Assembly: GCA_001829315.1 (NCBI GenBank) | Contig: MIAY01000017.1 | Location: 69,568 to 133,567 of the forward strand | Length of the DNA stretch: 64,000 nt | Source of the DNA: Spirochaetes bacterium GWE1_32_154 | GTDB taxonomy: Bacteria; Spirochaetota; GWE2-31-10 | Reading direction: 5' to 3' | Shown: piece by piece, positions 1 to 64,000 of the stretch | Layout: every line of letters starts with the position of its first letter | Position numbering within the stretch: position 1 is the first letter of the stretch | Made by a program: the position numbers and the translations under genes | Notes under the pieces: generated by a model | Databases searched by the model: none | Seen by the model: only the letters and a program-made list of their open reading frames with translations | Told to the model about the DNA's origin: nothing

Positions 1-1283
1 AAAAGAAACACATCCTGTGTGACTACCGAAATAATAGATCGTAACGAAGAAAGTTTAATATCCAATATATCAACACCACCGATAAAAACAGTTCCCCTTG
101 GAGGATTAAACGTTCTTGTAATGCAATTAATAAAGGTTGTTTTACCGGAACCGGTTCGCCCTGTAATGGCAGTAATTTTATTTTTATCAATACTCAAATG
201 TATGTTTTTAAGTGAAAAAGAACTGTCGTTTGTATGCGGATAACTGAACGTAAGACCTTTAATTTCCACGTCATTTCCATGAACTTCCGACACAGCGTTT
301 TCAGTATCGAAAATCGCAGGTTTAACATCCAGGAGCGCCTCAATCCTTTTAACGGAAGAAAGACCTTTTGAAATGATATTTATACCCCAGCCTAGTGCAA
401 ATGACGGCCAGATTAACAAAATGAGATACTCATAAAACGCAACAAATTCACCAAGAGAAATGACTTTTTGCGTCGTCAGATACCCGCCATAGAGCAGGGT
501 TGTAAAAAAACTGAAACCTATTGCAAATTGAACCAATGCAGAAATAAGAGCTTCCATTTGTATGGTTTTAATCGTAATATCCCGATTTTTTTCATTACTC
601 TTATTAAATCTGTTTTGAGCACCATAATATTGTATAAAAGATTTAATAACCCTCACACCGGATATTGATTCCTGGGTTATATCAGATAAACCGCCGAAAG
701 CCTGTTGCTTATCTTCATACAAAGAATGCATTTTTTTTGTAATAACCATGCTCACAATACTGATAAGGGGTAACGGAAAACAGGCAACCAGAGTCAGTAC
801 TAAATCGGTCGTGGTAATCATCCGGAAAATAATTAAAGATGTCATTAACACGAAATCAGCTATCATTAGAAAACCCGGGCCGGTTATCATTCTGATTGCG
901 TTTAAATCATTGGTAAAGTAAGACATTAAATCACCGGTTTTATTTTTTGTATAAAACTCCTGTGAAAGATCTGAGAATTTATCGTATAGTTTTTTTCTCA
1001 TTTCCGTTTCAATTCGTCTGGCAGTGCCGAATAATGTATACCGCCAGACAAAACGAAAAAGTGTAACGATGGTTATAAAAATCATAATTTTTATTAAAAA
1101 CGGATAGACAGATGATATTACAGCATTTCCTGTTTTGATAGTATCAATAATATATCCGGTCTGGGCAGGAATAAATAATTCAGTTACATCAATTATAATT
1201 AATGCAAGCAAACCTATGATATAGGCTATATAATGTTTTTTCGTATAATGAAGTAATTTAATAAATAACTGAAATCTATTCAT
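1..1283 (-). CDS. ABC exporter, fused permease-ATPase (3' end off the window)
   Basis: The start at 1283 reads MNRFQLFIKLLHYTKK and is preceded by GAGG. A membrane-spanning exporter domain follows, with its first hydrophobic segment at about residues 18-45. Near the left edge the frame reaches an ATP-binding domain: GRTGSGKTT (Walker A, about residue 377) and then VVTQDVFLF (Q-loop). About 427 codons are visible. The signature motif, Walker B and H-loop lie beyond base 1. This is the half-transporter layout of the MsbA/LmrA group, which works as a dimer in the inner membrane and exports lipids, drugs or peptides. The substrate cannot be read from the sequence. Confidence 0.9.
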   Translation of the reverse strand, partial: MNRFQLFIKLLHYTKKHYIAYIIGLLALIIIDVTELFIPAQTGYIIDTIKTGNAVISSVYPFLIKIMIFITIVTLFRFVWRYTLFGTARRIETEMRKKLYDKFSDLSQEFYTKNKTGDLMSYFTNDLNAIRMITGPGFLMIADFVLMTSLIIFRMITTTDLVLTLVACFPLPLISIVSMVITKKMHSLYEDKQQAFGGLSDITQESISGVRVIKSFIQYYGAQNRFNKSNEKNRDITIKTIQMEALISALVQFAIGFSFFTTLLYGGYLTTQKVISLGEFVAFYEYLILLIWPSFALGWGINIISKGLSSVKRIEALLDVKPAIFDTENAVSEVHGNDVEIKGLTFSYPHTNDSSFSLKNIHLSIDKNKITAITGRTGSGKTTFINCITRTFNPPRGTVFIGGVDILDIKLSSLRSIISVVTQDVFL

Positions 1284-1398
1284 AATAGCCTCATAATGTA
1301 TTCATATACTAAAAAAAATATTTTTGCAAGAATCTATGATAGTAATGATTTCCTTTGCAGTTTATGTGCCTGTAAGTAAATGGAACTGCACAATAGAT

Positions 1399-2250
1399 TT
1401 ACTTTTCAATAGTCAGCATTTCTGCTGAACGATAAAAAGCTGCATTATTTTCAGGGTCGGTTTTGAATGGAAAATCGGAATCAAAAGAAGGTTCGAGGGA
1501 ATTAAAATTTATTATTTGGAGATAGCCCTCTATTTTTTTACCATCTCCATATAAATCTATAAAATAATCATGATCAGGCATAATGAAAGATATAGAGTAT
1601 TCAGATACAATTTCAGCTTCAAATGGTAAAACTATACTGAAATTTTTATCTGGATCCTGATCAGTAACCTTATCAACTAAAGGATAATTTAGAAATTTGA
1701 CATACTTTTTTAATTCAAGAATTGGCATTTCCTTTGGATTAAAAAAAGGTTTTGAACTCGTTAGCGTTATATTTGAACCTTTTTTTGCAGTAGTCACTGA
1801 CATTGTAACCGTATTTTCATAATCAATAACAACAACCTTAGAAGCACAATAACCATAAGCTGCAGTACCAGTCTTATTAACATCAACGATGTGATTAACA
1901 AAAAAATCCATACCACTATCATTAAAATTGTTTGAATCAATATTCTTTGGTACTTGAAATTGAGCAGCATAATCAGTTATAATTTTTAGTGGAGCGACTT
2001 CTTTATAATGAGAAGGAAAAAGTGTATGAGCCTCATCATCGGGCAACATTAATTTAGCTCTCAATACTGAAAAAGGCATTTTCACATCGCTATTTCTTGA
2101 TTGAAAAACAGGTAAATCCGCAATAACAGTAATAATATCACCGCCTTTAACTACTTTTTTATCGACTGTATAACCAAATGATAGTTGAAAAACTTCGGGA
2201 CATCCTATAATCAGTAACAATAAAGGAAATAATAACATCATTTTTTTCAT
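1399..2250 (-). CDS. hypothetical lipoprotein
   Basis: This 283-residue protein begins with a short charged end, a leucine-rich core and the lipobox LIIGC, so it is probably lipid-anchored at about Cys17. GGGAG lies 6-7 bases before the ATG. The mature part is polar, rich in beta-type sequence and has only two or three further Cys. I recognise no family. It stands alone between the ABC exporter and the ZIP-type transporter, with 115 and 145 bp spacers, so it may be transcribed separately. Confidence 0.7.
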   Translation of the reverse strand: MKKMMLLFPLLLLIIGCPEVFQLSFGYTVDKKVVKGGDIITVIADLPVFQSRNSDVKMPFSVLRAKLMLPDDEAHTLFPSHYKEVAPLKIITDYAAQFQVPKNIDSNNFNDSGMDFFVNHIVDVNKTGTAAYGYCASKVVVIDYENTVTMSVTTAKKGSNITLTSSKPFFNPKEMPILELKKYVKFLNYPLVDKVTDQDPDKNFSIVLPFEAEIVSEYSISFIMPDHDYFIDLYGDGKKIEGYLQIINFNSLEPSFDSDFPFKTDPENNAAFYRSAEMLTIEK

Positions 2251-2395
2251 ATTAAGCTCCCACTTTATATCTATTGTGAAACAGTTATACTTTGTTGTAA
2301 CTTTATTACCGGTTTATCTGCATTTATTGAGTTGTATAACATTGCAATCACATAGTTTCAATTACCAACACCATAGGATAACCCAATTTTTTGGT

Positions 2396-3685
2396 TTACT
2401 CAAGAGTCTTAAAGAAAATTGCAGCAAGAAACCCAGCCAAAGTTGATAGCCCGGTTATCCAACCGCCCCGGCGAAATGCTTCAGGAAGCATCGTTTGTGA
2501 AATCATGGTAAGCATGGCACCGGCAGCACTTCCTTGTATAAACGCAAAAAGCCAGTCAGGTGCTTTCTGAAAAAATATATTTCCAATAAAAGCGCCGACT
2601 CCGGTTATTATAGTAAGCGACCCCCACATCATAACAATTCTGAAAAAACTACGCCCCTGCTTCCTCATCCCCATAGAACTCGATAAAGCTTCGGGATAAT
2701 TAGATAAGAAAAGTCCGGCAAGTAATGATAATGATATTGTTGCATGAACAGTACTTGCTCCAATAACTAAAGACTCAGGAATACCGTCAAGTAATATACC
2801 CAGCCAAATTGCAAATGGAGCACCATGATGTTCTTCTGAAGCTTTTTTAATATCATCATCACTTGGTTTTGTAATCCACCCCTCTAATGTCATTGATGCT
2901 TTTTTTCTCCATTCATGGGCGATTATTTCATCAAGCGCCTGGGCATTCTGAAGCAGTTCAATACGTTTTTCGGTAACACTATGAAATGCCTGAGCTAATT
3001 CACCGGAACGGTTTACCACATGATAAAAATCATCACGTTTAATTTCCCAGCCGGCTACAGTTGACTGAGCAATTACTGATGCCGATCGGTTTTCTCCGGT
3101 AACAAGTGCGATCTCCCCTACAACATCACCGGTAGTCAATGTAGCGATTGTTTTATTGTGCCGGGTGTCAATAATATCAAGCACACCCTCTTCAATAAGT
3201 AAAAGCCGGTCACCTGGTTCATCCTGTTTCATAATAACACTACCGGGTTCATACGTAACTTGTACTATATAAGGAAGCAATTCCTGAATTTCTTCAGGGG
3301 GAAGATTTCTAAATAATGCAATTACTGAAAGTTTTTGAAGAAGCTCTTTATATGCTTTGGTTTTCTTTCTATTAAGATAAGTATAGGTTGTTGCTGTTTT
3401 TCGTAAAAAACCACCTTGTGAACTGACTAACTGATCGAGAATAACAAAAAAAATACCCCCTAAAATACTTCCAAATGCAAGCGGATAAAACTGCTCATGC
3501 TGAAGTGCACTACCTACAAGATCAATCGTTAAGGCAGCAAGTAATGCACCGCCACCGAATGCCATGAAGGCTGCTATTACCCGCTCCTTTGGTTTCCAGA
3601 ATATAATAGTTAAAGCACCTAATGGTAATGAAACAGCAGAAATCAATCCGAACATAAATGAATTTAATAAACCATTTGTAAACAT
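2396..3685 (-). CDS. ZIP-type metal transporter with an inserted cyclic-nucleotide-binding domain
   Basis: 429 residues. Residues 1-90 hold three hydrophobic segments. Residues about 115-235 form a cNMP-binding fold (LFRNLPPEEIQELLPYI, YEPGSVIMKQDEPGDRLLLI, then the phosphate-cassette-like GEIALVTGENRSAS). Residues about 285-429 hold the remaining membrane segments. In these, LLDGIPESLVIGAS and LFLSNYPEALSSSMGM occupy the places of the metal-binding HNxPEG-like motifs of ZIP transporters, but without the histidines. The soluble domain therefore lies inside the membrane domain, in the loop after helix 3. Such a design would let a nucleotide or similar ligand gate transport; that is inference. 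GGAGG precedes the ATG. The family is fairly sure, the transported ion is not. Confidence 0.75.
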   Translation of the reverse strand: MFTNGLLNSFMFGLISAVSLPLGALTIIFWKPKERVIAAFMAFGGGALLAALTIDLVGSALQHEQFYPLAFGSILGGIFFVILDQLVSSQGGFLRKTATTYTYLNRKKTKAYKELLQKLSVIALFRNLPPEEIQELLPYIVQVTYEPGSVIMKQDEPGDRLLLIEEGVLDIIDTRHNKTIATLTTGDVVGEIALVTGENRSASVIAQSTVAGWEIKRDDFYHVVNRSGELAQAFHSVTEKRIELLQNAQALDEIIAHEWRKKASMTLEGWITKPSDDDIKKASEEHHGAPFAIWLGILLDGIPESLVIGASTVHATISLSLLAGLFLSNYPEALSSSMGMRKQGRSFFRIVMMWGSLTIITGVGAFIGNIFFQKAPDWLFAFIQGSAAGAMLTMISQTMLPEAFRRGGWITGLSTLAGFLAAIFFKTLE

Positions 3686-3764
3686 ACCAACCTCCAGACT
3701 TCATAAAAGATTATCTTAAAACATACTTTACTTATCAACCACAAAGAAAGTAAAATTCCTTCAT

Positions 3765-6344
3765 TTATGTTTCAAAAGGAAGTTTAATAGTAAATTTTGT
3801 CCATTCACCATCAAGTGACTCTACAGAAATAGAACCTTTATGCGTCTGGGTAATAATAAAATACGTCACGGTCAACCCGAGACCCGTTCCTACCCCGACA
3901 GGTTTTGTAGTAAAAAATGGTTCAAATATTCTTTTACGAACACTATCAGTCATTCCGCCACCATTATCCTGTATTACGATAATGATTTCACTTCCGATTT
4001 CTCTAAAGGTGGAAACTTGCAATTCCGGTTTATATTCAGTAACCGATTGCGTTGCTTTTTCAATCATGGAAAAAGCAGCATTTTTAATAAGATTAATAAA
4101 AACCTGCTCAATTTCAGTTTTTTTAATACTTATTAGCGGTAAATCAGGTGAATAATTTTTTACGATATTTATTTGTTTAAAGTCGTATTTCTTTTCTATA
4201 TCATAATCCGTACAAGTAAGATTAATGGTAAAATCAAGTATTTCATTAATTGACACGTCTTCTTTTCCGGCATTACTTTTCCTGCTGAAATTAAGCATAT
4301 TAGATACTATGTATGCTGCCCGTTTTCCTGATGAATTAATACCATCAATATAACTCAGTATATTTCTACGCTTCAAATATTCATTTATTTGTTCAAGTGA
4401 TATACCCAATTCATTACAAGTTTCCAGATTTGCAGGTAGCTCAGAAGATAAACGACGCATCATATTTTGCCCCCCCTGAATAATAGCAGCCAAAGGATTG
4501 TTAATTTCATGTGCCATACCGGCAGCCAGTTCACCAATAGTTACCATTTTTTCTGTTTGAACCAACATTTCCCTGAACCTGTTTTTTTCAGTAATATCAT
4601 CAAGAACTATAACAAGCCCCTCATTTTCAATCGGATAAATACTTATATCATAATAGTAGAAAACACCCTTTTCCTGTTTTTTAAGACTTTCAATAATAAC
4701 CATTTCCTGTGTAACACAAGACTCATTCATTTTTTTTTCAAGTTCGGTAAAATAATCAGTTAAATGTTTTAAATCATTCGTATTTTCAAATTCAAAAGGA
4801 AGCCCTGGTAATTTGAAGTTATTTGTAATAACGACATTTCGTTTATTATCAACAGCAATTATTAAAGACTGCATTGAGTTAATAACTTTATTTAGATAAT
4901 TTTTTGTACTCACAAGCTCCCTGCTCATCGCAATTGCATCTGATAAATCATTAAAAACAACATAAAGTTCATTATTTGCTAATGAAAATGATATTTCAAC
5001 ATCTCTTACAATACCATCCTTAGTTACAATTTTATATATTCGCCCTTTTGAATACATAACTCCTGAAGACACTGCAGTTTCAATATCTGACTTCCATAAT
5101 AATTCACTTTCTATGCGGTATTTTTCATCCGGATATGCTTTAAGACTCCATTCAGTGACTGTATGTACGTCACCAATATCATACCCGAATAATGATACAA
5201 ATTTTGCATTAACATAGATAAGTTTACCATCCAATCCGGCAACACCAATACCCACGGGTATATTCTCACTTAATGATCTGAATTTTTTTTCGCTTTGCCT
5301 GATTTCTTCTTCCCTGGATTTAATTGACATCTGCATTCTATTAAAATAATCGTAGAGTTGCTGAAATTCATATAATCCGCTCAATGCACCACCTTCAGAA
5401 TATTCACCTGATGATAATCGATCCATACTTTTTACAAATCCTGCCAATGATTTATTAAATTTGACAAGTAAATTATTTGACATGACAAAAAGCATTACTA
5501 ATAATACAATCAAATAACCGAATTGAATATAATTTATCTGACGAACTACAAAAAAAACATCTTCTTCTTCCTGATCTATAATAATAGTCCAATGAATATT
5601 TTCGAGATACAGATAACTCACCAGAATTTTATTTTTTCCTGATTTCCGCTCAAAAACACCTGATTTATTTATTTTCAATTCTTTTAATAATTCAACATCA
5701 ACTTTATAACTTTCAGCATAAAAAGCTTTATCCGTCACAATATATACACCATTTCTATCAAGTATACTTGCTGTAATCGAACTTTCTTTACTGATATCTG
5801 CAATCTTTTCCTCAATGACTACCAAATTAATATATGCAACAATTATATACTCATTCATAGGGAAAGCAACAGTGAGAGAGCGATTTGAAGTTTCATTTGA
5901 AACAAAAGACTTTGACCAGAAAGGTTTGCCGGATTTTTTAGTCTCGGTGAAAAATTCACTTCTTGCATAACTAAAACCGACAGAAGATACAAGTATTTTT
6001 GATGCAGAAACAACGGTTCCATATTCATCAAGAATCATTATTCCATCAAAAAAATCATAACTGTCAGCATAAGTATCAAGTAATGTATTCACACTTACAG
6101 ATTGTGGAGTATTTTTCCGGATGGTAATTATTTTACTTAAATTATTTAGAATATTAATTTTTTCCTCATAATAATTATCTATAATTATCGATATACTATT
6201 TATTAAAATTTTATTTTGTTTATACACATACTTTTTCATCTGTGAAAAAATCATAACCAGAGAGAAAAATACAAATATAAGATTAAATAGCACAACAAGA
6301 AGAACAGTATAAAGAAATATACCTTTAATGCTTCTATTCATCAT
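3765..6344 (-). CDS. membrane sensor histidine kinase (extracytoplasmic sensor, PAS, HisKA, HATPase)
   Basis: 859 residues. There is one membrane helix at about 10-33, a large extracytoplasmic Cache-like sensor, and a second helix at about 275-297. A PAS domain follows (ENIPVGIGVAGLDGKLIYVN), then a second PAS-like region. The kinase core has the H-box ELAAGMAHEINNPLA, the N-box FINLIKNAAFSM, and G-boxes DNGGGM and TGLGLTV. Its ATG overlaps the stop of the upstream LivK-like lipoprotein gene as TAATG, so the two are translationally coupled. The likely design is that the lipoprotein binds a small molecule and the kinase reads its state. No response regulator lies next to it. Confidence 0.9.
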   Translation of the reverse strand: MMNRSIKGIFLYTVLLVVLFNLIFVFFSLVMIFSQMKKYVYKQNKILINSISIIIDNYYEEKINILNNLSKIITIRKNTPQSVSVNTLLDTYADSYDFFDGIMILDEYGTVVSASKILVSSVGFSYARSEFFTETKKSGKPFWSKSFVSNETSNRSLTVAFPMNEYIIVAYINLVVIEEKIADISKESSITASILDRNGVYIVTDKAFYAESYKVDVELLKELKINKSGVFERKSGKNKILVSYLYLENIHWTIIIDQEEEDVFFVVRQINYIQFGYLIVLLVMLFVMSNNLLVKFNKSLAGFVKSMDRLSSGEYSEGGALSGLYEFQQLYDYFNRMQMSIKSREEEIRQSEKKFRSLSENIPVGIGVAGLDGKLIYVNAKFVSLFGYDIGDVHTVTEWSLKAYPDEKYRIESELLWKSDIETAVSSGVMYSKGRIYKIVTKDGIVRDVEISFSLANNELYVVFNDLSDAIAMSRELVSTKNYLNKVINSMQSLIIAVDNKRNVVITNNFKLPGLPFEFENTNDLKHLTDYFTELEKKMNESCVTQEMVIIESLKKQEKGVFYYYDISIYPIENEGLVIVLDDITEKNRFREMLVQTEKMVTIGELAAGMAHEINNPLAAIIQGGQNMMRRLSSELPANLETCNELGISLEQINEYLKRRNILSYIDGINSSGKRAAYIVSNMLNFSRKSNAGKEDVSINEILDFTINLTCTDYDIEKKYDFKQINIVKNYSPDLPLISIKKTEIEQVFINLIKNAAFSMIEKATQSVTEYKPELQVSTFREIGSEIIIVIQDNGGGMTDSVRKRIFEPFFTTKPVGVGTGLGLTVTYFIITQTHKGSISVESLDGEWTKFTIKLPFET

Positions 6345-7432
6345 TATTCTATCCGTTTAAACTGACCATTTTTGATTGTATATAAATAAAGCTCTCTTAC
6401 ACCGTCACCAAATTCATCAATACCGATTTGCTGTTGTACACCTTGAAATGTTTTTATTGATTTTAGTGCAGTTAAAACATCATTGTTTTTAACTCGCTTT
6501 AATACTTCAGCAGCATATTGGGCTGATTCATATCCGAAAAGTCCGCTAAAGTTCGGGTATTCATTATATACTTCAAAATATTTATTTTTAAACTTCTGAT
6601 AAGAAGGTTCATTATCATGAAGAAGAAATAAACTGACATGAACTGTATCTTCAACAGACTCACCACCATTTTCAATTAAAGCTCCCATTATCGACCATGC
6701 CGACATCATTACTCTGGAAGTAACTTTCTTTTTTCTTAATACCTGACACAGCTTCGCATTGGTAACAGAATCATTAATTGCAAGTATTACATCTGCATTA
6801 TCCTTATAAAGAATATCAGCAACCTCATTAAGATCTTTCTTTTGATCATTGTTTAATATAATACTATTTAATACTCTTTTATCATTCCCAAGTTCATTTA
6901 AAAATGAATTCATAATTACTTCAGCAAAAGATTTATTATCAATATCATAAATGATATTCACTGTTTTATATCCAATTTTTTTTGCATATGCACCAAGATA
7001 TTTTCCCTGATAATCATTTGAACTTGTTATTCTGAAAAGATAATCATCCAGTCCGGAAAAATTATCACCTGAAATTGTTGCCGAAATCATAGGAATTTTT
7101 AATTGATTAGCTTTTATTTGAGCTTCTAATCCTTCACCGCTTGTGAGATGACCAATTACGATTGCGGCACCTTTATTATAAACATCTTCAATGCACTCTC
7201 CGGTTTTATCCGGCATACTTTGCACATCTGCTTCTATCAATTCAACCCTGCGACCATTTATACCGCCACTTTTATTCAATTCATCAAAATAGAGTAGCGC
7301 CCCATTTCGTCCGTTTGCACCGAGTGGTGCACCACTACCGCTTAAACTCCCAATAAAACCAACCTTGTATGTTTTACTTCCACATCCGGTCAGCAGAAAT
7401 AACAGAAAAAAAAGCGTGATGAATTTACTCAT
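6344..7432 (-). CDS. LivK-like periplasmic ligand-binding lipoprotein
   Basis: 362 residues with a signal sequence and lipobox LLTGCGSK, followed by YKVGFIGSLSGSGAPLGAN and GGINGRRVELIEAD. These are hallmarks of the type I periplasmic binding fold used by branched-chain amino acid and amide ABC transporters. No permease or ATPase gene is adjacent. The next gene is a sensor kinase whose start overlaps this stop codon, so this protein more likely serves as a sensory co-receptor than as a transport component. The ligand is unknown. Confidence 0.85.
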   Translation of the reverse strand: MSKFITLFFLLFLLTGCGSKTYKVGFIGSLSGSGAPLGANGRNGALLYFDELNKSGGINGRRVELIEADVQSMPDKTGECIEDVYNKGAAIVIGHLTSGEGLEAQIKANQLKIPMISATISGDNFSGLDDYLFRITSSNDYQGKYLGAYAKKIGYKTVNIIYDIDNKSFAEVIMNSFLNELGNDKRVLNSIILNNDQKKDLNEVADILYKDNADVILAINDSVTNAKLCQVLRKKKVTSRVMMSAWSIMGALIENGGESVEDTVHVSLFLLHDNEPSYQKFKNKYFEVYNEYPNFSGLFGYESAQYAAEVLKRVKNNDVLTALKSIKTFQGVQQQIGIDEFGDGVRELYLYTIKNGQFKRIE

Positions 7433-7525
7433 ATAAAACTCCTCACTAATAGTATAAAATATAATTTTTTAAAATGAAATAGGATATACTACAAAAAAAG
7501 CCTATAAATAAAAAAACAAACACAA

Positions 7526-7645
7526 GAGACTCTTGCAAAAATCATGATTACATTATTTTTGTTCCCGTCGATACGCAATTAAATTGCGTTAGAGGTAGCC
7601 TCATGCAAAAATTCAAGATTTAAAGAGTATTTTTGCAAGAGGCTC
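7526..7645. mobile_element. palindromic MITE-like element, copy A
   Basis: A 120-bp copy of the dispersed element: it begins GAGACTCTTGCAAAAAT and ends TTTTTGCAAGAGGCTC. The 4 bp ACAA flank it on both sides as a direct duplication. The central hairpin has arms ACGCAAT/ATTGCGT around TAA. It lies between the LivK/kinase operon and the downstream outer-membrane protein gene and carries no open frame of note. Confidence 0.88.
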
Positions 7646-7702
7646 ACAAGGCATGTTTTTTTAAATGCATATTATAAATTTAATTCTTCAAGACACCTCT
7701 AT

Positions 7703-8512
7703 TTATTCACGCCAGTTTATCTTTTTAACTTCATCATTATTCTGTCGTACCATAAATGAAAATTTAAAACTTATTGAAAATGCCCCGCTTAAAAAATGGA
7801 TTATGTCCATATTGGGATAAGCCTGATTTGTATAACTAAACTCATACCCTGTATCAATTCCAACTGCATACGTTACACCTGAAGGATAATTAAAAGTCCA
7901 TGTATGATCAACTTGAATTGCACTCTTGTTTTTTATTGAATTTCTCATAAACATTGAACCAAATGAAAAAACATTCTGAAATGTCGTTCTAAAAGTATAA
8001 TTTATTCTTTTTTTATTTGTTCCTGCCATTATACTTGCAAATAGAGGAAACCCGACAGTTAAATTCGGGTAGTAATCAAGTCCACTTCCAATTTTTAACG
8101 ATACATTACAGTTCCCTTTTATAAGAGCTCTTTTCCAGCTTATATTAGATAAAAGTGTCGGCCCAAAAAATGCAAAATCTGTAAACATCTCATTAACTAT
8201 CGGTGATACAATCAGAAAAGTGCCACCAATTTCATCATTATTACTAACTGCATAATATTTCCCGCCACCTAAAGCTAATGTTGGTATTGCTGTTAATAAA
8301 AATGCCGGATAAAGGTCACCTCTTTTGTTTGTCAAATCATTATAATGATATAAGGGAAATTCGGTAAACCATGAATAAATCCCGCCCTGACTGGTACCTT
8401 TATCAAGAACTTTTGCATCATCAAATAAATCTCTATAGATTCGGGCTGAAACAATGTCATGTATAGAAAAAAGTATTACAACGACACATGATACGATTTT
8501 TATTATTTTCAT
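7703..8512 (-). CDS. probable outer-membrane beta-barrel protein
   Basis: 269 residues. A signal peptide (hydrophobic core at 5-20, cleavage probably near VSA-R) is followed by alternating polar and aromatic stretches such as YTFRTTFQNVFSFGSMF and FLSGAFSISFKFSFMV, typical of membrane beta-strands. There is no recognisable conserved domain. It begins 31 bp after the LVIVD-repeat lipoprotein gene and is probably cotranscribed with it, so the two may act together at the outer membrane. The function is unknown. Confidence 0.6.
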   Translation of the reverse strand: MKIIKIVSCVVVILFSIHDIVSARIYRDLFDDAKVLDKGTSQGGIYSWFTEFPLYHYNDLTNKRGDLYPAFLLTAIPTLALGGGKYYAVSNNDEIGGTFLIVSPIVNEMFTDFAFFGPTLLSNISWKRALIKGNCNVSLKIGSGLDYYPNLTVGFPLFASIMAGTNKKRINYTFRTTFQNVFSFGSMFMRNSIKNKSAIQVDHTWTFNYPSGVTYAVGIDTGYEFSYTNQAYPNMDIIHFLSGAFSISFKFSFMVRQNNDEVKKINWRE

Positions 8513-8543
8513 TTTTTCTCCATATTGTTGTAAAAAGCAATTA

Positions 8544-9857
8544 CTACTTTTTAATTGTTATTGTTGATAATTGATTTAAATCATTACTGGTATCAATACT
8601 GTACTGACGAAGTTCTTCAGGTCCGGTCACCATGATAAGTGAAGCTGATACAGGTATGACATCATACGTTTCAAAATCACCAATCTGTTTTATAAATGTT
8701 ACATCAGGTATCTTACTGATGTCATACAATTTAAGTCCTGCAGTGCCATCACATACGAACAAACTGTTATTGAGAATCCCAAGTCCATACGGCCCCTGCA
8801 TTGAAACTGTTTTTTTTAGTTCCGGTTTAATTATGTTGCTAATGTCAATTACTTCAAGCTCATTCTGAGAACCGTTCCAATTTCCGGCTCGTAATGTAAC
8901 ATACGCGAAATCCCCCTGCGCAACAACCGGGTCAAAACTTCGCACATGAAGAAACCTTGACTTAAATTGTGGATTTGAAGGGTCTTCAACGCTATAAATG
9001 TACATTCCATTCTGAGCACCGATAAAAAGCAATTCTTTTTCAGCATAGGGATATATTGTCTCAATATTTATTCCAATATTGATGTTACTGAAAAGAACAG
9101 GATTTGCAGGGATTTCAATATTAAAAAGCTGAAGTGCTTTTTCACCGACAATAGTATATAAAAAGTTTTTATAAATAGTAAATTTTGCCATTGAACCACC
9201 CTGACCGGTCTGCACATTTTCAGCCATCGCATCAGTGGCCATCATTCCGCCAAAACCCCGCATATAACCTGTTTGCATATCAGAGGTGATACGGGTTTCA
9301 ACTTTTCTATCCCACCTGATTACAACGCCCTTTGAATCATCAATATTTTCAGAATATGTCGTCTGGTTTAAATCAGAATCATCACGACCGGCTGATGAAA
9401 CAAAGTATAAAACTTTTTCCAGTCTTTTGAGTGTAGTTACTGTATTCAAATCAGGAAGACCTGAAATATCAAGAGCTAAAAGGTCAACATAATTATCAGC
9501 ATATAGAACACCATCTCTAACAGCCATATCGATATTTCCAATGATCGCAACCATTCCAAGATATACCGGGGTTGATGGATTTGTGTTGTCATAAAAATGA
9601 ATACCTTTTTCTACCTCATTAATCAGCAGGTATGGATCGTAATAATAAATCTTGCCGGCGTTCGTCACTTCTTGCGGTTCAATCACTGACTTGACCGGTG
9701 AACGCATTTCTTCATAACTCATATAAACAGGTGAGTAAATAACAACTTCCTCGTAGGAACAGGAAAATGATATAACAGATATAAGGCTAAAAATAAAAAA
9801 ACAAGTTAATTGTATCAAATGTTTTAATAAGATCAGATTATTTGTATTTTTTTTCAT
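8544..9857 (-). CDS. LVIVD-repeat lipoprotein (beta-propeller-like)
   Basis: I place the start at 9857 (MKKNTNN), because GGAGG lies 7 bases upstream, rather than at the in-frame ATG 39 bases further up. The 437-residue product has a signal sequence ending in SVISFSC, a possible lipidation site. It then carries repeated blocks such as LLALDISGLPDL, LQLFNIEIPANPVL, MYIYSVEDPSNPQF, LEVIDISNIIKPEL and LKLYDISKIPDV. These are LVIVD-type repeats, which build a surface-exposed propeller. The role is unknown. The next gene down is a probable outer-membrane barrel. Confidence 0.8.
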   Translation of the reverse strand: MKKNTNNLILLKHLIQLTCFFIFSLISVISFSCSYEEVVIYSPVYMSYEEMRSPVKSVIEPQEVTNAGKIYYYDPYLLINEVEKGIHFYDNTNPSTPVYLGMVAIIGNIDMAVRDGVLYADNYVDLLALDISGLPDLNTVTTLKRLEKVLYFVSSAGRDDSDLNQTTYSENIDDSKGVVIRWDRKVETRITSDMQTGYMRGFGGMMATDAMAENVQTGQGGSMAKFTIYKNFLYTIVGEKALQLFNIEIPANPVLFSNINIGINIETIYPYAEKELLFIGAQNGMYIYSVEDPSNPQFKSRFLHVRSFDPVVAQGDFAYVTLRAGNWNGSQNELEVIDISNIIKPELKKTVSMQGPYGLGILNNSLFVCDGTAGLKLYDISKIPDVTFIKQIGDFETYDVIPVSASLIMVTGPEELRQYSIDTSNDLNQLSTITIKK

Positions 9858-9871
9858 ATAATCCTCCACAT

Positions 9872-9913
9872 GTATTATACATAAATTGTAAAACATTATA
9901 TGTAAATTGTAAA
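9872..9913 (-). repeat. two tandem 21-bp direct repeats upstream of the LVIVD lipoprotein gene
   Basis: Read on the minus strand, two adjacent 21-bp units (9913-9893 and 9892-9872) both begin TTTACAATTTA and both contain TATAAT, matching at 17 of 21 positions. They end 14 bp before the start codon of the LVIVD gene. The 21-bp period equals two helical turns. This could be a pair of operator sites or a duplicated promoter segment. Confidence 0.5.
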
Positions 9914-9942
9914 GGAAGTTTGTTCTGTATTTTTAATTGCGT

Positions 9943-11286
9943 TTATTTAGAAAAACCTTTAATCTTTTTGTATAAATCCTGTCTCGACAATCCAATTCTA
10001 TCAGCGGTATTTCGTACATTGTTGCCATTTTGTTCAAGATGATACATAATAAATGCCTGTTCAAATTCCTCGACAATAATCCTTTTTGCCTGGGTAATAT
10101 TATCCGGTAAATTCAGAAAATCATACAACTTGTTAACATTCGTAGTATTCTCAGTGTGTGAAGTCATATCCAATTGAAGATACAAACTTGATATGATATC
10201 GTCCTTACAAAAAATTACAGCATTTTCTATCTTATTTTTTAATTCTCTAATATTACCATTCCATGTATGATTAATCATCTGAGTCATTAAATCTCTGGTA
10301 AAACCGGTTATTTTTTTCTGATATTTCACAGCATATTCTTTGAGAAATATTTCAGATAAAGGCTCAATTTCATCACGCCGTTCACTTAATGACTTAGTCC
10401 TGATACGTACAACATTAAGCCTGTAATACAAATCTTCGCGGAATAACTTTTCAGCAATTTCTTTTTCCAGGTCTTTATTTGTCGCAGCAATAATCCTTGC
10501 ATTAATTTTTATCGGCACACCGCTACCAACTCTTGTTATTTCAGACTCCTGAAGAACACGAAGAATTTTCACCTGAAGCTCAAGAGGCATTTCACCTATT
10601 TCATCAAGGAAAATGGTTCCGTTTTCAGCGAGCTCAAAAAAACCTTTTTTCAATCCTCCAGCACCGGTATATGCACCTTTTTCAGCGCCGAAAAATTCAC
10701 TTTCAATAAGCGTCTGAGGAATTGCTCCACAATTAACCGGAATAAATCGCCCTTTTCTACCAGAATACATATGTGCTGCTTTTGCAAGTAGTTCTTTTCC
10801 GGTCCCGGAATCACCGGTTATTAAAATGGGCGTGTCTATAATAGCTACTGTTTTAACGGTATCAATAACCTGCTTCATTGATTGTGAGAAATAATATCCC
10901 AAACCATCATTATGTATTGTTTGTGCATTGATTTTGTCACGGACATGAGATACACGATTTATTATTTCTTCATTATTAAACGGTTTAGCAATAAAATCAA
11001 ATGCACCGTTTTTGATTGCTTCAACTGAAATCTTTTCAGACCCGAAACCGGTCATTATTATAACTTCTGTTGATGATGAAACTGCTTTTATTTCTTTAAG
11101 AAGTGAAATCCCATTCATTCCCGGTAGCTGATAATCGATTATGGCGATGTCAAAACTGCCTTCCCTGATAGACAATAACGCCTCTTCACCATTCAATACG
11201 CTTACAACATCGTATCCTGCAGATTTAAAAAGTTCCTCAAGGGCAAAACAAACGCCTTTTTCATCATCAACTATTATCAGTTTCAC
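9943..11286 (-). CDS. NtrC-family sigma-54-dependent response regulator
   Basis: 447 residues: a receiver domain (about 1-118, phospho-acceptor Asp in IAIIDYQLPG), a sigma-54 AAA+ domain (about 135-370) with Walker A GDSGTGKE, the sigma-54 contact loop GAYTGA (usual form GAFTGA) and Walker B IFLDEIGEM, and a Fis-type helix-turn-helix at the end (ADRIGLSRQDLYKKIKGF). The start is GTG at 11286, with AGGAG 6 bases upstream inside the end of the kinase gene, giving a 20-bp overlap. It is almost certainly the partner of that kinase. Paired palindromes upstream of the operon and of the ABC operon at 23.26 kb are its likely binding sites. Confidence 0.93.
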   Translation of the reverse strand: MKLIIVDDEKGVCFALEELFKSAGYDVVSVLNGEEALLSIREGSFDIAIIDYQLPGMNGISLLKEIKAVSSSTEVIIMTGFGSEKISVEAIKNGAFDFIAKPFNNEEIINRVSHVRDKINAQTIHNDGLGYYFSQSMKQVIDTVKTVAIIDTPILITGDSGTGKELLAKAAHMYSGRKGRFIPVNCGAIPQTLIESEFFGAEKGAYTGAGGLKKGFFELAENGTIFLDEIGEMPLELQVKILRVLQESEITRVGSGVPIKINARIIAATNKDLEKEIAEKLFREDLYYRLNVVRIRTKSLSERRDEIEPLSEIFLKEYAVKYQKKITGFTRDLMTQMINHTWNGNIRELKNKIENAVIFCKDDIISSLYLQLDMTSHTENTTNVNKLYDFLNLPDNITQAKRIIVEEFEQAFIMYHLEQNGNNVRNTADRIGLSRQDLYKKIKGFSK

Positions 11287-12610
11287 TTGAATCTCCTATC
11301 GGCAATGTGATTTTAAATATAGTACCTGAATCACTTGATTGATACAACTCGAGCTGTCCGAAGTAACAATTGAGTATTTCCTTCGATATTGACAAACCAA
11401 GCCCGGTGCCTTCCATTTTTGTAGTATAAAACGGTCTGAATATTTCGGTTTTCACCGTGGGGTCAACACCTTTACCATCATCAGTTATAAATATTTCTAC
11501 TGTTTGCACAAACGATTGTGCTGAAATTGTAATAGATTTTGCATCCGCTTCAAGCGCATTATAAATAAGATTTATTAGTATTTGCCTGAACTCACTATTA
11601 TTACAATAAAAAAATGTATTTTCACACGATTTATCAATGCAAATCACACCATTTTTTTTTGTTAACTCAGGTTTAATCAAAGTTATCAACGAACCGGCTA
11701 TTTCTTTAAGGTTTATAATCTCCCCTGATCCCTTTTTACCTGATCTGAAATTTTTAAGATATGTTTCTGCTAGATCCTTAATTCTGTCCGTCTCACTTGC
11801 TATTACACTAAGATAACGTATTATTGACTCTTTATCCATAGAATCAATGCGTGATAAAAGCTGCTGATTTATAGATTGTATTGCCGTAACGGGATTTTTA
11901 ATTTCGTGAATAAGCCCGGCTGATAGTTTTTCAATGAGAGTTTTCTTTTCAAACGCCATTGATTTCTGAATAAAATCAATATCAGCATAATAACTGTGAT
12001 CAAGACTTAAAAAATTTATTTTATACGAAAAATAAAAATCAAGTAATGCGGTTAACGCAATAACAGGTGGAAACATTATTAATGATGGGTTTTCCATTTT
12101 GTATATAAACAAAGTAACTACATTTATAATAATAAAAGGGACAATTGAAAGACCGATTAACAATGCAACTAAAAAATTAAATTTTTTCTTCTTTTCATCA
12201 GGAATCTGTTTAGCTGAACCGAACAATCGTATTGTAGCAAATGACAAAATAGTCCATGAAACAGCATGATACAATATTGAAAATAAAATATGCGGATTTA
12301 AATATACAACCGGTATTGGAATTAAAAAAAAGAGCAGATACTTCATACTGAATTTATTGGTATGCTGAACAGCGACAAATAACATAAAAAAAATCGGGAT
12401 ATAATACTGCATTCGACCGATAACATCACTCATATAACGAACACCGGTATATTCTAATATAAGACAAATCAGAAATAATGCAAGATATGAAAAAAAGAGT
12501 GCATGAAAACGCGTACCAATACTTTTCTGCCCGAATAAAAACATGAATAATGAACAGGTAACAGTGACCCCGGCGAAAAAAACACTCATATATACAACAA
12601 AATTCTGCAT
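11267..12610 (-). CDS. membrane sensor histidine kinase, partner of the NtrC-type regulator
   Basis: 447 residues. The first about 200 contain six or seven hydrophobic segments with very short loops, so the signal is probably sensed in or near the membrane. The kinase core follows: H-box SAGLIHEIKNPVTAI, N-box QILINLIYNALEA, G-boxes DDGKGVD and GTGLGLSI. GAGG precedes the ATG. It lies 11 bp after the upstream POTRA/barrel gene and overlaps the regulator gene, forming a three-gene operon. The layout resembles AtoS/ZraS-type kinases paired with NtrC regulators. Confidence 0.9.
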   Translation of the reverse strand: MQNFVVYMSVFFAGVTVTCSLFMFLFGQKSIGTRFHALFFSYLALFLICLILEYTGVRYMSDVIGRMQYYIPIFFMLFVAVQHTNKFSMKYLLFFLIPIPVVYLNPHILFSILYHAVSWTILSFATIRLFGSAKQIPDEKKKKFNFLVALLIGLSIVPFIIINVVTLFIYKMENPSLIMFPPVIALTALLDFYFSYKINFLSLDHSYYADIDFIQKSMAFEKKTLIEKLSAGLIHEIKNPVTAIQSINQQLLSRIDSMDKESIIRYLSVIASETDRIKDLAETYLKNFRSGKKGSGEIINLKEIAGSLITLIKPELTKKNGVICIDKSCENTFFYCNNSEFRQILINLIYNALEADAKSITISAQSFVQTVEIFITDDGKGVDPTVKTEIFRPFYTTKMEGTGLGLSISKEILNCYFGQLELYQSSDSGTIFKITLPIGDSSETDNS

Positions 12611-12621
12611 AATTTCCTCTT

Positions 12622-13875
12622 TTAGAAAAAGTCACCAAGCCCGATATTTATTTTATAACCGTCTTCAAATTCTTTACCCACAGTATAACCGAGTTCTCCA
12701 AAGATTGTCAAGTTAACAGGAAATCCGAGTCTTATATAAAACCCGCCACCGACTATTGAGTTATAGTTTAATTCAGAAAATGCAAAGTCATTTCCGGCCA
12801 GAACGCCCTCATAAAAACTGGTCAGACCATATTCAGAAGTAAGCGAACCCATTGAAATTGCTATAATTTTAACACGAAAATCCACTTTGTTAACAAAAGT
12901 AAAGTTTCCGCTACTTTCTTCATTGGTTAATTCTCCCCTGACAGATTTTCTAGCACTACCCGGATACCGGCTTAAAACTGTAGAATATAACTGAATGTCG
13001 TTTATCAGTGAAATATGCGAATGAGGAAATAAACCACCTCTCAGGTTTGTTACTATTTCAGGAAACACCTGTTTATTATATATATCAATATTTGCCGAAG
13101 GTGATAATGAAAAAATAAAACCTGAATACCACTTTTCAGCAAGGTATCTCATATCAACCGTTAAAAAACCGCCAACAGGTATTACTGAATAATTATACGA
13201 AAAATCATAGTAGGTTGTCTCTATATTTGAGAGATTTACTATTTGAGAAGTAAAATAGTTTTTAATCCCGCTTCGAAATCCCACGACTATATCGGGATGG
13301 ACTTTTATACCGAGATTCAAAATTGAATACAAAGTATGTTCATATTTATTCTCATTGCCATACAGAGGAAAAAAAGGAAAAAAGGGATTATCCATACCAA
13401 AAGACCACCCGGTTAATTGTTCAAAATAAATAAAACCCGGCGGTAATGTTGTTAAGGTCCGCAATTCATTTTTATTGATACCCGCAAAAAATCCGATATA
13501 GTCACCACGTTGTGCTATATTTTTCCATCCGACATTACCCCACCATAAACCTGCATTTATTGTATTATTAAAACCTTGTGAAAGTGAAATAAAAATGACT
13601 TTACTATTTTCTGTATCAACAGAATCTTTTTCAAGGATTTCAACAGTATTAAATATCCCGTAATTTTTCAGACGAAGTCGTGCCGTTTCAATATAAAAAG
13701 CAAGTTCTTTTATAGTAAACGTATCACCTTCGTTAAAACCAAGATAAGTACGCATAACATTTTCATTAAGAACTTCAGGCGTAAGATATTTTATTCTCTT
13801 TATCAAATATTTCTTTTCCTCAGCCATTACAAATAGTGTGATCATTAAAAAAACCATACAAGCTATTTTTTTCAT
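12622..13875 (-). CDS. outer-membrane barrel protein with an N-terminal POTRA-like domain
   Basis: I place the start at 13875 (MKKIACMVF), with GGAG 8 bases upstream; the ATG at 13887 would overlap that site. A signal peptide of about 18 residues is followed by a POTRA-like segment (LIKRIKYLTPEVLNENVM, FNEGDTFTIKELAFYIETAR, LRLKNYGIFNTVEI). Next comes a region of alternating amphipathic strands ending in a terminal Phe (GLGDFF), as in Omp85/BamA and D15 surface-antigen proteins. At 417 residues it is shorter than BamA and shows only one POTRA unit. It leads the two-component operon behind a sigma-54 promoter, suggesting an envelope-linked role. Confidence 0.75.
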   Translation of the reverse strand: MKKIACMVFLMITLFVMAEEKKYLIKRIKYLTPEVLNENVMRTYLGFNEGDTFTIKELAFYIETARLRLKNYGIFNTVEILEKDSVDTENSKVIFISLSQGFNNTINAGLWWGNVGWKNIAQRGDYIGFFAGINKNELRTLTTLPPGFIYFEQLTGWSFGMDNPFFPFFPLYGNENKYEHTLYSILNLGIKVHPDIVVGFRSGIKNYFTSQIVNLSNIETTYYDFSYNYSVIPVGGFLTVDMRYLAEKWYSGFIFSLSPSANIDIYNKQVFPEIVTNLRGGLFPHSHISLINDIQLYSTVLSRYPGSARKSVRGELTNEESSGNFTFVNKVDFRVKIIAISMGSLTSEYGLTSFYEGVLAGNDFAFSELNYNSIVGGGFYIRLGFPVNLTIFGELGYTVGKEFEDGYKINIGLGDFF

Positions 13876-13906
13876 TATACTCTCCATGATTGAATGTTAA
13901 ATGAAA

Positions 13907-13921
13907 GCAAATTTTATGCCA
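13907..13921 (-). promoter_or_regulatory. sigma-54 promoter of the barrel/kinase/regulator operon
   Basis: The minus strand reads TGGCATAAAATTTGC, with exactly 10 bases between the -24 GG and the -12 GC. It fits the sigma-54 consensus TGGCAC-N5-TTGC with one difference. It lies about 32 bp before the start codon at 13875, with the paired palindromes 73-115 bp further upstream. That is the normal distance for an enhancer-binding regulator. Confidence 0.85.
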
Positions 13922-13993
13922 ATACAGATATACAATGATTAAATAATGAAGTGCTTGTTGTAGAGCAACACCTGTCGTCGTGCATCTGTCTGT

Positions 13994-14035
13994 TGTCGGT
14001 AATATTACCGTCAGATGTCGGGTAAATTACCGACA
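13994..14035. promoter_or_regulatory. paired 20-bp palindromes, probable enhancer site for the NtrC-type regulator
   Basis: Two dyads stand side by side: TGTCGGTAATATTACCGTCA (13994-14013) and TGTCGGGTAAATTACCGACA (14016-14035), 22 bp centre to centre, so both lie on the same face of the helix. An equal pair with the same spacing lies at 23117-23158, upstream of the ABC operon. Each pair is followed by a sigma-54 promoter. The local response regulator at 9943-11286 is the obvious candidate to bind here. Confidence 0.82.
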
Positions 14036-14189
14036 GGTTATATATGTGATTTAAAACAATCTACTTTTCATCATATGTTTAATCGAAATATTAAAACTAA
14101 AACTTCATCACCATCTCTGTGGCTGAGTTGTTAACAATTCATGAATTTTTCCTCAATTAGTTAAAACATACTATTTAACATGCTCTTTC

Positions 14190-14228
14190 CCGAATTCGAG
14201 ATAAAAAAAATACTTTTGCAAGAAGCTC
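14190..14228. repeat. fragment of the palindromic element (right end only)
   Basis: GAATTCGAGATAAAAAAAAT followed by CTTTTGCAAGAAGCTC matches the inner arm and right end of the dispersed element. The left half and centre are missing. It is a decayed or truncated copy just downstream of the membrane protein gene at 14248. Confidence 0.7.
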
Positions 14229-14247
14229 AAGATTGATTTATTATGTA

Positions 14248-15123
14248 TTACTTCAACAAAACAAAATCAGAACTCTTCCCTACTCCGATTACTCTCAATA
14301 TAAAAATAATTGATAGCATCTCAAGAATAGAAAAGACAATAATACCCGGAATATTTAAAATTCCTGTAAACCTCGATGATATTATTTCACCGATTATTAC
14401 AGACATAGTAAGATTCGCAAAAAAAATAAGTCCTGATATCGACATAAGGTACGAAAAAAATACTCTTTTTAACAGTAAAATACCTGTTATCAGACAAAAA
14501 GGAAATATGATACCTATATCCATTGCCTGATCCCATAATGTATGCTGTCCGATCATAGTATGAGGTTGAACTCCACCAATTAGAGAATTTCCGGTTTCAC
14601 CAAGACATTTTAATAACAGCAAAAAACCACCGGTAATAAGAAAAACCGCAATGGTTTTAACTGGAAATCTTTCTTGAAACTTCTTTGATTTTATAAGTGC
14701 ATTTGAAATTGAAATAAGTAACATTGACCCGGTAATAAAACTTAAAGAGAAATTTAATGTATATAAAAGAAACATTCTATTATACGTGAACGCCATGACA
14801 AATTCAAAATACTGATAAAAATAGTTAAATAGTATACCGGCGAGAATCATGCCCGCTTTTAAAGAACCACGAAGATAGAAAATAAAAGCAAAAATTAAAA
14901 TTGGAAGACTTATAAAAAGTCTGACAGTGTCGAAACCAATTGCAGCGGTCGTAAAATATAAAGGATTTCCCTTATAGATTCCATTTGATACAAGCGTAAC
15001 AATGTCTCCATTTTTCTCAATTCTTTCGGATTTCAAATTTTTTAATGAAGTAAAACCTGTCATACTTGCTGCTAAAGTCATGAGAGATATAACTAATATA
15101 AATGTAATAATAAAACTCTTCAT
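14248..15123 (-). CDS. hypothetical multi-pass membrane protein
   Basis: 291 residues. There is a hydrophobic N-terminus, a polar loop of about 45 residues that is probably extracytoplasmic, then about seven hydrophobic segments (for example TVRLFISLPILIFAFIFYL, LISISNAL, FPFCLITGILLL and GIIVFSILEMLSIIFILRVI). CGAGGAG precedes the ATG. No family is recognised. It is a single gene bounded by a repeat fragment on one side and copy B of the palindromic element on the other. Confidence 0.65.
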   Translation of the reverse strand: MKSFIITFILVISLMTLAASMTGFTSLKNLKSERIEKNGDIVTLVSNGIYKGNPLYFTTAAIGFDTVRLFISLPILIFAFIFYLRGSLKAGMILAGILFNYFYQYFEFVMAFTYNRMFLLYTLNFSLSFITGSMLLISISNALIKSKKFQERFPVKTIAVFLITGGFLLLLKCLGETGNSLIGGVQPHTMIGQHTLWDQAMDIGIIFPFCLITGILLLKRVFFSYLMSISGLIFFANLTMSVIIGEIISSRFTGILNIPGIIVFSILEMLSIIFILRVIGVGKSSDFVLLK

Positions 15124-15238
15124 TTTTTACTCCTCGTTTAATATAAAATACATTGTTTATATATTAATCCGTGATGTATTTCATACTTCATTGTAATTAT
15201 TAATTTTCTCAAGTAAATGAACAATAAAACAATATTAG

Positions 15239-15376
15239 GAGCTTCTTGCAAAAATACTCCTTTTATCTCGAATTTTTGCAAGAAGCTACCTCTAATGGGA
15301 TTATATCGCATATGGCGGACGCATAAAAAAAGTACCCTTTTTTTCATCAAATACTCTTGATTTTTGCAAGAGCCTC
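15239..15376. mobile_element. palindromic MITE-like element, copy B (long form, inverted)
   Basis: A 138-bp copy in the opposite orientation to copy A: it begins GAGCTTCTTGCAAAAATAC and ends TTTTTGCAAGAGCCTC. TTAG flanks it directly on both sides. The central hairpin arms are ATGGGAT/ATCGCAT with one mismatch. It belongs to the long class, which carries about 19 extra bases including an AAAGTACCCTTTTTTT tract. Confidence 0.88.
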
Positions 15377-15442
15377 TTAGTTATACCATTTTTTCTCATT
15401 TTAATTATGGGTTTTATTTTTAGATAGAGCCTCTTTCTAAAT

Positions 15443-15665
15443 AATTTTATGCTGTAACGTTTTCGTTAGGTTTTTCGAATAGTTTTGCACATTCCGGTTT
15501 TATCCGGATTTTTTCTAATTATTTCCAACTAAGAGATTTTTCAGAGAAAGCCTCAGCTATTATTCGCTGTGCATGTAAATATTCAAATCCAATACCAATT
15601 AGTTTTTTTGAAACCTCTGTAGCAAACCCGTTACCTCAATAATTTCTTAAGATGATATAGAACAA
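15443..15665 (-). pseudogene. remnant of a GNAT acetyltransferase gene
   Basis: Read on the minus strand, this stretch gives FYIILRNY-stop-GNGFATEVSKK, then LIGIGFEYLHAQRIIAEAF and SEKSLSWK-stop-LEKIRIKPECAKLFEK. This is the back half of a RimJ/RimL-type acetyltransferase, whose usual form is YWGNGFATE with a later N..SW..LEK.G. A TGA stands where Trp is expected and a TAA follows SWK. The front half is gone, and the gene at 15683 abuts it. It is a clear relic without a usable reading frame. Confidence 0.65.
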
Positions 15666-15682
15666 TTTAAACCTTAATTATC

Positions 15683-16540
15683 TTACTTATTCTTGTCTTC
15701 AGGAACAATCATCCATGCAACGAGAGCTCCAAATATCAGCATCTCACTAAAAACCTCGACGAAATGACCAAATCGAACTATTGGGGGCATTAACCCATTT
15801 GGAAAAAGTAACTGAAATGATGCAAAAACACTCATTACAATCCCTGACAATACAATCTTCTTTTCTTTTGATCCTTTCATTATAAAAAATAATGGAAGAA
15901 TGCATAGTAACCACAAAATACTTCTGATAACCTGTATAAAAAAAAGTTTTAAACCGCCCATAGCATCAGTTGAACTAATCCAGGAAGCATAATATTCCTT
16001 CGTAGCCTGAAAACTCATAGGGAAAAGACCGAAAGAAAAATACAATAATACATACACAAAAATTATAACCGGTATCCATAGAAACCACCTGGGTTTTAAG
16101 AATACTATTTTCTCTAACTTTTCATCCTGTTTTTTCCATCTGCCATGAAGTAATAGAGGTAAAGGCAAATAAAGAACAAAAATAAATAATTGACTCATCA
16201 TTATTTTACTAACACCAAAAATATCAAGATCAGGAAACGCTTTAATAAAAACTATTGTCTCAACCTGAGTCATAAACGTCTGTATTCCCCATGTTAAAAC
16301 CAGCATCGCTCCATATAATTTTAATCCGCTACTCTGTGAACTGCTAATTATATAGTTAATAAAAAAAGATAAAGATGCAGTAACGACGACCAACGCAAGA
16401 ATCATATATTTTCCATCATTAATTCCTATCTTAGCAGTTATCTCTGCTGATAAAGGAAACAATATTCCGCCAATCGAATATATAATTACAAACACAATCC
16501 ATGATAAAATCCACTTTCCAACCCATTTTACTCTTTCCAT
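15683..16540 (-). CDS. hypothetical membrane protein, about eight transmembrane segments
   Basis: 285 residues, mostly hydrophobic, with short charged loops such as HGRWKKQDEKLEKIVFLKPR and KGSKEKK. The N-terminal end is basic and the tail polar (VPEDKNK). GGAGG lies ahead of the ATG. There is no motif I recognise. It starts about 40 bp after the malQ stop and could be cotranscribed with malQ, though nothing in the sequence links it to sugar metabolism. Confidence 0.65.
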   Translation of the reverse strand: MERVKWVGKWILSWIVFVIIYSIGGILFPLSAEITAKIGINDGKYMILALVVVTASLSFFINYIISSSQSSGLKLYGAMLVLTWGIQTFMTQVETIVFIKAFPDLDIFGVSKIMMSQLFIFVLYLPLPLLLHGRWKKQDEKLEKIVFLKPRWFLWIPVIIFVYVLLYFSFGLFPMSFQATKEYYASWISSTDAMGGLKLFFIQVIRSILWLLCILPLFFIMKGSKEKKIVLSGIVMSVFASFQLLFPNGLMPPIVRFGHFVEVFSEMLIFGALVAWMIVPEDKNK

Positions 16541-16580
16541 AAAAAACCTCCAGTTTGTATAATAATATTATATAATATTA

Positions 16581-18035
16581 TTATTTGAAATAATATTGAT
16601 TTTGTACTATTTCCATCTGACTTTCTGTTACGCGCCATGACCAGTTATGAGAACCTGAACTACCCGGTGTATTAATTCGCGTGTCTGCTCCAAGTTTAAG
16701 TAAATCCTGTAGTGGCACAACTACCATTGCTGCGTTAGACTTCATAAGTTTCGCAATAATAGAAGAATGCAGGTCATCATAGTGATTAATGCCTAAATAC
16801 TGAAATACCATCTTCTTTTCAGATTCACAAAGTGAATTAAACCATCCTGATATAACATGATTATCATGAGTCCCGGTATATGCAACTGAATATTCATCAT
16901 ATACATCTACATTAAAATCTGACTCTGATATGGTTTCTACATTAGTGAAATCTATAAACTGGAATATTTTCATTCCCTTTAATTTAAAATCTTTTTTTAG
17001 TTTTTTTACTTTCTCTGTAATAAAACCAAGATCTTCAAGTAAAAATAAATCTTCGATTTCATCAGAATAAACTTCATTTAACGCATTAAACAATACATGT
17101 CCCGGTCCTTGTTCCCACGTTCCGTTATGAGCAGTTACTTCACCGAAAGGTATACTGAAATAGGACTCAATTCCTCTGAAATGATCAATTTTGATAGTAT
17201 CAACAAGACTTTTCAGGTGTGCAATCCGTTCCTTCCACCATGTAAACACGGTTTTCTGATGTTCATCCCAATTATAAAGAGGATTTCCCCAAACCTGACC
17301 ATCCACGGTAAATGAATCAGGCGGAACTCCGGCAACCCGCAGAGGATATCCCTTATCATCCAATAGAAATATTTCTTTATTTCCATACACATCACTTGAG
17401 TCAAACGAAACATAAAGAGGAATATCTCCGATCAGTTTCACATTTTTTGTATTCGCATAATTACGAAAATCAGACCATTGCTCAAATACTTCAAACTGAA
17501 GAAACTTATGATACTCTTCCAAATCACTATCGGCACGTTTAAACGATGCATCCCAATCAATCCAGCTTTTTCCGCCATTAAGCTCTTTTAAAGCCATGAA
17601 CCGGGCATAGTTTTCAAGCCAATGTTTCTGAGCTCTACAAAATTCTTTATACTTTATCCTATACGTATCATTTGTATCAAGTTTCTTAAATTTTTCATAC
17701 GCCATTTGTAAAAACGTATACCGGTGAATATAGAGAAAACCATAATCAATGACAGATTGAGTTGATTCAGGATATAAAGCTAATTCATTTTGTGATAATA
17801 AACCTTTTTCATTCAAAATATCAAAACTGATAAAATAAGGATTTAATGCAAAAGTAGAAAGTGCATCATATGGCGAATTTGCATAACCGGTCGGTCCACT
17901 ACCTAGTATTTGCAAATAATCAATGTGGTTATTACTTAAAATATCAATCATTTTTTTTGCTCCAGCTCCGAGATCACCAGAACCATACTTTCCGGGCAAT
18001 GATAAAATATGAGCTAAAATTCCTGTTTTTTTCAT
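16581..18035 (-). CDS. malQ: 4-alpha-glucanotransferase (GH77)
   Basis: 484 residues, the usual length for bacterial GH77 amylomaltase. The start MKKTGILAHILSLPGKYGSGDLG is the family signature, and AGGAGG precedes it. Catalytic positions are visible: the nucleophile Asp in IKIDHFRGIESYF, the acid/base Glu in LLEDLGF, and the second Asp in YTGTHDNHVISGW. The enzyme moves maltooligosaccharide units between alpha-1,4-glucans in the cytoplasm. Alpha-glucosidase (30.0 kb) and GH57 (43.9 kb) genes in the window belong to the same glucan metabolism but are not linked to it. Confidence 0.95.
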   Translation of the reverse strand: MKKTGILAHILSLPGKYGSGDLGAGAKKMIDILSNNHIDYLQILGSGPTGYANSPYDALSTFALNPYFISFDILNEKGLLSQNELALYPESTQSVIDYGFLYIHRYTFLQMAYEKFKKLDTNDTYRIKYKEFCRAQKHWLENYARFMALKELNGGKSWIDWDASFKRADSDLEEYHKFLQFEVFEQWSDFRNYANTKNVKLIGDIPLYVSFDSSDVYGNKEIFLLDDKGYPLRVAGVPPDSFTVDGQVWGNPLYNWDEHQKTVFTWWKERIAHLKSLVDTIKIDHFRGIESYFSIPFGEVTAHNGTWEQGPGHVLFNALNEVYSDEIEDLFLLEDLGFITEKVKKLKKDFKLKGMKIFQFIDFTNVETISESDFNVDVYDEYSVAYTGTHDNHVISGWFNSLCESEKKMVFQYLGINHYDDLHSSIIAKLMKSNAAMVVVPLQDLLKLGADTRINTPGSSGSHNWSWRVTESQMEIVQNQYYFK

Positions 18036-18064
18036 ACTAAAATCCTCCTTTTTTTAAACCTCTT

Positions 18065-18771
18065 TTATTCATCTGTTCCATATAAACCAACAAGTCCGCC
18101 AATAGTTGATAGTTTTTGTTCAAATAATTCTTTATCTGCAAAATAATGATCTTTTGAAATAGATGTTAAAATACCGGTTTCTTTTAAATGATGCATTGTC
18201 TTAGTTACTGTTTCACGTGATAATGACAGGAAATCGGCTATTTCTTCCTGTGTATGTCTTCGCGGTATCATAAAAACACCTGATTTGATTTGACCGTGTT
18301 TTATACTCACCCATTTTAAATAATTTAATATTTTCGTTTCAGCACTTTCTATAACTATTGATTTTTGAAAATCGCCAATCAATAATCCACAATTCTTTAA
18401 AAGATCAAAAATAAACCCCGTGTCATTTTTTAAATGAGTAAAAAATATTCCTTTGCTATAGAAATGATTTCACACGAAGTAACACAAACAGCATTAACGG
18501 TATGAAATTCGCCAAAAAGTTCCGGGATTCCCAGGAAATTGCCGGATGTTAAAAATGAAAATATTTTTTTAAACTCTTTGTCCGTATATTTTGAAATTTC
18601 CACTTTTCCATTAGCAATAATATAAAAGAAATCAACCCGTTCATCTTCTGAATAAATAAAATTATTTTTCTGATACGTTTTTGTAATCCCTTTTTTAATA
18701 ATGTTATTTAATAACTCAGGATTAGTAGCGGATAGTGTATTTTTCATAATTATTTTATCAACGAGTTCCAT
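18065..18771 (-). pseudogene. Crp/Fnr-family regulator gene with a 1-base frameshift
   Basis: The first frame (18771 to 18430) encodes the effector domain (NNFIYSEDERVDFFYIIANG, SGNFLGIPELFGEF) and stops after EYFLLI. A second frame (HLKNDTGFIFDLLKNCG onward, ending at 18065) encodes the dimerisation helix and the winged helix with recognition sequence QEEIADFLSLSRETVTKTM. Adding one base in the run of six T (minus strand; 18440-18445 on plus) joins them into one Crp/Fnr protein of about 235 residues. It may be a true pseudogene, a phase-variable homopolymer or a sequencing error. The gene lies 29 bp ahead of malQ on the same strand. Confidence 0.85.
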
Positions 18772-18818
18772 ACATCAACTTCTCTTTAGTACTATAATAC
18801 TACTAAAACTCTTTTATG

Positions 18819-18838
18819 TTTGTGAAATATTTCACATT
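18819..18838. promoter_or_regulatory. TGTGA-N6-TCACA operator upstream of the Crp/Fnr gene
   Basis: TGTGAAATATTTCACA (18821-18836) is a perfect 16-bp palindrome about 50 bp upstream of the Crp/Fnr start codon. It fits both the Crp consensus and the Rex consensus (TTGTGA-N6-TCACAA). Either autoregulation or redox control by the Rex encoded at 60.5 kb would fit. Confidence 0.65.
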
Positions 18839-18932
18839 TTACGAAGATTATTTGACGATTTATAGATGATTTTTTTTTAGAATAATAGAAATAGAAGTGA
18901 TATTTGTTATATTTAATAAAGATGTTTTTAAT

Positions 18933-19507
18933 CTACTTTTTTATCGTATACTTAATCGGCATGTATAAATCTATTTTAATATTTTTATTCCACTTATTTA
19001 ATGGTGTTATATGCTCTTCAAGCCATTTCCTGAAATTCCGCCATGCTGTAACAATTTCTGTTAACTTACAAGAAGTTACTGCGTACTGTCCGCATTCTAC
19101 TTTTTTTTAACTGCCCTTGTAAAAGATTCCTGAGATTCAAACTGATATTCAATAGCAATATCCAGAATAATTCTTCCGGTAGACATCAATTTCTTCATTG
19201 CTTCAGATATTCTTCTTTTTCTAGAGCTTCTTGCAAAAATACTCTTTTTATCTCGAATTTTTGCATGAAGCTACCTCTGACGCAACTATGTTGCGTATGG
19301 CGGAAGCAAAAAGAATGTATTCATTCCTTTTGCAAGGGCCTCTCTAATATAATTTTTAATAAAAAAACCTGTTAATGCAAAAAATATTCTGTAAAATTGA
19401 GCAGGCGAAAAACAGGATATTCCGGCGAGTTTATTAATCGAAATTGTATTAGTAAGGTTTTCATCTATAAAATCTATAGATTTTTGTATTTTCTTATAAT
19501 AATTCAC
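18933..19507 (-). pseudogene. AraC-family regulator with effector-binding domain, interrupted by copy C
   Basis: From 19507 the frame reads MNYYKKIQKSIDFIDENL and on through ISINKLAGISCFSPAQFYRI to FIKNYIR, the first helix-turn-helix of an AraC protein. There it runs into element copy C. Beyond the element the gene resumes as KRRISEAMKKLMSTGRIILD, then IAIEYQFESQESFTRAVKK, the second helix-turn-helix. After a stop and a deletion comes a tail (CGQYAVTSCKLTEIV, AWRNFRKWLEEHI, IDLYMPIKYTIKK) typical of the GyrI/Rob-like effector domain, ending at 18933. Removing the element and one TCTA would restore the YIR-KRR junction. The missing part of the effector domain would still leave it dead. Confidence 0.85.
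19224..19343. mobile_element. palindromic MITE-like element, copy C (inside the AraC gene)
   Basis: A 120-bp copy in inverted orientation, flanked directly by TCTA on both sides. It sits exactly between the codons for YIR and KRR of an AraC regulator, showing insertion into a formerly intact gene. The central hairpin arms are ACGCAAC/GTTGCGT, with a compensatory pair change against the other copies. Confidence 0.9.
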
Positions 19508-19530
19508 CCGGAATAACTCCTGAATTTAAT

Positions 19531-20010
19531 TTACCTGAATACTTGATATTTATATTCTTTCCATCCGCAATAGTTATCAAATTCTGTTTCTCCTGTTTTT
19601 ACAAATCCGATACTCTCATAAAAATGGTGGTTTCTGAATGCCCAATCCGGAGTTTCAAGATACCATGATGTTTTAATTTTACTCATTTTAAATAAAATGT
19701 CAAAAGCTTTTTTACCAATTCCTCTGTTTTGATATTCAGGTAAAATCCAGACTCTCCCGATTATTTTACAATTTTCTTTACCTGAAAAGATTATAAATCC
19801 TCCAACCGGAATAGTATCATACATTATTTTGTAAACTTCATTTTTTTCAATAACATCGATATTCCACTCAAGAGAATTACATCCCGGTGGCATATCCATT
19901 GTTACACCATCTGGTTTATTTTTATTATCATCCAGAAATGCCTTAACCTGCGATGTTTTTAATGCTTCTGCATCCTCTTTTACTGCTTTGATTAACGATA
20001 TTCTTTCCAT
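19531..20010 (-). CDS. GNAT-family N-acetyltransferase
   Basis: 159 residues with the acetyl-CoA binding pattern in RVWILPEYQNRGIGKKAFDIL (motif A, Q-x-x-G-x-G) and the following helix. The C-terminus reads YLETPDWAFRNHHFYESIGF and FVKTGE, the usual motif B. GGAT lies before the ATG. These cytosolic enzymes acetylate amines on antibiotics, proteins or metabolites; the substrate is unknown. It stands alone between the AraC relic and element copy D. Confidence 0.85.
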   Translation of the reverse strand: MERISLIKAVKEDAEALKTSQVKAFLDDNKNKPDGVTMDMPPGCNSLEWNIDVIEKNEVYKIMYDTIPVGGFIIFSGKENCKIIGRVWILPEYQNRGIGKKAFDILFKMSKIKTSWYLETPDWAFRNHHFYESIGFVKTGETEFDNYCGWKEYKYQVFR

Positions 20011-20038
20011 AATAATACATCCTTTTTTATTTGATATA

Positions 20039-20083
20039 AAGGCTCTTGCAAAAACAAGTACCCTTTATTTTTGCAAGAGCCTT
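20039..20083. repeat. mini palindromic element, copy D (45 bp, both ends only)
   Basis: AAGGCTCTTGCAAAAA and TTTTTGCAAGAGCCTT face each other across 13 bases and are flanked by TATA on both sides. The two ends of the dispersed element are kept while the middle is lost. It forms a near-perfect hairpin just upstream of the GNAT gene. Confidence 0.8.
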
Positions 20084-20138
20084 TATAGTATAAATAGTCC
20101 TTTTTATTATAATTTGTTTGATATTTTTTATCATTTTA

Positions 20139-20270
20139 TTACATGAGTGATATGGCATAAAATTTAAAATAAGAAGAACCAGATGTAGATTTTTTTTCAA
20201 GTTTTCCATCATCAAACGCTGTTTTCATAATAGCCGTTGCATCCCAATAATTTTTCAAACATCTGTCAAT
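20139..20270 (-). pseudogene. possible tail of a lost gene (Rpn/PD-(D/E)XK transposase-like C-terminus)
   Basis: The minus strand has a frame reading IDRCLKNYWDATAIMKTAF then DDGKLEKKS, ending in SLM-stop at 20139 and blocked upstream by stops. The pattern KNYxD..A.MxTAxxxGxxE recalls the C-termini of Rpn-type PD-(D/E)XK transposase proteins. The fragment is too short to be sure. It may equally be a chance frame. Confidence 0.25.
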
Positions 20271-20327
20271 ATTCTATCACGATTGACTTTTCAACACAAC
20301 TGCCTTATAATACAAACGGAGTAACAG

Positions 20328-20546
20328 ATGAAAAAACTGCCGATTGGAATAAACACATTAGATACAATTATCAGCAAAGATCTGATCTATGTTGATAAAA
20401 CCTCTATCGCCCACAAGCTTATCAATACCTCAGGCAGATATTTCCTCTCCCGTCCGCGACGATTCGGCAAATCGCTTTTTATTGACACTCTGAAACAAAT
20501 CTTTGAAGGCAATAAAGACCTTTTCAAGGGATTATATATATATGAT
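20328..20546 (+). pseudogene. AAA-ATPase-like protein gene, 5' fragment
   Basis: The frame starts MKKLPIGINTLDTIISKDLI and runs through YVDKTSIAHKLI, GRYFLSRPRRFGKSLFIDTL and FEGNKDLFKGLYIYD. This is the N-terminus of the large AAA-ATPase-like family (PF09820) that usually ends in a PD-(D/E)XK domain. After GLYIYD at 20546 homology stops, and a short unrelated tail leads to a stop at 20577-20579. The expected continuation (DRWNWEK...) is found 2.2 kb away at 22772. The gene was therefore split by an inserted segment carrying the restriction-modification pair. Confidence 0.85.
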
Positions 20547-20584
20547 ATCGGCAAGAGTTGGGCAAGGCTGGAAGTATAAAAAAG

Positions 20585-20605
20585 AGCCCGCGTCCGTGCG
20601 GGCGA
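20585..20605. terminator. GC-rich hairpin at the left edge of the inserted segment
   Basis: GCCCGCGTCCGTGCGGGC forms a compact stem within AT-rich sequence, just after the stop of the AAA-ATPase fragment and 90 bp ahead of the methyltransferase gene. No T-run follows, so intrinsic termination is uncertain. It may insulate the inserted module. Confidence 0.4.
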
Positions 20606-20693
20606 AGATTATTAAAAGTAATAAAATATAAAGATGGTTAATTTCTGATTTTTTTATTATATTGATTACATAATTAATTTGGAGTAATAACTA

Positions 20694-21998
20694 ATGGCTT
20701 GGCATAAAATAATAAATGGTGACAGTCGTAAAATGAATAATATTGATGATAAATCAGTTCATTTGATTATAACATCACCGCCTTATTGGCAATTAAAAGA
20801 TTACGGAAGTGAAAATCAAATAGGATTTAATGATTCATATGAAAATTATATTAATAATATGAATTTAGTCTGGAATGAATGTTATCGTGTTCTGCATAAT
20901 GGATGTAGACTTTGTGTTAATATAGGAGATCAGTTTGCAAGGGCTGTTTATTATGGACGATATAAAGTTATACCAATACGAGAAGAAATCATAAAATTTT
21001 GTGAAAACATTGGTTTTGATTATATGGGCGCCATAATCTGGCAAAAAGTTACCACATCAAATACAACTGGGGGTGGTGTTCAAATGGGTTCATATCCATA
21101 TCCAAGAAATGGAATATTAAAACTTGATTATGAATTCATCTTAGTATTTAAGAAACTTGGCGAAGCTCCAAAACCTACTATAGAACAAAAAGAATTATCA
21201 AAAATGACCGCGGATGAATGGAATACATATTTTGCAGGGCATTGGAATTTTTCAGGTGTCAGACAAAATAACCATATTGCTATGTTCCCAGAAGAATTAC
21301 CAAAAAGATTGATCAAAATGTTTTCTTTTGTAAATGAAACAATTTTAGATCCTTTTACAGGAAGTGGAACGACATTATTAGCAGCAAAAAATCTTGATAG
21401 AAATTCAATTGGTTATGAAATAAATCCTGATTTCATTCCTATTATTCAAGAGAAAATTGGAATTAATGAATTTAATTTGTCTAACTCTGAATATAAGATT
21501 TTTAAACAAGAAAATAATAATTCTAATTACAATATAGAAATTCAAAAGTTGCCTTATATTTTTAAAGATCCAAATATATTCGATAAAAAAATAGATGTAA
21601 AGAAACTACAATTTGGTTCTAAAATTGATAAAGACAGTAAAACAACCCGTGAAGAACTTTATACTGTAAAAGAAATTATTAGTCCAGAAAAAATAAAATT
21701 AAATAATGATTTAATAATAAAACTTATAGGAATAAAACAATCCTCTCAAACAATTGATAAAGCAATTTCTTTTTTAATAGAAAAAACAAAAGGGAAAAAA
21801 GTGTTTATTAAATACGATGATGTTAAACATGATTCAAATAATAATTTATTATGTTACCTTTATTTAGAGAATAAAACTTTTCTAAATGCACATTTACTAA
21901 AAAATGGATTAGCGGATGTTGATATAAATTATAATTATAAATATAAAAATAAATTTTTAAATTTTAAAATAGGGGAATTATTCATTGAAAGTAATTAA
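20694..21998 (+). CDS. DNA methyltransferase with a C-terminal nuclease-like (SNase-fold) domain
   Basis: 434 residues. The catalytic motif is ITSPPYWQLKDYG (residues about 28-40; SPPY is typical of N4-cytosine or beta-class methylases), with the AdoMet site ILDPFTGSGTTLLAAK at about 215-230. Residues about 315-434 (LYTVKEIISPEKIKL, LIIKLIGIKQ, GKKVFIKYDDVKHDSNNNL, FLNAHLLKNGLADV) look like the beta-barrel of staphylococcal nuclease-type domains. The MjaI-like endonuclease gene overlaps its end by 14 bp, so this is the protecting half of a type II restriction-modification system. Base composition is more AT-rich than the flanks, consistent with recent transfer. Confidence 0.88.
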   Translation: MAWHKIINGDSRKMNNIDDKSVHLIITSPPYWQLKDYGSENQIGFNDSYENYINNMNLVWNECYRVLHNGCRLCVNIGDQFARAVYYGRYKVIPIREEIIKFCENIGFDYMGAIIWQKVTTSNTTGGGVQMGSYPYPRNGILKLDYEFILVFKKLGEAPKPTIEQKELSKMTADEWNTYFAGHWNFSGVRQNNHIAMFPEELPKRLIKMFSFVNETILDPFTGSGTTLLAAKNLDRNSIGYEINPDFIPIIQEKIGINEFNLSNSEYKIFKQENNNSNYNIEIQKLPYIFKDPNIFDKKIDVKKLQFGSKIDKDSKTTREELYTVKEIISPEKIKLNNDLIIKLIGIKQSSQTIDKAISFLIEKTKGKKVFIKYDDVKHDSNNNLLCYLYLENKTFLNAHLLKNGLADVDINYNYKYKNKFLNFKIGELFIESN

Positions 21999-22578
21999 AA
22001 TATTAAATAATGAAATTTTATCATTATTAGAAGCAGAAGTACTTTCATTTCCTAAATATGCGACTCAGATACTTAATTTAGCAAATCAAAATGCTCAAGG
22101 AACAAGACCTGCAGTAGTAGGTCAAATGAGCGATTTAATTCAAGAATTTAAAGGCGATAAAATTAAAGATTGGGAAGAATGGTATTTAAATAAACATCCA
22201 GAAGCAATATCTTTAGCAGCGACAAAAATCTTTGATATGGTTAATCATTTTAAAGAAGTAATGACTCAAATAGATAAAGAAATGATTGAAAAATGGGTTA
22301 AAGATCTCGTAATAATAAAAACGTTTGTTGGATTAAAATTTCAGGAAGCAATTTTGAAATATGTCGCAAAGCAGTTTAGTTTTTCTTATAGACTAGCTGA
22401 ACCACAAGAAGAGTCACAAGGTATTGATGGCTTTATAAATGTAATTCCAGTTAGTATAAAACCTATCAGTTATGAAATAAAAAAGTCATTATCAGAAAAA
22501 ATTTTAGTATCTATTATTTTTTATAAGAAACTTAAAGATGGTATAAAAATATCTTATAATGAAAATGTTTTTTTGTAA
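21985..22578 (+). CDS. MjaI-family type II restriction endonuclease
   Basis: 197 residues. The segments ILNLANQNAQGTRPAVVGQM, HPEAISLAATKI, WVKDLVIIKTFVGLKFQEAI and EESQGIDGFINVIPVSIKP match the MjaI endonuclease family as I know it; MjaI itself cuts at CTAG. The ATG lies within the last codons of the methyltransferase gene, a normal arrangement for such pairs. It acts on unmodified incoming DNA in the cytoplasm. The last about 20 residues are poorly conserved. Whether it is active cannot be told from sequence. Confidence 0.8.
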   Translation: MKVIKILNNEILSLLEAEVLSFPKYATQILNLANQNAQGTRPAVVGQMSDLIQEFKGDKIKDWEEWYLNKHPEAISLAATKIFDMVNHFKEVMTQIDKEMIEKWVKDLVIIKTFVGLKFQEAILKYVAKQFSFSYRLAEPQEESQGIDGFINVIPVSIKPISYEIKKSLSEKILVSIIFYKKLKDGIKISYNENVFL

Positions 22579-22771
22579 ATTTTGCGACATCCATGTCGCT
22601 GCTTTATGGTATAACATTGCCCAACTCCAGTCGATAACAGCAAGTTGCCGGTTTCGGCGGAGAATACCGCCTACACCCAAATTGACCGCATATTTGGGTA
22701 ATATTATAGATTATTTTACAATATTTGATTATTATTTTTAAAATGCGGTCAACTTCGGCAATTTGCGAGGC
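22579..22771. other. non-coding right end of the inserted restriction-modification segment
   Basis: No gene is seen. The stretch is rich in inverted repeats: GCGACATCCATGTCGC (22583-22598), TTGACCGCAT/ATGCGGTCAA about 60 bp apart (22682-22752), and GGCGG/CCGCC. TTGCCCAACTC (22617-22627) is the reverse complement of GAGTTGGGCAA near the left edge of the insertion (about 20555-20565). GCCCAAC fits the integron core RYYYAAC, and GTTGGGC its partner GTTRRRY, but a complete attC fold is not evident. Confidence 0.5.
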
Positions 22772-23090
22772 GATAGATGGAATTGGGAAAAGTGTTTCCG
22801 GTTATTAAAATAGATTTTTGTGAAAACTTGAAGAATGGTACAATGGATATAATTTTCTCGGTGATAAAGTATATAATCCTTTTGATATTTTATTATTTAT
22901 AAGTGAGAATTGCATCTACCGCAACTACTGGTTTGAAACGGGAACCCCGACATTCCTTATAAAACTATTCAAAAAATATTGTTACTTTCTGCCCGATCTT
23001 GATACAATTACGGTTGGAGAAGAAATCATCAGTTCATTTGACATTGACCGGATTGATCCGGTAACTCTCCTTTTAAAAATCTTAACCTGA
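22772..23090 (+). pseudogene. AAA-ATPase-like protein gene, 3' fragments
   Basis: From 22772 the sequence reads DRWNWEK, then in the next frame FPVIKIDF, then after a deletion KLEEWYNGYNFLGDKVYNPF, DILLFISENCIYRNYWFETG, TPTFLIKLFKK and SSFDIDRIDPVTLLLKIL-stop. All are landmarks of the same family as the fragment at 20328, in order. A frameshift and a missing middle of roughly 200 codons add to the damage done by the inserted module. Confidence 0.85.
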
Positions 23091-23116
23091 ACTTTTATCG
23101 TATTGTATCTGTCATT

Positions 23117-23158
23117 TGTCTGTAAAAACACCGTCACCTGTCGGATAAATTACCGACA
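23117..23158. promoter_or_regulatory. paired 20-bp palindromes upstream of the ABC export operon
   Basis: TGTCTGTAAAAACACCGTCA (23117-23136) and TGTCGGATAAATTACCGACA (23139-23158) are spaced 22 bp centre to centre, exactly as in the pair at 13994-14035 before the two-component operon. The right-hand member is the stronger in both. The sigma-54 promoter begins 60 bp downstream. Confidence 0.82.
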
Positions 23159-23217
23159 AATTTACATCCAAAAACATACAAATAAAACAACCAATCAATT
23201 CCAGGCCCTTTTCAAAC

Positions 23218-23233
23218 TGGCACAACTTTTGCT
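23218..23233 (+). promoter_or_regulatory. sigma-54 promoter of the ABC export operon
   Basis: TGGCACAACTTTTGCT matches the sigma-54 consensus (TGGCAC-N5-TTGC) with the required 10 bases between GG and GC. Transcription would start near 23243, leaving a leader of about 16 bases that is largely the ribosome-binding site AGGAGG of the gene at 23259. Confidence 0.9.
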
Positions 23234-23258
23234 TTACTATCACAAAACAGGAGGATTT

Positions 23259-23957
23259 ATGAAAATTAACAAATTACTTGTCTGCTTAACATTATTAAGT
23301 ATAGGATGTATGATGTACAGTATTGACGGTTCATGGGTCGGTACAATAAACGGTTTATCAACAAAACTATTAACAGAACAAATCAAACTGCTTGAGAAAC
23401 AATCAAAAAACACTAAAGATCTTGCCGGTGTTACCGCTAAAATCGGTATTTGCTATCACATGATTGCACTTGAAACAGGAAAAAATGCAGACACATCGAT
23501 AAAGAAATTACAAAAAAGTCTGTCATTACACAATGATCCGCTTGTAAAAGCATTTCTTGGTTCTGCAATGACGTTAAAAGGTAATGAAAAACAGGATCTT
23601 GGTATACTTGGTCAGGGTTTGCTGCTTATCGATGAAGCACGAAATGAAAGCCCGGATAATATCAGTATTTTATTACTGCGGGTAAGTAACGGAGCCGGTA
23701 TGCCTGATTTTATTTTAGAGTATAACAAAAGACTCGGTTTACTCAACGCTGACATACAACACAGTGAAAAAATGTATGCAGAAGGTACGTTACCTGTTGA
23801 AATGTTTGTTGAGTTTAAATATCTAAAATCAAAATTAGTGTTAAAAGAGAAAAAACTTAATGAAGCAACACAAATCTGGAATGAAATTATAACCGGTTTT
23901 CCCGACAGCAAATTTGCCAGGTTATCCGCACAGGAACTGTCAAAATATAGTGAGTAA
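23259..23957 (+). CDS. TPR-like lipoprotein, first gene of the ABC export operon
   Basis: The start is ATG 23259, behind AGGAGG; an upstream in-frame TTG at 23103 would swallow the promoter and is rejected. The 232-residue product has a signal sequence with a lipobox-like LLSIGC. It then has a helical body with alternating helix pairs and phrases such as LAGVTAKIGICYHMIALETG and KLNEATQIWNEIITGFPDSK, typical of TPR-type solenoids. It is related in style to the third gene of the operon. It probably acts as a partner of the transporter on the periplasmic side. Confidence 0.75.
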   Translation: MKINKLLVCLTLLSIGCMMYSIDGSWVGTINGLSTKLLTEQIKLLEKQSKNTKDLAGVTAKIGICYHMIALETGKNADTSIKKLQKSLSLHNDPLVKAFLGSAMTLKGNEKQDLGILGQGLLLIDEARNESPDNISILLLRVSNGAGMPDFILEYNKRLGLLNADIQHSEKMYAEGTLPVEMFVEFKYLKSKLVLKEKKLNEATQIWNEIITGFPDSKFARLSAQELSKYSE

Positions 23958-23977
23958 AAATCATTCAAGGAGATGGT

Positions 23978-24658
23978 ATGAAAGAAGTTATCTACCGGAT
24001 TGAAAATATTTGTAAATCATACAGACTTAACAAAGTAATTGTTGAGGCGTTACGGGATATTAATCTTACTTTATACAAAAACGAATCATGTGCTTTCATC
24101 GGGCCGTCGGGAAGCGGTAAATCAACACTTCTGCATATTTTAGGTAGCGTTGACATACCTGATTCAGGAACGGTATTTTTCAATAATGAAAATATTGCAT
24201 CCATGTCAGATAAAGAACAATCAAAAATCCGTGCAGAAAAAATTGGTTTTATCTTTCAGAATTTTAACCTGATTCCCGTATTGAATGTTTTTGAAAACAT
24301 TGAATATCCGTTACGAATGAGTAAAGGAAATCGATCAAACGAAGAAAGAGATAAAATCATGGCAATTATTGAAGAAGTCGGTTTGCAGGATCACATTAAA
24401 CACAAACCCGGTGAATTATCAGGCGGTCAACGGCAAAGAGTTGCTGTTGCACGGGCATTGGTTATTGAACCTGAAGTAATACTTGCTGATGAACCGACAG
24501 CCAATCTTGACTCAAAAACGGGTTACAAAATACTGGAACTGATTAAAAAATTGTCGGTGAAACATAAAACAACCCCGATATTCTCAACTCATGATGCAAA
24601 AGTTATAGAATTCGTAGAACGAAAAATAACACTCTCAGATGGTCAGATAATAGTATAA
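23978..24658 (+). CDS. ABC transporter ATPase, LolD/MacB type
   Basis: 226 residues with Walker A GPSGSGKST, Q-loop FQNFNLIPVLNVFENIEYPL, signature LSGGQRQRVAVARAL, Walker B VILADEPTANLD and H-loop FSTHD. This set and length are typical of LolD/MacB/FtsE ATPases that drive mechanotransmission rather than substrate passage through the membrane. The permease two genes downstream is its partner. GGAG lies before the ATG. Confidence 0.95.
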   Translation: MKEVIYRIENICKSYRLNKVIVEALRDINLTLYKNESCAFIGPSGSGKSTLLHILGSVDIPDSGTVFFNNENIASMSDKEQSKIRAEKIGFIFQNFNLIPVLNVFENIEYPLRMSKGNRSNEERDKIMAIIEEVGLQDHIKHKPGELSGGQRQRVAVARALVIEPEVILADEPTANLDSKTGYKILELIKKLSVKHKTTPIFSTHDAKVIEFVERKITLSDGQIIV

Positions 24659-24680
24659 AACAAACAAAGGAGCTACAAAA

Positions 24681-25424
24681 ATGAAAAAAATTATACCAAT
24701 TACTAGAGGCTCTTGCAAAAATCAAGAGTACTTGATTTTGCTTCCGCCAATACGCAATAAATTTGCGTTAGAAGTAGCCACATGCAAAAATTCGATAAAA
24801 GAAAAGTATTTTTGCATGTGGCTCTGTATAATGATCTTAACGATGATAAGTTGTCAAAATCAGACAAAACAACTTGAACTTACAAAAAATGAACTGAAAA
24901 CAAACTATCAGACATCTTCTTCTGTAGACGATGCCGTGAAACTTGCAGAATTTTATAATCTTAAATACACTTTAAAACAGGAACAAATTGAAGAAGGGCT
25001 AAAAGATATCGCACTTTTTAAAAGTCTCTATCCTGATGAATTAAAACTGCACATATTAGAGGGTAATCTCTACACCGTTTTAGGTGGTGCGTATGCAAAA
25101 AAAATGGATCTGGAAAAGGCAATGCGCAACATAACTAAAGGGTTTGATATAATGGATGAACTTTTAAACCAATATCCTGACAACAGCTATTTTCTTATCT
25201 ACCGGGGAATTAATTCGGTGAGTGTACCAAAAATGTTTAACCGTTTGCAATATGCACTATCAGATTTAAAGAAACTAATCGATATGGAAAACACTCCCGA
25301 TGAAATACGAATATTAGCATATACCAATTATGCGAAGGCATTAAAAATGAATAAGGATAAAAACGGGTTGAAAAAATTAAAAGGTGAATTTGCAACACAG
25401 TATCCTCATTTAAAATTGAAATAA
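24681..25424 (+). CDS. TPR-like lipoprotein whose signal region carries an in-frame copy of the palindromic element
   Basis: AAAGGAG lies 8 bases before the ATG. The first codons give MKKIIPIT, then 119 bp of element copy E are read straight through (RGSCKNQEYLILLPPIRNK and on to CMWL), and the native signal core resumes as CIMILTMISCQNQTK, with a plausible lipobox ending at SC. The element plus 4 bp equals 123 bp, or 41 codons, so the frame survives. The mature part (about 195 residues) is helical and TPR-like (ELKLHILEGNLYTVLGGAYA, KAMRNITKGFDIM). Without the insert the N-terminus would be an ordinary lipoprotein signal. Export may now be impaired, or may start from an internal ATG at 24816 (MWLCIMILTMISC). 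Confidence 0.8.
   Translation: MKKIIPITRGSCKNQEYLILLPPIRNKFALEVATCKNSIKEKYFCMWLCIMILTMISCQNQTKQLELTKNELKTNYQTSSSVDDAVKLAEFYNLKYTLKQEQIEEGLKDIALFKSLYPDELKLHILEGNLYTVLGGAYAKKMDLEKAMRNITKGFDIMDELLNQYPDNSYFLIYRGINSVSVPKMFNRLQYALSDLKKLIDMENTPDEIRILAYTNYAKALKMNKDKNGLKKLKGEFATQYPHLKLK
24706..24824. mobile_element. palindromic MITE-like element, copy E (inside a coding region, in frame)
   Basis: A 119-bp short-form copy beginning GAGGCTCTTGCAAAAATC and ending TTTTTGCATGTGGCTC. The terminal hairpin arms are AGCCACATGC/GCATGTGGCT, differing from other copies on both sides so that pairing is kept. The flanks are ACTA and TGTA, not an exact duplication. It lies wholly inside the lipoprotein gene at 24681 and leaves the frame open. 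Confidence 0.88.
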
Positions 25425-25443
25425 CAGCACAAAGGAGTTTACT

Positions 25444-26769
25444 ATGTGGAATATACTGACATTTATGTTTTCATATCTTATTCCGGGACTCGTTATACTT
25501 TTTGCCCTCTATCTGTTTATTAAGGAGCGATATCTTTTTTCAATATCTTTCCGTAATGTATTCAGAAATCCGAGACGTTCACTTATAACTATAACAGCCA
25601 TAGCCGTCGGTGTTATTGCAATCATCGTTTTCGGCGGTTATATAAACAGCCAATTCTGGGGTTTACGTGAGTCAACAATCCGTTCTCAAACAGGTCATTT
25701 TCAAATATACAAAAAAGGTTTTAATGAATTTGCCGTTAAAAAACCGTACGACTATAGACTAGTTGATTTTAAGGCAGTCACAGAACTTTTACAGAACGAC
25801 CCGATTATTGGTAATGCATTTGAAGTTATTGTACCGGAGGTGCAATTCTCAGGCCTTATTTCCACCGGGGATAATTCAACCGGTTTTCTTGGCAGGGGAA
25901 TTGACCCTGATAGCGATAATATAATCTCTTCATTTGACATAATGAAAAACGGTATGAAACTAAAAGGGAATGAAAAAGGCAGGACCGTTCTTGGAGCGGC
26001 ATTAGCAACAACACTTGATGCTAAAATCGGTGACTCACTGGTTTTACTAGTCCAGACACCGACAGTTGGACTTAATGTACTTGATGTGGATATTAAGGGG
26101 ACTTCCGAGTCATTTTCAACTGATTACGACAAAGTACTTGTGAAAATAAATATAACTGATGCGTGGGATTTAATGGGTGAAGAATACGCTGATAAACTCA
26201 CTATTCTCCTTAAAAAAACCAATGAACTTGATTTTGTCATGAAAAGAGTTGATCAGCTTATACAGGAAAATGGCCTTGATATTGAATATAAAACATGGAA
26301 AGACCTTGCACAATATTATTACAGTGTTGTAAGTCTTTACGAAGGAATATTCAGCTTTGTAAAATGGATGATCTGTATACTTATTATCATCTTTATCTCT
26401 AATACACTTTTTATGTCAGTCATGGAACGAGTCAATGAAACGGGCACTTTGCGAACAATCGGGACTACCAAAAACCTTATTATAAAAAGCTTTATTATAG
26501 AAAGTATGATAATGGGACTGATGGGTGGAATACTCGGAGTGTTTCTTGCATGGCTTACAGGTATGGGTATTAATAGTATGAATATTCCGATGCCTGCACC
26601 TCCCGGTGTCAGTAAAGAACTTATACTTTCAATCAGATTTGATGAGAATACCGTACCATCAGTGATATTCAGTTTGAAACTATCACTACTTACCGCTTTA
26701 GCAGGCTCGATACTACCAGCAATGAAATCGGTAAAAATGGGCATCGCCGAAGCATTACGACATTATTAA
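25444..26769 (+). CDS. ABC transporter permease, LolC/LolE (FtsX) type
   Basis: 441 residues: one N-terminal helix (about 8-25), an amphipathic stretch with the coupling phrase SLRNVFRNPRRSLIT-like (here SFRNVFRNPRRSLITI), a second helix, a large periplasmic domain (about 65-290), and three C-terminal helices (about 300-325, 350-380, 410-430). VMERVNETGTLRTIGTTK and GSILPAMKSVKMGIAEALRHY are hallmarks of the FtsX domain. With the LolD-like ATPase it would form an inner-membrane complex extracting lipoproteins or pushing substrate outward. AAAGGAG precedes the ATG. Confidence 0.9.
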   Translation: MWNILTFMFSYLIPGLVILFALYLFIKERYLFSISFRNVFRNPRRSLITITAIAVGVIAIIVFGGYINSQFWGLRESTIRSQTGHFQIYKKGFNEFAVKKPYDYRLVDFKAVTELLQNDPIIGNAFEVIVPEVQFSGLISTGDNSTGFLGRGIDPDSDNIISSFDIMKNGMKLKGNEKGRTVLGAALATTLDAKIGDSLVLLVQTPTVGLNVLDVDIKGTSESFSTDYDKVLVKINITDAWDLMGEEYADKLTILLKKTNELDFVMKRVDQLIQENGLDIEYKTWKDLAQYYYSVVSLYEGIFSFVKWMICILIIIFISNTLFMSVMERVNETGTLRTIGTTKNLIIKSFIIESMIMGLMGGILGVFLAWLTGMGINSMNIPMPAPPGVSKELILSIRFDENTVPSVIFSLKLSLLTALAGSILPAMKSVKMGIAEALRHY

Positions 26770-26780
26770 AAGGAAACGAT

Positions 26781-27530
26781 ATGAAAATAAACTATATAAT
26801 TGCTGCACTCATTGTTATAAACAGTACCCTCTGTTTCGGGATTGATGATCCTGCTTCAATTCTTAAAAAAGTTGATGATACAAGAGGGCCGTCTTTTTCA
26901 ACATACCAGACGACTATTGAAGTTATTACAACAGAAAAAAAAGTGATAACCGAACAGAACAAATTAACTGTTATTATACAAAGAGGAAATGACAGCGTTT
27001 CATCTATAGCTTTTTTTGAAACACCGGAAGATCAGAAAGGCCGGAAAATGCTTATGGTTGGCACTGACACCTGGCTTTATATCCCGGGATCAAAAAAACC
27101 GGTTAAAATATCACCGGCACAGAAGTTATCAGGAAATGCCTCAACCGGTGACATACTATCGGTAAATTATTCGGGTGATTATACACCTTCAATTACGGGA
27201 AATGAAAAAATCGGTAATTTTGATTGTGTACAATTAGAGCTCATTGCAGCAAAAAAATCGGTAACGTATTACAAAATTATACTGTGGGTAGACAAAAAAG
27301 AATATAAACCGGTGAAAGCAGAATATTATACAAAATCATTAAAATTGTTAAAAACTGCGTATTTCAGAAAATTTGAAATGATAAACAATAAAGAAATATG
27401 CACCGAATCAATTATAGTAGATGCAATATTTAATGATAAAGTTACCATAATCAAAAATTATGATTTTAGAAAATCAGATAAAACACAGTCGTATTTCAGT
27501 AAAGATTTTATAAAAGACGTAAGTTTATAA
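26781..27530 (+). CDS. LolA-like outer-membrane lipoprotein-sorting protein
   Basis: 249 residues with a cleavable signal peptide (about 1-21). The mature part matches the lipoprotein-sorting family found beside MacB/RND systems: DPASILKKVDDTRGP, TWLYIPGSKKPVKISPAQKL, GNASTGDILSVNYSGDYTP and YYKIILWVDKKEYKPVKAEY. The LolA-type half-barrel shields lipid moieties in the periplasm. Its place straight after the LolC/E-like permease supports a shared lipid or lipoprotein trafficking path. AAGGA lies ahead of the ATG. Confidence 0.85.
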   Translation: MKINYIIAALIVINSTLCFGIDDPASILKKVDDTRGPSFSTYQTTIEVITTEKKVITEQNKLTVIIQRGNDSVSSIAFFETPEDQKGRKMLMVGTDTWLYIPGSKKPVKISPAQKLSGNASTGDILSVNYSGDYTPSITGNEKIGNFDCVQLELIAAKKSVTYYKIILWVDKKEYKPVKAEYYTKSLKLLKTAYFRKFEMINNKEICTESIIVDAIFNDKVTIIKNYDFRKSDKTQSYFSKDFIKDVSL

Positions 27531-27539
27531 GGATTAAAC

Positions 27540-28994
27540 ATGATTAAGCACCTGCTCACGATAACACTGATATTTTTATCGATACAAGTAATGCATCCGA
27601 CTGATTCTATTGATGATGTATTCTTAAACTTTTCACTCGATGATGTAACTAATGACGTTACGAATACATTACCAAAAGAGTCACCAAAACAGAAAATGAC
27701 AATTAACGGTAGCGTTGCGGTAACTCAAAAAAGCGGTTTTCAATATTCGATAATTCGTGAGAATGTGCTTAATCCTGATAATGTGTTTAATATTGATAAC
27801 TACCAGTTTTTTGCCAATGCGAAAATACTTGCTGAAGTGTCAATAACACCTTATTTCAAATTCTATGCTGATTATTTTTTTCAGTTTACAATGAAAGGGA
27901 ATGAACTTGATCTGCAGACTGAGAATGATGCAAATAAAAAGGAATTTTCCGGTGAACTTAACGAATTATATGCAAGTGCAACAATACCCCTTCATTATCC
28001 GGCAAAGTTTTCAATCGGGCGAATGTTTTTCAGACAGGAGAACTCGCTCGGTTTTTCAATTTTTAACGGACTCTCATGGGATAAAAAACTTCTTGGCGGA
28101 ACATTCAGTGACAATAATCCCGGAGCGAATATGGTGAAATTCTCAATGTATTTTCCTTATATCAATTTTGATTTAATCTATTCTCCGGGGTCAGTTGTTG
28201 ATAATGATACAGCAGCATATTTTCATATCCCGAAAGAGCAGCGATTTTACACAATGCTAAATTGTAATGTTCCACAAACCGACTTCGGGTTTAACGGGTA
28301 TTTTGACAGTGATTTACAGTGGGGAGCAGGAACGACTGTTTCAGTAACTGTTTACGATGATCTTATACTCTACTCTGATTTTTCAGTCCAGAATTATAAT
28401 CCCAAAAAAAGACTGGTTAAAAAAGATGAATATCTATACGATGATATGAAAATGTATGAATGGGAGGAAACGCAGTCAATAAGTTTCACCGGGACATTAC
28501 TGGGTATCAATTTCAGTCCAAAATCTATTATATCGATGTACACGGAGATCTTTTATAACTCAAACGGATTCTCCCGTGATGAACAATCTACCTATTTTGA
28601 TACGATACAGGATATTAAGAAAAACTATAAAAACCCGTCATATCCTTCAATGGCTCCTAATGCTGACTCTATTAAACAACAGTTTACCTTGTATTACTTC
28701 GGATTATTAGCACAATCATTGTCAAGTTATGATGCAGTTTCCATGGGATCATTATTTATTTTCTCACGAGTCGGAAAAAGTGATATTGCATCAAGCGGGA
28801 TTGAACTTCTTTTATCATCATTAACATCCTGTTTTGACGGAAGTACGCTATTGATACCGCAAATTTCGTATAATTTTCTAAAATACTGTTCCATCAGATT
28901 ATATTCAAACATATTTATAGGTTACCCGGGTTCATTATTCGGTGAGATTCCGTATGTTGGAACGATTAATTTTGAAGTGGAATTAAAGTTGTAA
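27540..28994 (+). CDS. outer-membrane beta-barrel protein of the ABC export operon
   Basis: 484 residues with a signal peptide (about 1-20), a short linker, then a long series of amphipathic strands (MTINGSVAVTQKSGFQYSI, YFKFYADYFFQFTMKG, ITPYFKFYADYFFQF) ending in INFEVELKL. This type of barrel protein often follows LolA-like proteins in such operons. It is probably the outer-membrane end point of the export path. No closer family is recognised. It is the last gene of the operon. Confidence 0.75.
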   Translation: MIKHLLTITLIFLSIQVMHPTDSIDDVFLNFSLDDVTNDVTNTLPKESPKQKMTINGSVAVTQKSGFQYSIIRENVLNPDNVFNIDNYQFFANAKILAEVSITPYFKFYADYFFQFTMKGNELDLQTENDANKKEFSGELNELYASATIPLHYPAKFSIGRMFFRQENSLGFSIFNGLSWDKKLLGGTFSDNNPGANMVKFSMYFPYINFDLIYSPGSVVDNDTAAYFHIPKEQRFYTMLNCNVPQTDFGFNGYFDSDLQWGAGTTVSVTVYDDLILYSDFSVQNYNPKKRLVKKDEYLYDDMKMYEWEETQSISFTGTLLGINFSPKSIISMYTEIFYNSNGFSRDEQSTYFDTIQDIKKNYKNPSYPSMAPNADSIKQQFTLYYFGLLAQSLSSYDAVSMGSLFIFSRVGKSDIASSGIELLLSSLTSCFDGSTLLIPQISYNFLKYCSIRLYSNIFIGYPGSLFGEIPYVGTINFEVELKL

Positions 28995-29052
28995 GGGGGG
29001 GATTTGATAAAGAGCCAAACAAGAGAGGTTTAAAGCCTTGCTCCTGAAACTC

Positions 29053-29829
29053 TCATGAAACTCTCTGATCCTTCATGAATTTGGTATCTGCTTCAACTAA
29101 TTTACCATGGCGTTTGAGTATGAAAAAACCATATTCTTCTGCTTTTTCTATAACATCTTTATTTATATGAAACCCGGCGATTCCGGCATATATTGTAAAA
29201 TTGTTATAGACCGGAAAAAGTTTTTGAAAATTTGGAATCTTCTTTTCTTTCAGTTTTTCTATATCATTAACATGAGTTTTATATTTTGTTTCGATTATTG
29301 CAAGAGTGTTACCATTAACCATAACGATATCAAACTCATCGGTTAATTTACCCTTCGATGATGTTAAATTTGGTATTATTGAATTGAAAACATAACTGCC
29401 AATTTTCATTTCGTGCTGCAATGTATTAAAAAAGAATTCTTCAGCTACATCACCCTGATTATTTGCAACATTTCCTATATACTCTCCGAGTTTCTTTAAT
29501 TCTTTTTTACCCTCAATAACCCTAAGCTTAAAAAGCTCTTCTGTTTCTTTGAATTTTTTTTGATTCTCTATTTTATATTGCAATAAAATTTCTTCATTTC
29601 GTTTATGAATAACTTCATTCATTTTTTGCATTTCAGAAATATCCTTAAATTGTTTTCGAATTTCTTTGAATTCCTCACGATCAAGCTTAAATTCCTCACG
29701 ATCCAGCTTAGACTGCTCAAGTTCTAACAAAGACTGCTTATAAAGCGCCTCAGACTGTTCCTTCATTTTATCGAATTGTTCACGAGTTTCTTTAAATAAT
29801 ATCTTGATATCATCAAACGACTCCATCAT
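29053..29829 (-). CDS. coiled-coil protein with a PD-(D/E)XK nuclease-like C-terminal domain
   Basis: 258 residues. Residues 1-105 are a long charged coiled coil with near-repeats (LDREEFKLDREEFKEIRKQF). Residues about 120-258 contain GDVAEEFFFNTL, LTDEFDIVMVNGNTLAIIETKYK and VYAGIAGF-like (NFTIYAGIAGFHIN). The D-x(n)-E-x-K pattern in FDIVMVN...IIETK is that of PD-(D/E)XK nucleases, as in DUF3782-type proteins. Similar genes are common, multi-copy and of unknown function in cyanobacteria and spirochaetes. It is convergent with the ABC operon. Confidence 0.7.
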   Translation of the reverse strand: MMESFDDIKILFKETREQFDKMKEQSEALYKQSLLELEQSKLDREEFKLDREEFKEIRKQFKDISEMQKMNEVIHKRNEEILLQYKIENQKKFKETEELFKLRVIEGKKELKKLGEYIGNVANNQGDVAEEFFFNTLQHEMKIGSYVFNSIIPNLTSSKGKLTDEFDIVMVNGNTLAIIETKYKTHVNDIEKLKEKKIPNFQKLFPVYNNFTIYAGIAGFHINKDVIEKAEEYGFFILKRHGKLVEADTKFMKDQRVS

Positions 29830-30026
29830 AACCTCCGCATTTATACTTTTTTATTCAAGCCGGCTTTTTTAGGCAAGGCTCTTATTAGCAGTATAATAAG
29901 AAATTAAATTATGGTCAACACAAATTAAATGAACATGTTCAATTATTTTTTATCCTTCTGTTGAATAATTAAAAAAAATACCATACAATAAAAGTTCATT
30001 TTCTCAATAATCGGGGAGCTTATTAT

Positions 30027-31727
30027 ATGAACAAAAAATGGTGGAAAGAAGGCGTTGTATATCAAATTTATCCGAGATCTTACAAAGACAGTACCGGTAA
30101 CGGTGTTGGTGATTTACGGGGCATAATCGAAAAACTTGATTATATACAAAGTCTTGGCGTAACCATTATATGGTTAAACCCGATCTATACTTCCCCGAAT
30201 GATGATAACGGATATGACATATCAGATTATCAAAATATCATGAGCGAATTTGGTACGATGCGCGATTTTGATGAACTCCTCTCCGGCCTCCACCGGCGTG
30301 GTATAAAACTCATTATGGATTTGGTAGTTAATCACAGCTCCGATGAACATAACTGGTTTATTCATTCAAAAGAGTCAAAAAATAACCGTTACAGAGATTA
30401 CTATATATGGAAAGACCCCGCATATGATAAAACCGGAACAATCATGCCACCTAACAACTGGGGTTCGGTATTCGGCGGTCCTGCGTGGGAATATGACGAC
30501 ACAACAAATCAGTATTTTCTGCATATTTTTTCTAAAAAACAACCTGATCTTAATTGGGACAACCAGGTGTTACGAAATGAAATATTTTCAATGATGAACT
30601 GGTGGTTTGACAAGGGAATTGACGGGTTTAGAATGGATGTTATAAATATGATTTCAAAATATCCCGATTTTCCTGATTATAATAACAATATTGCCTGGCT
30701 AGACAATAAGACATTTATGAACGGCCCGAACCTGCATAAATACCTCAAAGAAATGTATGAAAAGTCACTTAAAAAATATGATGTAATGACGGTAGGCGAA
30801 TGTTTCGGGCTTCCTCTTGAAGAAGGTAAAAAAATGGCCGGTGAAGATGCCAATGAATTAAGTATGGTCTTCCAAATGGAACATGTTGATCTGGGAAGCG
30901 GTACTTATGGTAAGTGGGATATTGTACCATGGAAATTAACATCACTAAAAGATATTTTTAATAAATGGTATGTTGCAATGGAAGAATGTAACGGATGGAA
31001 CAGTATTTTCCTTATGAATCACGACCAGCCCCGCTCGGTTTCAAAATTCGGTAATGACAAAAAATACCGGGTCGAATCAGCAAAAATGCTTGCAACTATG
31101 AAACTTACATTAAAAGGGACACCCTATATTTATCAGGGCGAAGAAATTGGAATGACCAACATCGCAATTGATACTATAAGTGATTACAAAGACCTTGAAA
31201 TCCTCAATCACTATAAAGAAGCAATCGAACGTGGTGAAAAACATGAAAAGTTGCTTTCAGCATACAACTACAAAGGACGGGATAACGCAAGAACGCCGAT
31301 GCAGTGGGATGCCGAAGAAAATGCAGGCTTCACAACCGGAACCCCCTGGTTAAAAGTCAACCCGAACCACAAGGAAATCAATGTAATCAACGCTGAAAAC
31401 GACGCAAACTCAGTCCTTCATTATTACAGGAAAATGATTGCTTTACGAAATGCAAACGAGGCGTTAATCTATGGAACATTTGAAATAGTTGATTATTCCA
31501 ATGAAAAAATATTTGCATACTTTAGAAAACTAGGGAATACTGTTTTTTTTATCATGCTTAATTTTAGTGAAAATAAAGTCAGATTTACACTACCCGATTC
31601 AATTGCCCATTCAAAAGTAACGGTAATAATCAGTAACTACCCGAAACCTGAAACAATGCAACCGGATAGTGAATATGAATTACAGCCTTATGAGGCAATT
31701 GTTTTTAAGGGTGCCCTTAAGATGTAA
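30027..31727 (+). CDS. alpha-glucosidase / oligo-1,6-glucosidase (GH13)
   Basis: 566 residues, the full length of GH13 subfamily 31 enzymes. The start KKWWKEGVVYQIYPRSYKDS is typical. Catalytic residues are visible: the nucleophile Asp in IDGFRMDVINM, the acid/base Glu in MTVGECFG and the third Asp in FLMNHDQPRSVSKFGN. It hydrolyses terminal alpha-1,4 or alpha-1,6 glucose links of short oligosaccharides in the cytoplasm (no signal peptide). GGGGAG precedes the ATG. Its 3' end overlaps the convergent response regulator gene by 11 bp. Confidence 0.95.
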   Translation: MNKKWWKEGVVYQIYPRSYKDSTGNGVGDLRGIIEKLDYIQSLGVTIIWLNPIYTSPNDDNGYDISDYQNIMSEFGTMRDFDELLSGLHRRGIKLIMDLVVNHSSDEHNWFIHSKESKNNRYRDYYIWKDPAYDKTGTIMPPNNWGSVFGGPAWEYDDTTNQYFLHIFSKKQPDLNWDNQVLRNEIFSMMNWWFDKGIDGFRMDVINMISKYPDFPDYNNNIAWLDNKTFMNGPNLHKYLKEMYEKSLKKYDVMTVGECFGLPLEEGKKMAGEDANELSMVFQMEHVDLGSGTYGKWDIVPWKLTSLKDIFNKWYVAMEECNGWNSIFLMNHDQPRSVSKFGNDKKYRVESAKMLATMKLTLKGTPYIYQGEEIGMTNIAIDTISDYKDLEILNHYKEAIERGEKHEKLLSAYNYKGRDNARTPMQWDAEENAGFTTGTPWLKVNPNHKEINVINAENDANSVLHYYRKMIALRNANEALIYGTFEIVDYSNEKIFAYFRKLGNTVFFIMLNFSENKVRFTLPDSIAHSKVTVIISNYPKPETMQPDSEYELQPYEAIVFKGALKM

Positions 31728-32658
31728 GATTGTCAAAAGCAATCGAAACATTAAGGCAAAATAAATTAATTAATTCTTTATCCATATCTGATAAAATATC
31801 GTTACAACCTTCGAGATAAATAATATTTTCAGATTTATTTTTATTGGTTAAATATGCAATATATCCGTTTTTAGTATAAATACTTTTTTTCTCATTAAAA
31901 GCCTGGGTTATAAGCTGAAAAACATTATGAGGAACGACGCTTTCAAGACTCATATTAATTGCATCAGCATATTTCCCGGTTGCTCCCATAACAAAAAAAG
32001 TGCCATTCGTATTTTTTATTGCAAAAGCCGAATTCCGGATATCTGTTGTTTCACCACAAAAATTAACAATCGAAGTTAATTGTATCAAAACACCGGTTGT
32101 AAATAACTTAAGCGATTGTATTTCAAAAATATTTGCAGATGCCTTAATTATTTTTTCCAATCCTAATTTATATTTATAAATAGTTACAATATCTTTGTAT
32201 GATCGTAATGCTGTTACTAATGTAGTAAATAATTTCCTCATAGTAAGTTCTGTCTTTTCTTTATAATCATTAATATCATATTCAACGATTATTTTTTCTT
32301 CAGGAGCACTCCCCGGCTGACCGGTTCGTAATATTATTCGAACAAAATTGTTTTTTAATTCATCCCTAATGTATTTTACAACTTTTAAACCGGCTTCTTC
32401 TTCTTCCATCACAACATCTAGAAAAATTACAGCAATATCATTATGACCGGCCATTATCTGTTTAGCCTCAATTCCACTATATGCACTCATAAAGTGTAAC
32501 CGCCTGTCAAGAAAACGAAAACCGGATAATACACGCTTCGTCAAAGTATGCATCTCAGGTTCATCATCCACTATGAGTACTTTCCAGCACTCCTGTGTAG
32601 CTAAGCAAGCCTCATCATTAGTATCTTCAGGTGCAAAAACTATTGAATCACTATCCAT
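31717..32658 (-). CDS. response regulator with DUF3369 domain
   Basis: I place the start at 32658 (MDSDSIVF), because GGGAGGAG lies just upstream; an in-frame ATG 24 bases earlier has no such site. The 313-residue product has a receiver domain (VLIVDDEPEMH, phospho-acceptor Asp in VIFLDVVMEEE, RIILRTGQPGSAPE) and a DUF3369 domain (YDINDYKEKTELT, LFTTLVTALRSYKDI). The HD-GYP or EAL output domain that often follows DUF3369 is missing, so it may act by protein contact. It is the second gene after the kinase at 32691 (8 bp gap). Confidence 0.88.
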   Translation of the reverse strand: MDSDSIVFAPEDTNDEACLATQECWKVLIVDDEPEMHTLTKRVLSGFRFLDRRLHFMSAYSGIEAKQIMAGHNDIAVIFLDVVMEEEEAGLKVVKYIRDELKNNFVRIILRTGQPGSAPEEKIIVEYDINDYKEKTELTMRKLFTTLVTALRSYKDIVTIYKYKLGLEKIIKASANIFEIQSLKLFTTGVLIQLTSIVNFCGETTDIRNSAFAIKNTNGTFFVMGATGKYADAINMSLESVVPHNVFQLITQAFNEKKSIYTKNGYIAYLTNKNKSENIIYLEGCNDILSDMDKELINLFCLNVSIAFDNLTS

Positions 32659-32690
32659 ATATCTCCTCCCATCTGAAATCATTGACAGTA

Positions 32691-34160
32691 TTATGTACTA
32701 TATTGCTTGAGTTTAATTGTAAAAAAAGTACCTTTCCCCATGTCACTTGAAACAATTAAATCACCTTTTAATTTACTTTTAACCAAATTATAAACTATAC
32801 TTAACCCTAACCCGGTTCCGCCTGAACCTCTTTTTGTTGTATAAAAAGGTTCAAATATTTTTCCTATTACATCCTTTGAAATACCACACCCGTCATCCGA
32901 ATATAAAATTTTCACAATATCACCATCTACAATTACCTCTATACGAATATATCCTGATTTTCTATTTTCAAACCCATGTATTATTGAGTTTAGTATAAGG
33001 TTAGTAAAAATCTGTGATAAAGCACCAGGATATGAATCAATAAAAAGACTCTCAGGACATAAAATTTCAATAGAATGATTTCCCTGTTTATATTGAGGTT
33101 TTAAACTAAGAACAATATCGTTTAAATAACTTTTAAGATTAAATATGCGTTTGAAATCAGTTGTTTGATCAACTGCAACCTGCTTAAAACTATGGATCAA
33201 TTGTGCTGCTTTATCAAGGTTGGAAACAATTAATTTAGATGTTTCAAAAGCCCCCTGACAATATTCATCAAGTGAACTCTTTTTTAAAGTATTATCCTTA
33301 ACTGAAGTATAGAAAATTTCTGTTTGCTGTTCAAGATATGAAGATGCTGTAAAACTGATTCCTATCGGAGTATTTATTTCATGGGCGATTCCTGCAACAA
33401 GACACCCAAGACTTGCCATTTTTTCTGATTCAACTAATTCTTTTGTTCGTTGAACAACAATTTGTTCAAGATTGTCACTATAATTCTTTATTGTTAAAGC
33501 CATTGTATTAAAATTGGATGATAAAACACCAAATTCATCATTCGTTATTGTTTTAATCTTAGTATCAAACTTTTTTTCAGAGAATAAAGTGACCGCATTA
33601 GTTAAAATACGTATTTGTTTAATAACAAGTACATATATAATTGAAAATGAAATGATAATAAAAAACAATAAATACAATAATAGTTTAAAAATTGACTCTG
33701 TAATCACATTAATTATTTTTTCTTTAGAATATGAATTATTCGTGTACACCGTAACTGAACCAATCTGTAATGTATCTTTCATAATATTTTTATTATATAT
33801 TTTATTACTTACTATTTGAGTAGAATTAAAATCTTTCGTTACTACCTTTTCACCTGATTTATTGTAATAGATATACAACGGTAATTTATCCGGGGTATAT
33901 ACAATTGCTACACCGGATATAAAACTTGCATTTAATTCAAAACTAATAACCTTTATCATTGATTCTTCATCGAGATTCCAAACCGGATTCGAAAGATTAT
34001 AGGTCATCCTTTCAAATACCATTTCATATTCTTTATCCAATTCTTTTTTAATTTTATTTATATCAAAAATAAGATAAAGAGCATTAACGATAGTCATAAA
34101 TAAAATAGATGAGAGAAAAAAAGCTATAATTATTTTTGTTACTATCGACACTTGTTTCAT
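32691..34160 (-). CDS. sensor histidine kinase with HAMP domain
   Basis: The start at 34160 (MKQVSIVTK) has AAAGAG at 8 bases; an ATG nine codons upstream is less likely. Two membrane helices (about 5-28 and 165-188) bracket a small extracytoplasmic domain. A HAMP segment follows, then the kinase core: H-box LVAGIAHEINTPIGISFTAS, N-box ILNSIIHGFEN, G-boxes YSDDGCGIS and GGTGLGLSI. The H-box with NTPIG and the ENRKSG N-box region closely resemble the kinase at 57.1 kb. It pairs with the DUF3369 regulator. Confidence 0.92.
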   Translation of the reverse strand: MKQVSIVTKIIIAFFLSSILFMTIVNALYLIFDINKIKKELDKEYEMVFERMTYNLSNPVWNLDEESMIKVISFELNASFISGVAIVYTPDKLPLYIYYNKSGEKVVTKDFNSTQIVSNKIYNKNIMKDTLQIGSVTVYTNNSYSKEKIINVITESIFKLLLYLLFFIIISFSIIYVLVIKQIRILTNAVTLFSEKKFDTKIKTITNDEFGVLSSNFNTMALTIKNYSDNLEQIVVQRTKELVESEKMASLGCLVAGIAHEINTPIGISFTASSYLEQQTEIFYTSVKDNTLKKSSLDEYCQGAFETSKLIVSNLDKAAQLIHSFKQVAVDQTTDFKRIFNLKSYLNDIVLSLKPQYKQGNHSIEILCPESLFIDSYPGALSQIFTNLILNSIIHGFENRKSGYIRIEVIVDGDIVKILYSDDGCGISKDVIGKIFEPFYTTKRGSGGTGLGLSIVYNLVKSKLKGDLIVSSDMGKGTFFTIKLKQYST

Positions 34161-34243
34161 TTGATAACTCTTTACGATTTTATACATTCAAAACCAACGT
34201 ATGAATTATAGCAGAAAATAAAACATTTGGCATTATTTCCCGG

Positions 34244-35281
34244 TTATTTTTTTAACTTTCCAAGCAGATTACAATAAAAGCAATCCGATCTCTCATCTTC
34301 ATAATCTAAAAATTCATGGAAACTGTTTTCAACTATAAAAAAATTATCAGATTGCTTAATCTTCTTCATAAACAATCGTGTTTGTCTATTATCAACAACC
34401 CGGTCATTGGAAGCTATATAGCTAAAAACTGGAATTGTAAAGTTGCGATAAGCATTTTGTATAATTCTATTTTGTTGTTTAATCATTGAAGATAACCACG
34501 CATACGAATTGATTCGATGAATTCTTGTATCAGGAAATCGCCTTGTTAAAAATAATGTATTATCTGATATATTACTGTTCATTTTTATATACGTTTTTAA
34601 ATCACCATTAATTATAGCTTTTTGAGAATTTTCACGCAGTAATAAGGATTTCTTAAACGGGTATAGTGGAAGAAAAAAATGCGTTAAAGGTTTAATAATT
34701 CTTGAATGTATTTTTAAATATGGTGCAAATAAAAATATTTTTTTCACGAGTATTTTTTGCTCTACCTTTGCATAGTGAGAATACCATTCAAGAATTACCG
34801 GTGCCCCGGATGAAAAAGCAGTTAAGAAAATTTCAGGATACACCTGAAAATTTTCATGAAATAAAGTAATTCCTTTTTCAATAATACAATCAAGATTTCT
34901 GATAAAATCATCATCATTTTTTATTCCGCCTCGAATTCCATCAGATTCACCACAGCCTTCCTGATCAAACACGATACAATTATACCCATTCATCAGATAA
35001 AAATAAATCAGTTTTGAATGTAGTGAGGAGTTCTCCGCTGTCCCATGATGAAAAATAATTAATGGTTTCGATGAATCAATAAGCCAGATTTCGTAAAATA
35101 TTGAATGATTATTATGATTTTTACTGTAACCATTACTTTTGTATGTATCAAAATCATTATTAAACAATAAACCATGTTCTGATGATACAGAAATTAAAAC
35201 ATTCTGTCCAAAAAAAACATCCGAATAGCTAAATGATACTTTTTGACGTACATGTCTTTGAAGGTTTCTGTCAATTCCCAT
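34244..35281 (-). CDS. alpha/beta hydrolase (serine hydrolase, lysophospholipase-like)
   Basis: 345 residues. KPLIIFHHGTAENSSLHSKL is the oxyanion-hole region, CIVFDQEGCGESDG the strand after it, and FLTAFSSGAPVI the nucleophile elbow (AFSSG in place of the usual GxSxG). The Asp is in YIASNDRVVDNRQT and the His in VENSFHEFLDY. There is no signal peptide. It overlaps the end of the radical SAM gene by 11 bp and is translated after it. The substrate is unknown. Confidence 0.82.
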   Translation of the reverse strand: MGIDRNLQRHVRQKVSFSYSDVFFGQNVLISVSSEHGLLFNNDFDTYKSNGYSKNHNNHSIFYEIWLIDSSKPLIIFHHGTAENSSLHSKLIYFYLMNGYNCIVFDQEGCGESDGIRGGIKNDDDFIRNLDCIIEKGITLFHENFQVYPEIFLTAFSSGAPVILEWYSHYAKVEQKILVKKIFLFAPYLKIHSRIIKPLTHFFLPLYPFKKSLLLRENSQKAIINGDLKTYIKMNSNISDNTLFLTRRFPDTRIHRINSYAWLSSMIKQQNRIIQNAYRNFTIPVFSYIASNDRVVDNRQTRLFMKKIKQSDNFFIVENSFHEFLDYEDERSDCFYCNLLGKLKK

Positions 35282-36935
35282 TTTTTACATTCTCAATTAT
35301 TGTAATACATGTTCCATTCTCATAAATAAAAAACAATTCAGTCCTCAGTGTTTCCAGTGTAAACGGATTATGATTGAACACTTCATAATTAGTATTTATA
35401 AAACCGCTTCTTGTTGATTCACCGGCTGCATATTTTTTAATCAAATGATGGTGAACATCCTTGTCATACATTCGATTATACCACTCGGGAAAACTTTTCA
35501 CGGGGCTATACGAAATAAAATCAAACTTTAATAAATCAATACAAATATCAGGTAAATGATTTTCCTTCAAATACAGGTACAAAAATAAATAATAATCTGT
35601 TGTTTTCTTAGCATCAACAAACGCTCCTGATTTTTCCAGGAAACATTTCAATTCATGAAATAATGAAAAGGGGTCATTCATATTCAACAAATAATCAATC
35701 GTTTTACTAAACCGTTTTGAATTATAATAGATATCTACAACGTGTTCAATATCCTTAATAATTAATAATTCTTCGTATGAAAGGTCCGGGGTGGAAATAA
35801 TTTCATACGGTGGAGAGCTGAAAAACATAAAACCTTCTTTTTCAGCAGTTTTCGCCATTTCAGTTCCTGATAATACTTTAAGAAACCCGAGTTGCATCAT
35901 ATCGGGCTTTAATCGTATTGTATAATTAAACGATTTAATAAATTTCTGTAAACTTTCTTTTGGAAGTCCGGCAATCAAATCAAGGTGTATATGAATATTT
36001 TCCGGTATTTTTTTAATCATTTCTCTTTGTTTCACTATGTCAGAATTTCGTGCAACAATTTCAAGCGTCTCTTCATTAATTGTCTGAATACCAACTTCAA
36101 ATTGAATAACGTCCTTGCCAATACCATTCAATACTGTAAAATCATCATCAGACAAACGGTCTGCAGTAATTTCAAAATGAAATGTAGTAATATTATTATG
36201 ATTATCAATAATAAACTTCCAAATTGGAAGATAATGTTCTTTTTTTAAATTAAAAGTTCTGTCTACAAATTTAACAAGCGGAACATTGTGTTGCAAAAAC
36301 AAAGAAATATCACGTTGTACTCTTTCAAGGCTAAAAAACCTCACCGTCTTATCAATCGATGATATACAATACGAACAATTATAAGGACAACCTCGTGAAG
36401 ACTCATAGTAAATGATCTTATTTTCTAATAACTCAAGTTCATCTGGAAGGTAAGGAAACGGGATTTCATCAGGATTTTCAATAAGCAACGCTTTACCTGT
36501 ATTAATAATTAGACTATCTTTTCTATAGTATACCCCTGGAGGCAATTGTTCTTTTAAAAGAGAAGAAACGACAACTTCCCCCTCGCCTTCAACACAATAA
36601 TCTATCTGCGTATACTCTTCCATAATTTCCTGAGCCCGATACGCAACTTCAGGACCACCGGTAATAATTTTGACACCAGGCAGAATCTTTTTTATTTCAG
36701 TGATAATTTTTAAACTGAATTCAACATTCCAGATATAGATAGAAAGTAAAACGACAGCAGGTTTTTCCTTATATATTTCTGATAGAATTGTATGCACCTG
36801 CTGATTAATTGTAAATTCTTTAATAACAGGAGTTACATCTGAATTATGCTGCAACAGATAATTTCTAATATATCGAAGAGCTAAATTTGTTTGAATAAAT
36901 TTTGAATTAATTGCAACTAATAAAACTTTTCTCAT
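35271..36935 (-). CDS. B12-binding radical SAM protein (DUF4080 type)
   Basis: I place the start at 36935 (MRKVLLVAINSKFIQTNLAL). The longer frame runs back into element copy F and is rejected. Residues about 1-135 form a cobalamin-binding fold, residues about 180-400 a radical SAM domain with CPYNCSYC as the [4Fe-4S] ligand motif, and the C-terminus resembles DUF4080. Such proteins probably perform methylation or rearrangement on unknown substrates. The hydrolase gene overlaps its stop. Confidence 0.87.
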   Translation of the reverse strand: MRKVLLVAINSKFIQTNLALRYIRNYLLQHNSDVTPVIKEFTINQQVHTILSEIYKEKPAVVLLSIYIWNVEFSLKIITEIKKILPGVKIITGGPEVAYRAQEIMEEYTQIDYCVEGEGEVVVSSLLKEQLPPGVYYRKDSLIINTGKALLIENPDEIPFPYLPDELELLENKIIYYESSRGCPYNCSYCISSIDKTVRFFSLERVQRDISLFLQHNVPLVKFVDRTFNLKKEHYLPIWKFIIDNHNNITTFHFEITADRLSDDDFTVLNGIGKDVIQFEVGIQTINEETLEIVARNSDIVKQREMIKKIPENIHIHLDLIAGLPKESLQKFIKSFNYTIRLKPDMMQLGFLKVLSGTEMAKTAEKEGFMFFSSPPYEIISTPDLSYEELLIIKDIEHVVDIYYNSKRFSKTIDYLLNMNDPFSLFHELKCFLEKSGAFVDAKKTTDYYLFLYLYLKENHLPDICIDLLKFDFISYSPVKSFPEWYNRMYDKDVHHHLIKKYAAGESTRSGFINTNYEVFNHNPFTLETLRTELFFIYENGTCITIIENVKNGN

Positions 36936-36963
36936 ATATACCACGTTATTATTATAGTAAAGA

Positions 36964-37102
36964 GAGGCTCTTGCAAAAATCAAGAGTACTCAATGAAAAA
37001 AAGGGTACTTTTTTTTTGCTTCCGCCATATGCGATAAAATCGCATTATAAGTAGCTTCTTGCAAAAATTCGAGATAACAAAGAGTATTTTTGCAAGAAGC
37101 TC
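36964..37102. mobile_element. palindromic MITE-like element, copy F (long form)
   Basis: A 139-bp copy beginning GAGGCTCTTGCAAAAATC and ending TTTTTGCAAGAAGCTC. AAGA stands directly on both sides. The central hairpin arms ATGCGAT/ATCGCAT pair perfectly around AAA. It lies 29 bp upstream of the B12-radical SAM start and so probably within its promoter region. Confidence 0.92.
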
Positions 37103-37210
37103 AAGAGCCTGAATTATACTCTATTTATTAATTAAAATTACTATTAATTATAGATTAATTCAAAAATAGTTATATAATGTAATTAACCATTTTTTAATAA
37201 GGATATAATA

Positions 37211-37912
37211 ATGCACATTAAATTTGTAATACTTTGTATAGTATTGACGACACTTACGTTCACCATCAATGCACAGGAGGATATTTTTCTCATAGAAGAT
37301 TCCCTTGATGAAATTGTCAATGAAGCTGCAGAAAAAACAGGAACCCAGGAAACAGACAGAAAACAAAATGAATTCGATGAAGTTTCCGGCAGAAAAAGGG
37401 AATCAACAAGCGAGACAGTAAAAGAACCGGTAAAAACCGAAACAGATCAAACCGAAACTAAAACTCAAACTGAGACTGAAATAGAAACAGTCACAGAAGA
37501 AACGAATACAGAAAAAATACTGGAGCCAAAAAACAGTTCAAAAGGAATTATAATTACAGATTCTTTTGTTAAAGATGATACTGATCTATCAGATACGGTT
37601 TATCACATAAAAAAATTAAGAATTAGAAACAGAAAAAATGTTAATAAAGTTAATATAAAAATAACCAATAGAAATAAAATAGACAAAATTGAGTTATTTA
37701 CTTTTAACACACCGGTAAAAATTCACCAGATGTATATTATTACCGACAGAAATGAAGTATATACTAAATTTGATATTGATGTTACTAAAGAAGCACCGTA
37801 CCTGTTAAATCTTATGGATAATAAAATAAAGAAAATTATTATTATTCATCAGTCATTAGTTGCTTCAAACTCAAAAGATTATTTATTTGTACTTGGCATT
37901 AAAAATAATTAG
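37211..37912 (+). CDS. hypothetical exported protein with a Thr/Glu-rich linker
   Basis: 233 residues with a signal peptide (cleavage near INA-Q), an acidic stretch, then a low-complexity Thr/Glu/Lys segment (about residues 75-110, for example TETKTQTETEIETVTEE). The folded C-terminal half is rich in beta-strands and basic residues. AAGGA precedes the ATG. No family is recognised. The linker suggests a protein spanning or tethered in the envelope. A strong terminator follows it. Confidence 0.65.
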   Translation: MHIKFVILCIVLTTLTFTINAQEDIFLIEDSLDEIVNEAAEKTGTQETDRKQNEFDEVSGRKRESTSETVKEPVKTETDQTETKTQTETEIETVTEETNTEKILEPKNSSKGIIITDSFVKDDTDLSDTVYHIKKLRIRNRKNVNKVNIKITNRNKIDKIELFTFNTPVKIHQMYIITDRNEVYTKFDIDVTKEAPYLLNLMDNKIKKIIIIHQSLVASNSKDYLFVLGIKNN

Positions 37913-37930
37913 ATATGAGCTAAAAAAAAT

Positions 37931-37976
37931 AAAGGCGTTATATTTAATACATAATATTAAATATAACGCCTTTTTT
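37931..37976. terminator. bidirectional intrinsic terminator
   Basis: AAAGGCGTTATATTTAATA pairs with TATTAAATATAACGCCTTT around a loop of a few bases, with T-runs on both strands. It ends the exported-protein gene (plus) and the rpmB transcript (minus). Confidence 0.9.
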
Positions 37977-38003
37977 AAAGGAAAGCCCTAAAAGGATCTG
38001 ATA

Positions 38004-38228
38004 TTAACTCACTTTGTTAAGAGTTCTTATACATCTTGTACAAATCTTAAGCTTCTTTCTAACACCGCCAACAACTACAAATTTATTCATTATATTTGCT
38101 TTAAATGTCCTCTTAGTCTTAACACCAACTTTTGAACCCGTACCGCCTTTTTTCTTTAAAAGACCTTTTCTTGGCACATTATGTCCAAAACCAGTTTTCT
38201 TTCCACATATTTCACATGATCTACCCAT
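38004..38228 (-). CDS. rpmB: 50S ribosomal protein L28
   Basis: 74 residues: MGRSCEICGKKTGFGHNVPR, then KVGVKTKRTFKANIM and CTRCIRTLNKVS. The CxxC pair at each end shows the zinc-binding form of L28. GGAGG lies ahead of the ATG. It is a single-gene unit between the terminator and the ArsR gene, part of the large ribosomal subunit. Confidence 0.97.
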   Translation of the reverse strand: MGRSCEICGKKTGFGHNVPRKGLLKKKGGTGSKVGVKTKRTFKANIMNKFVVVGGVRKKLKICTRCIRTLNKVS

Positions 38229-38364
38229 TGTGATTCCTCCAGTCTATATTATATCAATTGTATTCCACCGTTAGATACCGTCGGAATATATTATTTTTTA
38301 GATTATATGTCAATAGAAGTAATGTTTTTTTTAACCTCGCCATTAAAGACACCTCTAAAGAGCT

Positions 38365-38676
38365 CTAACAACAATACTCTATCATATCACCATTATTATC
38401 CTTAAGAATTCGTTCTATTATATCAAGAACCACAGGATCTGAGACTTTGTAACAAACTTCCAACCCTTTTTTTGTACATTCAACAATTCTTGTCCGTCTA
38501 AGAATTGCAAGATGCTGAGATACTGTTGATTGTGAAATATCCAACTTTTCTACAATATAATTGACATTACACTGTTTTCTTGTCAAGCCAAGTATTATTG
38601 ATAGGCGTGTCGGATGTCCCATTGCTTTAAAAATTTCAGCATAAAGCTGAATTTTTTTTTTAGCATCATCATTCAT
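38365..38676 (-). CDS. ArsR-family transcriptional regulator
   Basis: 103 residues forming one winged helix: IFKAMGHPTRLSIILGLTRK, CNVNYIVEKLDISQSTVSQHL and ILRRTRIVECTKKGLEVCYKV. One Cys lies just before the recognition helix and a CC pair ends the protein, so metal or redox sensing is possible. It is the second gene after the amino acid lyase (13 bp gap) and may control it. Confidence 0.88.
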   Translation of the reverse strand: MNDDAKKKIQLYAEIFKAMGHPTRLSIILGLTRKQCNVNYIVEKLDISQSTVSQHLAILRRTRIVECTKKGLEVCYKVSDPVVLDIIERILKDNNGDMIEYCC

Positions 38677-38689
38677 TTTATATCCTTAT

Positions 38690-40264
38690 TTAAAAAAAAG
38701 TCGTTCTTTTTAACATCTCGGCAACAGCAGTAACTTCTTTATCTAACGGTCTGTCATTTTCTACGAATGAAGATAGTTTTCTGACTTCTTCATACACTTT
38801 CTGTATTTCAGGCGTGAATTCAGTTTTACCAACGATATCAATAGCCTGACATACAGCACACAAATGTATAGCAACCTGAAGAAACGCAATATCAAGTTGT
38901 TCATCAAGTTTTCGTGCAGAAATAGTCCCCATAGAAACTTTATCCTGATTTAATGATTCAGTTGGTCTTGAATGAATACTAACCGGTCCTGCTAAAAACT
39001 GTGCTTCAGTACTTAATGCAGATATTGATATTTGAGCTGCCTTAAAACCATGTCTTAAACCTTTCTCGTATGCATCATCATCTTCTAAAACCGGAATAAG
39101 ATTTTCTGTTAAACCATTGAATTTCCCGTCGATAAGGATTTCAGCCTGTTTATCAGATAAATCACAAATATTTGCAACAGCTATACGCAAATAATCACAT
39201 GCAGCACTTATATGACCGCCATAAAAATTGCCGGTATTAAATAAAGCACCACTTTCAACATCAACTAAAGGGTTATCATTTGCCGAATTAATTTCATTTT
39301 CAATCCAGTCTTTTGTAAACTTTAATGTATCACGTAATACACCATTTATTTGTGGAGCACATCGAATTGAATATCTGTCCTGAATCTTTTTATGTTGTTT
39401 AACAAAACTTTTATCTTCAATACTACCAATTTCTTTAAGTAAATCTTCGTATTTATAAACAAGTTTTGAATCTTTTATTAAATCATAAATATACTCAGCA
39501 CTTTCAATTTGTCCGGGATGATTTTTCATTTCTGATACTTTTCTTCTAAACGGAACATCATTCCCTCGAATAATCTCAGTAGCGGCAGCCGTTAGAAAAT
39601 CTGAAATATTAGCAAGTTTTTTAGCTTTATTCCAGGCTAATGATGCAATTGCAGTCATTACAGAAGTTCCATTCATTATAGCTAAACCTTCTTTAGCTTT
39701 CAAAACTAACGGAGTTATGTTTTCAGCTTTAAAAGCCTCTTTTGTACTTACAATTTTTCCTTTATAATACACATTTCTATCACCCATCAAAACAGCACCA
39801 ACATAACTTAATGGCGTTAAATCACCTGACGCACCAACAGAACCAAGCTCCGGAATAACAGGAATAATATCTTTATTTACCAGAGTGACTAACAAATCAG
39901 CAAGTTCAGGTCTAACTGCGGAATGTCCTTTAACATTAGAATTTAACCGGCATAAAACAACTGCCCGTCCGATTTCTTTTGAAAAATTTCTGCCTATTCC
40001 GATACCATGAAAATTGATTAAAGCTCTCTGTAAATCTTCAGCTTTTTTGTAGTTGATCTGATTGTGACAAGAGTCACCAAAACCTGTAGTTACACCATAC
40101 GTCGGATAACCTTTCATTATATAGTCTTCAAGAAATTTCCTGGCACTGATAAGTCTTTCTTTAAACTCAGCAGTATCAGGTAAAACAATATCCTCTCCCT
40201 CAATAGCAACCTTATAAACTGCTTCTATAGAAAGAGTATTTCCATTAACAACAATTTTGTTCAT
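38690..40264 (-). CDS. aromatic amino acid ammonia-lyase (HAL/PAL/TAL family)
   Basis: 524 residues, the family's usual length. The self-forming MIO prosthetic group comes from ASG in VGASGDLTPLSYVG (about residue 145). YGVTTGFGDSCHNQI holds the catalytic Tyr, and NGTSVMTAIASLAW and RCAPQINGVLRDTL are active-site segments. The selectivity pair in LINFHGIGIG is Phe-His, unlike the Ser-His of standard histidine ammonia-lyase. No other histidine-degradation genes are near. It removes ammonia from histidine, phenylalanine or tyrosine to give an acrylate; which one is open. AAGGTG lies before the ATG. Confidence 0.88.
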   Translation of the reverse strand: MNKIVVNGNTLSIEAVYKVAIEGEDIVLPDTAEFKERLISARKFLEDYIMKGYPTYGVTTGFGDSCHNQINYKKAEDLQRALINFHGIGIGRNFSKEIGRAVVLCRLNSNVKGHSAVRPELADLLVTLVNKDIIPVIPELGSVGASGDLTPLSYVGAVLMGDRNVYYKGKIVSTKEAFKAENITPLVLKAKEGLAIMNGTSVMTAIASLAWNKAKKLANISDFLTAAATEIIRGNDVPFRRKVSEMKNHPGQIESAEYIYDLIKDSKLVYKYEDLLKEIGSIEDKSFVKQHKKIQDRYSIRCAPQINGVLRDTLKFTKDWIENEINSANDNPLVDVESGALFNTGNFYGGHISAACDYLRIAVANICDLSDKQAEILIDGKFNGLTENLIPVLEDDDAYEKGLRHGFKAAQISISALSTEAQFLAGPVSIHSRPTESLNQDKVSMGTISARKLDEQLDIAFLQVAIHLCAVCQAIDIVGKTEFTPEIQKVYEEVRKLSSFVENDRPLDKEVTAVAEMLKRTTFF

Positions 40265-40334
40265 ATAATTACACCTTAAATTCGATTTGTGACAATATAA
40301 TATATTTTTAAAAAAAAGTTTATCTTTTTTTTAA

Positions 40335-41270
40335 TTAAAATATAATAACATCATCATCTGTTGATTTTTTAAACTTTGTATCATTCATAAAAGCCTTAAA
40401 CTGTTCTGTAGAGAATCGTCCATTTTCATAATTTTTTAATAATATCTCATAAAAGGAAGTTTCCTCAAATGATATTTTATCAATAGATGATTGTGATATA
40501 ATCCCTAAACTTATAAACAATTTAATCGTTTGTTCAATATCCCAGATGGCAGTTCTAAGCGGCTCTGCCGTTTTTGGCAGGATTTTAAAAAATTCGTCAT
40601 CTTCAGTTGGTTCACGAACAATCCGTTCTATTATGTCATTATTTTTCTCAATTATATTAGCAACAAATTTAAGTGATGCAAGATCATTAACTGCAATTTT
40701 AGGAATTAAATCCCGAACGACTTCGAGCATTTTATCAACTTCTAAATTCTTTTTAGTTATTACCGACTTTAATCGCCCAATTAAATATGAGTTTTCAGAA
40801 TCAATCGTATCAAGAATACTGGTTATTTCTAAATTCATTTTAACTATATCTTCATTTGCATGACGTAGATTATCATTTTTTGTTTTTAAAGAAATCATTG
40901 TCTTGACTTTTGCCAAAAGCCATGTTAATTGAAATGGTTTAACAACATAATCCACCGTGAGTGTAGATTCTACGGTATTATAAGCATTTGTAATCGTATT
41001 TTCATCCCCTAAAGCCGTTAAATATAAAACAGGGATTTGATGCAAAGGACAAAAATCAGATACTTTTTGAATCATTTCAATACCCGATAGTAAAGGCATC
41101 ATAATATCAGTGATTATTAAATCAATATCATCAGAACAAACATTTTTTAAATAATTAATAAACTCAATTGGTCTTGAAAACCCCTTGACCTGATAATTCT
41201 CTATATGAAGAATCTCGATTATATTTTCTCTGATGGTATCTTCATCTTCAACAACTGCAACATACCCCAT
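40335..41270 (-). CDS. response regulator without a recognised output domain
   Basis: 311 residues. Residues 1-125 are a receiver (VAVVEDEDTIRENI, phospho-acceptor Asp in LIITDIMMPLLSG, Lys in VVKPFQL). The rest is a predicted coiled coil and helices with no DNA-binding motif. A GGGGG ribosome site lies ahead. It follows the hybrid kinase at 41283 by 12 bp and is its likely partner. Confidence 0.85.
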   Translation of the reverse strand: MGYVAVVEDEDTIRENIIEILHIENYQVKGFSRPIEFINYLKNVCSDDIDLIITDIMMPLLSGIEMIQKVSDFCPLHQIPVLYLTALGDENTITNAYNTVESTLTVDYVVKPFQLTWLLAKVKTMISLKTKNDNLRHANEDIVKMNLEITSILDTIDSENSYLIGRLKSVITKKNLEVDKMLEVVRDLIPKIAVNDLASLKFVANIIEKNNDIIERIVREPTEDDEFFKILPKTAEPLRTAIWDIEQTIKLFISLGIISQSSIDKISFEETSFYEILLKNYENGRFSTEQFKAFMNDTKFKKSTDDDVIIF

Positions 41271-41282
41271 GCTTACCCCCGA

Positions 41283-42869
41283 TTAGAATCTGGTATCCGG
41301 TATTGTAACTATAAATTCACATCCTTTTTCAATGTCTTTATTATAGACTACCGTACCTCCGATTATTCCTGCTTCTCTTTTAATTATTGACAAACCAAGC
41401 CCTGTTCCCTTTATATTACCAACATTACTGAATCTTTGAAATGGCTCAAATAATTTACCGACCTGATCAACCGGAATCCCGATACCAAAATCACGTACTG
41501 ATACAACTACATTTACATTATCCCGCCATGCTTTAATAATAATTTCAGTGTTTTCTGTTGAGTATTTAATTGCATTTGAAATTAAATTAGTAAGAATCAT
41601 TTTTAACCGGACATTATCAGTTTCCAGTGAAAGTTCATCATTAACATCAATAATTATTTTATGCCTGTAATTATCATTAATGCAAAAATCAGATGTTAAT
41701 GTTTCTATAAAACTTTTTAAAACTATCGGCTCAATAACAACCGGGGATTCTTTATCCATAGGTCGCCCCATATGAAGTACTGATTCAATCATTTTTGTCA
41801 TATGAATAACTTCACTTTTTATATTTTTTAATTTTTCAGTTATTTTATCTTCATCATAACGATTTCTGAAATTTATTAAAATATCACAAGTACTCATAAT
41901 TGTCGTTAACGGTGTTTTAAATTCATGAGAAGCCATTGAGACAAATTTTGTTTTTAACTCACCAAGTTCTTTTTCCTTTTTTAATGATAATTCCAACTCT
42001 TCGGTTAAAGCCTGCTGCTTAAACAATGCTTCTTCCAGCTCATGCGTTTTTTCTTTCACCTGTTTCTCAAGATCATTATTATATTGTTGTAATCGATTAG
42101 CAGCAACACGCTTATCTGTTACATCAGAAAATACGACTGCAAAATAACCTTTCTTTGGACAGAATGCCAATACTTCAAAATACTTATTAAATTCTTTGGA
42201 TATATGCTCAAAACTGATTGAATCACCGGTTAATGCCACCCTGCCGTAATTTTCTATCCAGACATCTTCTGTTCCGGGTAATATTGTTTTTACCGTTTTA
42301 CCTGCCACATCAATATCTTTTAAACCTGTAATAGTCTCAAAAGCAGGATTTACCTGTAAAAAACGATAATCAACCGGATGCCCTGATTCATCACATATTA
42401 TTTCATGGAGTGCAAAACCATTCGACATATTAGTAAAAAGCAGTCGATACTCTTCTTCACTATCCTCAATTCTTTTTAAAGTAAACCTCAACTGTAAATG
42501 AACTTTTACTCGAGCTAGAAGTTCCAGCTTATTAAATGGTTTTGTTAAATAATCAACTGCACCTAATTTAAAACCTTCTATAATACTTGCCTTATCTACA
42601 TTCGCAGTTAAAAAAATAATTGGAATACCCGACGTTACAGGATTTGCTTTAAACATGGAGCACACTTTAAACCCATCAATATCAGGCATCGAAATATCAA
42701 GAAGAATTAAATCAGGTATTTTCTCGCATGCTAAATTATAACCATCCATACCACTATATGATGACAATACCGAATAATTATTTTTTCTTAAAACTAATGC
42801 AATAAGTTCTAAATTTACTTCGCTATCATCAATAACAAGTATTGTTCCGGGTATTTCTGTTAAACACAT
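41283..42869 (-). CDS. hybrid histidine kinase (receiver, PAS, HisKA, HATPase)
   Basis: 528 residues: an N-terminal receiver (VIDDSEVNLELIALVL, Asp in LILLDISMPDIDGFKV, LTKPFNKLELLARV), a PAS-like domain (FTNMSNGFALHEII, LKDIDVAGKTVKTILPG), a coiled coil and the kinase core (SMASHEFKTPLTTIMS, NLISNAIKYS, VRDFGIGIP, KGTGLGLSI). There is no membrane segment, so it is cytoplasmic. The receiver in front of the kinase probably lets another kinase control it. GGAGG lies before the ATG. Confidence 0.92.
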   Translation of the reverse strand: MCLTEIPGTILVIDDSEVNLELIALVLRKNNYSVLSSYSGMDGYNLACEKIPDLILLDISMPDIDGFKVCSMFKANPVTSGIPIIFLTANVDKASIIEGFKLGAVDYLTKPFNKLELLARVKVHLQLRFTLKRIEDSEEEYRLLFTNMSNGFALHEIICDESGHPVDYRFLQVNPAFETITGLKDIDVAGKTVKTILPGTEDVWIENYGRVALTGDSISFEHISKEFNKYFEVLAFCPKKGYFAVVFSDVTDKRVAANRLQQYNNDLEKQVKEKTHELEEALFKQQALTEELELSLKKEKELGELKTKFVSMASHEFKTPLTTIMSTCDILINFRNRYDEDKITEKLKNIKSEVIHMTKMIESVLHMGRPMDKESPVVIEPIVLKSFIETLTSDFCINDNYRHKIIIDVNDELSLETDNVRLKMILTNLISNAIKYSTENTEIIIKAWRDNVNVVVSVRDFGIGIPVDQVGKLFEPFQRFSNVGNIKGTGLGLSIIKREAGIIGGTVVYNKDIEKGCEFIVTIPDTRF

Positions 42870-42983
42870 TTAATCCTCCGGGAAATGTTTAATGTAATGA
42901 TAATACGAATATAAAAAAAAATCACTCTATTTTTTTAATTATAATTTTTTTGTATTTTTTTAGAAAAATTAAACAGGAAAACA

Positions 42984-43001
42984 CCCCTTTAATTAAAGGG
43001 G
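42984..43001 (-). terminator. probable terminator hairpin after the gene at 43014
   Basis: CCCCTTTAATTAAAGGGG is a perfect 18-bp palindrome, followed on the minus strand by TGTTTTCC. It lies 12 bp past the stop of the helical-repeat protein gene. The weak T-run makes it a moderate terminator. Confidence 0.55.
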
Positions 43002-43013
43002 CTACATAATAGA

Positions 43014-43775
43014 TTATGTATTACATATTTTCACACTTGGAAATTCATCTTTGAAATACTTTTTAAGCATTTCTTTATTTTTAGTTGTCGCATAGAAATT
43101 ATTTAAATAGGTGGAAATTTTTGTTTTTGCATTATCATCTTTATCATACAATTTTACAATAAACTCGCTGCATTTATCATTTTTATTGATTGTTAACAGT
43201 AAAATTGAAACATCCGTTAGAAAATCATAAGAATCGGTAAATTTATGGGAATACCGGGTAAAAACCCGTATCGCTTTCTGATATTCCTTCATTGCTACAA
43301 AAATTGCGCATAATAAAACAAAAGATTCTTTCTGATCAAATTTGATAATATTTTCCTCGCAAACTGATTCAGCAGCTTCTAATCGTTCAGAAGAAAAATA
43401 AATAATCGCTTTTTGATAACATAAAACTTTTTCAACCTCGGAAGAGTCAATCCCGTGATCCTCAAGATATAACTCGAAACCTATACAATTAAACCTGAAA
43501 GCTTCTTCAAATTCACCTAATATTATAAGACAATCTATTTTATTTAATAACGCTTCAATATCCTGAGACAACTCAAACAGTTTTCCGAAGAAAAAAGAAG
43601 AAAGGTGAACCCTTGAAGAATCTTTTAACTTATACGATAACGTAACAAATCGATCTCTTGTTGATAATTTATTAAATTCAGTTTCATCTAAACCTGATTC
43701 TTTCGCAAGTTTGGATAATTCATACCTTTTTTCGAATAATGTATAAATTTCATCAATACCGGTTAATTCTTTCAC
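43014..43775 (-). CDS. hypothetical helical-repeat protein
   Basis: 253 residues starting with GTG at 43775. It is all-helical in appearance with paired helices of about 34 residues (IEALLNKIDCLIILGEFEEA, ESFVLLCAIFVAMKEYQKAI, RVFTRYSHKFTDSYDFLTDV), as in TPR-like repeats. There is no signal peptide. No family is recognised. It probably binds other proteins. It is a single gene ahead of the hybrid kinase operon on the same strand. Confidence 0.6.
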   Translation of the reverse strand: MKELTGIDEIYTLFEKRYELSKLAKESGLDETEFNKLSTRDRFVTLSYKLKDSSRVHLSSFFFGKLFELSQDIEALLNKIDCLIILGEFEEAFRFNCIGFELYLEDHGIDSSEVEKVLCYQKAIIYFSSERLEAAESVCEENIIKFDQKESFVLLCAIFVAMKEYQKAIRVFTRYSHKFTDSYDFLTDVSILLLTINKNDKCSEFIVKLYDKDDNAKTKISTYLNNFYATTKNKEMLKKYFKDEFPSVKICNT

Positions 43776-43962
43776 ACCAAACCCCTTAGTTTAATTATAA
43801 CATCAAAATATATATCTTTCCACAATCCTTTTAATTAACGGTTTTTATCTGTTAAATATTTAAAATAATGTCATTTTGTATGATAATTTTTTTCCATTGA
43901 TACGAAAAATATGTTATAAGCATATTAATTGAAATTTTTGGGAAAAATTGTGGGAGAACATT

Positions 43963-46431
43963 TTGAATAAGAAACCGGTCAACTTGATTATACATGGACA
44001 TTTTTATCAACCACCGAGAGAAGACCCCTGGACTAACGAAATAGACAATCAAAGCTCCGCCTACCCTTATAAAAACTGGAACTATAGAATTGCAGCAGAA
44101 TGTTACGGCCCAAACGGTTACTCACGGGTTCTTGATGAAAAAGGTTTAATTAATGAAATAATTAATAATTATCAATACCTCAGTTTTAATTTTGGACCTA
44201 CCCTCCTGACCTGGCTGGAAAATAAAGAACCTGATATTTACAACCATATTATCGAAGGTGATAAAAAAAGTGTTATAGAACACAATGGTCACGGAAATGC
44301 AATCGCTCAAATATACAATCATGTCATTATGCCATTACAATCTTTTGAAGATAAAATAACTCAGGTTATATGGGGTTTAAAAGATTTTGAATATAGATTC
44401 GGTAGAAAATCCGAAGGAATCTGGCTTGCTGAAACTGCTGTTGATTATAAAACAATTGATATTTTAATTGAACAGAAAATTAAATTTATTGTATTATCCC
44501 CTCTTCAAGCTATAGCCATACGTAAAAAAGGTAATGAAAACTGGATAGCGGTTGGAAAATCAGGCATTGACTCATCAATCCCCTACCTTATAAAAAGAAC
44601 TCATGGTGAAATTGCTGTGTTTTTTTATGACAAACAGTTATCAACGTCAATCAGTTTTGAACATTTGCTAAGAAACGCTGATGATTTATCATACAAAATT
44701 GCTAATGCGTCTAATAATGACAACGGGGTTATTGTAATAGCAACCGATGGTGAAATATATGGTCATCATGAACCTTTTGGCGATATGTGTCTCTCAAGTC
44801 TGATTTCACGCTTTCATAAAAACGGTTCCAAATTACATTTTACCAATTTCGGAGAGACGTTAGCTCAAAGCGAGATTATATTTGAAGTTAACCTTTTTAT
44901 GGGGGATGATGAGTTAGGTTCATCATGGAGTTGTGCTCATGGTGTAGGACGATGGTATAAAGACTGCGGGTGCCAGACAGGCGGGCAAAGTAACTGGAAT
45001 CAGCAATGGCGAACTCCTTTGCGGGAAGCATTTACCATACTTAAAAAGGATGTTGATGCACTATTTATCAATTTAACATCTGATTTTATAAATGATCCCT
45101 GGGACGTAAGAAACGACTACATTGATTTTATTTTATCAGAATACCAAACTAATAAAAATGAATGTTTTATCGATAAACATCTTACACGGGAAATTAACGA
45201 CAGCGAAAAAGACAAATTATTTAAGTTATTAGAGGCTCAAAAACTATCATTATTTTCTTTTACATCATGCGGATGGTTTTTCTCAGAGGTTACCGGTATA
45301 GAGACTGTGCAGAATATTAAGTTTGCGACAAAAGCACTTATGATTATCGAAGAATTCGGTTCGGTAGTACGAGGTGATTTTTTAGAAAAACTTAAAGAGG
45401 CACAATCAAATATTCCTGAGTTGCATGATGCTCTCTGGGTTTTCAATACATGGATTCTTACGGATATTCAGGACAAAAAACATATTGCAAATAATTTCAT
45501 AGCGTTACTTGAATCCGGAAAAAACATACGACAGGCGAATCTATCATTAACATTCAGTTTTGATTATAAAAATTATAAAATGCAAAAGTTAAGTCTTTTA
45601 TCAAATGTGTATCGCGGTGAAATTATCATAATTGATAAAACTAGTAACATACAATCACTTTTTACATTTCTTTATATAAAATCAAGCGGTATCGGGTATT
45701 CATTATATATAACCGGTAAAGAAAATGAACAGAAACTAATCTCACATAAAGATTTAATTATTTCAAACAATTATCAGGGAGAATCATTTTATACTGTTTT
45801 ATCCGAAAAAGATCTGATACTTGAAGTAAAAAATACACTTCTTGAAACAGATATCAATTCAACAATTAAAAAGGTGTATAATAGAAACGCTGACTCGATT
45901 GGTGATGTTAAAGAAATTATGACAAAATATAAAGAAATCCATATTTCTTTATCAACAGAATTGTCTAACTTTATCAAAAATACGGTAGAAATATATCTTC
46001 ATAAAATTTCTCAGGAACTTAACGACTTTCCCGATGAAACTCTTGAACATAATATTCTTTCAATTTTTGATTTAATTAATCATTTTTCAATAAAAATTGA
46101 TGCTATGTCATTAAAAAAGAAATTCAGTGATATTTTATATACAAGTCTGTCTGAAAACACTGACACCGATTCGGATGTTTATAATAATGCAATCAAATTT
46201 ATTGACTTTACCAATAAATCCAATATAATTATCGAAAAATCAAGACTGGAAAACCGGATTTTTGATATCCTGAAAAATAAATTACCGGCTATTGTTAGTG
46301 AAATCAACGAAGATATCAGCGAAAATAATAAAGTAAAACTAATGATTAAAATAAGAAAAATAATTATGCTTGCTGAAAAATTCAACATTAATACTACCGA
46401 AGAGAAAAAAACATTTTTTTCAAACTTTTAA
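43963..46431 (+). CDS. GH57 glycoside hydrolase with DUF3536 domain
   Basis: I choose the TTG at 43963 (NKKPVNLIIHGHFYQPPRED) because GGGAG lies 6 bases upstream; the TTG at 43948 has no such site. The product is 822 residues. GH57 motifs are visible: HGHFYQPPRE (motif 1), EHNGHGNAIAQIYNHVIMPL, the nucleophile Glu in GIWLAETAVD and the second carboxylate in IVIATDGEIYGHHEPFGD. The long C-terminal part is the DUF3536 region. The family acts on alpha-glucans in the cytoplasm. The exact reaction (amylase, branching or other) is not settled by sequence. Confidence 0.88.
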   Translation: MNKKPVNLIIHGHFYQPPREDPWTNEIDNQSSAYPYKNWNYRIAAECYGPNGYSRVLDEKGLINEIINNYQYLSFNFGPTLLTWLENKEPDIYNHIIEGDKKSVIEHNGHGNAIAQIYNHVIMPLQSFEDKITQVIWGLKDFEYRFGRKSEGIWLAETAVDYKTIDILIEQKIKFIVLSPLQAIAIRKKGNENWIAVGKSGIDSSIPYLIKRTHGEIAVFFYDKQLSTSISFEHLLRNADDLSYKIANASNNDNGVIVIATDGEIYGHHEPFGDMCLSSLISRFHKNGSKLHFTNFGETLAQSEIIFEVNLFMGDDELGSSWSCAHGVGRWYKDCGCQTGGQSNWNQQWRTPLREAFTILKKDVDALFINLTSDFINDPWDVRNDYIDFILSEYQTNKNECFIDKHLTREINDSEKDKLFKLLEAQKLSLFSFTSCGWFFSEVTGIETVQNIKFATKALMIIEEFGSVVRGDFLEKLKEAQSNIPELHDALWVFNTWILTDIQDKKHIANNFIALLESGKNIRQANLSLTFSFDYKNYKMQKLSLLSNVYRGEIIIIDKTSNIQSLFTFLYIKSSGIGYSLYITGKENEQKLISHKDLIISNNYQGESFYTVLSEKDLILEVKNTLLETDINSTIKKVYNRNADSIGDVKEIMTKYKEIHISLSTELSNFIKNTVEIYLHKISQELNDFPDETLEHNILSIFDLINHFSIKIDAMSLKKKFSDILYTSLSENTDTDSDVYNNAIKFIDFTNKSNIIIEKSRLENRIFDILKNKLPAIVSEINEDISENNKVKLMIKIRKIIMLAEKFNINTTEEKKTFFSNF

Positions 46432-46486
46432 TTATTGAGGTACTTAGCCTCTATTTCCGGGTTTATTTTTCCATCAGGAGGGGAAA

Positions 46487-46990
46487 ATGAATATTGAAGG
46501 TAAAATACGAAAAATCAAAGCGATAATCAATGACCCCGGCGTTTCAAAAGGGGAGCAGGAAGCTGCCATGTTACTTCTCGAGAGATTACAGAGTAAATAT
46601 GATATTATCGCTGAAGATGATGATAATGACAAGAAAAAATGGTTTGAGTTAAAATGCTTAAATGACTATGAGCGATCATTACTTATCAGATTATTAGCTT
46701 CATATAAATTAAAAGCTCATTTAAAAAAAAATCATAGTAAAAATTTAATTTTGTTTTATACTTCTCAATCATATTATGAGTTAATCTCAGCAGAACTTGC
46801 CTATCACAGTACCGTTTTATCTAAATATTTAAAGTCAGTTACGGTGAATTACCTTCACAAATTCATTCTTCCTTATGAAATACCGGAAAAAATGAATTAT
46901 ACTACTGACCGACTGACAAATGAGGCAGCCGAAGCTGCCTCAATGATTTTTGCCGGAAAAAATTATACCGTTAAAAAGATGATTGAATAG
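46487..46990 (+). CDS. DUF2786-like hypothetical protein
   Basis: 167 residues. The N-terminus (GKIRKIKAIINDPGVSKGEQ, EAAMLLLERLQSKYDI) resembles DUF2786, a short helical domain found in small phage and genome proteins of unknown role. The remainder is basic and helical (RSLLIRLLASYKLKAHLKK). AGGAGGG lies ahead of the ATG. Before insertion of element copy G its last codons would have overlapped the tail of the convergent methylase gene. Confidence 0.65.
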   Translation: MNIEGKIRKIKAIINDPGVSKGEQEAAMLLLERLQSKYDIIAEDDDNDKKKWFELKCLNDYERSLLIRLLASYKLKAHLKKNHSKNLILFYTSQSYYELISAELAYHSTVLSKYLKSVTVNYLHKFILPYEIPEKMNYTTDRLTNEAAEAASMIFAGKNYTVKKMIE

Positions 46991-46991
46991 C

Positions 46992-47148
46992 GAGCCTCTT
47001 GCAAAAATACTCTTTTTATCTCGAATTTTTGCATGAGGCTTCCCTGGTTGCATGGGCGAGCAGCCGTACTCGGCGACCAGCCTCTAATGCGATTATATCG
47101 CATGTGGCGGACGCAAAATCAAGTACTCTTGATTTTTGCAAGAGCCTA
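46992..47148. mobile_element. palindromic MITE-like element, copy G, with a nested 40-bp insert
   Basis: A copy in inverted orientation: it begins GAGCCTCTTGCAAAAATAC and ends TTTTTGCAAGAGCCTA. TAGC stands on both sides. Bases about 47041-47080 are an extra GC-rich segment with ends CTGGTTGC/GCGACCAG that breaks the inner arm. Without it the copy is 117 bp. The methylase gene reads about 17 codons into the element. Confidence 0.88.
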
Positions 47149-48973
47149 TAGCGTACTGTTTTTCACTGACTTGAGAATTACTAAACGACTCAAACAGCCT
47201 GTCATATTTTTGCCCGGCAACAGTTTTTAACCCAATGATTTCATCATCCTCATTCACTGAGTTATAATTTAATTTCCCGAGTAATATTGTTTCTATTTTG
47301 TTAAACCCGGCCTGGTGTAAAATATCTTCATTGTGCCAGAAGATTCCGGTTTTCTCAATGACATTCAAAACTTCAATAATTGCTCGTAACGATGCTTTAT
47401 ACGCCTTTTTATTATTAAACTTTGATAAATAATATGGAATCTTTGCAAATAAAGGTTTAATTTCCTCATACTTACCATTTGAATAATGATCTGCTATCAT
47501 ATCAAGACAAAGGTAGATTTCATCCTCTTTTGTTATAGAAGTAATAGTCATTATATCATCATAAAATAACTCTAACGATTTATAATCCCAATTAACGAGA
47601 TTATTTAATATCATTTCTTTATCTGTCACTTGAGCATTTTTTATTATAAGATGTGCCTGATTAGTTAAATAATCTTTAAAATTATCTGAAATCCCGCCGT
47701 TTTTTTCAATAGAATAACCCGTTTTTTTAAGAGCAGTTTCAGAAAAAGATTTCTTCAATAACACTTCAATTTTATTCATCAGCAAATCTTTTTTAACATC
47801 CACCATATCATGAGTACTTCTTGAAACTCTTGAATCCACCATGATGATAAACTCTACATTTTTCAATTCTGTTGTCAGCGCCTGTTTTCCGCCTTTATAT
47901 TTTTCATATTCACTCGTTACTATATTTAATTTACCTTTTTGAGAGAGAATATCAAGAATTGAATCAAACGGTATAATTCCATCGGTTGAATAACTTACCA
48001 TAATATTATTAGAGTTTATATTTTGTATTATTTTGTTAAATTCTGTTTCTGCAGAGTCCTTATAACAAAAACCCGATCGTGTTGTAATCCAGTCTCTTCG
48101 GATTGCAGATTTATGTATCTTTTTACCGTCAATAATAAATTCTTTATTCACTTCAGGTTTATCATTTTTCGCAATTGTATTTAACAGATGATAATTTGAT
48201 CCATATTGATGTTGATTATAAGGAGGATCAAGATACACAATATCAAATTTTTCATTAGTCAGTTTTTGAGATACCAGTAAAGCATCTTCATTATAGACAA
48301 ATCCCTTTCCATCACAGAGTTGTGGTTTTACAAGCGTAATTTCTTTCATAATTCTCGAAAGCGCATCTTTGTTATTCCCGCCGAATCCCCGATGAAAACC
48401 TTTAAAAACTCCCGATGTATTAGATCGGGTTGATGCTTCATACAATAATAGTGCAATGAGCAAATCCTGTTCATCATTATTTATCATTCCTGTAAGATAC
48501 CATGTATCAATCATTGCCCTGATACCATCTATTTTTAAACCATTATATTTCGTATAAAATAATCGCTCAGTATCAACATCCGGTGTTTCATCATTGTGAG
48601 GACAATAGTATTCAGAAATGTATCTGTCTTTTTCAGATGCCGTTTTAATTCCATTTAATTGTGTTAATACCAAATCCAACCCTCCGAGTTTTGCAAATCC
48701 CCGCGTTATAATTGAATTATCAAGTCCGATAAATGCCCGGTTCATAATATAAGAATACCATTCCCAGTCATTGGTATGAACTTCAAACTGATATGATTTT
48801 GCTAATCGTGATACAACCCCGGTGCCTGCAAATAAATCAAGAAATTTCTTTCCTTTATTGCCATTTTCACAACCGGCTTTTTTTATTGCATCATTAATCA
48901 AAGGCAACAATCTTCTTTTATTACCAATATAAGCTATTAAATTCTTTTCAACATATTCTTTATTATATTCCAT
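47093..48973 (-). CDS. DNA adenine methylase (D12 class), C-terminus replaced by element sequence
   Basis: 626 residues, long for this class. The AdoMet motif is KFLDLFAGTGVVSRLA (about residue 43), with catalytic DPPYNQHQYGSNYH at about 255. The front (YIGNKRRLLPLINDAIKK) is typical of D12 adenine methylases. About 300 further residues at the C-terminus are of unknown role. The last 17 residues (GSCKNQEYLILRPPHAI) come from element copy G. Before insertion the frame would have continued YAIQSSF-stop. No endonuclease gene is adjacent, so it is probably solitary. AGGGG precedes the ATG. Confidence 0.88.
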   Translation of the reverse strand: MEYNKEYVEKNLIAYIGNKRRLLPLINDAIKKAGCENGNKGKKFLDLFAGTGVVSRLAKSYQFEVHTNDWEWYSYIMNRAFIGLDNSIITRGFAKLGGLDLVLTQLNGIKTASEKDRYISEYYCPHNDETPDVDTERLFYTKYNGLKIDGIRAMIDTWYLTGMINNDEQDLLIALLLYEASTRSNTSGVFKGFHRGFGGNNKDALSRIMKEITLVKPQLCDGKGFVYNEDALLVSQKLTNEKFDIVYLDPPYNQHQYGSNYHLLNTIAKNDKPEVNKEFIIDGKKIHKSAIRRDWITTRSGFCYKDSAETEFNKIIQNINSNNIMVSYSTDGIIPFDSILDILSQKGKLNIVTSEYEKYKGGKQALTTELKNVEFIIMVDSRVSRSTHDMVDVKKDLLMNKIEVLLKKSFSETALKKTGYSIEKNGGISDNFKDYLTNQAHLIIKNAQVTDKEMILNNLVNWDYKSLELFYDDIMTITSITKEDEIYLCLDMIADHYSNGKYEEIKPLFAKIPYYLSKFNNKKAYKASLRAIIEVLNVIEKTGIFWHNEDILHQAGFNKIETILLGKLNYNSVNEDDEIIGLKTVAGQKYDRLFESFSNSQVSEKQYAIGSCKNQEYLILRPPHAI

Positions 48974-49346
48974 CGATTAACCCCTTACTAAAACGTCACC
49001 ATTTATTATTTCGGTTATTTAAATTCAATCATTAGGGGTTCTTGAAAAAATACTTTTTTATCAACGTTATTTTCGGGAAGTTAGGTTACGACTTCTGGTA
49101 ATGTACCATTCAAACGATAGAAAACATATCACAATTTCCACCACAGACACCAGTTTTACTGGAGGGCACAGAGTTTTTTTTAATTTTTTTTCTTTTGTCC
49201 AAACAAAAACATTAATCTCTCATTTCTTCATCTCCTCTCTGTGCTTTCTGTGGCTCTTTGGTGGAAAATTCCTGAAATTTTATAGCGCAGACTCTGCGGA
49301 TTTAAAAAGTTTACCCGGAAAAGGCTCACTTGTATGAATTATAAAA
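48974..49346. other. intergenic stretch with a degenerate element trace and an unrelated palindrome
   Basis: No gene is seen. GGGGTTCTTGAAAAAATAC (49037-49055) resembles a decayed left end of the dispersed element. A separate palindrome occupies 49134-49268. The rest is AT-rich with no frame of note. Confidence 0.5.
49134..49268. repeat. long imperfect palindrome, ACCACAGA...TCTGTGG type
   Basis: TTTCCACCACAGACACC and GGGCACAGAG on the left face CTCTGTGCTTTCTGTGG and CTTTGGTGGAAAA on the right, across about 60 bases of T- and A-rich loop. Sequences of this CCACAGAG/CTCTGTGG kind recur between genes in many unrelated bacterial genomes. The origin is unknown. It is distinct from the GAGGCTCTTGC element. 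Confidence 0.65.
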
Positions 49347-49376
49347 AAAGGCTGTTCCCGTTAAGGAACAGCCTTT
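49347..49376 (-). terminator. intrinsic terminator of the amt/P-II operon
   Basis: AAAGGCTGTTCC and GGAACAGCCTTT pair across a short loop, with a T-run on the minus strand. It lies about 17 bp past the P-II stop codon. Confidence 0.9.
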
Positions 49377-49392
49377 ATAAAGAGATACTTAA

Positions 49393-49734
49393 TTAACCTA
49401 CAGCACTTGTACCAGTCTCTCCGGTACGTATTCTGACGCACTGCTCAAGTGAAGTAACGAATATTTTTCCGTCACCGATATTGCCTGTTCTTGCAGCTGC
49501 GATAATTGCGTCAATTGTAGGTTTTACAAACTCATCATTAACTGCAATCTCAATTCTCGTTTTTTTCAATAGAGTTATCTCTGAAATAGCTCCTCGGTAT
49601 GTTTCTTTATAACCTTTCTGCTGTCCACAACCAAGAGCTGTTGAAACAGTCATTTTGTGTATGTTTGCATCAAAAAGTGCTTTTTTAACATCCTCAAGTT
49701 TGTGAGGTTGTATCATTGCAACTATTAATTTCAT
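49393..49734 (-). CDS. glnK: P-II nitrogen regulatory protein
   Basis: 113 residues aligning without gaps to GlnB/GlnK: the start [20 protein letters not shown], the T-loop [18 protein letters not shown], and the nucleotide-binding [11 protein letters not shown]. Position 51, the Tyr normally uridylylated in enterobacterial P-II, is Ser (YRGAIS), so control by GlnD-type uridylylation is unlikely. The protein would bind ATP/ADP and 2-oxoglutarate and plug the ammonium channel encoded just upstream. AGGAGG precedes the ATG. Confidence 0.93.
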
Positions 49735-49795
49735 AGTATCCTCCTGTAGTAATTCAATTTGCTTTCTCTAAATATTTCGTAAATTACACCGTTTA

Positions 49796-51166
49796 TCAGT
49801 TAATAATCTGAAAGCCTGCGTATGCTTCTGCACCATGTTCACCGATATCAAGACCACGAATTTCTTCTTCTCTATCAACACGTAAACCAACAGTATATTT
49901 TAACACTGTCCATATGACAAGTGATATACCGAATGTAAATCCACCAACAGCAAGAACACCAAGTGCCTGAGCTCCAAGAAGTGTAAATCCGCCGCCGAAT
50001 AATAAACCGTTACCTGTAGCAGCACCGGTTATTCCGTCCTGTGCAAATAAACCTACAGCAAGTGTACCAAATACACCGTTAACAAGATGAACTGACAAAG
50101 CACCAACAGGGTCATCCAGTTTTAATTTATCAAACAACAATACAGCAAACACTACAAACACACCGGCAATAAGCCCGATTATTGCTGCTGATTCAACACT
50201 TACAAAAGCACAACCTGCAGTAATAGCTACAAGTCCTGCAAGTGCCCCGTTTATAATCATAGATAAATCAGGTTTTCCAAGAACAATCCATGATAAAGCA
50301 CCTGCAGCAAGTATGGCAGTTGCAGCAGCTGTATTTGTTGTAACGGCGATATGAGCAATAGCTGAACCATCACCTACCCCCATAGTTGATCCCGGGTTAA
50401 AACCGAACCAGCCGAACCAGAGTACAAGACCACCAAGAGTAACGAGTGCCATGTTGTGTCCGAAAATCGGATTAACTGTACCATCAGCTCTATATTTACC
50501 AATACGAGGTCCTAAAACAATAACACCTGCAAGGGCAGCCCATCCTCCAACAGAGTGAACTACTGTAGAACCGGCAAAGTCCCACATACCAAGTGACTGT
50601 AACCATCCGCCACCCCATATCCAGTGACCTGTAAGCGGATACATAATACCTACCAGTATAGCTGAGAAAATTATAAATACATGGAACTTGATTCTTTCAG
50701 CAACAGCACCTGATACTATTGTCGCTGCAGTTCCGGCAAATACCAACTGGAAAAGAAATTTAGCCCAGAAAGGTACCTGTGTCCAGCTTATAGAGTCAAA
50801 ACCTTCATCAACACCAAAGTTGGCAAAAAACAGGTTAGTCAGACCGGAAAAACCGTTTCCGTTTGAGAACATAAGTCCCCATCCGATAAACCAGAATCCG
50901 ACAGATGCCAGAGCAAATACAATAAAGTTTTTTGCAAGGATATTTACTGTGTTCTTTGCACGGCAAAGGCCCGATTCAACCATTGCAAATCCAAGATTCA
51001 TAAAGAATACAAGAAATGCTGCGAGCAGAACCCAAACAGTGTCGAGTCCGATTGATAATGTCTTAATTAACGTTGCGGTATCTGTTGTTTCCTGACTGAA
51101 TGCAGGTGTGATAGCCGCAATAAGAAGCAGTGCCGGGAGTAGTACCCGTACAATTTTTCTGTCCAT
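49796..51166 (-). CDS. amt: ammonium transporter
   Basis: 456 residues with a signal-like N-terminus and 11 membrane segments. Family landmarks: VLLAAFLVFFMNLGFAMVES, MYPLTGHWIWGGGWL, the signature FAGSTVVHSVGGWAALAG with its pore His, and VHLVNGVFGTLAVGL with the second His. It conducts ammonia/ammonium across the inner membrane. The P-II gene follows 61 bp downstream and belongs to the same operon. AAGGAG lies ahead of the ATG, with a sigma-54 promoter about 135 bp upstream. Confidence 0.95.
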   Translation of the reverse strand: MDRKIVRVLLPALLLIAAITPAFSQETTDTATLIKTLSIGLDTVWVLLAAFLVFFMNLGFAMVESGLCRAKNTVNILAKNFIVFALASVGFWFIGWGLMFSNGNGFSGLTNLFFANFGVDEGFDSISWTQVPFWAKFLFQLVFAGTAATIVSGAVAERIKFHVFIIFSAILVGIMYPLTGHWIWGGGWLQSLGMWDFAGSTVVHSVGGWAALAGVIVLGPRIGKYRADGTVNPIFGHNMALVTLGGLVLWFGWFGFNPGSTMGVGDGSAIAHIAVTTNTAAATAILAAGALSWIVLGKPDLSMIINGALAGLVAITAGCAFVSVESAAIIGLIAGVFVVFAVLLFDKLKLDDPVGALSVHLVNGVFGTLAVGLFAQDGITGAATGNGLLFGGGFTLLGAQALGVLAVGGFTFGISLVIWTVLKYTVGLRVDREEEIRGLDIGEHGAEAYAGFQIIN

Positions 51167-51632
51167 TTTAGTACTCCTTTTGTCTGTTTTGTTACGGGAA
51201 ATCCCGTTTTATTGCCGGTCGTACAGCATCATAGTTTGTACTGCTTATACGTTGAGTAACCTGTAATCAGCATACTACCGGTTCATTTTTGTTATTATAT
51301 AGCATAAGGCGTGCCAACTTGTTAACAATACAATAATGTGTTGTATCACTGGAAATACATTCTAAAACGATTGATTTACTGATACAAAAATGTACAACTC
51401 ATTCAAAAACGTTACTAAAATGTAATAACCGTTTGTTATATGGATTACATTGCTCAATGTGCCGGTTTTTCTATTGAAAACAAACTTTTTTTTATTTCGA
51501 TAACGATAAATACTCAAAATTTAAAGTTGTTCAAGTATAAAACGAAGAAAGCCGATATTTAAATGAAGTATAAAATAATAAATAATGATTGTTGTGCACT
51601 GAAAAAGCGGAACTAAAAAAAATGAGGAAAAA
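51167..51632. other. regulatory intergenic region between amt and the flavodoxin gene
   Basis: No gene is seen. On the amt side the region holds the sigma-54 promoter (51302-51317) and a dyad ATACAA-N7-TTGTAT (51328-51346). GGGAAATCCC (51196-51205) is a short palindrome in the leader. The remainder is AT-rich and probably carries the promoter of the flavodoxin gene at 51633. Confidence 0.5.
51302..51317 (-). promoter_or_regulatory. sigma-54 promoter of the amt/P-II operon
   Basis: The minus strand reads TTGGCACGCCTTATGC, with exactly 10 bases between GG and GC, and TGGCACG is the full -24 consensus. Control of amt-glnK by sigma-54 and a nitrogen regulator is standard in many bacteria. Confidence 0.88.
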
Positions 51633-52166
51633 ATGAATATTTTAATAGCTTATTTTAGCAAATCAGGAAATACAAAATTATTAGCAGAGCAGATAAAAAA
51701 CACTTTAAATTCTAAAAACCTTTCTTATGATTTTAAAGATGTTAATAATTTAGATTTTAATAATTTAAGTCAATACGATTTATTTATGATTGGTTCTCCG
51801 TGTTATTCAAGTGATATCGTGCCGATAATTAAAAAATTATTACTTTACATTTCAAAACTAAACAAAAAAGTATTATTATTTGTTACTCATTCCACAGATA
51901 TTTCCGGTGAAAAATATAACAAATGGGCTTTAGGATGTGAAAAAACATTTAATCAGATAATTAATAAAAATAATATTCTTGGTTACTATCACTGTATGGG
52001 AAAACCCAATTTAATGATACAATATTTTATTAAATTTATTGTTTTTAAAAAGCAAAAACCAGGCTGGTTAGACTTTAAAAAAGACATGATGAATCACCCG
52101 AATACTAAAGATTTAGAAGATTTCAAAAGTTATATTGTTAAAATAATAAATAATTTAAATACATGA
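51633..52166 (+). CDS. flavodoxin-family protein
   Basis: 177 residues. ILIAYFSKSGNTKLLAEQI is the FMN phosphate-binding loop, and YDLFMIGSPCYSSDIVPIIK and KKVLLFVTHSTDISGEKYN are the next two flavin loops. There is no signal peptide. It carries electrons at low potential or acts as a flavoprotein reductase. GAGGAAAAA precedes the ATG. The stop codon is made at the junction with element copy H (T from the flank, GA from the element); the original stop TAA would have been at the same place. Confidence 0.85.
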   Translation: MNILIAYFSKSGNTKLLAEQIKNTLNSKNLSYDFKDVNNLDFNNLSQYDLFMIGSPCYSSDIVPIIKKLLLYISKLNKKVLLFVTHSTDISGEKYNKWALGCEKTFNQIINKNNILGYYHCMGKPNLMIQYFIKFIVFKKQKPGWLDFKKDMMNHPNTKDLEDFKSYIVKIINNLNT

Positions 52167-52303
52167 GGCTCTTGCAAAAGTCAAGATTACTTGATGAAAA
52201 AAAGGGTACTTTTTTTATGCTTCCGCCGTTACGCAATATAATTGCGTTATAGGAAGCTTCTTGCAAAAATTCGAGAAAAAAAGAGTATTTTTGCAAGAAG
52301 CTC
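52165..52303. mobile_element. palindromic MITE-like element, copy H (long form)
   Basis: A 139-bp copy beginning GAGGCTCTTGCAAAAGTC and ending TTTTTGCAAGAAGCTC, with ACAT directly on both sides. The central hairpin arms ACGCAAT/ATTGCGT pair perfectly around ATA. It touches the stop codon of the flavodoxin gene. Confidence 0.92.
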
Positions 52304-52429
52304 ACATAACGTTGTTTTAACAGTTAGTATGACTTTGTAACTGGTATTTACCTTTTACAGTATTTTTATTATAATTGCACTATACTATAAGAAATGCGTT
52401 TAGATAAACTTGTTTAAGGATAATAATAA

Positions 52430-53413
52430 ATGAATGAATATTTACAGAATCAAATAAAACAAGACTTTGTTATATTAAAAACATTTCTTTCAGATAATTA
52501 CAAACTTGCACAATACTTACGAATTGATTTTGCAGATGGTTCGAAAGTAATCGATCTTTTAAAACTAAGTAAAGAAAACGCTCATATTGAACTAAAAAGA
52601 AACTACATTAACCAGATATTTTCAATACTGGATGATGCATTATATAAAATGATAACCCCGGGAAAACTGAATGAAGCGTTAAAAACAGTTGATATACTTT
52701 TATTTCTTACCTGCGTTAACATTAGAGCAATTTCTCAAAAACAGGTTATTAAAGTTAAATCAGCAGATACATTTGATATAGAAGAGTTTGATATAAAAAC
52801 GATAATCAAAGAGTTACCCGTACTATCAAAAGAATTACCTGATGCAAATATGCATATCCGGGTAATAACTAATTTACTGAAAAAATATAGGGATATTACC
52901 ATTGAAATGGATGAGAAAACAATTTTAGCACCGGAAAAAACAAGAGAATCAATAACAAATACATACAAATCAGAATTAGCAACCGTAATCATCAGTATAA
53001 AAAAACACTATTATAATATGGTTATGGCAATTCCTTCATTAAAAGCAAAATTTGAAGCACAGTATATTACAAAAAAACCTGACACAAATGATACAACAGA
53101 TGTTTTTTTCACTTATGACTTCTCTTTGCTCAAACATTTTTTATTAAAACAACTCGGTGAATACTCAAAGATCCGCAGTTCCCTTACGTTTGTAAAAAAA
53201 GAAAGCATGGATGTATTGTCAATTATCAAAGATCTCTATAATCTACAAACGAGCTACATTGAAATAACAAAACATGAAGAAAGTGCCATTTTCAATGTAA
53301 TGTCAGTCAATAAAATTGGTGTAGAAAAATTTAATCTTTTCTTATTCCGCATAACTGATGAAATAATTAAGTATATTGAACAGAAGTTTGTAAACCCGTA
53401 TTCGAGGAAATAG
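52430..53413 (+). CDS. hypothetical cytoplasmic protein
   Basis: 327 residues, without a signal peptide or membrane segment, and predicted to be almost wholly helical with many charged residues. AAGGA lies ahead of the ATG. No family is recognised. Its 3' end overlaps the end of the convergent tilS gene by 47 bp, so either C-terminus can change only under joint constraint. Confidence 0.65.
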   Translation: MNEYLQNQIKQDFVILKTFLSDNYKLAQYLRIDFADGSKVIDLLKLSKENAHIELKRNYINQIFSILDDALYKMITPGKLNEALKTVDILLFLTCVNIRAISQKQVIKVKSADTFDIEEFDIKTIIKELPVLSKELPDANMHIRVITNLLKKYRDITIEMDEKTILAPEKTRESITNTYKSELATVIISIKKHYYNMVMAIPSLKAKFEAQYITKKPDTNDTTDVFFTYDFSLLKHFLLKQLGEYSKIRSSLTFVKKESMDVLSIIKDLYNLQTSYIEITKHEESAIFNVMSVNKIGVEKFNLFLFRITDEIIKYIEQKFVNPYSRK

Positions 53414-54725
53414 TTTTTAAATAATACAGTGAAGTTTTATCAGATTTATTAACGGCCTCAAAAAAAGGACCGCAACAATAGACAACAATTGTTTTGTTAC
53501 TATCTCTAATTATACAGCCTTGTAATGCAATATTTTTCGGAATACCCCGTTCACCCAATCTCTTAACAATATTAGTTCTCCCCTTCGCCAGCATAATTTC
53601 GTCATTTTCATTAATAGTTTCTATTGTTAACGGAAAAAACAGAGAATTAAATACAGGATAATAATCATAGCCGGTATCACACACATCAATATGATACAAT
53701 TCATTTTTAAACGGTATTGTATCAATTGTGCAGGTAATATCAATTTTATTATTTACTTTATAGAACCATAAAAACTTCCCTTTCGATTCAATATACAATC
53801 TGCCCTTTACTAACTTTATTCTATTTTGAGTAACCAAAGCATTTATTAACCCCTGATTGAGCCCTGAGATTTCGCCATAAACATCAAATAATTTTTTTAT
53901 TACTCTGCTTCTGATAGCCGGATGGAGTGTATTAAATGCAATTCTATCAATTCCGGTAACATTACCCCATTTAAATCTGATTATTTCTTTAAAGGCAACC
54001 TCTGCACAACTTTTTATATAATCAGTATCCTCATCAATATGCTTAAAAACAGTCTCAAATGACGATACCATATTACTTGAAACCGTATGCAAGGCGGGAA
54101 CAATGTCATGTCGTATTATATTTCGTTTATACAGATTAGTTTGATTTGATGAATCTTCAATAAAGCTTATATGATTTGTATGTATATAATTTTCAATTTC
54201 TTCTCTGGTGATATCAAGTAGAGGTCTGATAATTTTTCCATTAACAGCCGGTATTGAATTAAGAGTCTCACTTCCTCCACCGCGTAAAATATTAATAAAA
54301 AAAGTTTCGATTCGATCATTGAAATTATGTGCTGTGGCAATATATTTATAATTATACTTTTCAACGATTTCTTTAAAAAAATCATATCTTAATTTCCTGG
54401 CTGCTGACTCTACTGACTCGCCTTTCTGAGACTCAAGAGAACCGCTTTGTGCAACCTTAACATACAACGGTAAATTATAGTTCGCTATTACATTATTTCT
54501 TACAAATGACTCTTCTTCAATTGATTCGTTACCCCGTAAATTATGATTAATATACGCAACACCAAGCTGCATTTCCAACTCATTATTCAATACAGATAAA
54601 AAATCAAGCAATACAGAACTATCTTTACCACCCGAGTAAGCGATCAGAATACTGCTTCCTTTTTGTACACCAAATTCAGCCAGCTTATTTCTGAGCTTGA
54701 TCACCATCTCTTCCATTAATCTCAT
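53367..54725 (-). CDS. tilS: tRNA(Ile)-lysidine synthase
   Basis: 452 residues. The PP-loop SSILIAYSGGKDSSVLLDFL (Ser-Gly-Gly-Lys-Asp-Ser) binds ATP; GVAYINHNLRGNESIEEESF and YIATAHNFNDRIETFFINIL are typical TilS segments. The C-terminal part (DEIMLAKGRTNIVKRLGERG) matches the TilS tRNA-binding domain. It turns the CAU anticodon wobble base of tRNA-Ile into lysidine and is normally essential. The start overlaps pth by up to 41 bp; ATGs at 54716 and 54707 are alternative starts. Confidence 0.95.
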   Translation of the reverse strand: MRLMEEMVIKLRNKLAEFGVQKGSSILIAYSGGKDSSVLLDFLSVLNNELEMQLGVAYINHNLRGNESIEEESFVRNNVIANYNLPLYVKVAQSGSLESQKGESVESAARKLRYDFFKEIVEKYNYKYIATAHNFNDRIETFFINILRGGGSETLNSIPAVNGKIIRPLLDITREEIENYIHTNHISFIEDSSNQTNLYKRNIIRHDIVPALHTVSSNMVSSFETVFKHIDEDTDYIKSCAEVAFKEIIRFKWGNVTGIDRIAFNTLHPAIRSRVIKKLFDVYGEISGLNQGLINALVTQNRIKLVKGRLYIESKGKFLWFYKVNNKIDITCTIDTIPFKNELYHIDVCDTGYDYYPVFNSLFFPLTIETINENDEIMLAKGRTNIVKRLGERGIPKNIALQGCIIRDSNKTIVVYCCGPFFEAVNKSDKTSLYYLKTISSNTGLQTSVQYT

Positions 54726-55272
54726 TCATTGCCATCCCGATATTACCTTGTATAATTAAATTCACTCCATCCAGAACGTTATCAAAAATGCCCGCTGACA
54801 AAGCCTCAATTTGCTCTTTAGAAAAATCGCCAAGAACAAAATCAGCCAACATTCCCGGATATGGTGGCGGATCAACACCAATACGCACTCTTGTATAATT
54901 TTTTGAACCCAGCTGTTTTTCAATATCTTTTAAACCGTTATGCCCGCCGGGACTTCCGGTCTCCCGTATACGAACTTTACCAAAGGGCAGAGCAACATCA
55001 TCATAGATTACAACTAAATCAGAAGGTTGAATCTTAAAAAAACTCATTGCCTTTGTTACTGCCTGACCGCTTAAATTCATAAAAGTTTGCGGTTTTACTA
55101 AGACCACATCTTCCGAACCGATTTTTCCTTTGCTGAATTTATAATTATCCTTTTTCTTGAAACCATCAAAACTATATTTTACCTTAATATAATCAAGTGC
55201 CATAAAACCTGCATTATGTCTGTTTTTAGCATACATATCACCCGGATTTCCAAGACCAACCAACAAATACAT
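54685..55272 (-). CDS. pth: peptidyl-tRNA hydrolase
   Basis: 195 residues, the normal size. LLVGLGNPGDMYAKNRHNAGF (in two parts) holds the catalytic His and Asn; KPQTFMNLSGQAV, VIYDDVALPFGKVRIR and GSPGGHNGLKDIEKQLGS are the other family blocks. It frees tRNA from peptidyl-tRNA that falls off the ribosome. GAGGT lies before the ATG. It is coupled to tilS by overlap, an arrangement linking two tRNA-maintenance genes. Confidence 0.97.
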   Translation of the reverse strand: MYLLVGLGNPGDMYAKNRHNAGFMALDYIKVKYSFDGFKKKDNYKFSKGKIGSEDVVLVKPQTFMNLSGQAVTKAMSFFKIQPSDLVVIYDDVALPFGKVRIRETGSPGGHNGLKDIEKQLGSKNYTRVRIGVDPPPYPGMLADFVLGDFSKEQIEALSAGIFDNVLDGVNLIIQGNIGMAMNEINGRDGDQAQK

Positions 55273-55292
55273 ACTACCTCATTTTGAACACC

Positions 55293-56114
55293 TTAAATTT
55301 TTCCCTGGGTGAGTATAACATCTTTTATCCATTTGTAAATATTCTTCACAATAAAATTTGCAGTTTCTTCCCGAATCATATTTGTATCGGTAATAGTAAA
55401 ACTTACACCAATTTCATGAACCTTCGGACTTTTTCTGCTTACAATTGCCATTGGTATTTTTAAGATTGAATTATGAGTAATTAACCGAAGCATTATCTGA
55501 TCTTTTAGAGAAAAATGCTCAATATCATTTTCCGAGTTTAATATTATCCCGATACCGCTTAAACTGATATCTTTTAAAAAACCGCCAATAACTTTATTAC
55601 CATTTTCGTAAATCGCCTCTATTTTATAACGGACATTCGGATACAATAATAATCGTATATCAGACCTTCTAATTCTATTTTCACTCGAAAAAAGTGGTTT
55701 TAATAAATTCATTATAAGATTTACAGAACCGTCTTTATCATTGAAGTTTTTTTCAAGATATATAAGCCCTTCTATTTGAAATATTTCCTTTATTGTAGAA
55801 TCAAGTGTCGTTGTATGAATAACCGATCTTTCAGGACAAAAACCGGAAATAAATTCTGCTACTTTCTTTGCTAACTCTATTTCGCCCTGCTTAGTGGTAC
55901 TTGAGAGTATCTTATCAAGATTGAAGAAAAAAGCAGAACTATCATCTTTCTTTTCTAATAATTTTTCATACTCTTCAACCTTATATTGACATTCGATTAC
56001 AAAAACATCCCGTTTTAATAAATCAATTCGATCCGCCTCTCCAATTATAGCAGGCATTTGTACCCAGTATAAAGTATATGGGGATAAAGTTATCTCTCCA
56101 TTTTGATATGTCAT
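55293..56114 (-). CDS. PilZ-domain protein (c-di-GMP receptor candidate)
   Basis: I place the start at 56114 (MTYQNGEITLSPYTL), behind GAAGGTG; the frame is open 15 codons further but without a ribosome site. The product is about 273 residues. The N-terminal half is unknown. The C-terminal PilZ domain shows RRSDIRLLLYPNVRY (Arg-rich c-di-GMP contact) and GGFLKDISLSGIGI, matching the D-x-S-x-x-G motif. It probably links c-di-GMP to motility or the envelope. It lies 20 bp upstream of pth. Confidence 0.8.
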   Translation of the reverse strand: MTYQNGEITLSPYTLYWVQMPAIIGEADRIDLLKRDVFVIECQYKVEEYEKLLEKKDDSSAFFFNLDKILSSTTKQGEIELAKKVAEFISGFCPERSVIHTTTLDSTIKEIFQIEGLIYLEKNFNDKDGSVNLIMNLLKPLFSSENRIRRSDIRLLLYPNVRYKIEAIYENGNKVIGGFLKDISLSGIGIILNSENDIEHFSLKDQIMLRLITHNSILKIPMAIVSRKSPKVHEIGVSFTITDTNMIREETANFIVKNIYKWIKDVILTQGKI

Positions 56115-56174
56115 TGAACACCTTCTATGTAAGTTGTAATAAATATAACTAAATAACAAAAGAAAGTCAGTTTT

Positions 56175-57116
56175 TTATACTAAATCAATAGAATTTTTTC
56201 TAAGATTTTCCTTACTCGTCTTTAATGCCTCATTGAGCATTCGTAAAATAGTTCCTTTTGTATATTTAGCTTCACTTGTTGCCACATTGGTAAATGATTT
56301 ATAATTTGCAAAACGCATAATAATAATATTATCCGGTATCGAAGTAATAATATCACATAAAAGTCTGACATATAAAACATCATCAAAACGCAGAAAATCA
56401 TCAGGATTTTTAATGTAATCATTGTAAATACCGGTATTCTCACTTAAGTCAAGCGGTCGATATTTAACACCATGAATTGTATTATCATGAAATAATTTTT
56501 TATTTCCCTCTACAATCATTTCGTACGACTCACCGGGTAAGCCGAGTATCATATGTGCAGCAATTTTAATGTCCGGGGAAATAGTATTAATTATCGTAAC
56601 CGCCTTACAAAAGTCAGAGTAACTATGCCCTCTATGTATTCTCAATAAAGTTTTATCATACACACTTTGCAAACCTAATTCAATCCAGACTTCTTTGCCC
56701 CATTTTTTAGATAATTGATTAATTTCACTGATGATTGCAGTATTAATATAATCCGGTCTTGTCGAAATTATAATACCAACAATGTATTCTTTTGATAAAA
56801 CGAACTCGTATTCTGCTAAAAGATCTTCGATTGGACCATACGTATTGGTATTCGCCTGAAAATACCCTAAAAAAAGGTTTACACCAAGTCTGTTTTGATA
56901 AAATAAACGCCCTTTATCAAGTTGCTGTTCCAAAGAATCAGAAGCATCTAAATAATCAGGTAAAAATGATGTACCATCACAAAATGAACAACCCGGTTTC
57001 CCGTTTAACCGGTTTGGACACGATCTTCCCGTATCAACCGGTAAACGCCATACTTTAGTATTATACTTTTGTTTCAAATAACTTGAAAAAGATCTGTAAT
57101 ATTCCTGTTGCTCCAT
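56175..57116 (-). CDS. radical SAM protein, YhcC / TIGR01212 family
   Basis: The start at 57116 (MEQQEYYRSFSSYLKQKY) follows AAGGA at 7 bases. The product is 313 residues with the cluster motif CPNRLNGKPGCSFC (C-x9-C-x2-C) characteristic of this family, and VWIELGLQSVYDKTLLRIHR and AAHMILGLPGESYEMI from the SAM core. The reaction is unknown. It lies between the PilZ gene and the PAS kinase, all on the same strand with short gaps. Confidence 0.9.
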   Translation of the reverse strand: MEQQEYYRSFSSYLKQKYNTKVWRLPVDTGRSCPNRLNGKPGCSFCDGTSFLPDYLDASDSLEQQLDKGRLFYQNRLGVNLFLGYFQANTNTYGPIEDLLAEYEFVLSKEYIVGIIISTRPDYINTAIISEINQLSKKWGKEVWIELGLQSVYDKTLLRIHRGHSYSDFCKAVTIINTISPDIKIAAHMILGLPGESYEMIVEGNKKLFHDNTIHGVKYRPLDLSENTGIYNDYIKNPDDFLRFDDVLYVRLLCDIITSIPDNIIIMRFANYKSFTNVATSEAKYTKGTILRMLNEALKTSKENLRKNSIDLV

Positions 57117-57137
57117 ACCATTCCTTAACATACGAGA

Positions 57138-58877
57138 CTATAACGGGAAAGTTATCGTAAAAGTAGTAAATGAATCTATTTTACTCGTCACTGAAATTGT
57201 TCCATTGAGTTTATTTTCAATTAATTCTTTAATAATACTCATACCTAACCCGGTTCCGCCTCTACCTTTTTTAGTAGTATAATACAAATCAAACACTTTT
57301 GATATTGAATCCTCAGGGATACCGCAACCATTATCAGTGTATATGATAGTTAAAACACTATTATATACAGTAACATTAATTTCGATTGTACCTGATTCTT
57401 TTTTTTCAAATCCATGAATAAAAGAATTCATAATTAAATTTATTAATATTTGAGATAAAACACTTGGAAACGTAGTTATAAATAATTGAGGATCAACTTG
57501 TACCAGTATCCTGTAATCCTTTTTACTAAGTTCAGGTTTCAAACTTAAAATTACTTCATCAAAATACCCTTTTACATTAATATTTCGTTTAACATCATGA
57601 ACCTGTTCGGTTACAACCTGCTTAAATGCTTTAACAAGCGATATTGAATGATCTAAATTGCCATTTAAAATTGATATTACTTCATCAAATGTATTTATAA
57701 ATTGACTAAAATCTGTTTTACGTATTCTGTCATTTTCAAACGCATCTTTTAACTCTGTTCCTTTTTCATTGACAAAACTTAAAGCAGTAAAACACATTCC
57801 TAAAGGAGTGCTTAATTCATGAACTAAACTTGCCATCAAATTGACTAATCGCTTCTTATCATTACCGGAACTAGTATTTATCGCATTTTGCAGTTCAAGA
57901 GTTCGTATATGAACAATAAACTCCAATTCCTCTTTTTGAAGTGAAAGATTTGAATTTAACCGGTGAAGTTCTTTCTCTATTAATTTTGTGCCTGTCACAT
58001 CAGACATTATACCTTCATATGACACAATATTTCCTTGTTTATCATAAGAACCATTCCCCTTAACATGAACCCATTTTATACTTCCATCATTATGAACAAT
58101 TCTAAAATCAATATCAAACCCTTTTTTCTCTATCATTGATTCATACATAAGTCTTTTTACTTTTGCTTTATCATCTTCAAGAATTATATCAGAGAAATGT
58201 ATAACACCATCTAAAAAATCATTTCTGCTATATCCTGTTAATTTTAAAATATTATCATTAAGTAGAATAAAATTCCAATCCATCACATCATTCGTACGAT
58301 ACACAACTTCGGGAATATTTGAAATAAGCGTTCGATATGACTGCTCACTTTTCCATAATTTCTCCTCTGCAATTTTCAATCGATTGACATCTTTAAATGT
58401 ACAAACGATGCCTCTATTATTTCCGGACTTATCAATTAATCGTGACGCAGACAACAATACAGACAATTTTTCACCATCTTTTCTTTTGACTGAAAAATCA
58501 CAATTTTCAAGATGATCACTTAATAAAAATAAATTTAAATCCCGCATTTTGTTATTATCATTTTCAAATAAATCATCAAGACTTTTACCTACCAGTTCAT
58601 TTGCTGTCCAGCCAAATATATTTACTGTTGATTTATTTGCATATTTTACATGAAAAGTATTATCTATCAATAATACAGAGTCAATAATTGTATCTAATAA
58701 ATTATACGGGTCATTCCAAAAAGCATTAATTTCACTATTTGTTTTTTTTAAAAAATAAAAAAGCCCCTTAGAATTCATGATCTTAGTATTTACATTATTT
58801 CGTAACTTCGAATAAACATATACTAATGAAAGAAAAATCATGATAAAAATTGATATTATAATAAAAACTATTTCCAT
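57138..58877 (-). CDS. membrane-anchored PAS-PAS sensor histidine kinase
   Basis: 579 residues: one N-terminal helix (about 3-22), PAS 1 (SVLLIDNTFHVKYANKSTVN), PAS 2 with PAC (ILKLTGYSRNDFLDGVIHFS, KWVHVKGNGSYDKQGNIVSYE in two parts), a coiled coil, H-box SLVHELSTPLGMCFTALSFV, N-box LINLIMNSFIHGFEKKESG and G-boxes YTDNGCGIP and GGTGLGMSI. The kinase core is a paralogue of that at 32.7-34.2 kb. GGGAG lies ahead of the ATG. No regulator gene is adjacent. Confidence 0.92.
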   Translation of the reverse strand: MEIVFIIISIFIMIFLSLVYVYSKLRNNVNTKIMNSKGLFYFLKKTNSEINAFWNDPYNLLDTIIDSVLLIDNTFHVKYANKSTVNIFGWTANELVGKSLDDLFENDNNKMRDLNLFLLSDHLENCDFSVKRKDGEKLSVLLSASRLIDKSGNNRGIVCTFKDVNRLKIAEEKLWKSEQSYRTLISNIPEVVYRTNDVMDWNFILLNDNILKLTGYSRNDFLDGVIHFSDIILEDDKAKVKRLMYESMIEKKGFDIDFRIVHNDGSIKWVHVKGNGSYDKQGNIVSYEGIMSDVTGTKLIEKELHRLNSNLSLQKEELEFIVHIRTLELQNAINTSSGNDKKRLVNLMASLVHELSTPLGMCFTALSFVNEKGTELKDAFENDRIRKTDFSQFINTFDEVISILNGNLDHSISLVKAFKQVVTEQVHDVKRNINVKGYFDEVILSLKPELSKKDYRILVQVDPQLFITTFPSVLSQILINLIMNSFIHGFEKKESGTIEINVTVYNSVLTIIYTDNGCGIPEDSISKVFDLYYTTKKGRGGTGLGMSIIKELIENKLNGTISVTSKIDSFTTFTITFPL

Positions 58878-58984
58878 ATAAACTCCCGATGTATCAGGTT
58901 ATAAGCACTATTTTGAACTAATCAAAATAGTATAATTGATTTTAAAATTAAATAAATGAATAATGAAAAAATAATAAAAATATT

Positions 58985-59680
58985 TTAGATAATTGTTTCT
59001 GATGAAAAATACATTTTTTTAATCGCATTTATTCTAAAAAAGAGTAACAAATACAAGAAAGAAAATAAAAGCCCGAACAAATGTGTTATGTGAGCAATAC
59101 CCGAAGCAGTTTGCGTTACTTCTAAAATAATTTCAATAACTATAAAAACCGGTACAAGCCACTTGATTTTAATGGGGATTATAAAGAACAAAAGAAGAAC
59201 AGTGTTAGGATTATAAGCTCCATACGCAAGTAAAACACCAAAAACAGCACCGGAAGCTCCGATTAACCTGACTGGATACCCGGTATATTTAAAGAAGAAT
59301 GCAGAGGCGCAATTAGCCAAAATACCTACGACACAATAAAACAAAGCGAATCGCAAAGCACCCCATTTATTCTCTATAAACTTACCAAAAACATATAATG
59401 CATACATATTAAATAAAAGATGCATAAGACTGCCATGAATAAACATTGCAGTTACTACCTGATAGAAATAACCATCAAAAAAATCAGGAGCTCTATCAAT
59501 ATTAATAGTAAGCGACCCAAAATAGGTTAAAAAATTATATGCATAATGATTACCTGATAAATAGGAAAAAATCCAAGGCAAAAAGAAAATAACATTAATA
59601 ATGATTATCATGGATAATGCCGAATATTCTTTCTTTTTAATTGAAAATGAAAATTGATTGTCAGATTTAAAATGTTCCAT
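58985..59680 (-). CDS. rhomboid-family intramembrane serine protease
   Basis: 231 residues with six or seven membrane helices. The nucleophile Ser is in LIGASGAVFGVLLAYG and the catalytic His in IAHITHLFGLLFSF. MFIHGSLMHLLFNMYALYVF is the conserved HxxxxHxxxN helix. It cleaves membrane proteins inside the inner membrane; the substrates are unknown. It is a single gene, divergent from the J-domain gene. Confidence 0.93.
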   Translation of the reverse strand: MEHFKSDNQFSFSIKKKEYSALSMIIIINVIFFLPWIFSYLSGNHYAYNFLTYFGSLTINIDRAPDFFDGYFYQVVTAMFIHGSLMHLLFNMYALYVFGKFIENKWGALRFALFYCVVGILANCASAFFFKYTGYPVRLIGASGAVFGVLLAYGAYNPNTVLLLFFIIPIKIKWLVPVFIVIEIILEVTQTASGIAHITHLFGLLFSFLYLLLFFRINAIKKMYFSSETII

Positions 59681-59789
59681 ACAGAAAAACTACTCTAAAA
59701 CAAAATTTATTGCAAGAAATATTATTAATTTTAATAATTATTTGCATTTTAGATAACATTATCGTATTATTTATTTATGGGTACATATC

Positions 59790-60539
59790 ATGAAAAGATT
59801 AAGAATATCCGGTAAAATCATCGGGTTATTATCGGGGTTGTTAGTTACGGGTAATTTTATTGGTGCACTTCTTGCAACTCTATTAGGACATTTTTTGTTT
59901 GACTTTAAAGAAAATAATGGTAGCAATTATGCTGATAATGAAGTACTTGATGATCAGTTATCTTCTTTTAAAGCAAATATTTTAAGATCAATTTTATCAG
60001 TTTCGGTTTATTTTGTCTTGAAAACAAAAAATAGAATACTAGTTTCTGATATAAATACTATTAAAGAATACTTTATTGAACATTTTAGATTTGATATGAA
60101 TGATATAGTATTAATTGAAAAAAATATTATTAATCTTATGAACCAATCAGAATTAATTGATATTCGCTCAATATCCTCCGTTGTTAATCAGAATTGCTTA
60201 TATAACGAAAAAATCAATATTATTGAATTATTATTTATCCTGGGTTCACCAAATTTCCAATTTGATGAAACAAAAATAATATCTGCTATTGCAAATTTAT
60301 TAAATATCAAAAGATTTGACTTTAACCTTATCAAAGGGAGATTTTGTGATACAAGTAAATATTTTACTATACTTGAGCTTGATACGAATGCATCAATTAA
60401 AGACATTAAAAAAGCTTATAGAAGATTAGTAGCAATTCATCATCCTGATAAAGCCAAAGAAAACTATGATAAGGAAAAATTTCAAACCATCCTTGAAGCA
60501 TATAATTATTTAATCAACAACTCTTCAATCGGCAGTTAA
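59790..60539 (+). CDS. DjlA-like membrane-anchored J-domain protein
   Basis: 249 residues: an N-terminal Gly-rich hydrophobic segment (KIIGLLSGLLVTGNFIGALL), a helical TerB-like middle and a C-terminal J domain (YFTILELDTNASIKDIKKAY, then VAIHHPDKAKENYDKEKFQ, with the HPD tripeptide). This order is that of DjlA, a membrane co-chaperone for DnaK. The stop overlaps the convergent rex stop by 4 bp. Confidence 0.88.
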   Translation: MKRLRISGKIIGLLSGLLVTGNFIGALLATLLGHFLFDFKENNGSNYADNEVLDDQLSSFKANILRSILSVSVYFVLKTKNRILVSDINTIKEYFIEHFRFDMNDIVLIEKNIINLMNQSELIDIRSISSVVNQNCLYNEKINIIELLFILGSPNFQFDETKIISAIANLLNIKRFDFNLIKGRFCDTSKYFTILELDTNASIKDIKKAYRRLVAIHHPDKAKENYDKEKFQTILEAYNYLINNSSIGS

Positions 60540-61186
60540 TCAGCATCGGCAATCTCATTGTTTTTCGGATTATTGAGAGCATTAACAAAATAAATAACCC
60601 CCTCTAATTCAACCTCTAAATTAACATAAGAAATAACAAATTCATCCGGTACTCGTAAAAATAATGGAGAGAAATTGAGTGCACCTTTTACGCCGGCTTC
60701 AATCATTGTATCAACAATCTGCTGAGCAACCATATCAGGAACAGCAATTATAGCAGTCTTAATTTTTTCTTTAATAATAAACGCTTTCATTTCATCAATA
60801 TGAAACACAGGAATTTGAGCCTTTGGACTTATCTTAGATTGATCTGTATCAAAAGCAGCAACAATATTTATCCCTTCTTTTTCAAAACCTTTATATTTCA
60901 TTAAAGCAGACCCGATATTACCATATCCGGCAATTATAACCTTTTCCACTTCTTCTTTACCCAATATACGATTTAATTTTTCCAGTAAATCATCTATCGA
61001 ATAACCACCTTTTTTATTACCGGACAACTCAAATACGGAAAAATCTTTTCTCACTTGAGAAGGTGTTACACCAATTGCATCCGCTAAATTATCCGAGAAA
61101 ACCTTTTTAAAACCAAGAGATCGAAGTCTCGTCAACGCTTTTTTATATCGTGAAAGTCTTAATATGCATTTTTTGTTATTTACCAC
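60536..61186 (-). CDS. rex: redox-sensing transcriptional repressor Rex
   Basis: 216 residues starting with GTG at 61186 behind AAGGA. The winged helix (residues about 5-75; FSDNLADAIGVTPSQVRKDF) is followed by the Rossmann fold with VIIAGYGNIGSALMKY, and NFSPLFLRVP and NLEVELEGVIYFV near the end. It senses the NADH/NAD+ ratio and represses fermentation and redox genes. A matching operator lies 68 bp upstream, implying autoregulation. Confidence 0.96.
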   Translation of the reverse strand: MVNNKKCILRLSRYKKALTRLRSLGFKKVFSDNLADAIGVTPSQVRKDFSVFELSGNKKGGYSIDDLLEKLNRILGKEEVEKVIIAGYGNIGSALMKYKGFEKEGINIVAAFDTDQSKISPKAQIPVFHIDEMKAFIIKEKIKTAIIAVPDMVAQQIVDTMIEAGVKGALNFSPLFLRVPDEFVISYVNLEVELEGVIYFVNALNNPKNNEIADAD

Positions 61187-61253
61187 TTTTAAAGTTCCTT
61201 AATTCACATAATTAATAAAATATAATATAGAAAACTATATAAGTCAATAATTT

Positions 61254-61271
61254 TTGTGATATTCTTCACAT
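61254..61271. promoter_or_regulatory. Rex operator upstream of rex
   Basis: TTGTGATATTCTTCACAT fits the Rex consensus TTGTGA-N6-TCACAA with one mismatch at the end. It lies in the promoter region of rex. Confidence 0.75.
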
Positions 61272-61305
61272 TAAAACATTTTTTTGTATATTATTAAAAT
61301 ACTTT

Positions 61306-61470
61306 AGCCACATGCTAAAATACTCTTTTTATCTCAAATTTTTGAATGTGTCTTCCTATCAACGCAATTAAATTGCGTAACGGCGGAAGCAAAAAAAAAA
61401 GTCCCTTTTTTTTCATCAAATGGGAACATTTAGTCACCTGAATTTCCGTCTTGATTTTTGCAAGAGCCTA
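61306..61470. mobile_element. palindromic MITE-like element, copy I (decayed, long form)
   Basis: A degenerate inverted copy. The left end TAGCCACATGCTAAAATAC has several changes, the central hairpin ACGCAAT/ATTGCGT is intact, and the right end GATTTTTGCAAGAGCCTA is well kept. About 27 extra bases (61422-61449, including AACATTTAGTCACCTG) interrupt the right arm. The flanks ACTT and ACTA agree in three of four bases. It stands 17 bp from copy J. Confidence 0.78.
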
Positions 61471-61487
61471 ACTACTAAATATCATAT

Positions 61488-61606
61488 GAGGCTTTTGCAA
61501 AAATAATGAGTACATTTTTTTTGCTTCCGCCATATGCGATATAATCGCATTATAAGTAGCTTCTTGCAAAAATTCGAAATAAAAAGAGTATTTTTGCAAG
61601 AAGCTC
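61488..61606. mobile_element. palindromic MITE-like element, copy J
   Basis: A 119-bp copy beginning GAGGCTTTTGCAAAAATAAT and ending TTTTTGCAAGAAGCTC, with ATAT directly on both sides. The central hairpin ATGCGAT/ATCGCAT pairs perfectly around ATA. It lies 90 bp upstream of the SpoIIE phosphatase gene and next to copy I in the opposite orientation. Confidence 0.92.
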
Positions 61607-61695
61607 ATATATAAATAATTATTTTAATATTCATGTTGATTATTTCCGTGATATATTTTAGAATTACTTCAAAAAAAGAATAAGGTTGAAATCAA

Positions 61696-63630
61696 TTGAA
61701 AAAAACAATCAAGAATAAAATCATTTTTTCTAATATAATTGTAGTTATTGCTTCACTGATTATAGTTTTATTAATGATAGCAACATTATATATTAAAGAT
61801 ACATTTGCTAGCCGGTTAACAACTATTAAAGATGTTCAAATTAAATGGATGACAATTGAAAGTGACCTTTACTTATCAATGAATACCTGGCTGAACGGGA
61901 AACCGTATGAGAATATTAACCGCAATATTTCTGATATTGATATATTATTGCTTACTATATATGAAGATAGTAATGTTTCATTTTTAATCCCCGGAATTTT
62001 AAAAAAAGAGATTAAATACATGTATGATTTATGGAATCATTCAAAGAAAGATTTTATCAGTCCAATCATACAGAATATTGAAAATTTTGTTATAAAAAAT
62101 ACATTTCTTCAATTAGAAACCAGTGAAAAGATAGCCTCGATTAAAATTAATGAAGAAAATTATTATAAAAAATTAAATTTAAAATCACTTGTCTATAGAA
62201 AATATGAATTAATTGGCGATAAAGATTTAAGCAAATACATCCTTCAGGGTACACGACTGTTTGATCAGGTTGATGTGTTTTACAGCTCTTCAGAAAGCTA
62301 TACAAAAAAAGTCAATAATGTTTTAACATTATCAGCAAAATACTCAAAGATAGCAGATAATTTTTCAACAATTTTTATCATAATGCTTATTTTTGCAGAA
62401 CTGTTTGCAGGTATAATTTTATCAATAAACAACGGTAACAGAATCTCAAAACCAATTTTAAATGCTGCCAATAAACTTATCGATTTTGTCGGTGAAAGCC
62501 TTGATAGAAGAAAATCTTCACGGTATGATGATGAAATATCAAAATTAAACAGTTATGTTGAGCTTCTTCTTACCTATTATGTAGAATTATCTGATATAGC
62601 AAAAAAACTGTCTATTGGAGATACAACTTCACATATTTCTCCGAAATCAGAAAATGATGTTATGGGAAATGCTTTTTTAGGGATTTCAGATTATCTTAAA
62701 TCATTAACAGACGGGGCAAATGAAATAATAAAAGGTAATTATAATCACACTATTATTGAACGATCAGATAAAGATATATTAGCACGAACATACAATAAAT
62801 TAAGCACTTCTATTACAGAATTACTTGAAAAAACGAAGGAAATGACACGACTTGAATCAGAGATTCAAGCAGCTGCTAAAATACAAAGCTCTGTTCTGCC
62901 TCGTAGAGATGAAAACCTGAAAGGTTATGATATTGCTCATATTTCTATCGCAGCAGCTGAGGTTGGTGGTGATAATTATGATTTTAGAACAACAAGAAAC
63001 GGTAACTGGATATCTATCGGTGACGTATCAGGTCATGGTCTTGAAGCCGGTATATTAGCATTAATTGCTCAATCAGCATTTAATTATGGTGCATACCTTT
63101 TTGAACATGAAGAGCGTGAAAACCCGCAAGTTGATATGTATAACTATGTTAATAAAACGCTTGTTTTATTAAGTACCATTAGAGCAGGTTCATATTCATT
63201 TATGACTCAAAATTATTTCTTTGAGAAAGATGGTATTTTTTACTGTGCAGGAGCTCATGAGATTGGTTTATTATATAAAAAAAGTACAAAAACAGTTCTT
63301 GAACTTAAAGAACTATCAGGGACAATACCATTTATGGGTATTATTAATGAAGTAAACGCAATTAACTCAAAATTTCAATTTACCATGGAACAGGGTGATG
63401 TTCTTCTTCTTTACTCTGATGGTTTAATTGAAGCTAAAAATGAAGATGGGGTTCAATATGATGTGTGTGGAGCAAAGAAGTTGCTTAAAGAAATAGGTGA
63501 AAAGGACGTTGATGCGATTAAAGAGCTGATTATCTCTGATCTTACTAACTACTGTGAAAATGGTGATATGAAAAAATATAATGGATGTTTTGCTGATGAT
63601 GTTACAGTGCTTGTGTTAAAAAAACAGTAA
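61696..63630 (+). CDS. membrane SpoIIE/PP2C-type serine phosphatase with HAMP
   Basis: 644 residues starting with TTG at 61696, with AAGG 10 bases upstream. Two membrane helices (about 10-32 and 222-245) bracket an extracytoplasmic helical sensor. HAMP-like segments follow, then a PP2C phosphatase domain (about 410-644): AAEVGGDNYDFRTTRNGNWI, IGDVSGHGLEAGILALIAQS and VLLLYSDGLIEAKNEDGVQY, with the metal-binding Asp residues. Such proteins dephosphorylate anti-sigma-factor antagonists. No partner gene lies in the window. Confidence 0.9.
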   Translation: MKKTIKNKIIFSNIIVVIASLIIVLLMIATLYIKDTFASRLTTIKDVQIKWMTIESDLYLSMNTWLNGKPYENINRNISDIDILLLTIYEDSNVSFLIPGILKKEIKYMYDLWNHSKKDFISPIIQNIENFVIKNTFLQLETSEKIASIKINEENYYKKLNLKSLVYRKYELIGDKDLSKYILQGTRLFDQVDVFYSSSESYTKKVNNVLTLSAKYSKIADNFSTIFIIMLIFAELFAGIILSINNGNRISKPILNAANKLIDFVGESLDRRKSSRYDDEISKLNSYVELLLTYYVELSDIAKKLSIGDTTSHISPKSENDVMGNAFLGISDYLKSLTDGANEIIKGNYNHTIIERSDKDILARTYNKLSTSITELLEKTKEMTRLESEIQAAAKIQSSVLPRRDENLKGYDIAHISIAAAEVGGDNYDFRTTRNGNWISIGDVSGHGLEAGILALIAQSAFNYGAYLFEHEERENPQVDMYNYVNKTLVLLSTIRAGSYSFMTQNYFFEKDGIFYCAGAHEIGLLYKKSTKTVLELKELSGTIPFMGIINEVNAINSKFQFTMEQGDVLLLYSDGLIEAKNEDGVQYDVCGAKKLLKEIGEKDVDAIKELIISDLTNYCENGDMKKYNGCFADDVTVLVLKKQ

Positions 63631-63648
63631 GAAAATATTGAATAATGC

Positions 63649-63675
63649 AAAAAGAGTCCATAAGGACTCTTTTTT
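63649..63675. terminator. bidirectional intrinsic terminator after the SpoIIE phosphatase
   Basis: AAAAAGAGTCC and GGACTCTTTTT pair across ATAA, with T-runs on both strands. It separates the phosphatase gene from the convergent VOC gene. Confidence 0.9.
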
Positions 63676-63719
63676 ATATAAATAGTACAACTAACATTAA
63701 TGTATTAATGAGTGAGTAC

Positions 63720-64000
63720 TCACTTTTTCCATGATTGTAATTCTATAATATTACCATCCGGGTCTTTAGCATACACAAACTTTATGTTTCCAATACCATT
63801 AATCTCTGTACTCACTGTTTCACCTAATCGTGAACCACCAAAAGCAATAATTTCATCCAATGCCAGATCAACATTATCAACTATAAATGCAATATGTGAA
63901 AAACCGGAAGCATTTATCAATTTATTATTACCTGTATACGGTGTTTTATAACTGAATACTTCAATCGTAGGACCATTCTCATCATATCCCGGCATTAATA
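63720..64000 (-). CDS. VOC (glyoxalase/bleomycin-resistance) family protein, C-terminal part
   Basis: The frame enters from the right edge (LLMPGYDENGPTIEVFSY) and ends at 63720. ASGFSHIAFIVDNVDLALDE carries a metal-ligand His, and FVYAKDPDGNIIELQSW is the closing VOC strand with its Glu ligand. About 93 residues are seen; a further 40-50 should lie beyond base 64000. The family covers lyases, dioxygenases and resistance proteins; this one is not assigned. Confidence 0.88.
   Translation of the reverse strand, partial: LMPGYDENGPTIEVFSYKTPYTGNNKLINASGFSHIAFIVDNVDLALDEIIAFGGSRLGETVSTEINGIGNIKFVYAKDPDGNIIELQSWKK

Follow-up and report, generated by a model that had tools for sequence, protein, structure and literature searches.

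The analysed window is a 64,000-nucleotide stretch of the genome of Spirochaetes bacterium GWE1_32_154 (contig MIAY01000017.1, positions 69,568 to 133,567). It harbours an AAA-ATPase-like gene whose reading frame is cut directly after the residues GLYIYD by a 2.2-kb insert, which holds the two genes of a restriction-modification (RM) system. The locus comprises the following features:

20328–20544, plus strand: 5' fragment of the PF09820 AAA-ATPase-like gene, up to the crossover G (Pfam; paralogues aligned across the junction).
20545–22772, plus strand: the insert, a cassette of 2228 bp (end complementarity, attC geometry, empty-site paralogues).
20544–20565, plus strand: 5' half-site, with R' box GATATCG, spacer GCAA and outer box GAGTTGGGCAA; 18 of 22 positions match the reverse complement of 22617–22638.
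20586–20603, minus strand: hairpin GCCCGCACGGACGCGGGC with a T tail on the minus strand, in surroundings equivalent to the start of the first cassette of an array on contig 15 of the same genome (22 nt identical).
20694–21998, plus strand: N4/N6 DNA methyltransferase of 434 residues with an SNase-like C-terminal domain (PF01555, PF00565; PDLC03259 MTase_II).
21985–22578, plus strand: MjaI-family restriction endonuclease of 197 residues with a TTG start (PF09568), overlapping the methyltransferase gene by 14 nt.
22584–22599, plus strand: terminator-like hairpin GCGACATCCATGTCGC behind the endonuclease gene; this hairpin is also present close to the end of a contig-15 cassette.
22617–22638, plus strand: 3' half-site, with outer box TTGCCCAACTC, spacer CAGT and R'' box CGATAAC (end complementarity).
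22640–22766, plus strand: L'' and L' hairpin arms, GCAAGTTGCCG (22640–22650) and CGGCAATTTGC (22756–22766), separated by a long variable loop, with the inner spacers of the contig-15 array (1 and 5 nt).
22773–23090, plus strand: degraded 3' fragment of the host gene, with about 460 bp gone and frameshifts relative to paralogues.

The 5' fragment of the host gene matches PF09820 with an E value of 2.2e-26 in a Pfam profile search, and GATA is present at both borders of the insert, at 20544–20547 and 22772–22775. Searching the genome with the joined flanks retrieved two paralogues, C36:119608 and C43:99671, which run unbroken across the junction and have one GATA where the window has two. They follow the pattern TATGATAA[CT]TGGAATTGGG, and their junction sequences with the lone GATA are TATGATAACTGGAATTGGG and TATGATAATTGGAATTGGG. 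The borders are therefore right to within one base. A preliminary description of this DNA had proposed the interruption after GLYIYD, the GATA at both junctions and precise borders, to be checked against family members; the paralogues bear out these proposals and refine the borders to 20545–22772, or to 20544–22771 given the ambiguity within the shared G. Beyond the insert, where the description had the frame resume, the 3' portion of the host gene is not intact. The ATPase-like gene has decayed past the insertion, and at least five paralogues are found elsewhere in the genome. Between an acetyltransferase-like gene and the ATPase-like gene, a strong hairpin (GGCTCTTGCAAAAA...TTTTTGCAAGAGCC, 20034–20086) is probably a terminator; Rfam miRNA matches at 20034–20098 score under the gathering thresholds and are explained by a plain hairpin.

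The methyltransferase gene is intact within the insert, and its product matches the PDLC03259 MTase_II profile over nearly its full length (594.7 bits). The endonuclease belongs to the PF09568 family: it scores 219 bits against the RE_MjaI profile, for a curated cut-off of 22.7, and covers positions 1–164 of 164. It is 52% identical to the MjaI-family enzyme of a Methanothermobacter plasmid. MjaI and MthZI recognise CTAG. Like those systems, the pair in the window combines a full-profile RE_MjaI protein with an N4/N6 methyltransferase, but here the methyltransferase has an SNase-like tail, the pair sits in a cassette and its specificity is predicted. By this analogy the RM pair is probably CTAG-specific. 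In the window CTAG occurs 17 times for 46 expected, which is suggestive of the same specificity, though weakly so, since many bacteria are poor in CTAG.

The RM homologues detected in other genomes of the phylum share the RM genes only. Their homology begins near the methyltransferase start, with no flanks or cassette ends in common, and nothing therefore puts the borders elsewhere, the outcome that would have contradicted the preliminary description. Matches of the RM pair among plasmids came only from Methanothermobacter; no match was found in viral contigs, and one short methylase match was present in a Fusobacterium phage. The gene content proposed in the preliminary description, an MjaI-like endonuclease and its methyltransferase, is established by PF09568 over the full profile and by PF01555. 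The AT-richness that it ascribed to the insert is mainly confined to the methyltransferase and endonuclease part, at 19–31% GC versus approximately 31–36% around it. Its reading of the insert as an acquired defence module is supported but incomplete, as it missed the probable carrier, an integron-type cassette with a half-site at each end.

In a repeat search, the two ends of the insert proved mutually complementary, 20543–20565 with 22617–22639. Pairing of 18 of 22 nucleotides was reached by only 5 of 2,000,000 random pairs of 22-mers drawn from the window, that is, approximately 2.5e-6 per position pair. When joined, the ends fold as single-stranded DNA into an attC-like hairpin of −35.1 kcal/mol, versus −17.9 (sd 2.9) for shuffled sequences (z = −6.0; none of 200 shuffles as good). 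This hairpin displays the R and L boxes and the crossover of attC sites; it has an outer box in addition, and one base differs in the window (GAT). The crossover is G|ATA, and with AAC-1 nt-L''...L'-5 nt-G[T/A]T the site has the same inner geometry as the contig-15 array. At the left junction the sequence is GATATCG, versus GTTATCG predicted from the R'' box of the cassette itself, so that one base must have changed; GAT in place of the expected GTT is best explained by one later substitution. The cassette is solitary, outside any array, and no identical copy of it was found in any array. An Rfam search revealed no family matching the recombination sites.

Contig 15 of the same genome harbours an array of four cassettes with three long related palindromes, on the strand opposite to, and divergent from, a gene for a 265-residue tyrosine recombinase. 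The likeness of the window cassette to this array extends to both ends. At the 5' end, 22 of 22 nucleotides around the hairpin AAGAGCCCGCGTCCGTGCGGGC are identical to the start of a contig-15 cassette, and at the 3' end the shared sequence consists of the hairpin GCGACATCC-TGTCGC followed by GGTAT-ACA...GATAACAGC. In cassettes of this type the match between a cassette's own ends spans approximately 20 nt. It runs through an R box of about 9 bp with GTT/AAC and, past a short mismatch, through an outer box of 8–11 bp, and stops there. Inside the R box, the palindrome has spacers of 1–2 and 4–5 nt ahead of the L arms. We found this extended match in the window, in three cassettes of contig 15, on contigs 12 and 43 and in five cassettes of three relatives. 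The arrays are head-to-tail, in contig 15 and in several relatives: the cassette starts obtained by end matching fall on the GTT of the attC before them, an agreement not expected by chance of two unrelated features.

Approximately 60 bp ahead of the first cassette are alike on contigs 15 and 43. The contig-43 cassette (L113, 17356–17960) belongs to the same type; the attI-like stretch upstream of it resembles that of contig 15, and it apparently has no intact recombinase of the contig-15 family beside it. A second solitary cassette of this type, with a YhgA/Rpn-like gene, lies on the minus strand of contig 12 at about 70,200–71,400 (L112, 10228–11400), immediately after the stop codon that ends a thioredoxin-like gene, with the crossover G|TT (G|TTG). 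Contig 12 also harbours, at about 22,000 (L027, approximately 6870–7110), a second, internally deleted contig-15-like recombinase gene, now a remnant.

The contig-15 recombinase retains the conserved R, K, H, R, H and Y catalytic residues. Its alignment with ten IntI proteins revealed that it is patchless, i.e. lacks the IntI-specific insertion, and it matches the sequence of the IntI4 structure in two parts, on either side of that insertion. It scores 192 bits with the integron integrase model, for a cut-off of 265, versus 397–399 for the IntI integrase that this genome encodes on contig 2. The I2 domain, the additional domain specific to IntI, is thus absent from the contig-15 protein and present in the contig-2 IntI. 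The best NCBIfam match of the former is NF040815, at 205.6 bits for a cut-off of 220. Its predicted fold is nearest to IntI4 and XerA (pLDDT 84, pTM 0.60, the domain arrangement being uncertain). Our trees place it outside XerC/D with full support and exclude it from the IntI clade (100/100). More generally, the array-associated recombinases are fully supported as distinct from XerC/D and are neighbours of IntI. Those with divergent arrays form a group (85/74, or 94/87 with one Firmicutes sequence, in two trees), and the trees do not fix the branching order of the patchless lineages relative to IntI. The Firmicutes sequence that joins this clade (94/87) is a patchless recombinase of Firmicutes bacterium HGW-Firmicutes-8 (L130, 3554–5959), whose locus has one weak attC-like site upstream, on the opposite strand.

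Matches of at least 220 bits to the recombinase profile were obtained in approximately 81 of 392 genomes of the phylum. We take this phylum to be Spirochaetota, since FlaA, a flagellar family of spirochaetes, is present four times in this genome and absent from all control genomes. Using a detector that combines own-end matching with the inner attC geometry, we read some 56 recombinase loci of the phylum and identified cassettes at about 20 of them, many of the others being at contig ends. Patchless recombinases beside cassettes with the same extended sites occur in approximately 20 other genomes of the phylum. The arrays are divergent from the recombinase gene in one clade and downstream of it in others, and cassette genes code for ParE and HigB toxins, a ThsB-like TIR protein, a methyltransferase and an Rpn-like protein. 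The detector found no cassettes in 80 control loci around IntI, Xer and other recombinases of named genomes (1.08 Mb), in shuffled sequence, or in the flanks of patchless relatives from Bacteroidota. The window cassette falls short of the strict threshold (7/9 in the R box) and was found with relaxed settings. A strict call at 33683–36715 of the window (minus strand) was a false positive within genes, the sole false call in the remainder of the window. On the array side, the contigs of relatives (L086, L090, L213, L216, L217) often stop less than 500 bp from the recombinase gene, which would be expected if assemblies break at repeated sites.

Altogether, the insert is most probably a mobile, integron-type RM cassette moved by a patchless recombinase of the contig-15 type into a non-array, attG-like site. 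Under this mechanism the cassette would be excised as a circle, and its joined ends, perhaps on a single strand, would form a long attC-like hairpin comprising the outer, R and L boxes. The contig-15-type enzyme would then recombine this circle with a target, at a G|[A/T]T triplet. In the usual case the target may be the attI-like site beside the recombinase gene, so that an array is built, while in the window it would have been the GATA inside the ATPase-like gene, in an attG-like, off-array insertion. The contig-12 cassette, at G|TTG, would likewise be off-array, in the manner of the attG insertions of IntI. Flanked by hairpins, the inserted cassette presumably has its own promoter, from which its genes would be expressed; the methyltransferase would shield the genome and the endonuclease would cut incoming unmethylated DNA.

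We also considered other origins. The genome carries an ordinary IntI integron on contig 2 (L023, C2:45300–54309) with its own array and a different attC type, and given that a true IntI is available and that IntI insertion at attG sites is known (Loot 2024, as cited in PMC12901181), the cassette might have come from that integron and been inserted off-array by its integrase. The contig-2 cassettes have own-end matches of only 8–11 nt and other attC sequences, whereas the 22-nt ends and the 1- and 5-nt spacers of the window cassette are of the contig-15 kind, making this origin unlikely. The inverted ends and the GATA at both junctions would also fit a transposon-like element with terminal inverted repeats of about 22 bp and a GATA target duplication, mobilised in trans by an unrelated transposase. 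We hold this to be very improbable: the insert contains the RM genes only, with no transposase of its own, terminal repeats do not explain the second, asymmetric hairpin at the 3' side, and ends of the same kind are repeated in head-to-tail arrays that adjoin a recombinase gene at a fixed position.

RM genes are frequently transferred without any carrier, and homologues of this pair occur elsewhere without cassette ends, so that a precise but accidental insertion by illegitimate recombination, with end repeats arising by chance, might also be envisaged. The rarity of an 18/22 end match, the z-score of the fold and the sequence shared between the ends and the contig-15 array leave this scenario with hardly any credibility. 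The integron-type cassette moved by a contig-15-type recombinase therefore remains our favoured interpretation.

The window cassette and its relatives resemble IntI integron cassettes and their attC sites, such as those of contig 2 and of Vibrio IntI4, in that an imperfect palindrome containing R and L boxes closes the gene unit, the crossover is at G|TT, and head-to-tail arrays of mixed accessory genes (toxin-antitoxin, RM, TIR) start beside a tyrosine recombinase gene. They differ from them by the recombinase, which lacks the IntI-specific insertion, by ends that are complementary over about 20 nt (R and outer boxes) versus 8–11, and by spacers of 1–2 and 4–5 nt. The element would work like an integron cassette, yet it is not a member of the IntI integrons as defined, because the defining integrase domain is absent from the contig-15 recombinase. 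With attG insertions, which are known for IntI (as cited in PMC12901181 and PMC12444791), it shares a single cassette in a chromosomal gene, away from arrays, at a G[AT]T triplet, which is G|AT in the window; the solitary cassette on contig 12 lies at G|TT. The known attG insertions are made by IntI, whereas the cassette type in the window points to a patchless recombinase. The contig-15 enzyme is similar to XerA-type tyrosine recombinases in its size, its lack of the insertion and its best NCBIfam match; in contrast, the array-associated recombinases are apart from XerC/D, beside IntI, with cassette arrays adjoining.

Acquisition of the I2 helix is considered to have enabled integron integrases to recombine single-strand hairpins, and the origin of integrons is hard to test for want of intermediates (PMC7790495). 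As the usual searches use the IntI insertion as a marker (PMC8352920), patchless arrays would be missed. Among spirochaetes, integrons had been reported in Treponema only as of 2013 (PMC3607928). Passages of a tyrosine recombinase survey state that the insertion is not fully conserved in an integron-like subgroup (PMC8138268), and those passages do not mention cassette arrays. In the open literature searched, outside which lie most subscription journals and preprints, we found no description of cassette arrays beside patchless recombinases. Such recombinases, beside attC-like arrays, constitute natural test material for the origin of integron hairpin recombination, and in the window a patchless-type cassette has carried a whole restriction system to an off-array place. 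A tentative proposal, which we regard as possible though rather doubtful, is that cassette arrays with folded attC-like sites predate the IntI-specific domain; the patchless recombinases of Spirochaetota might then be living relatives of the integron's ancestor, still capturing cassettes via longer double-stranded arms that replace the I2 contacts. Of note, cassette 5159–8821 of the contig-2 integron resembles a type I restriction-modification system, with HsdM- and HsdS-like proteins recognised by eye.

Follow-up and report, generated by a model that had tools for sequence, protein, structure and literature searches.

Short palindromic elements that lie in frame within protein-coding genes are best known from Rickettsia. 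The Rickettsia palindromic elements (RPE; Ogata et al. 2000) are described as repeats of 105–150 bp, distributed genome-wide and read in frame in unrelated genes (PMC2229807, PMC10969869, PMC3767692); the enzyme that mobilised them is not evident from these reviews. In Yersinia, a 168-bp palindromic element (YAPL/RU-2) in YPO1552 is reported to form part of a predicted signal peptide (Delihas 2007, in PMC2229807). The Correia element, or Neisseria miniature insertion sequence, is a MITE which in its 107-bp form has open frames fused to genes (PMC2229807); as far as that review says, signal peptides are not a focus of the reported fusions.

The locus considered here belongs to Spirochaetes bacterium GWE1_32_154, whose genome is a draft of 43 contigs, and lies within a stretch of 64,000 nucleotides referred to below as the window. 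At positions 24706–24824 of the window, a 119-bp MITE copy, copy E, is inserted into a lipoprotein gene. The reading that we favour, and consider likely, is that copy E was mobilised by an ISUnCu17-like transposase, is read through from the native start codon at 24681, and leaves a product that is probably exported and lipidated. Like the RPE, the element is short and palindromic and lies in frame in protein genes without breaking them. Unlike in the RPE account, 4-bp target duplications are evident, an IS1182-like helper can be proposed, copies are mostly intergenic and in-frame cases number about five; the likeness is an analogy by description, and no sequence relation is claimed. As with YAPL/RU-2, a MITE is read in frame and supplies part of what is predicted to be an exported protein's signal peptide, but the YPO1552 fusion seems, from what PMC2229807 says of it, to be a new gene, whereas here the element has interrupted the signal peptide in a lipoprotein gene that already existed and is syntenic. 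The element is taken to be a lineage apart from both. The Correia element and the present one are both MITEs with open frames in genes, although their ends differ. What the spirochaete adds to these systems is clear target duplications, a likely helper transposon type that can be named, and export signals entered three times independently. The limits of n-region lengthening in a signal peptide, and the way in which existing proteins gain peptide from mobile DNA, can be studied here in a simple case.

The repeat family is a MITE. Its members are short, with a modal length of 119 bp (27 of the 65 full-length copies), lack a transposase gene and carry terminal inverted repeats, GAG-CTCTTGCAAAAAT, at both ends. 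The genome contains well over a hundred copies; the census covered 41% of the genome as stretches, together with peptide searches of the whole. Genome-wide matches to the terminal inverted repeat number 523 (277 forward, 246 reverse), against 2 (1 and 1) for the reversed pattern. Exact 4-bp target duplications flank 46 of the 65 full-length copies, compared with 2.3% of cross-paired flanks, while an exact 5-bp duplication was found in 1 of the 65. In the sample, 78 of 113 copies are intergenic; 68% of copies lie outside ORFs, though ORFs make up 89% of the sample. A stand-alone 50-bp hairpin form occurs 30 times in the sequence examined, 7 of these with exact 4-bp duplications (against 1.6%), and this ultra-short form seems to be mobile as well. 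Single hairpins of 44–52 bp occur alone, for example at 5915–5964 of locus L052 and at 20039–20082 of the window.

Besides copy E, the window contains eight other long copies of the family and several part copies. Variants of 138–139 bp, with a second hairpin part in the left arm, lie at 15238–15376, 36964–37102 and 52165–52303. A copy at 47078–47147, which has a GC-rich internal segment (CTGGTCGCCGAGTACGGCTGCTCGCCCATGCAACCAGGG), replaces the C-terminal codons at the 3' end of the gene at 47093–48973. In relatives, the only trace of the element is single-ended and intergenic (in genome G001), and at copy E no Rfam family matched above threshold.

Mobilisation of the family in trans is proposed to have depended on an ISUnCu17-like (IS1182-like) transposase, a reading that draws on the ends of the two elements. 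ISUnCu17, from the Aeromonas caviae plasmid NZ_AP026405, carries GAGCCTCTTGCAAAA and GAGCTTCTTGCAAAA as its ends, with the 4-bp duplication ATGA/ATGA on either side; both ends match the two MITE ends, and the duplications are of equal length. ISUnCu17 is about 1.5 kb long and autonomous, in contrast to the 119-bp element. The sole DUF772 match in the spirochaete genome (L189) is a frameshifted and truncated transposase fragment, 46% identical to the ISUnCu17 transposase. The element's left end, GAGCCTCTTGCAAAAAT, lies about 100 bp upstream of the start of this fragment; the right end is missing. The match of this short fragment to the NCBIfam IS1182 and IS5 models falls far below the cut-off. 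The fragment (1091–1740 of its locus, on contig C40) sits within an apparent integrase gene and is followed by IS21-like remains. Element-end pairs around an intact transposase were not found in the sampled 1.66 Mb, and the helper would by now have decayed in this genome. An IS982 element (L114) was considered as helper and rejected, its ends being unlike the repeat. Within the limited set of literature searched, no paper joins ISUnCu17 to an element of this kind.

Copy E, which like its own parts, its host gene and the signals of that gene is on the forward strand, matches the family profile over model positions 1–119 (103 bits), its boundaries being placed by means of the family's 4-bp duplications. 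At 19 positions its sequence departs from the consensus. The presumed target duplication is imperfect, with ACTA on the left (24702–24705) and TGTA, presumably mutated, on the right (24825–24828); 2 of the 4 letters match, and two or fewer matching positions are found in 11 of the 65 full-length copies. The left terminal inverted repeat, GAGGCTCTTGCAAAAAT (24706–24722), shows one difference from the left end of ISUnCu17 in its first 15 bases. A left hairpin, GCAAAAATCAAG-AGTA-CTTGATTTTGC (24715–24741), and a middle hairpin, ACGCAAT-AAA-TTTGCGT (24752–24768), are seen in both the sequence and the predicted RNA fold, the z-score of the fold in the left-hairpin region being -5.4. The fold also predicts a right hairpin (24776–24823) with a 16-bp stem, the 3' arm of which contains an internal ATG at 24816. 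As a typical copy of 119 bp with its 4-bp duplication, copy E has added exactly 41 codons, none of them a stop, between codons 8 and 50 of the gene.

The host gene (24681–25424) encodes a TPR-type lipoprotein of 247 amino acids, or 206 codons without the insert; the ORF translation reads MKKIIPIT-RGSCKNQEYLILLPPIRNKFALEVATCKNSIKEKYFCMWLC-IMILTMISCQNQ. An AlphaFold model of the protein has an all-helical TPR-like fold (pLDDT 85). Its sole syntenic orthologue, L002 of Spirochaetes bacterium GWB1_27_13 (G006), is 37% identical to it, and the two genomes have in common a run of neighbours made up of a TPR-like gene, an ABC ATPase, the lipoprotein and an FtsX/MacB permease. The leader of the orthologue, MRKIILAFVVFALAFSC, reaches its Cys in 17 residues and lacks the 41 residues; removal of the 123 bp from the window gene yields MKKIIPITIMILTMISC, likewise with 17 residues to the lipobox Cys. 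The second half of the native hydrophobic core, together with the lipobox, reads IMILTMISC (24828–24854, Cys codon 24852–24854) and aligns with the lipobox of L002. Among 393 Spirochaetota genomes no second true orthologue was found, only paralogue-like weak matches, so the function of the gene and its exact native signal rest on this one comparison. The surrounding cluster (23103–28994) codes for two TPR-like exported proteins, a LolD-like ATPase, an FtsX/MacB permease, a LolA-like protein (PF17131) and a putative outer-membrane protein, and resembles an operon for lipoprotein sorting or export.

The original prediction, made from the sequence alone, had placed copy E in frame early in this gene and had read its 119 bp plus 4 bp as 41 stop-free codons, after which the native hydrophobic core and lipobox resume; the sequence bears out these numbers and the resumption. 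Its comparison of the mobile palindromic element with those of Rickettsia holds in effect, since copy E and four other copies are inserted in frame without breaking their genes. It had also named, as a case that would speak against an insertion, an element-free orthologue with the same 41 residues; the sole orthologue does not present this case, its signal peptide being a plain one of 17 residues. The three Cys attributed to the insert are indeed present inside the element, but the total is four, a further one (TGT) spanning the right junction.

The open 41-codon frame is not remarkable on its own. When copies, strands and phases are combined, 77 of 390 placements are stop-free and 45 of 390 are both stop-free and frame-neutral. 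The consensus is open in 2 of 6 frames, a weak case for more open frames than chance would give (P = 0.054, dinucleotide shuffle). The closest sister of copy E, L116, is 94% identical, intergenic, flanked by TATA/TATA and open in the same frame; the open frame of E thus came with the element, its source subfamily presumably happening to be stop-free in that frame, and selection for openness within the gene is not needed.

A frame that is open by luck would also suit a young pseudogene, killed or crippled by the insertion, and the lipoprotein gene could be decaying or only poorly expressed. The 45 placements that are open and frame-neutral by chance fit such an outcome, as do the out-of-frame, gene-disrupting copies found elsewhere in the genome (L027, L110 and L016) and the insert codons, which have no coding-like base composition (GC1–3 of 0.32/0.37/0.42, against 0.43/0.25/0.29 for the gene). 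We nevertheless consider this explanation unlikely. Copy E has its 19 consensus differences and a drifted duplication, yet the 247-codon frame, the Shine-Dalgarno sequence and the lipobox are intact. The remaining 195 codons have kept a coding-like composition, and the frame has been kept in three independent signal-peptide insertions.

The element entered codons 8–9, in the middle of the hydrophobic core of the signal peptide. Under the favoured read-through, translation would still begin at ATG 24681 and use the gene's own Shine-Dalgarno sequence (AAAGGAG, 24666–24672, 8 nt before the ATG), both of which are native and intact. In place of the lost half of the core (IIPIT), the element would supply lysines (KNSIKEK) and then YFCMWLC, which runs into the native IMILTMIS and the lipobox. 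On read-through the hydrophobic stretch beside the lipobox is YFCMWLCIMILTMIS, with lysines ahead of it, and the best 10-residue hydropathy window scores 2.73 with the insert (FCMWLCIMIL) compared with 2.52 at the empty site. A charged n-region, a hydrophobic core and a lipobox Cys are seen with and without the insert, as judged by eye and hydropathy only; the residue at lipobox position -3 is Met rather than the usual Leu. Given the intact start, these lysines and this hydropathy, and the disfavoured internal ATG, an exported lipoprotein is expected whose signal peptide has an n-region of about 42 residues and which is probably still lipidated at the same Cys. Expression may be lower than at the empty site, because the left end of the element (24704–24712) is predicted to pair with the Shine-Dalgarno sequence, for which the predicted fold gives an unpaired probability of about 0.57 with the insert versus 0.92 without it.

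Alternatively, translation might re-initiate inside or just after the insert, at ATG 24816 or at TTG codons near 24735, so that the insert would serve as a 5' leader only. Several other copies of the family supply possible start codons for downstream genes, and the original prediction had suggested that the internal ATG (24816–24818) could be used; being in frame, it would yield MWLCIMILTMISC as a short hydrophobic lipoprotein leader. That suggestion fares poorly. The internal ATG has no Shine-Dalgarno sequence in the upstream AAAAGAAAAGTATTTTTGC, is predicted to be fully paired in the 16-bp stem (unpaired probability 0.0) and would leave a leader with no charged n-region, while the native Shine-Dalgarno sequence and ATG 24681 remain and the frame upstream of 24816 is open. 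Use of this ATG is judged unlikely, and re-initiation as a whole seems rather improbable beside read-through from the native start.

Copy E is not the only in-frame insertion: the genome has at least four more, each confirmed by intact flanking protein sequence in what is a partial census. In L155 (contig C19), a 7TMR-DISM/cyclase protein has the signal peptide MKLFIY-41 aa-ILLLSFIVLHIF, with a TATA/TATA duplication; in L052 (C1), the 50-bp hairpin form lies in a lipoprotein leader whose empty site is MKLLFTSVILLILSVSC (ACAA/ACAA). The other two are in L099 (C36), between two receiver domains of a hybrid histidine kinase (TAGA/TAGA), and in L022 (C14), at the start of the FAD domain of a ferric-reductase-like oxidoreductase (TTTT/TTTT). 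Seven further candidates (L154, L156, L186, L187, L070, L074 and L082), in which an open frame passes through a copy, were not counted as in-frame insertions, as the real start is likely to be downstream.

Three of the five in-frame cases, E included, are at codons 6–8 of signal peptides. Tolerance of a longer n-region suffices as an explanation, and five cases cannot prove more. It is conceivable, though very doubtful, that the family acts as a recurrent builder of signal peptides, its early-codon insertions being repeatedly kept and export thereby retuned in this spirochaete. Repeated retention in export signals might arise because the hairpin codes for a similar peptide, lysines followed by a hydrophobic run, from either strand, and because the lengths of 50 and 119 bp, each with a 4-bp duplication, are multiples of three. 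The stronger proposal, that the element has been selected as a ready-made signal-peptide part and its copies in signal peptides kept since they tune export, can draw on a hairpin that, whichever strand is read, codes in one frame for lysines and then FCM(W/S/R)L, and on the SCKN-type peptide of all three signal-peptide insertions, but is highly improbable, as n-region tolerance predicts the same pattern, the five cases are few and 78 of the 113 sampled copies are intergenic.

Copies lying just upstream of genes supply in-frame ATG or TTG codons at L070 (5007–5168) and L033 (13571–13688), and further such copies are found at L086 (733–848) and L187 (1111). It is possible that copies of this kind give rise to N-terminal extensions such as MQKFEIKRVFLQEAL.
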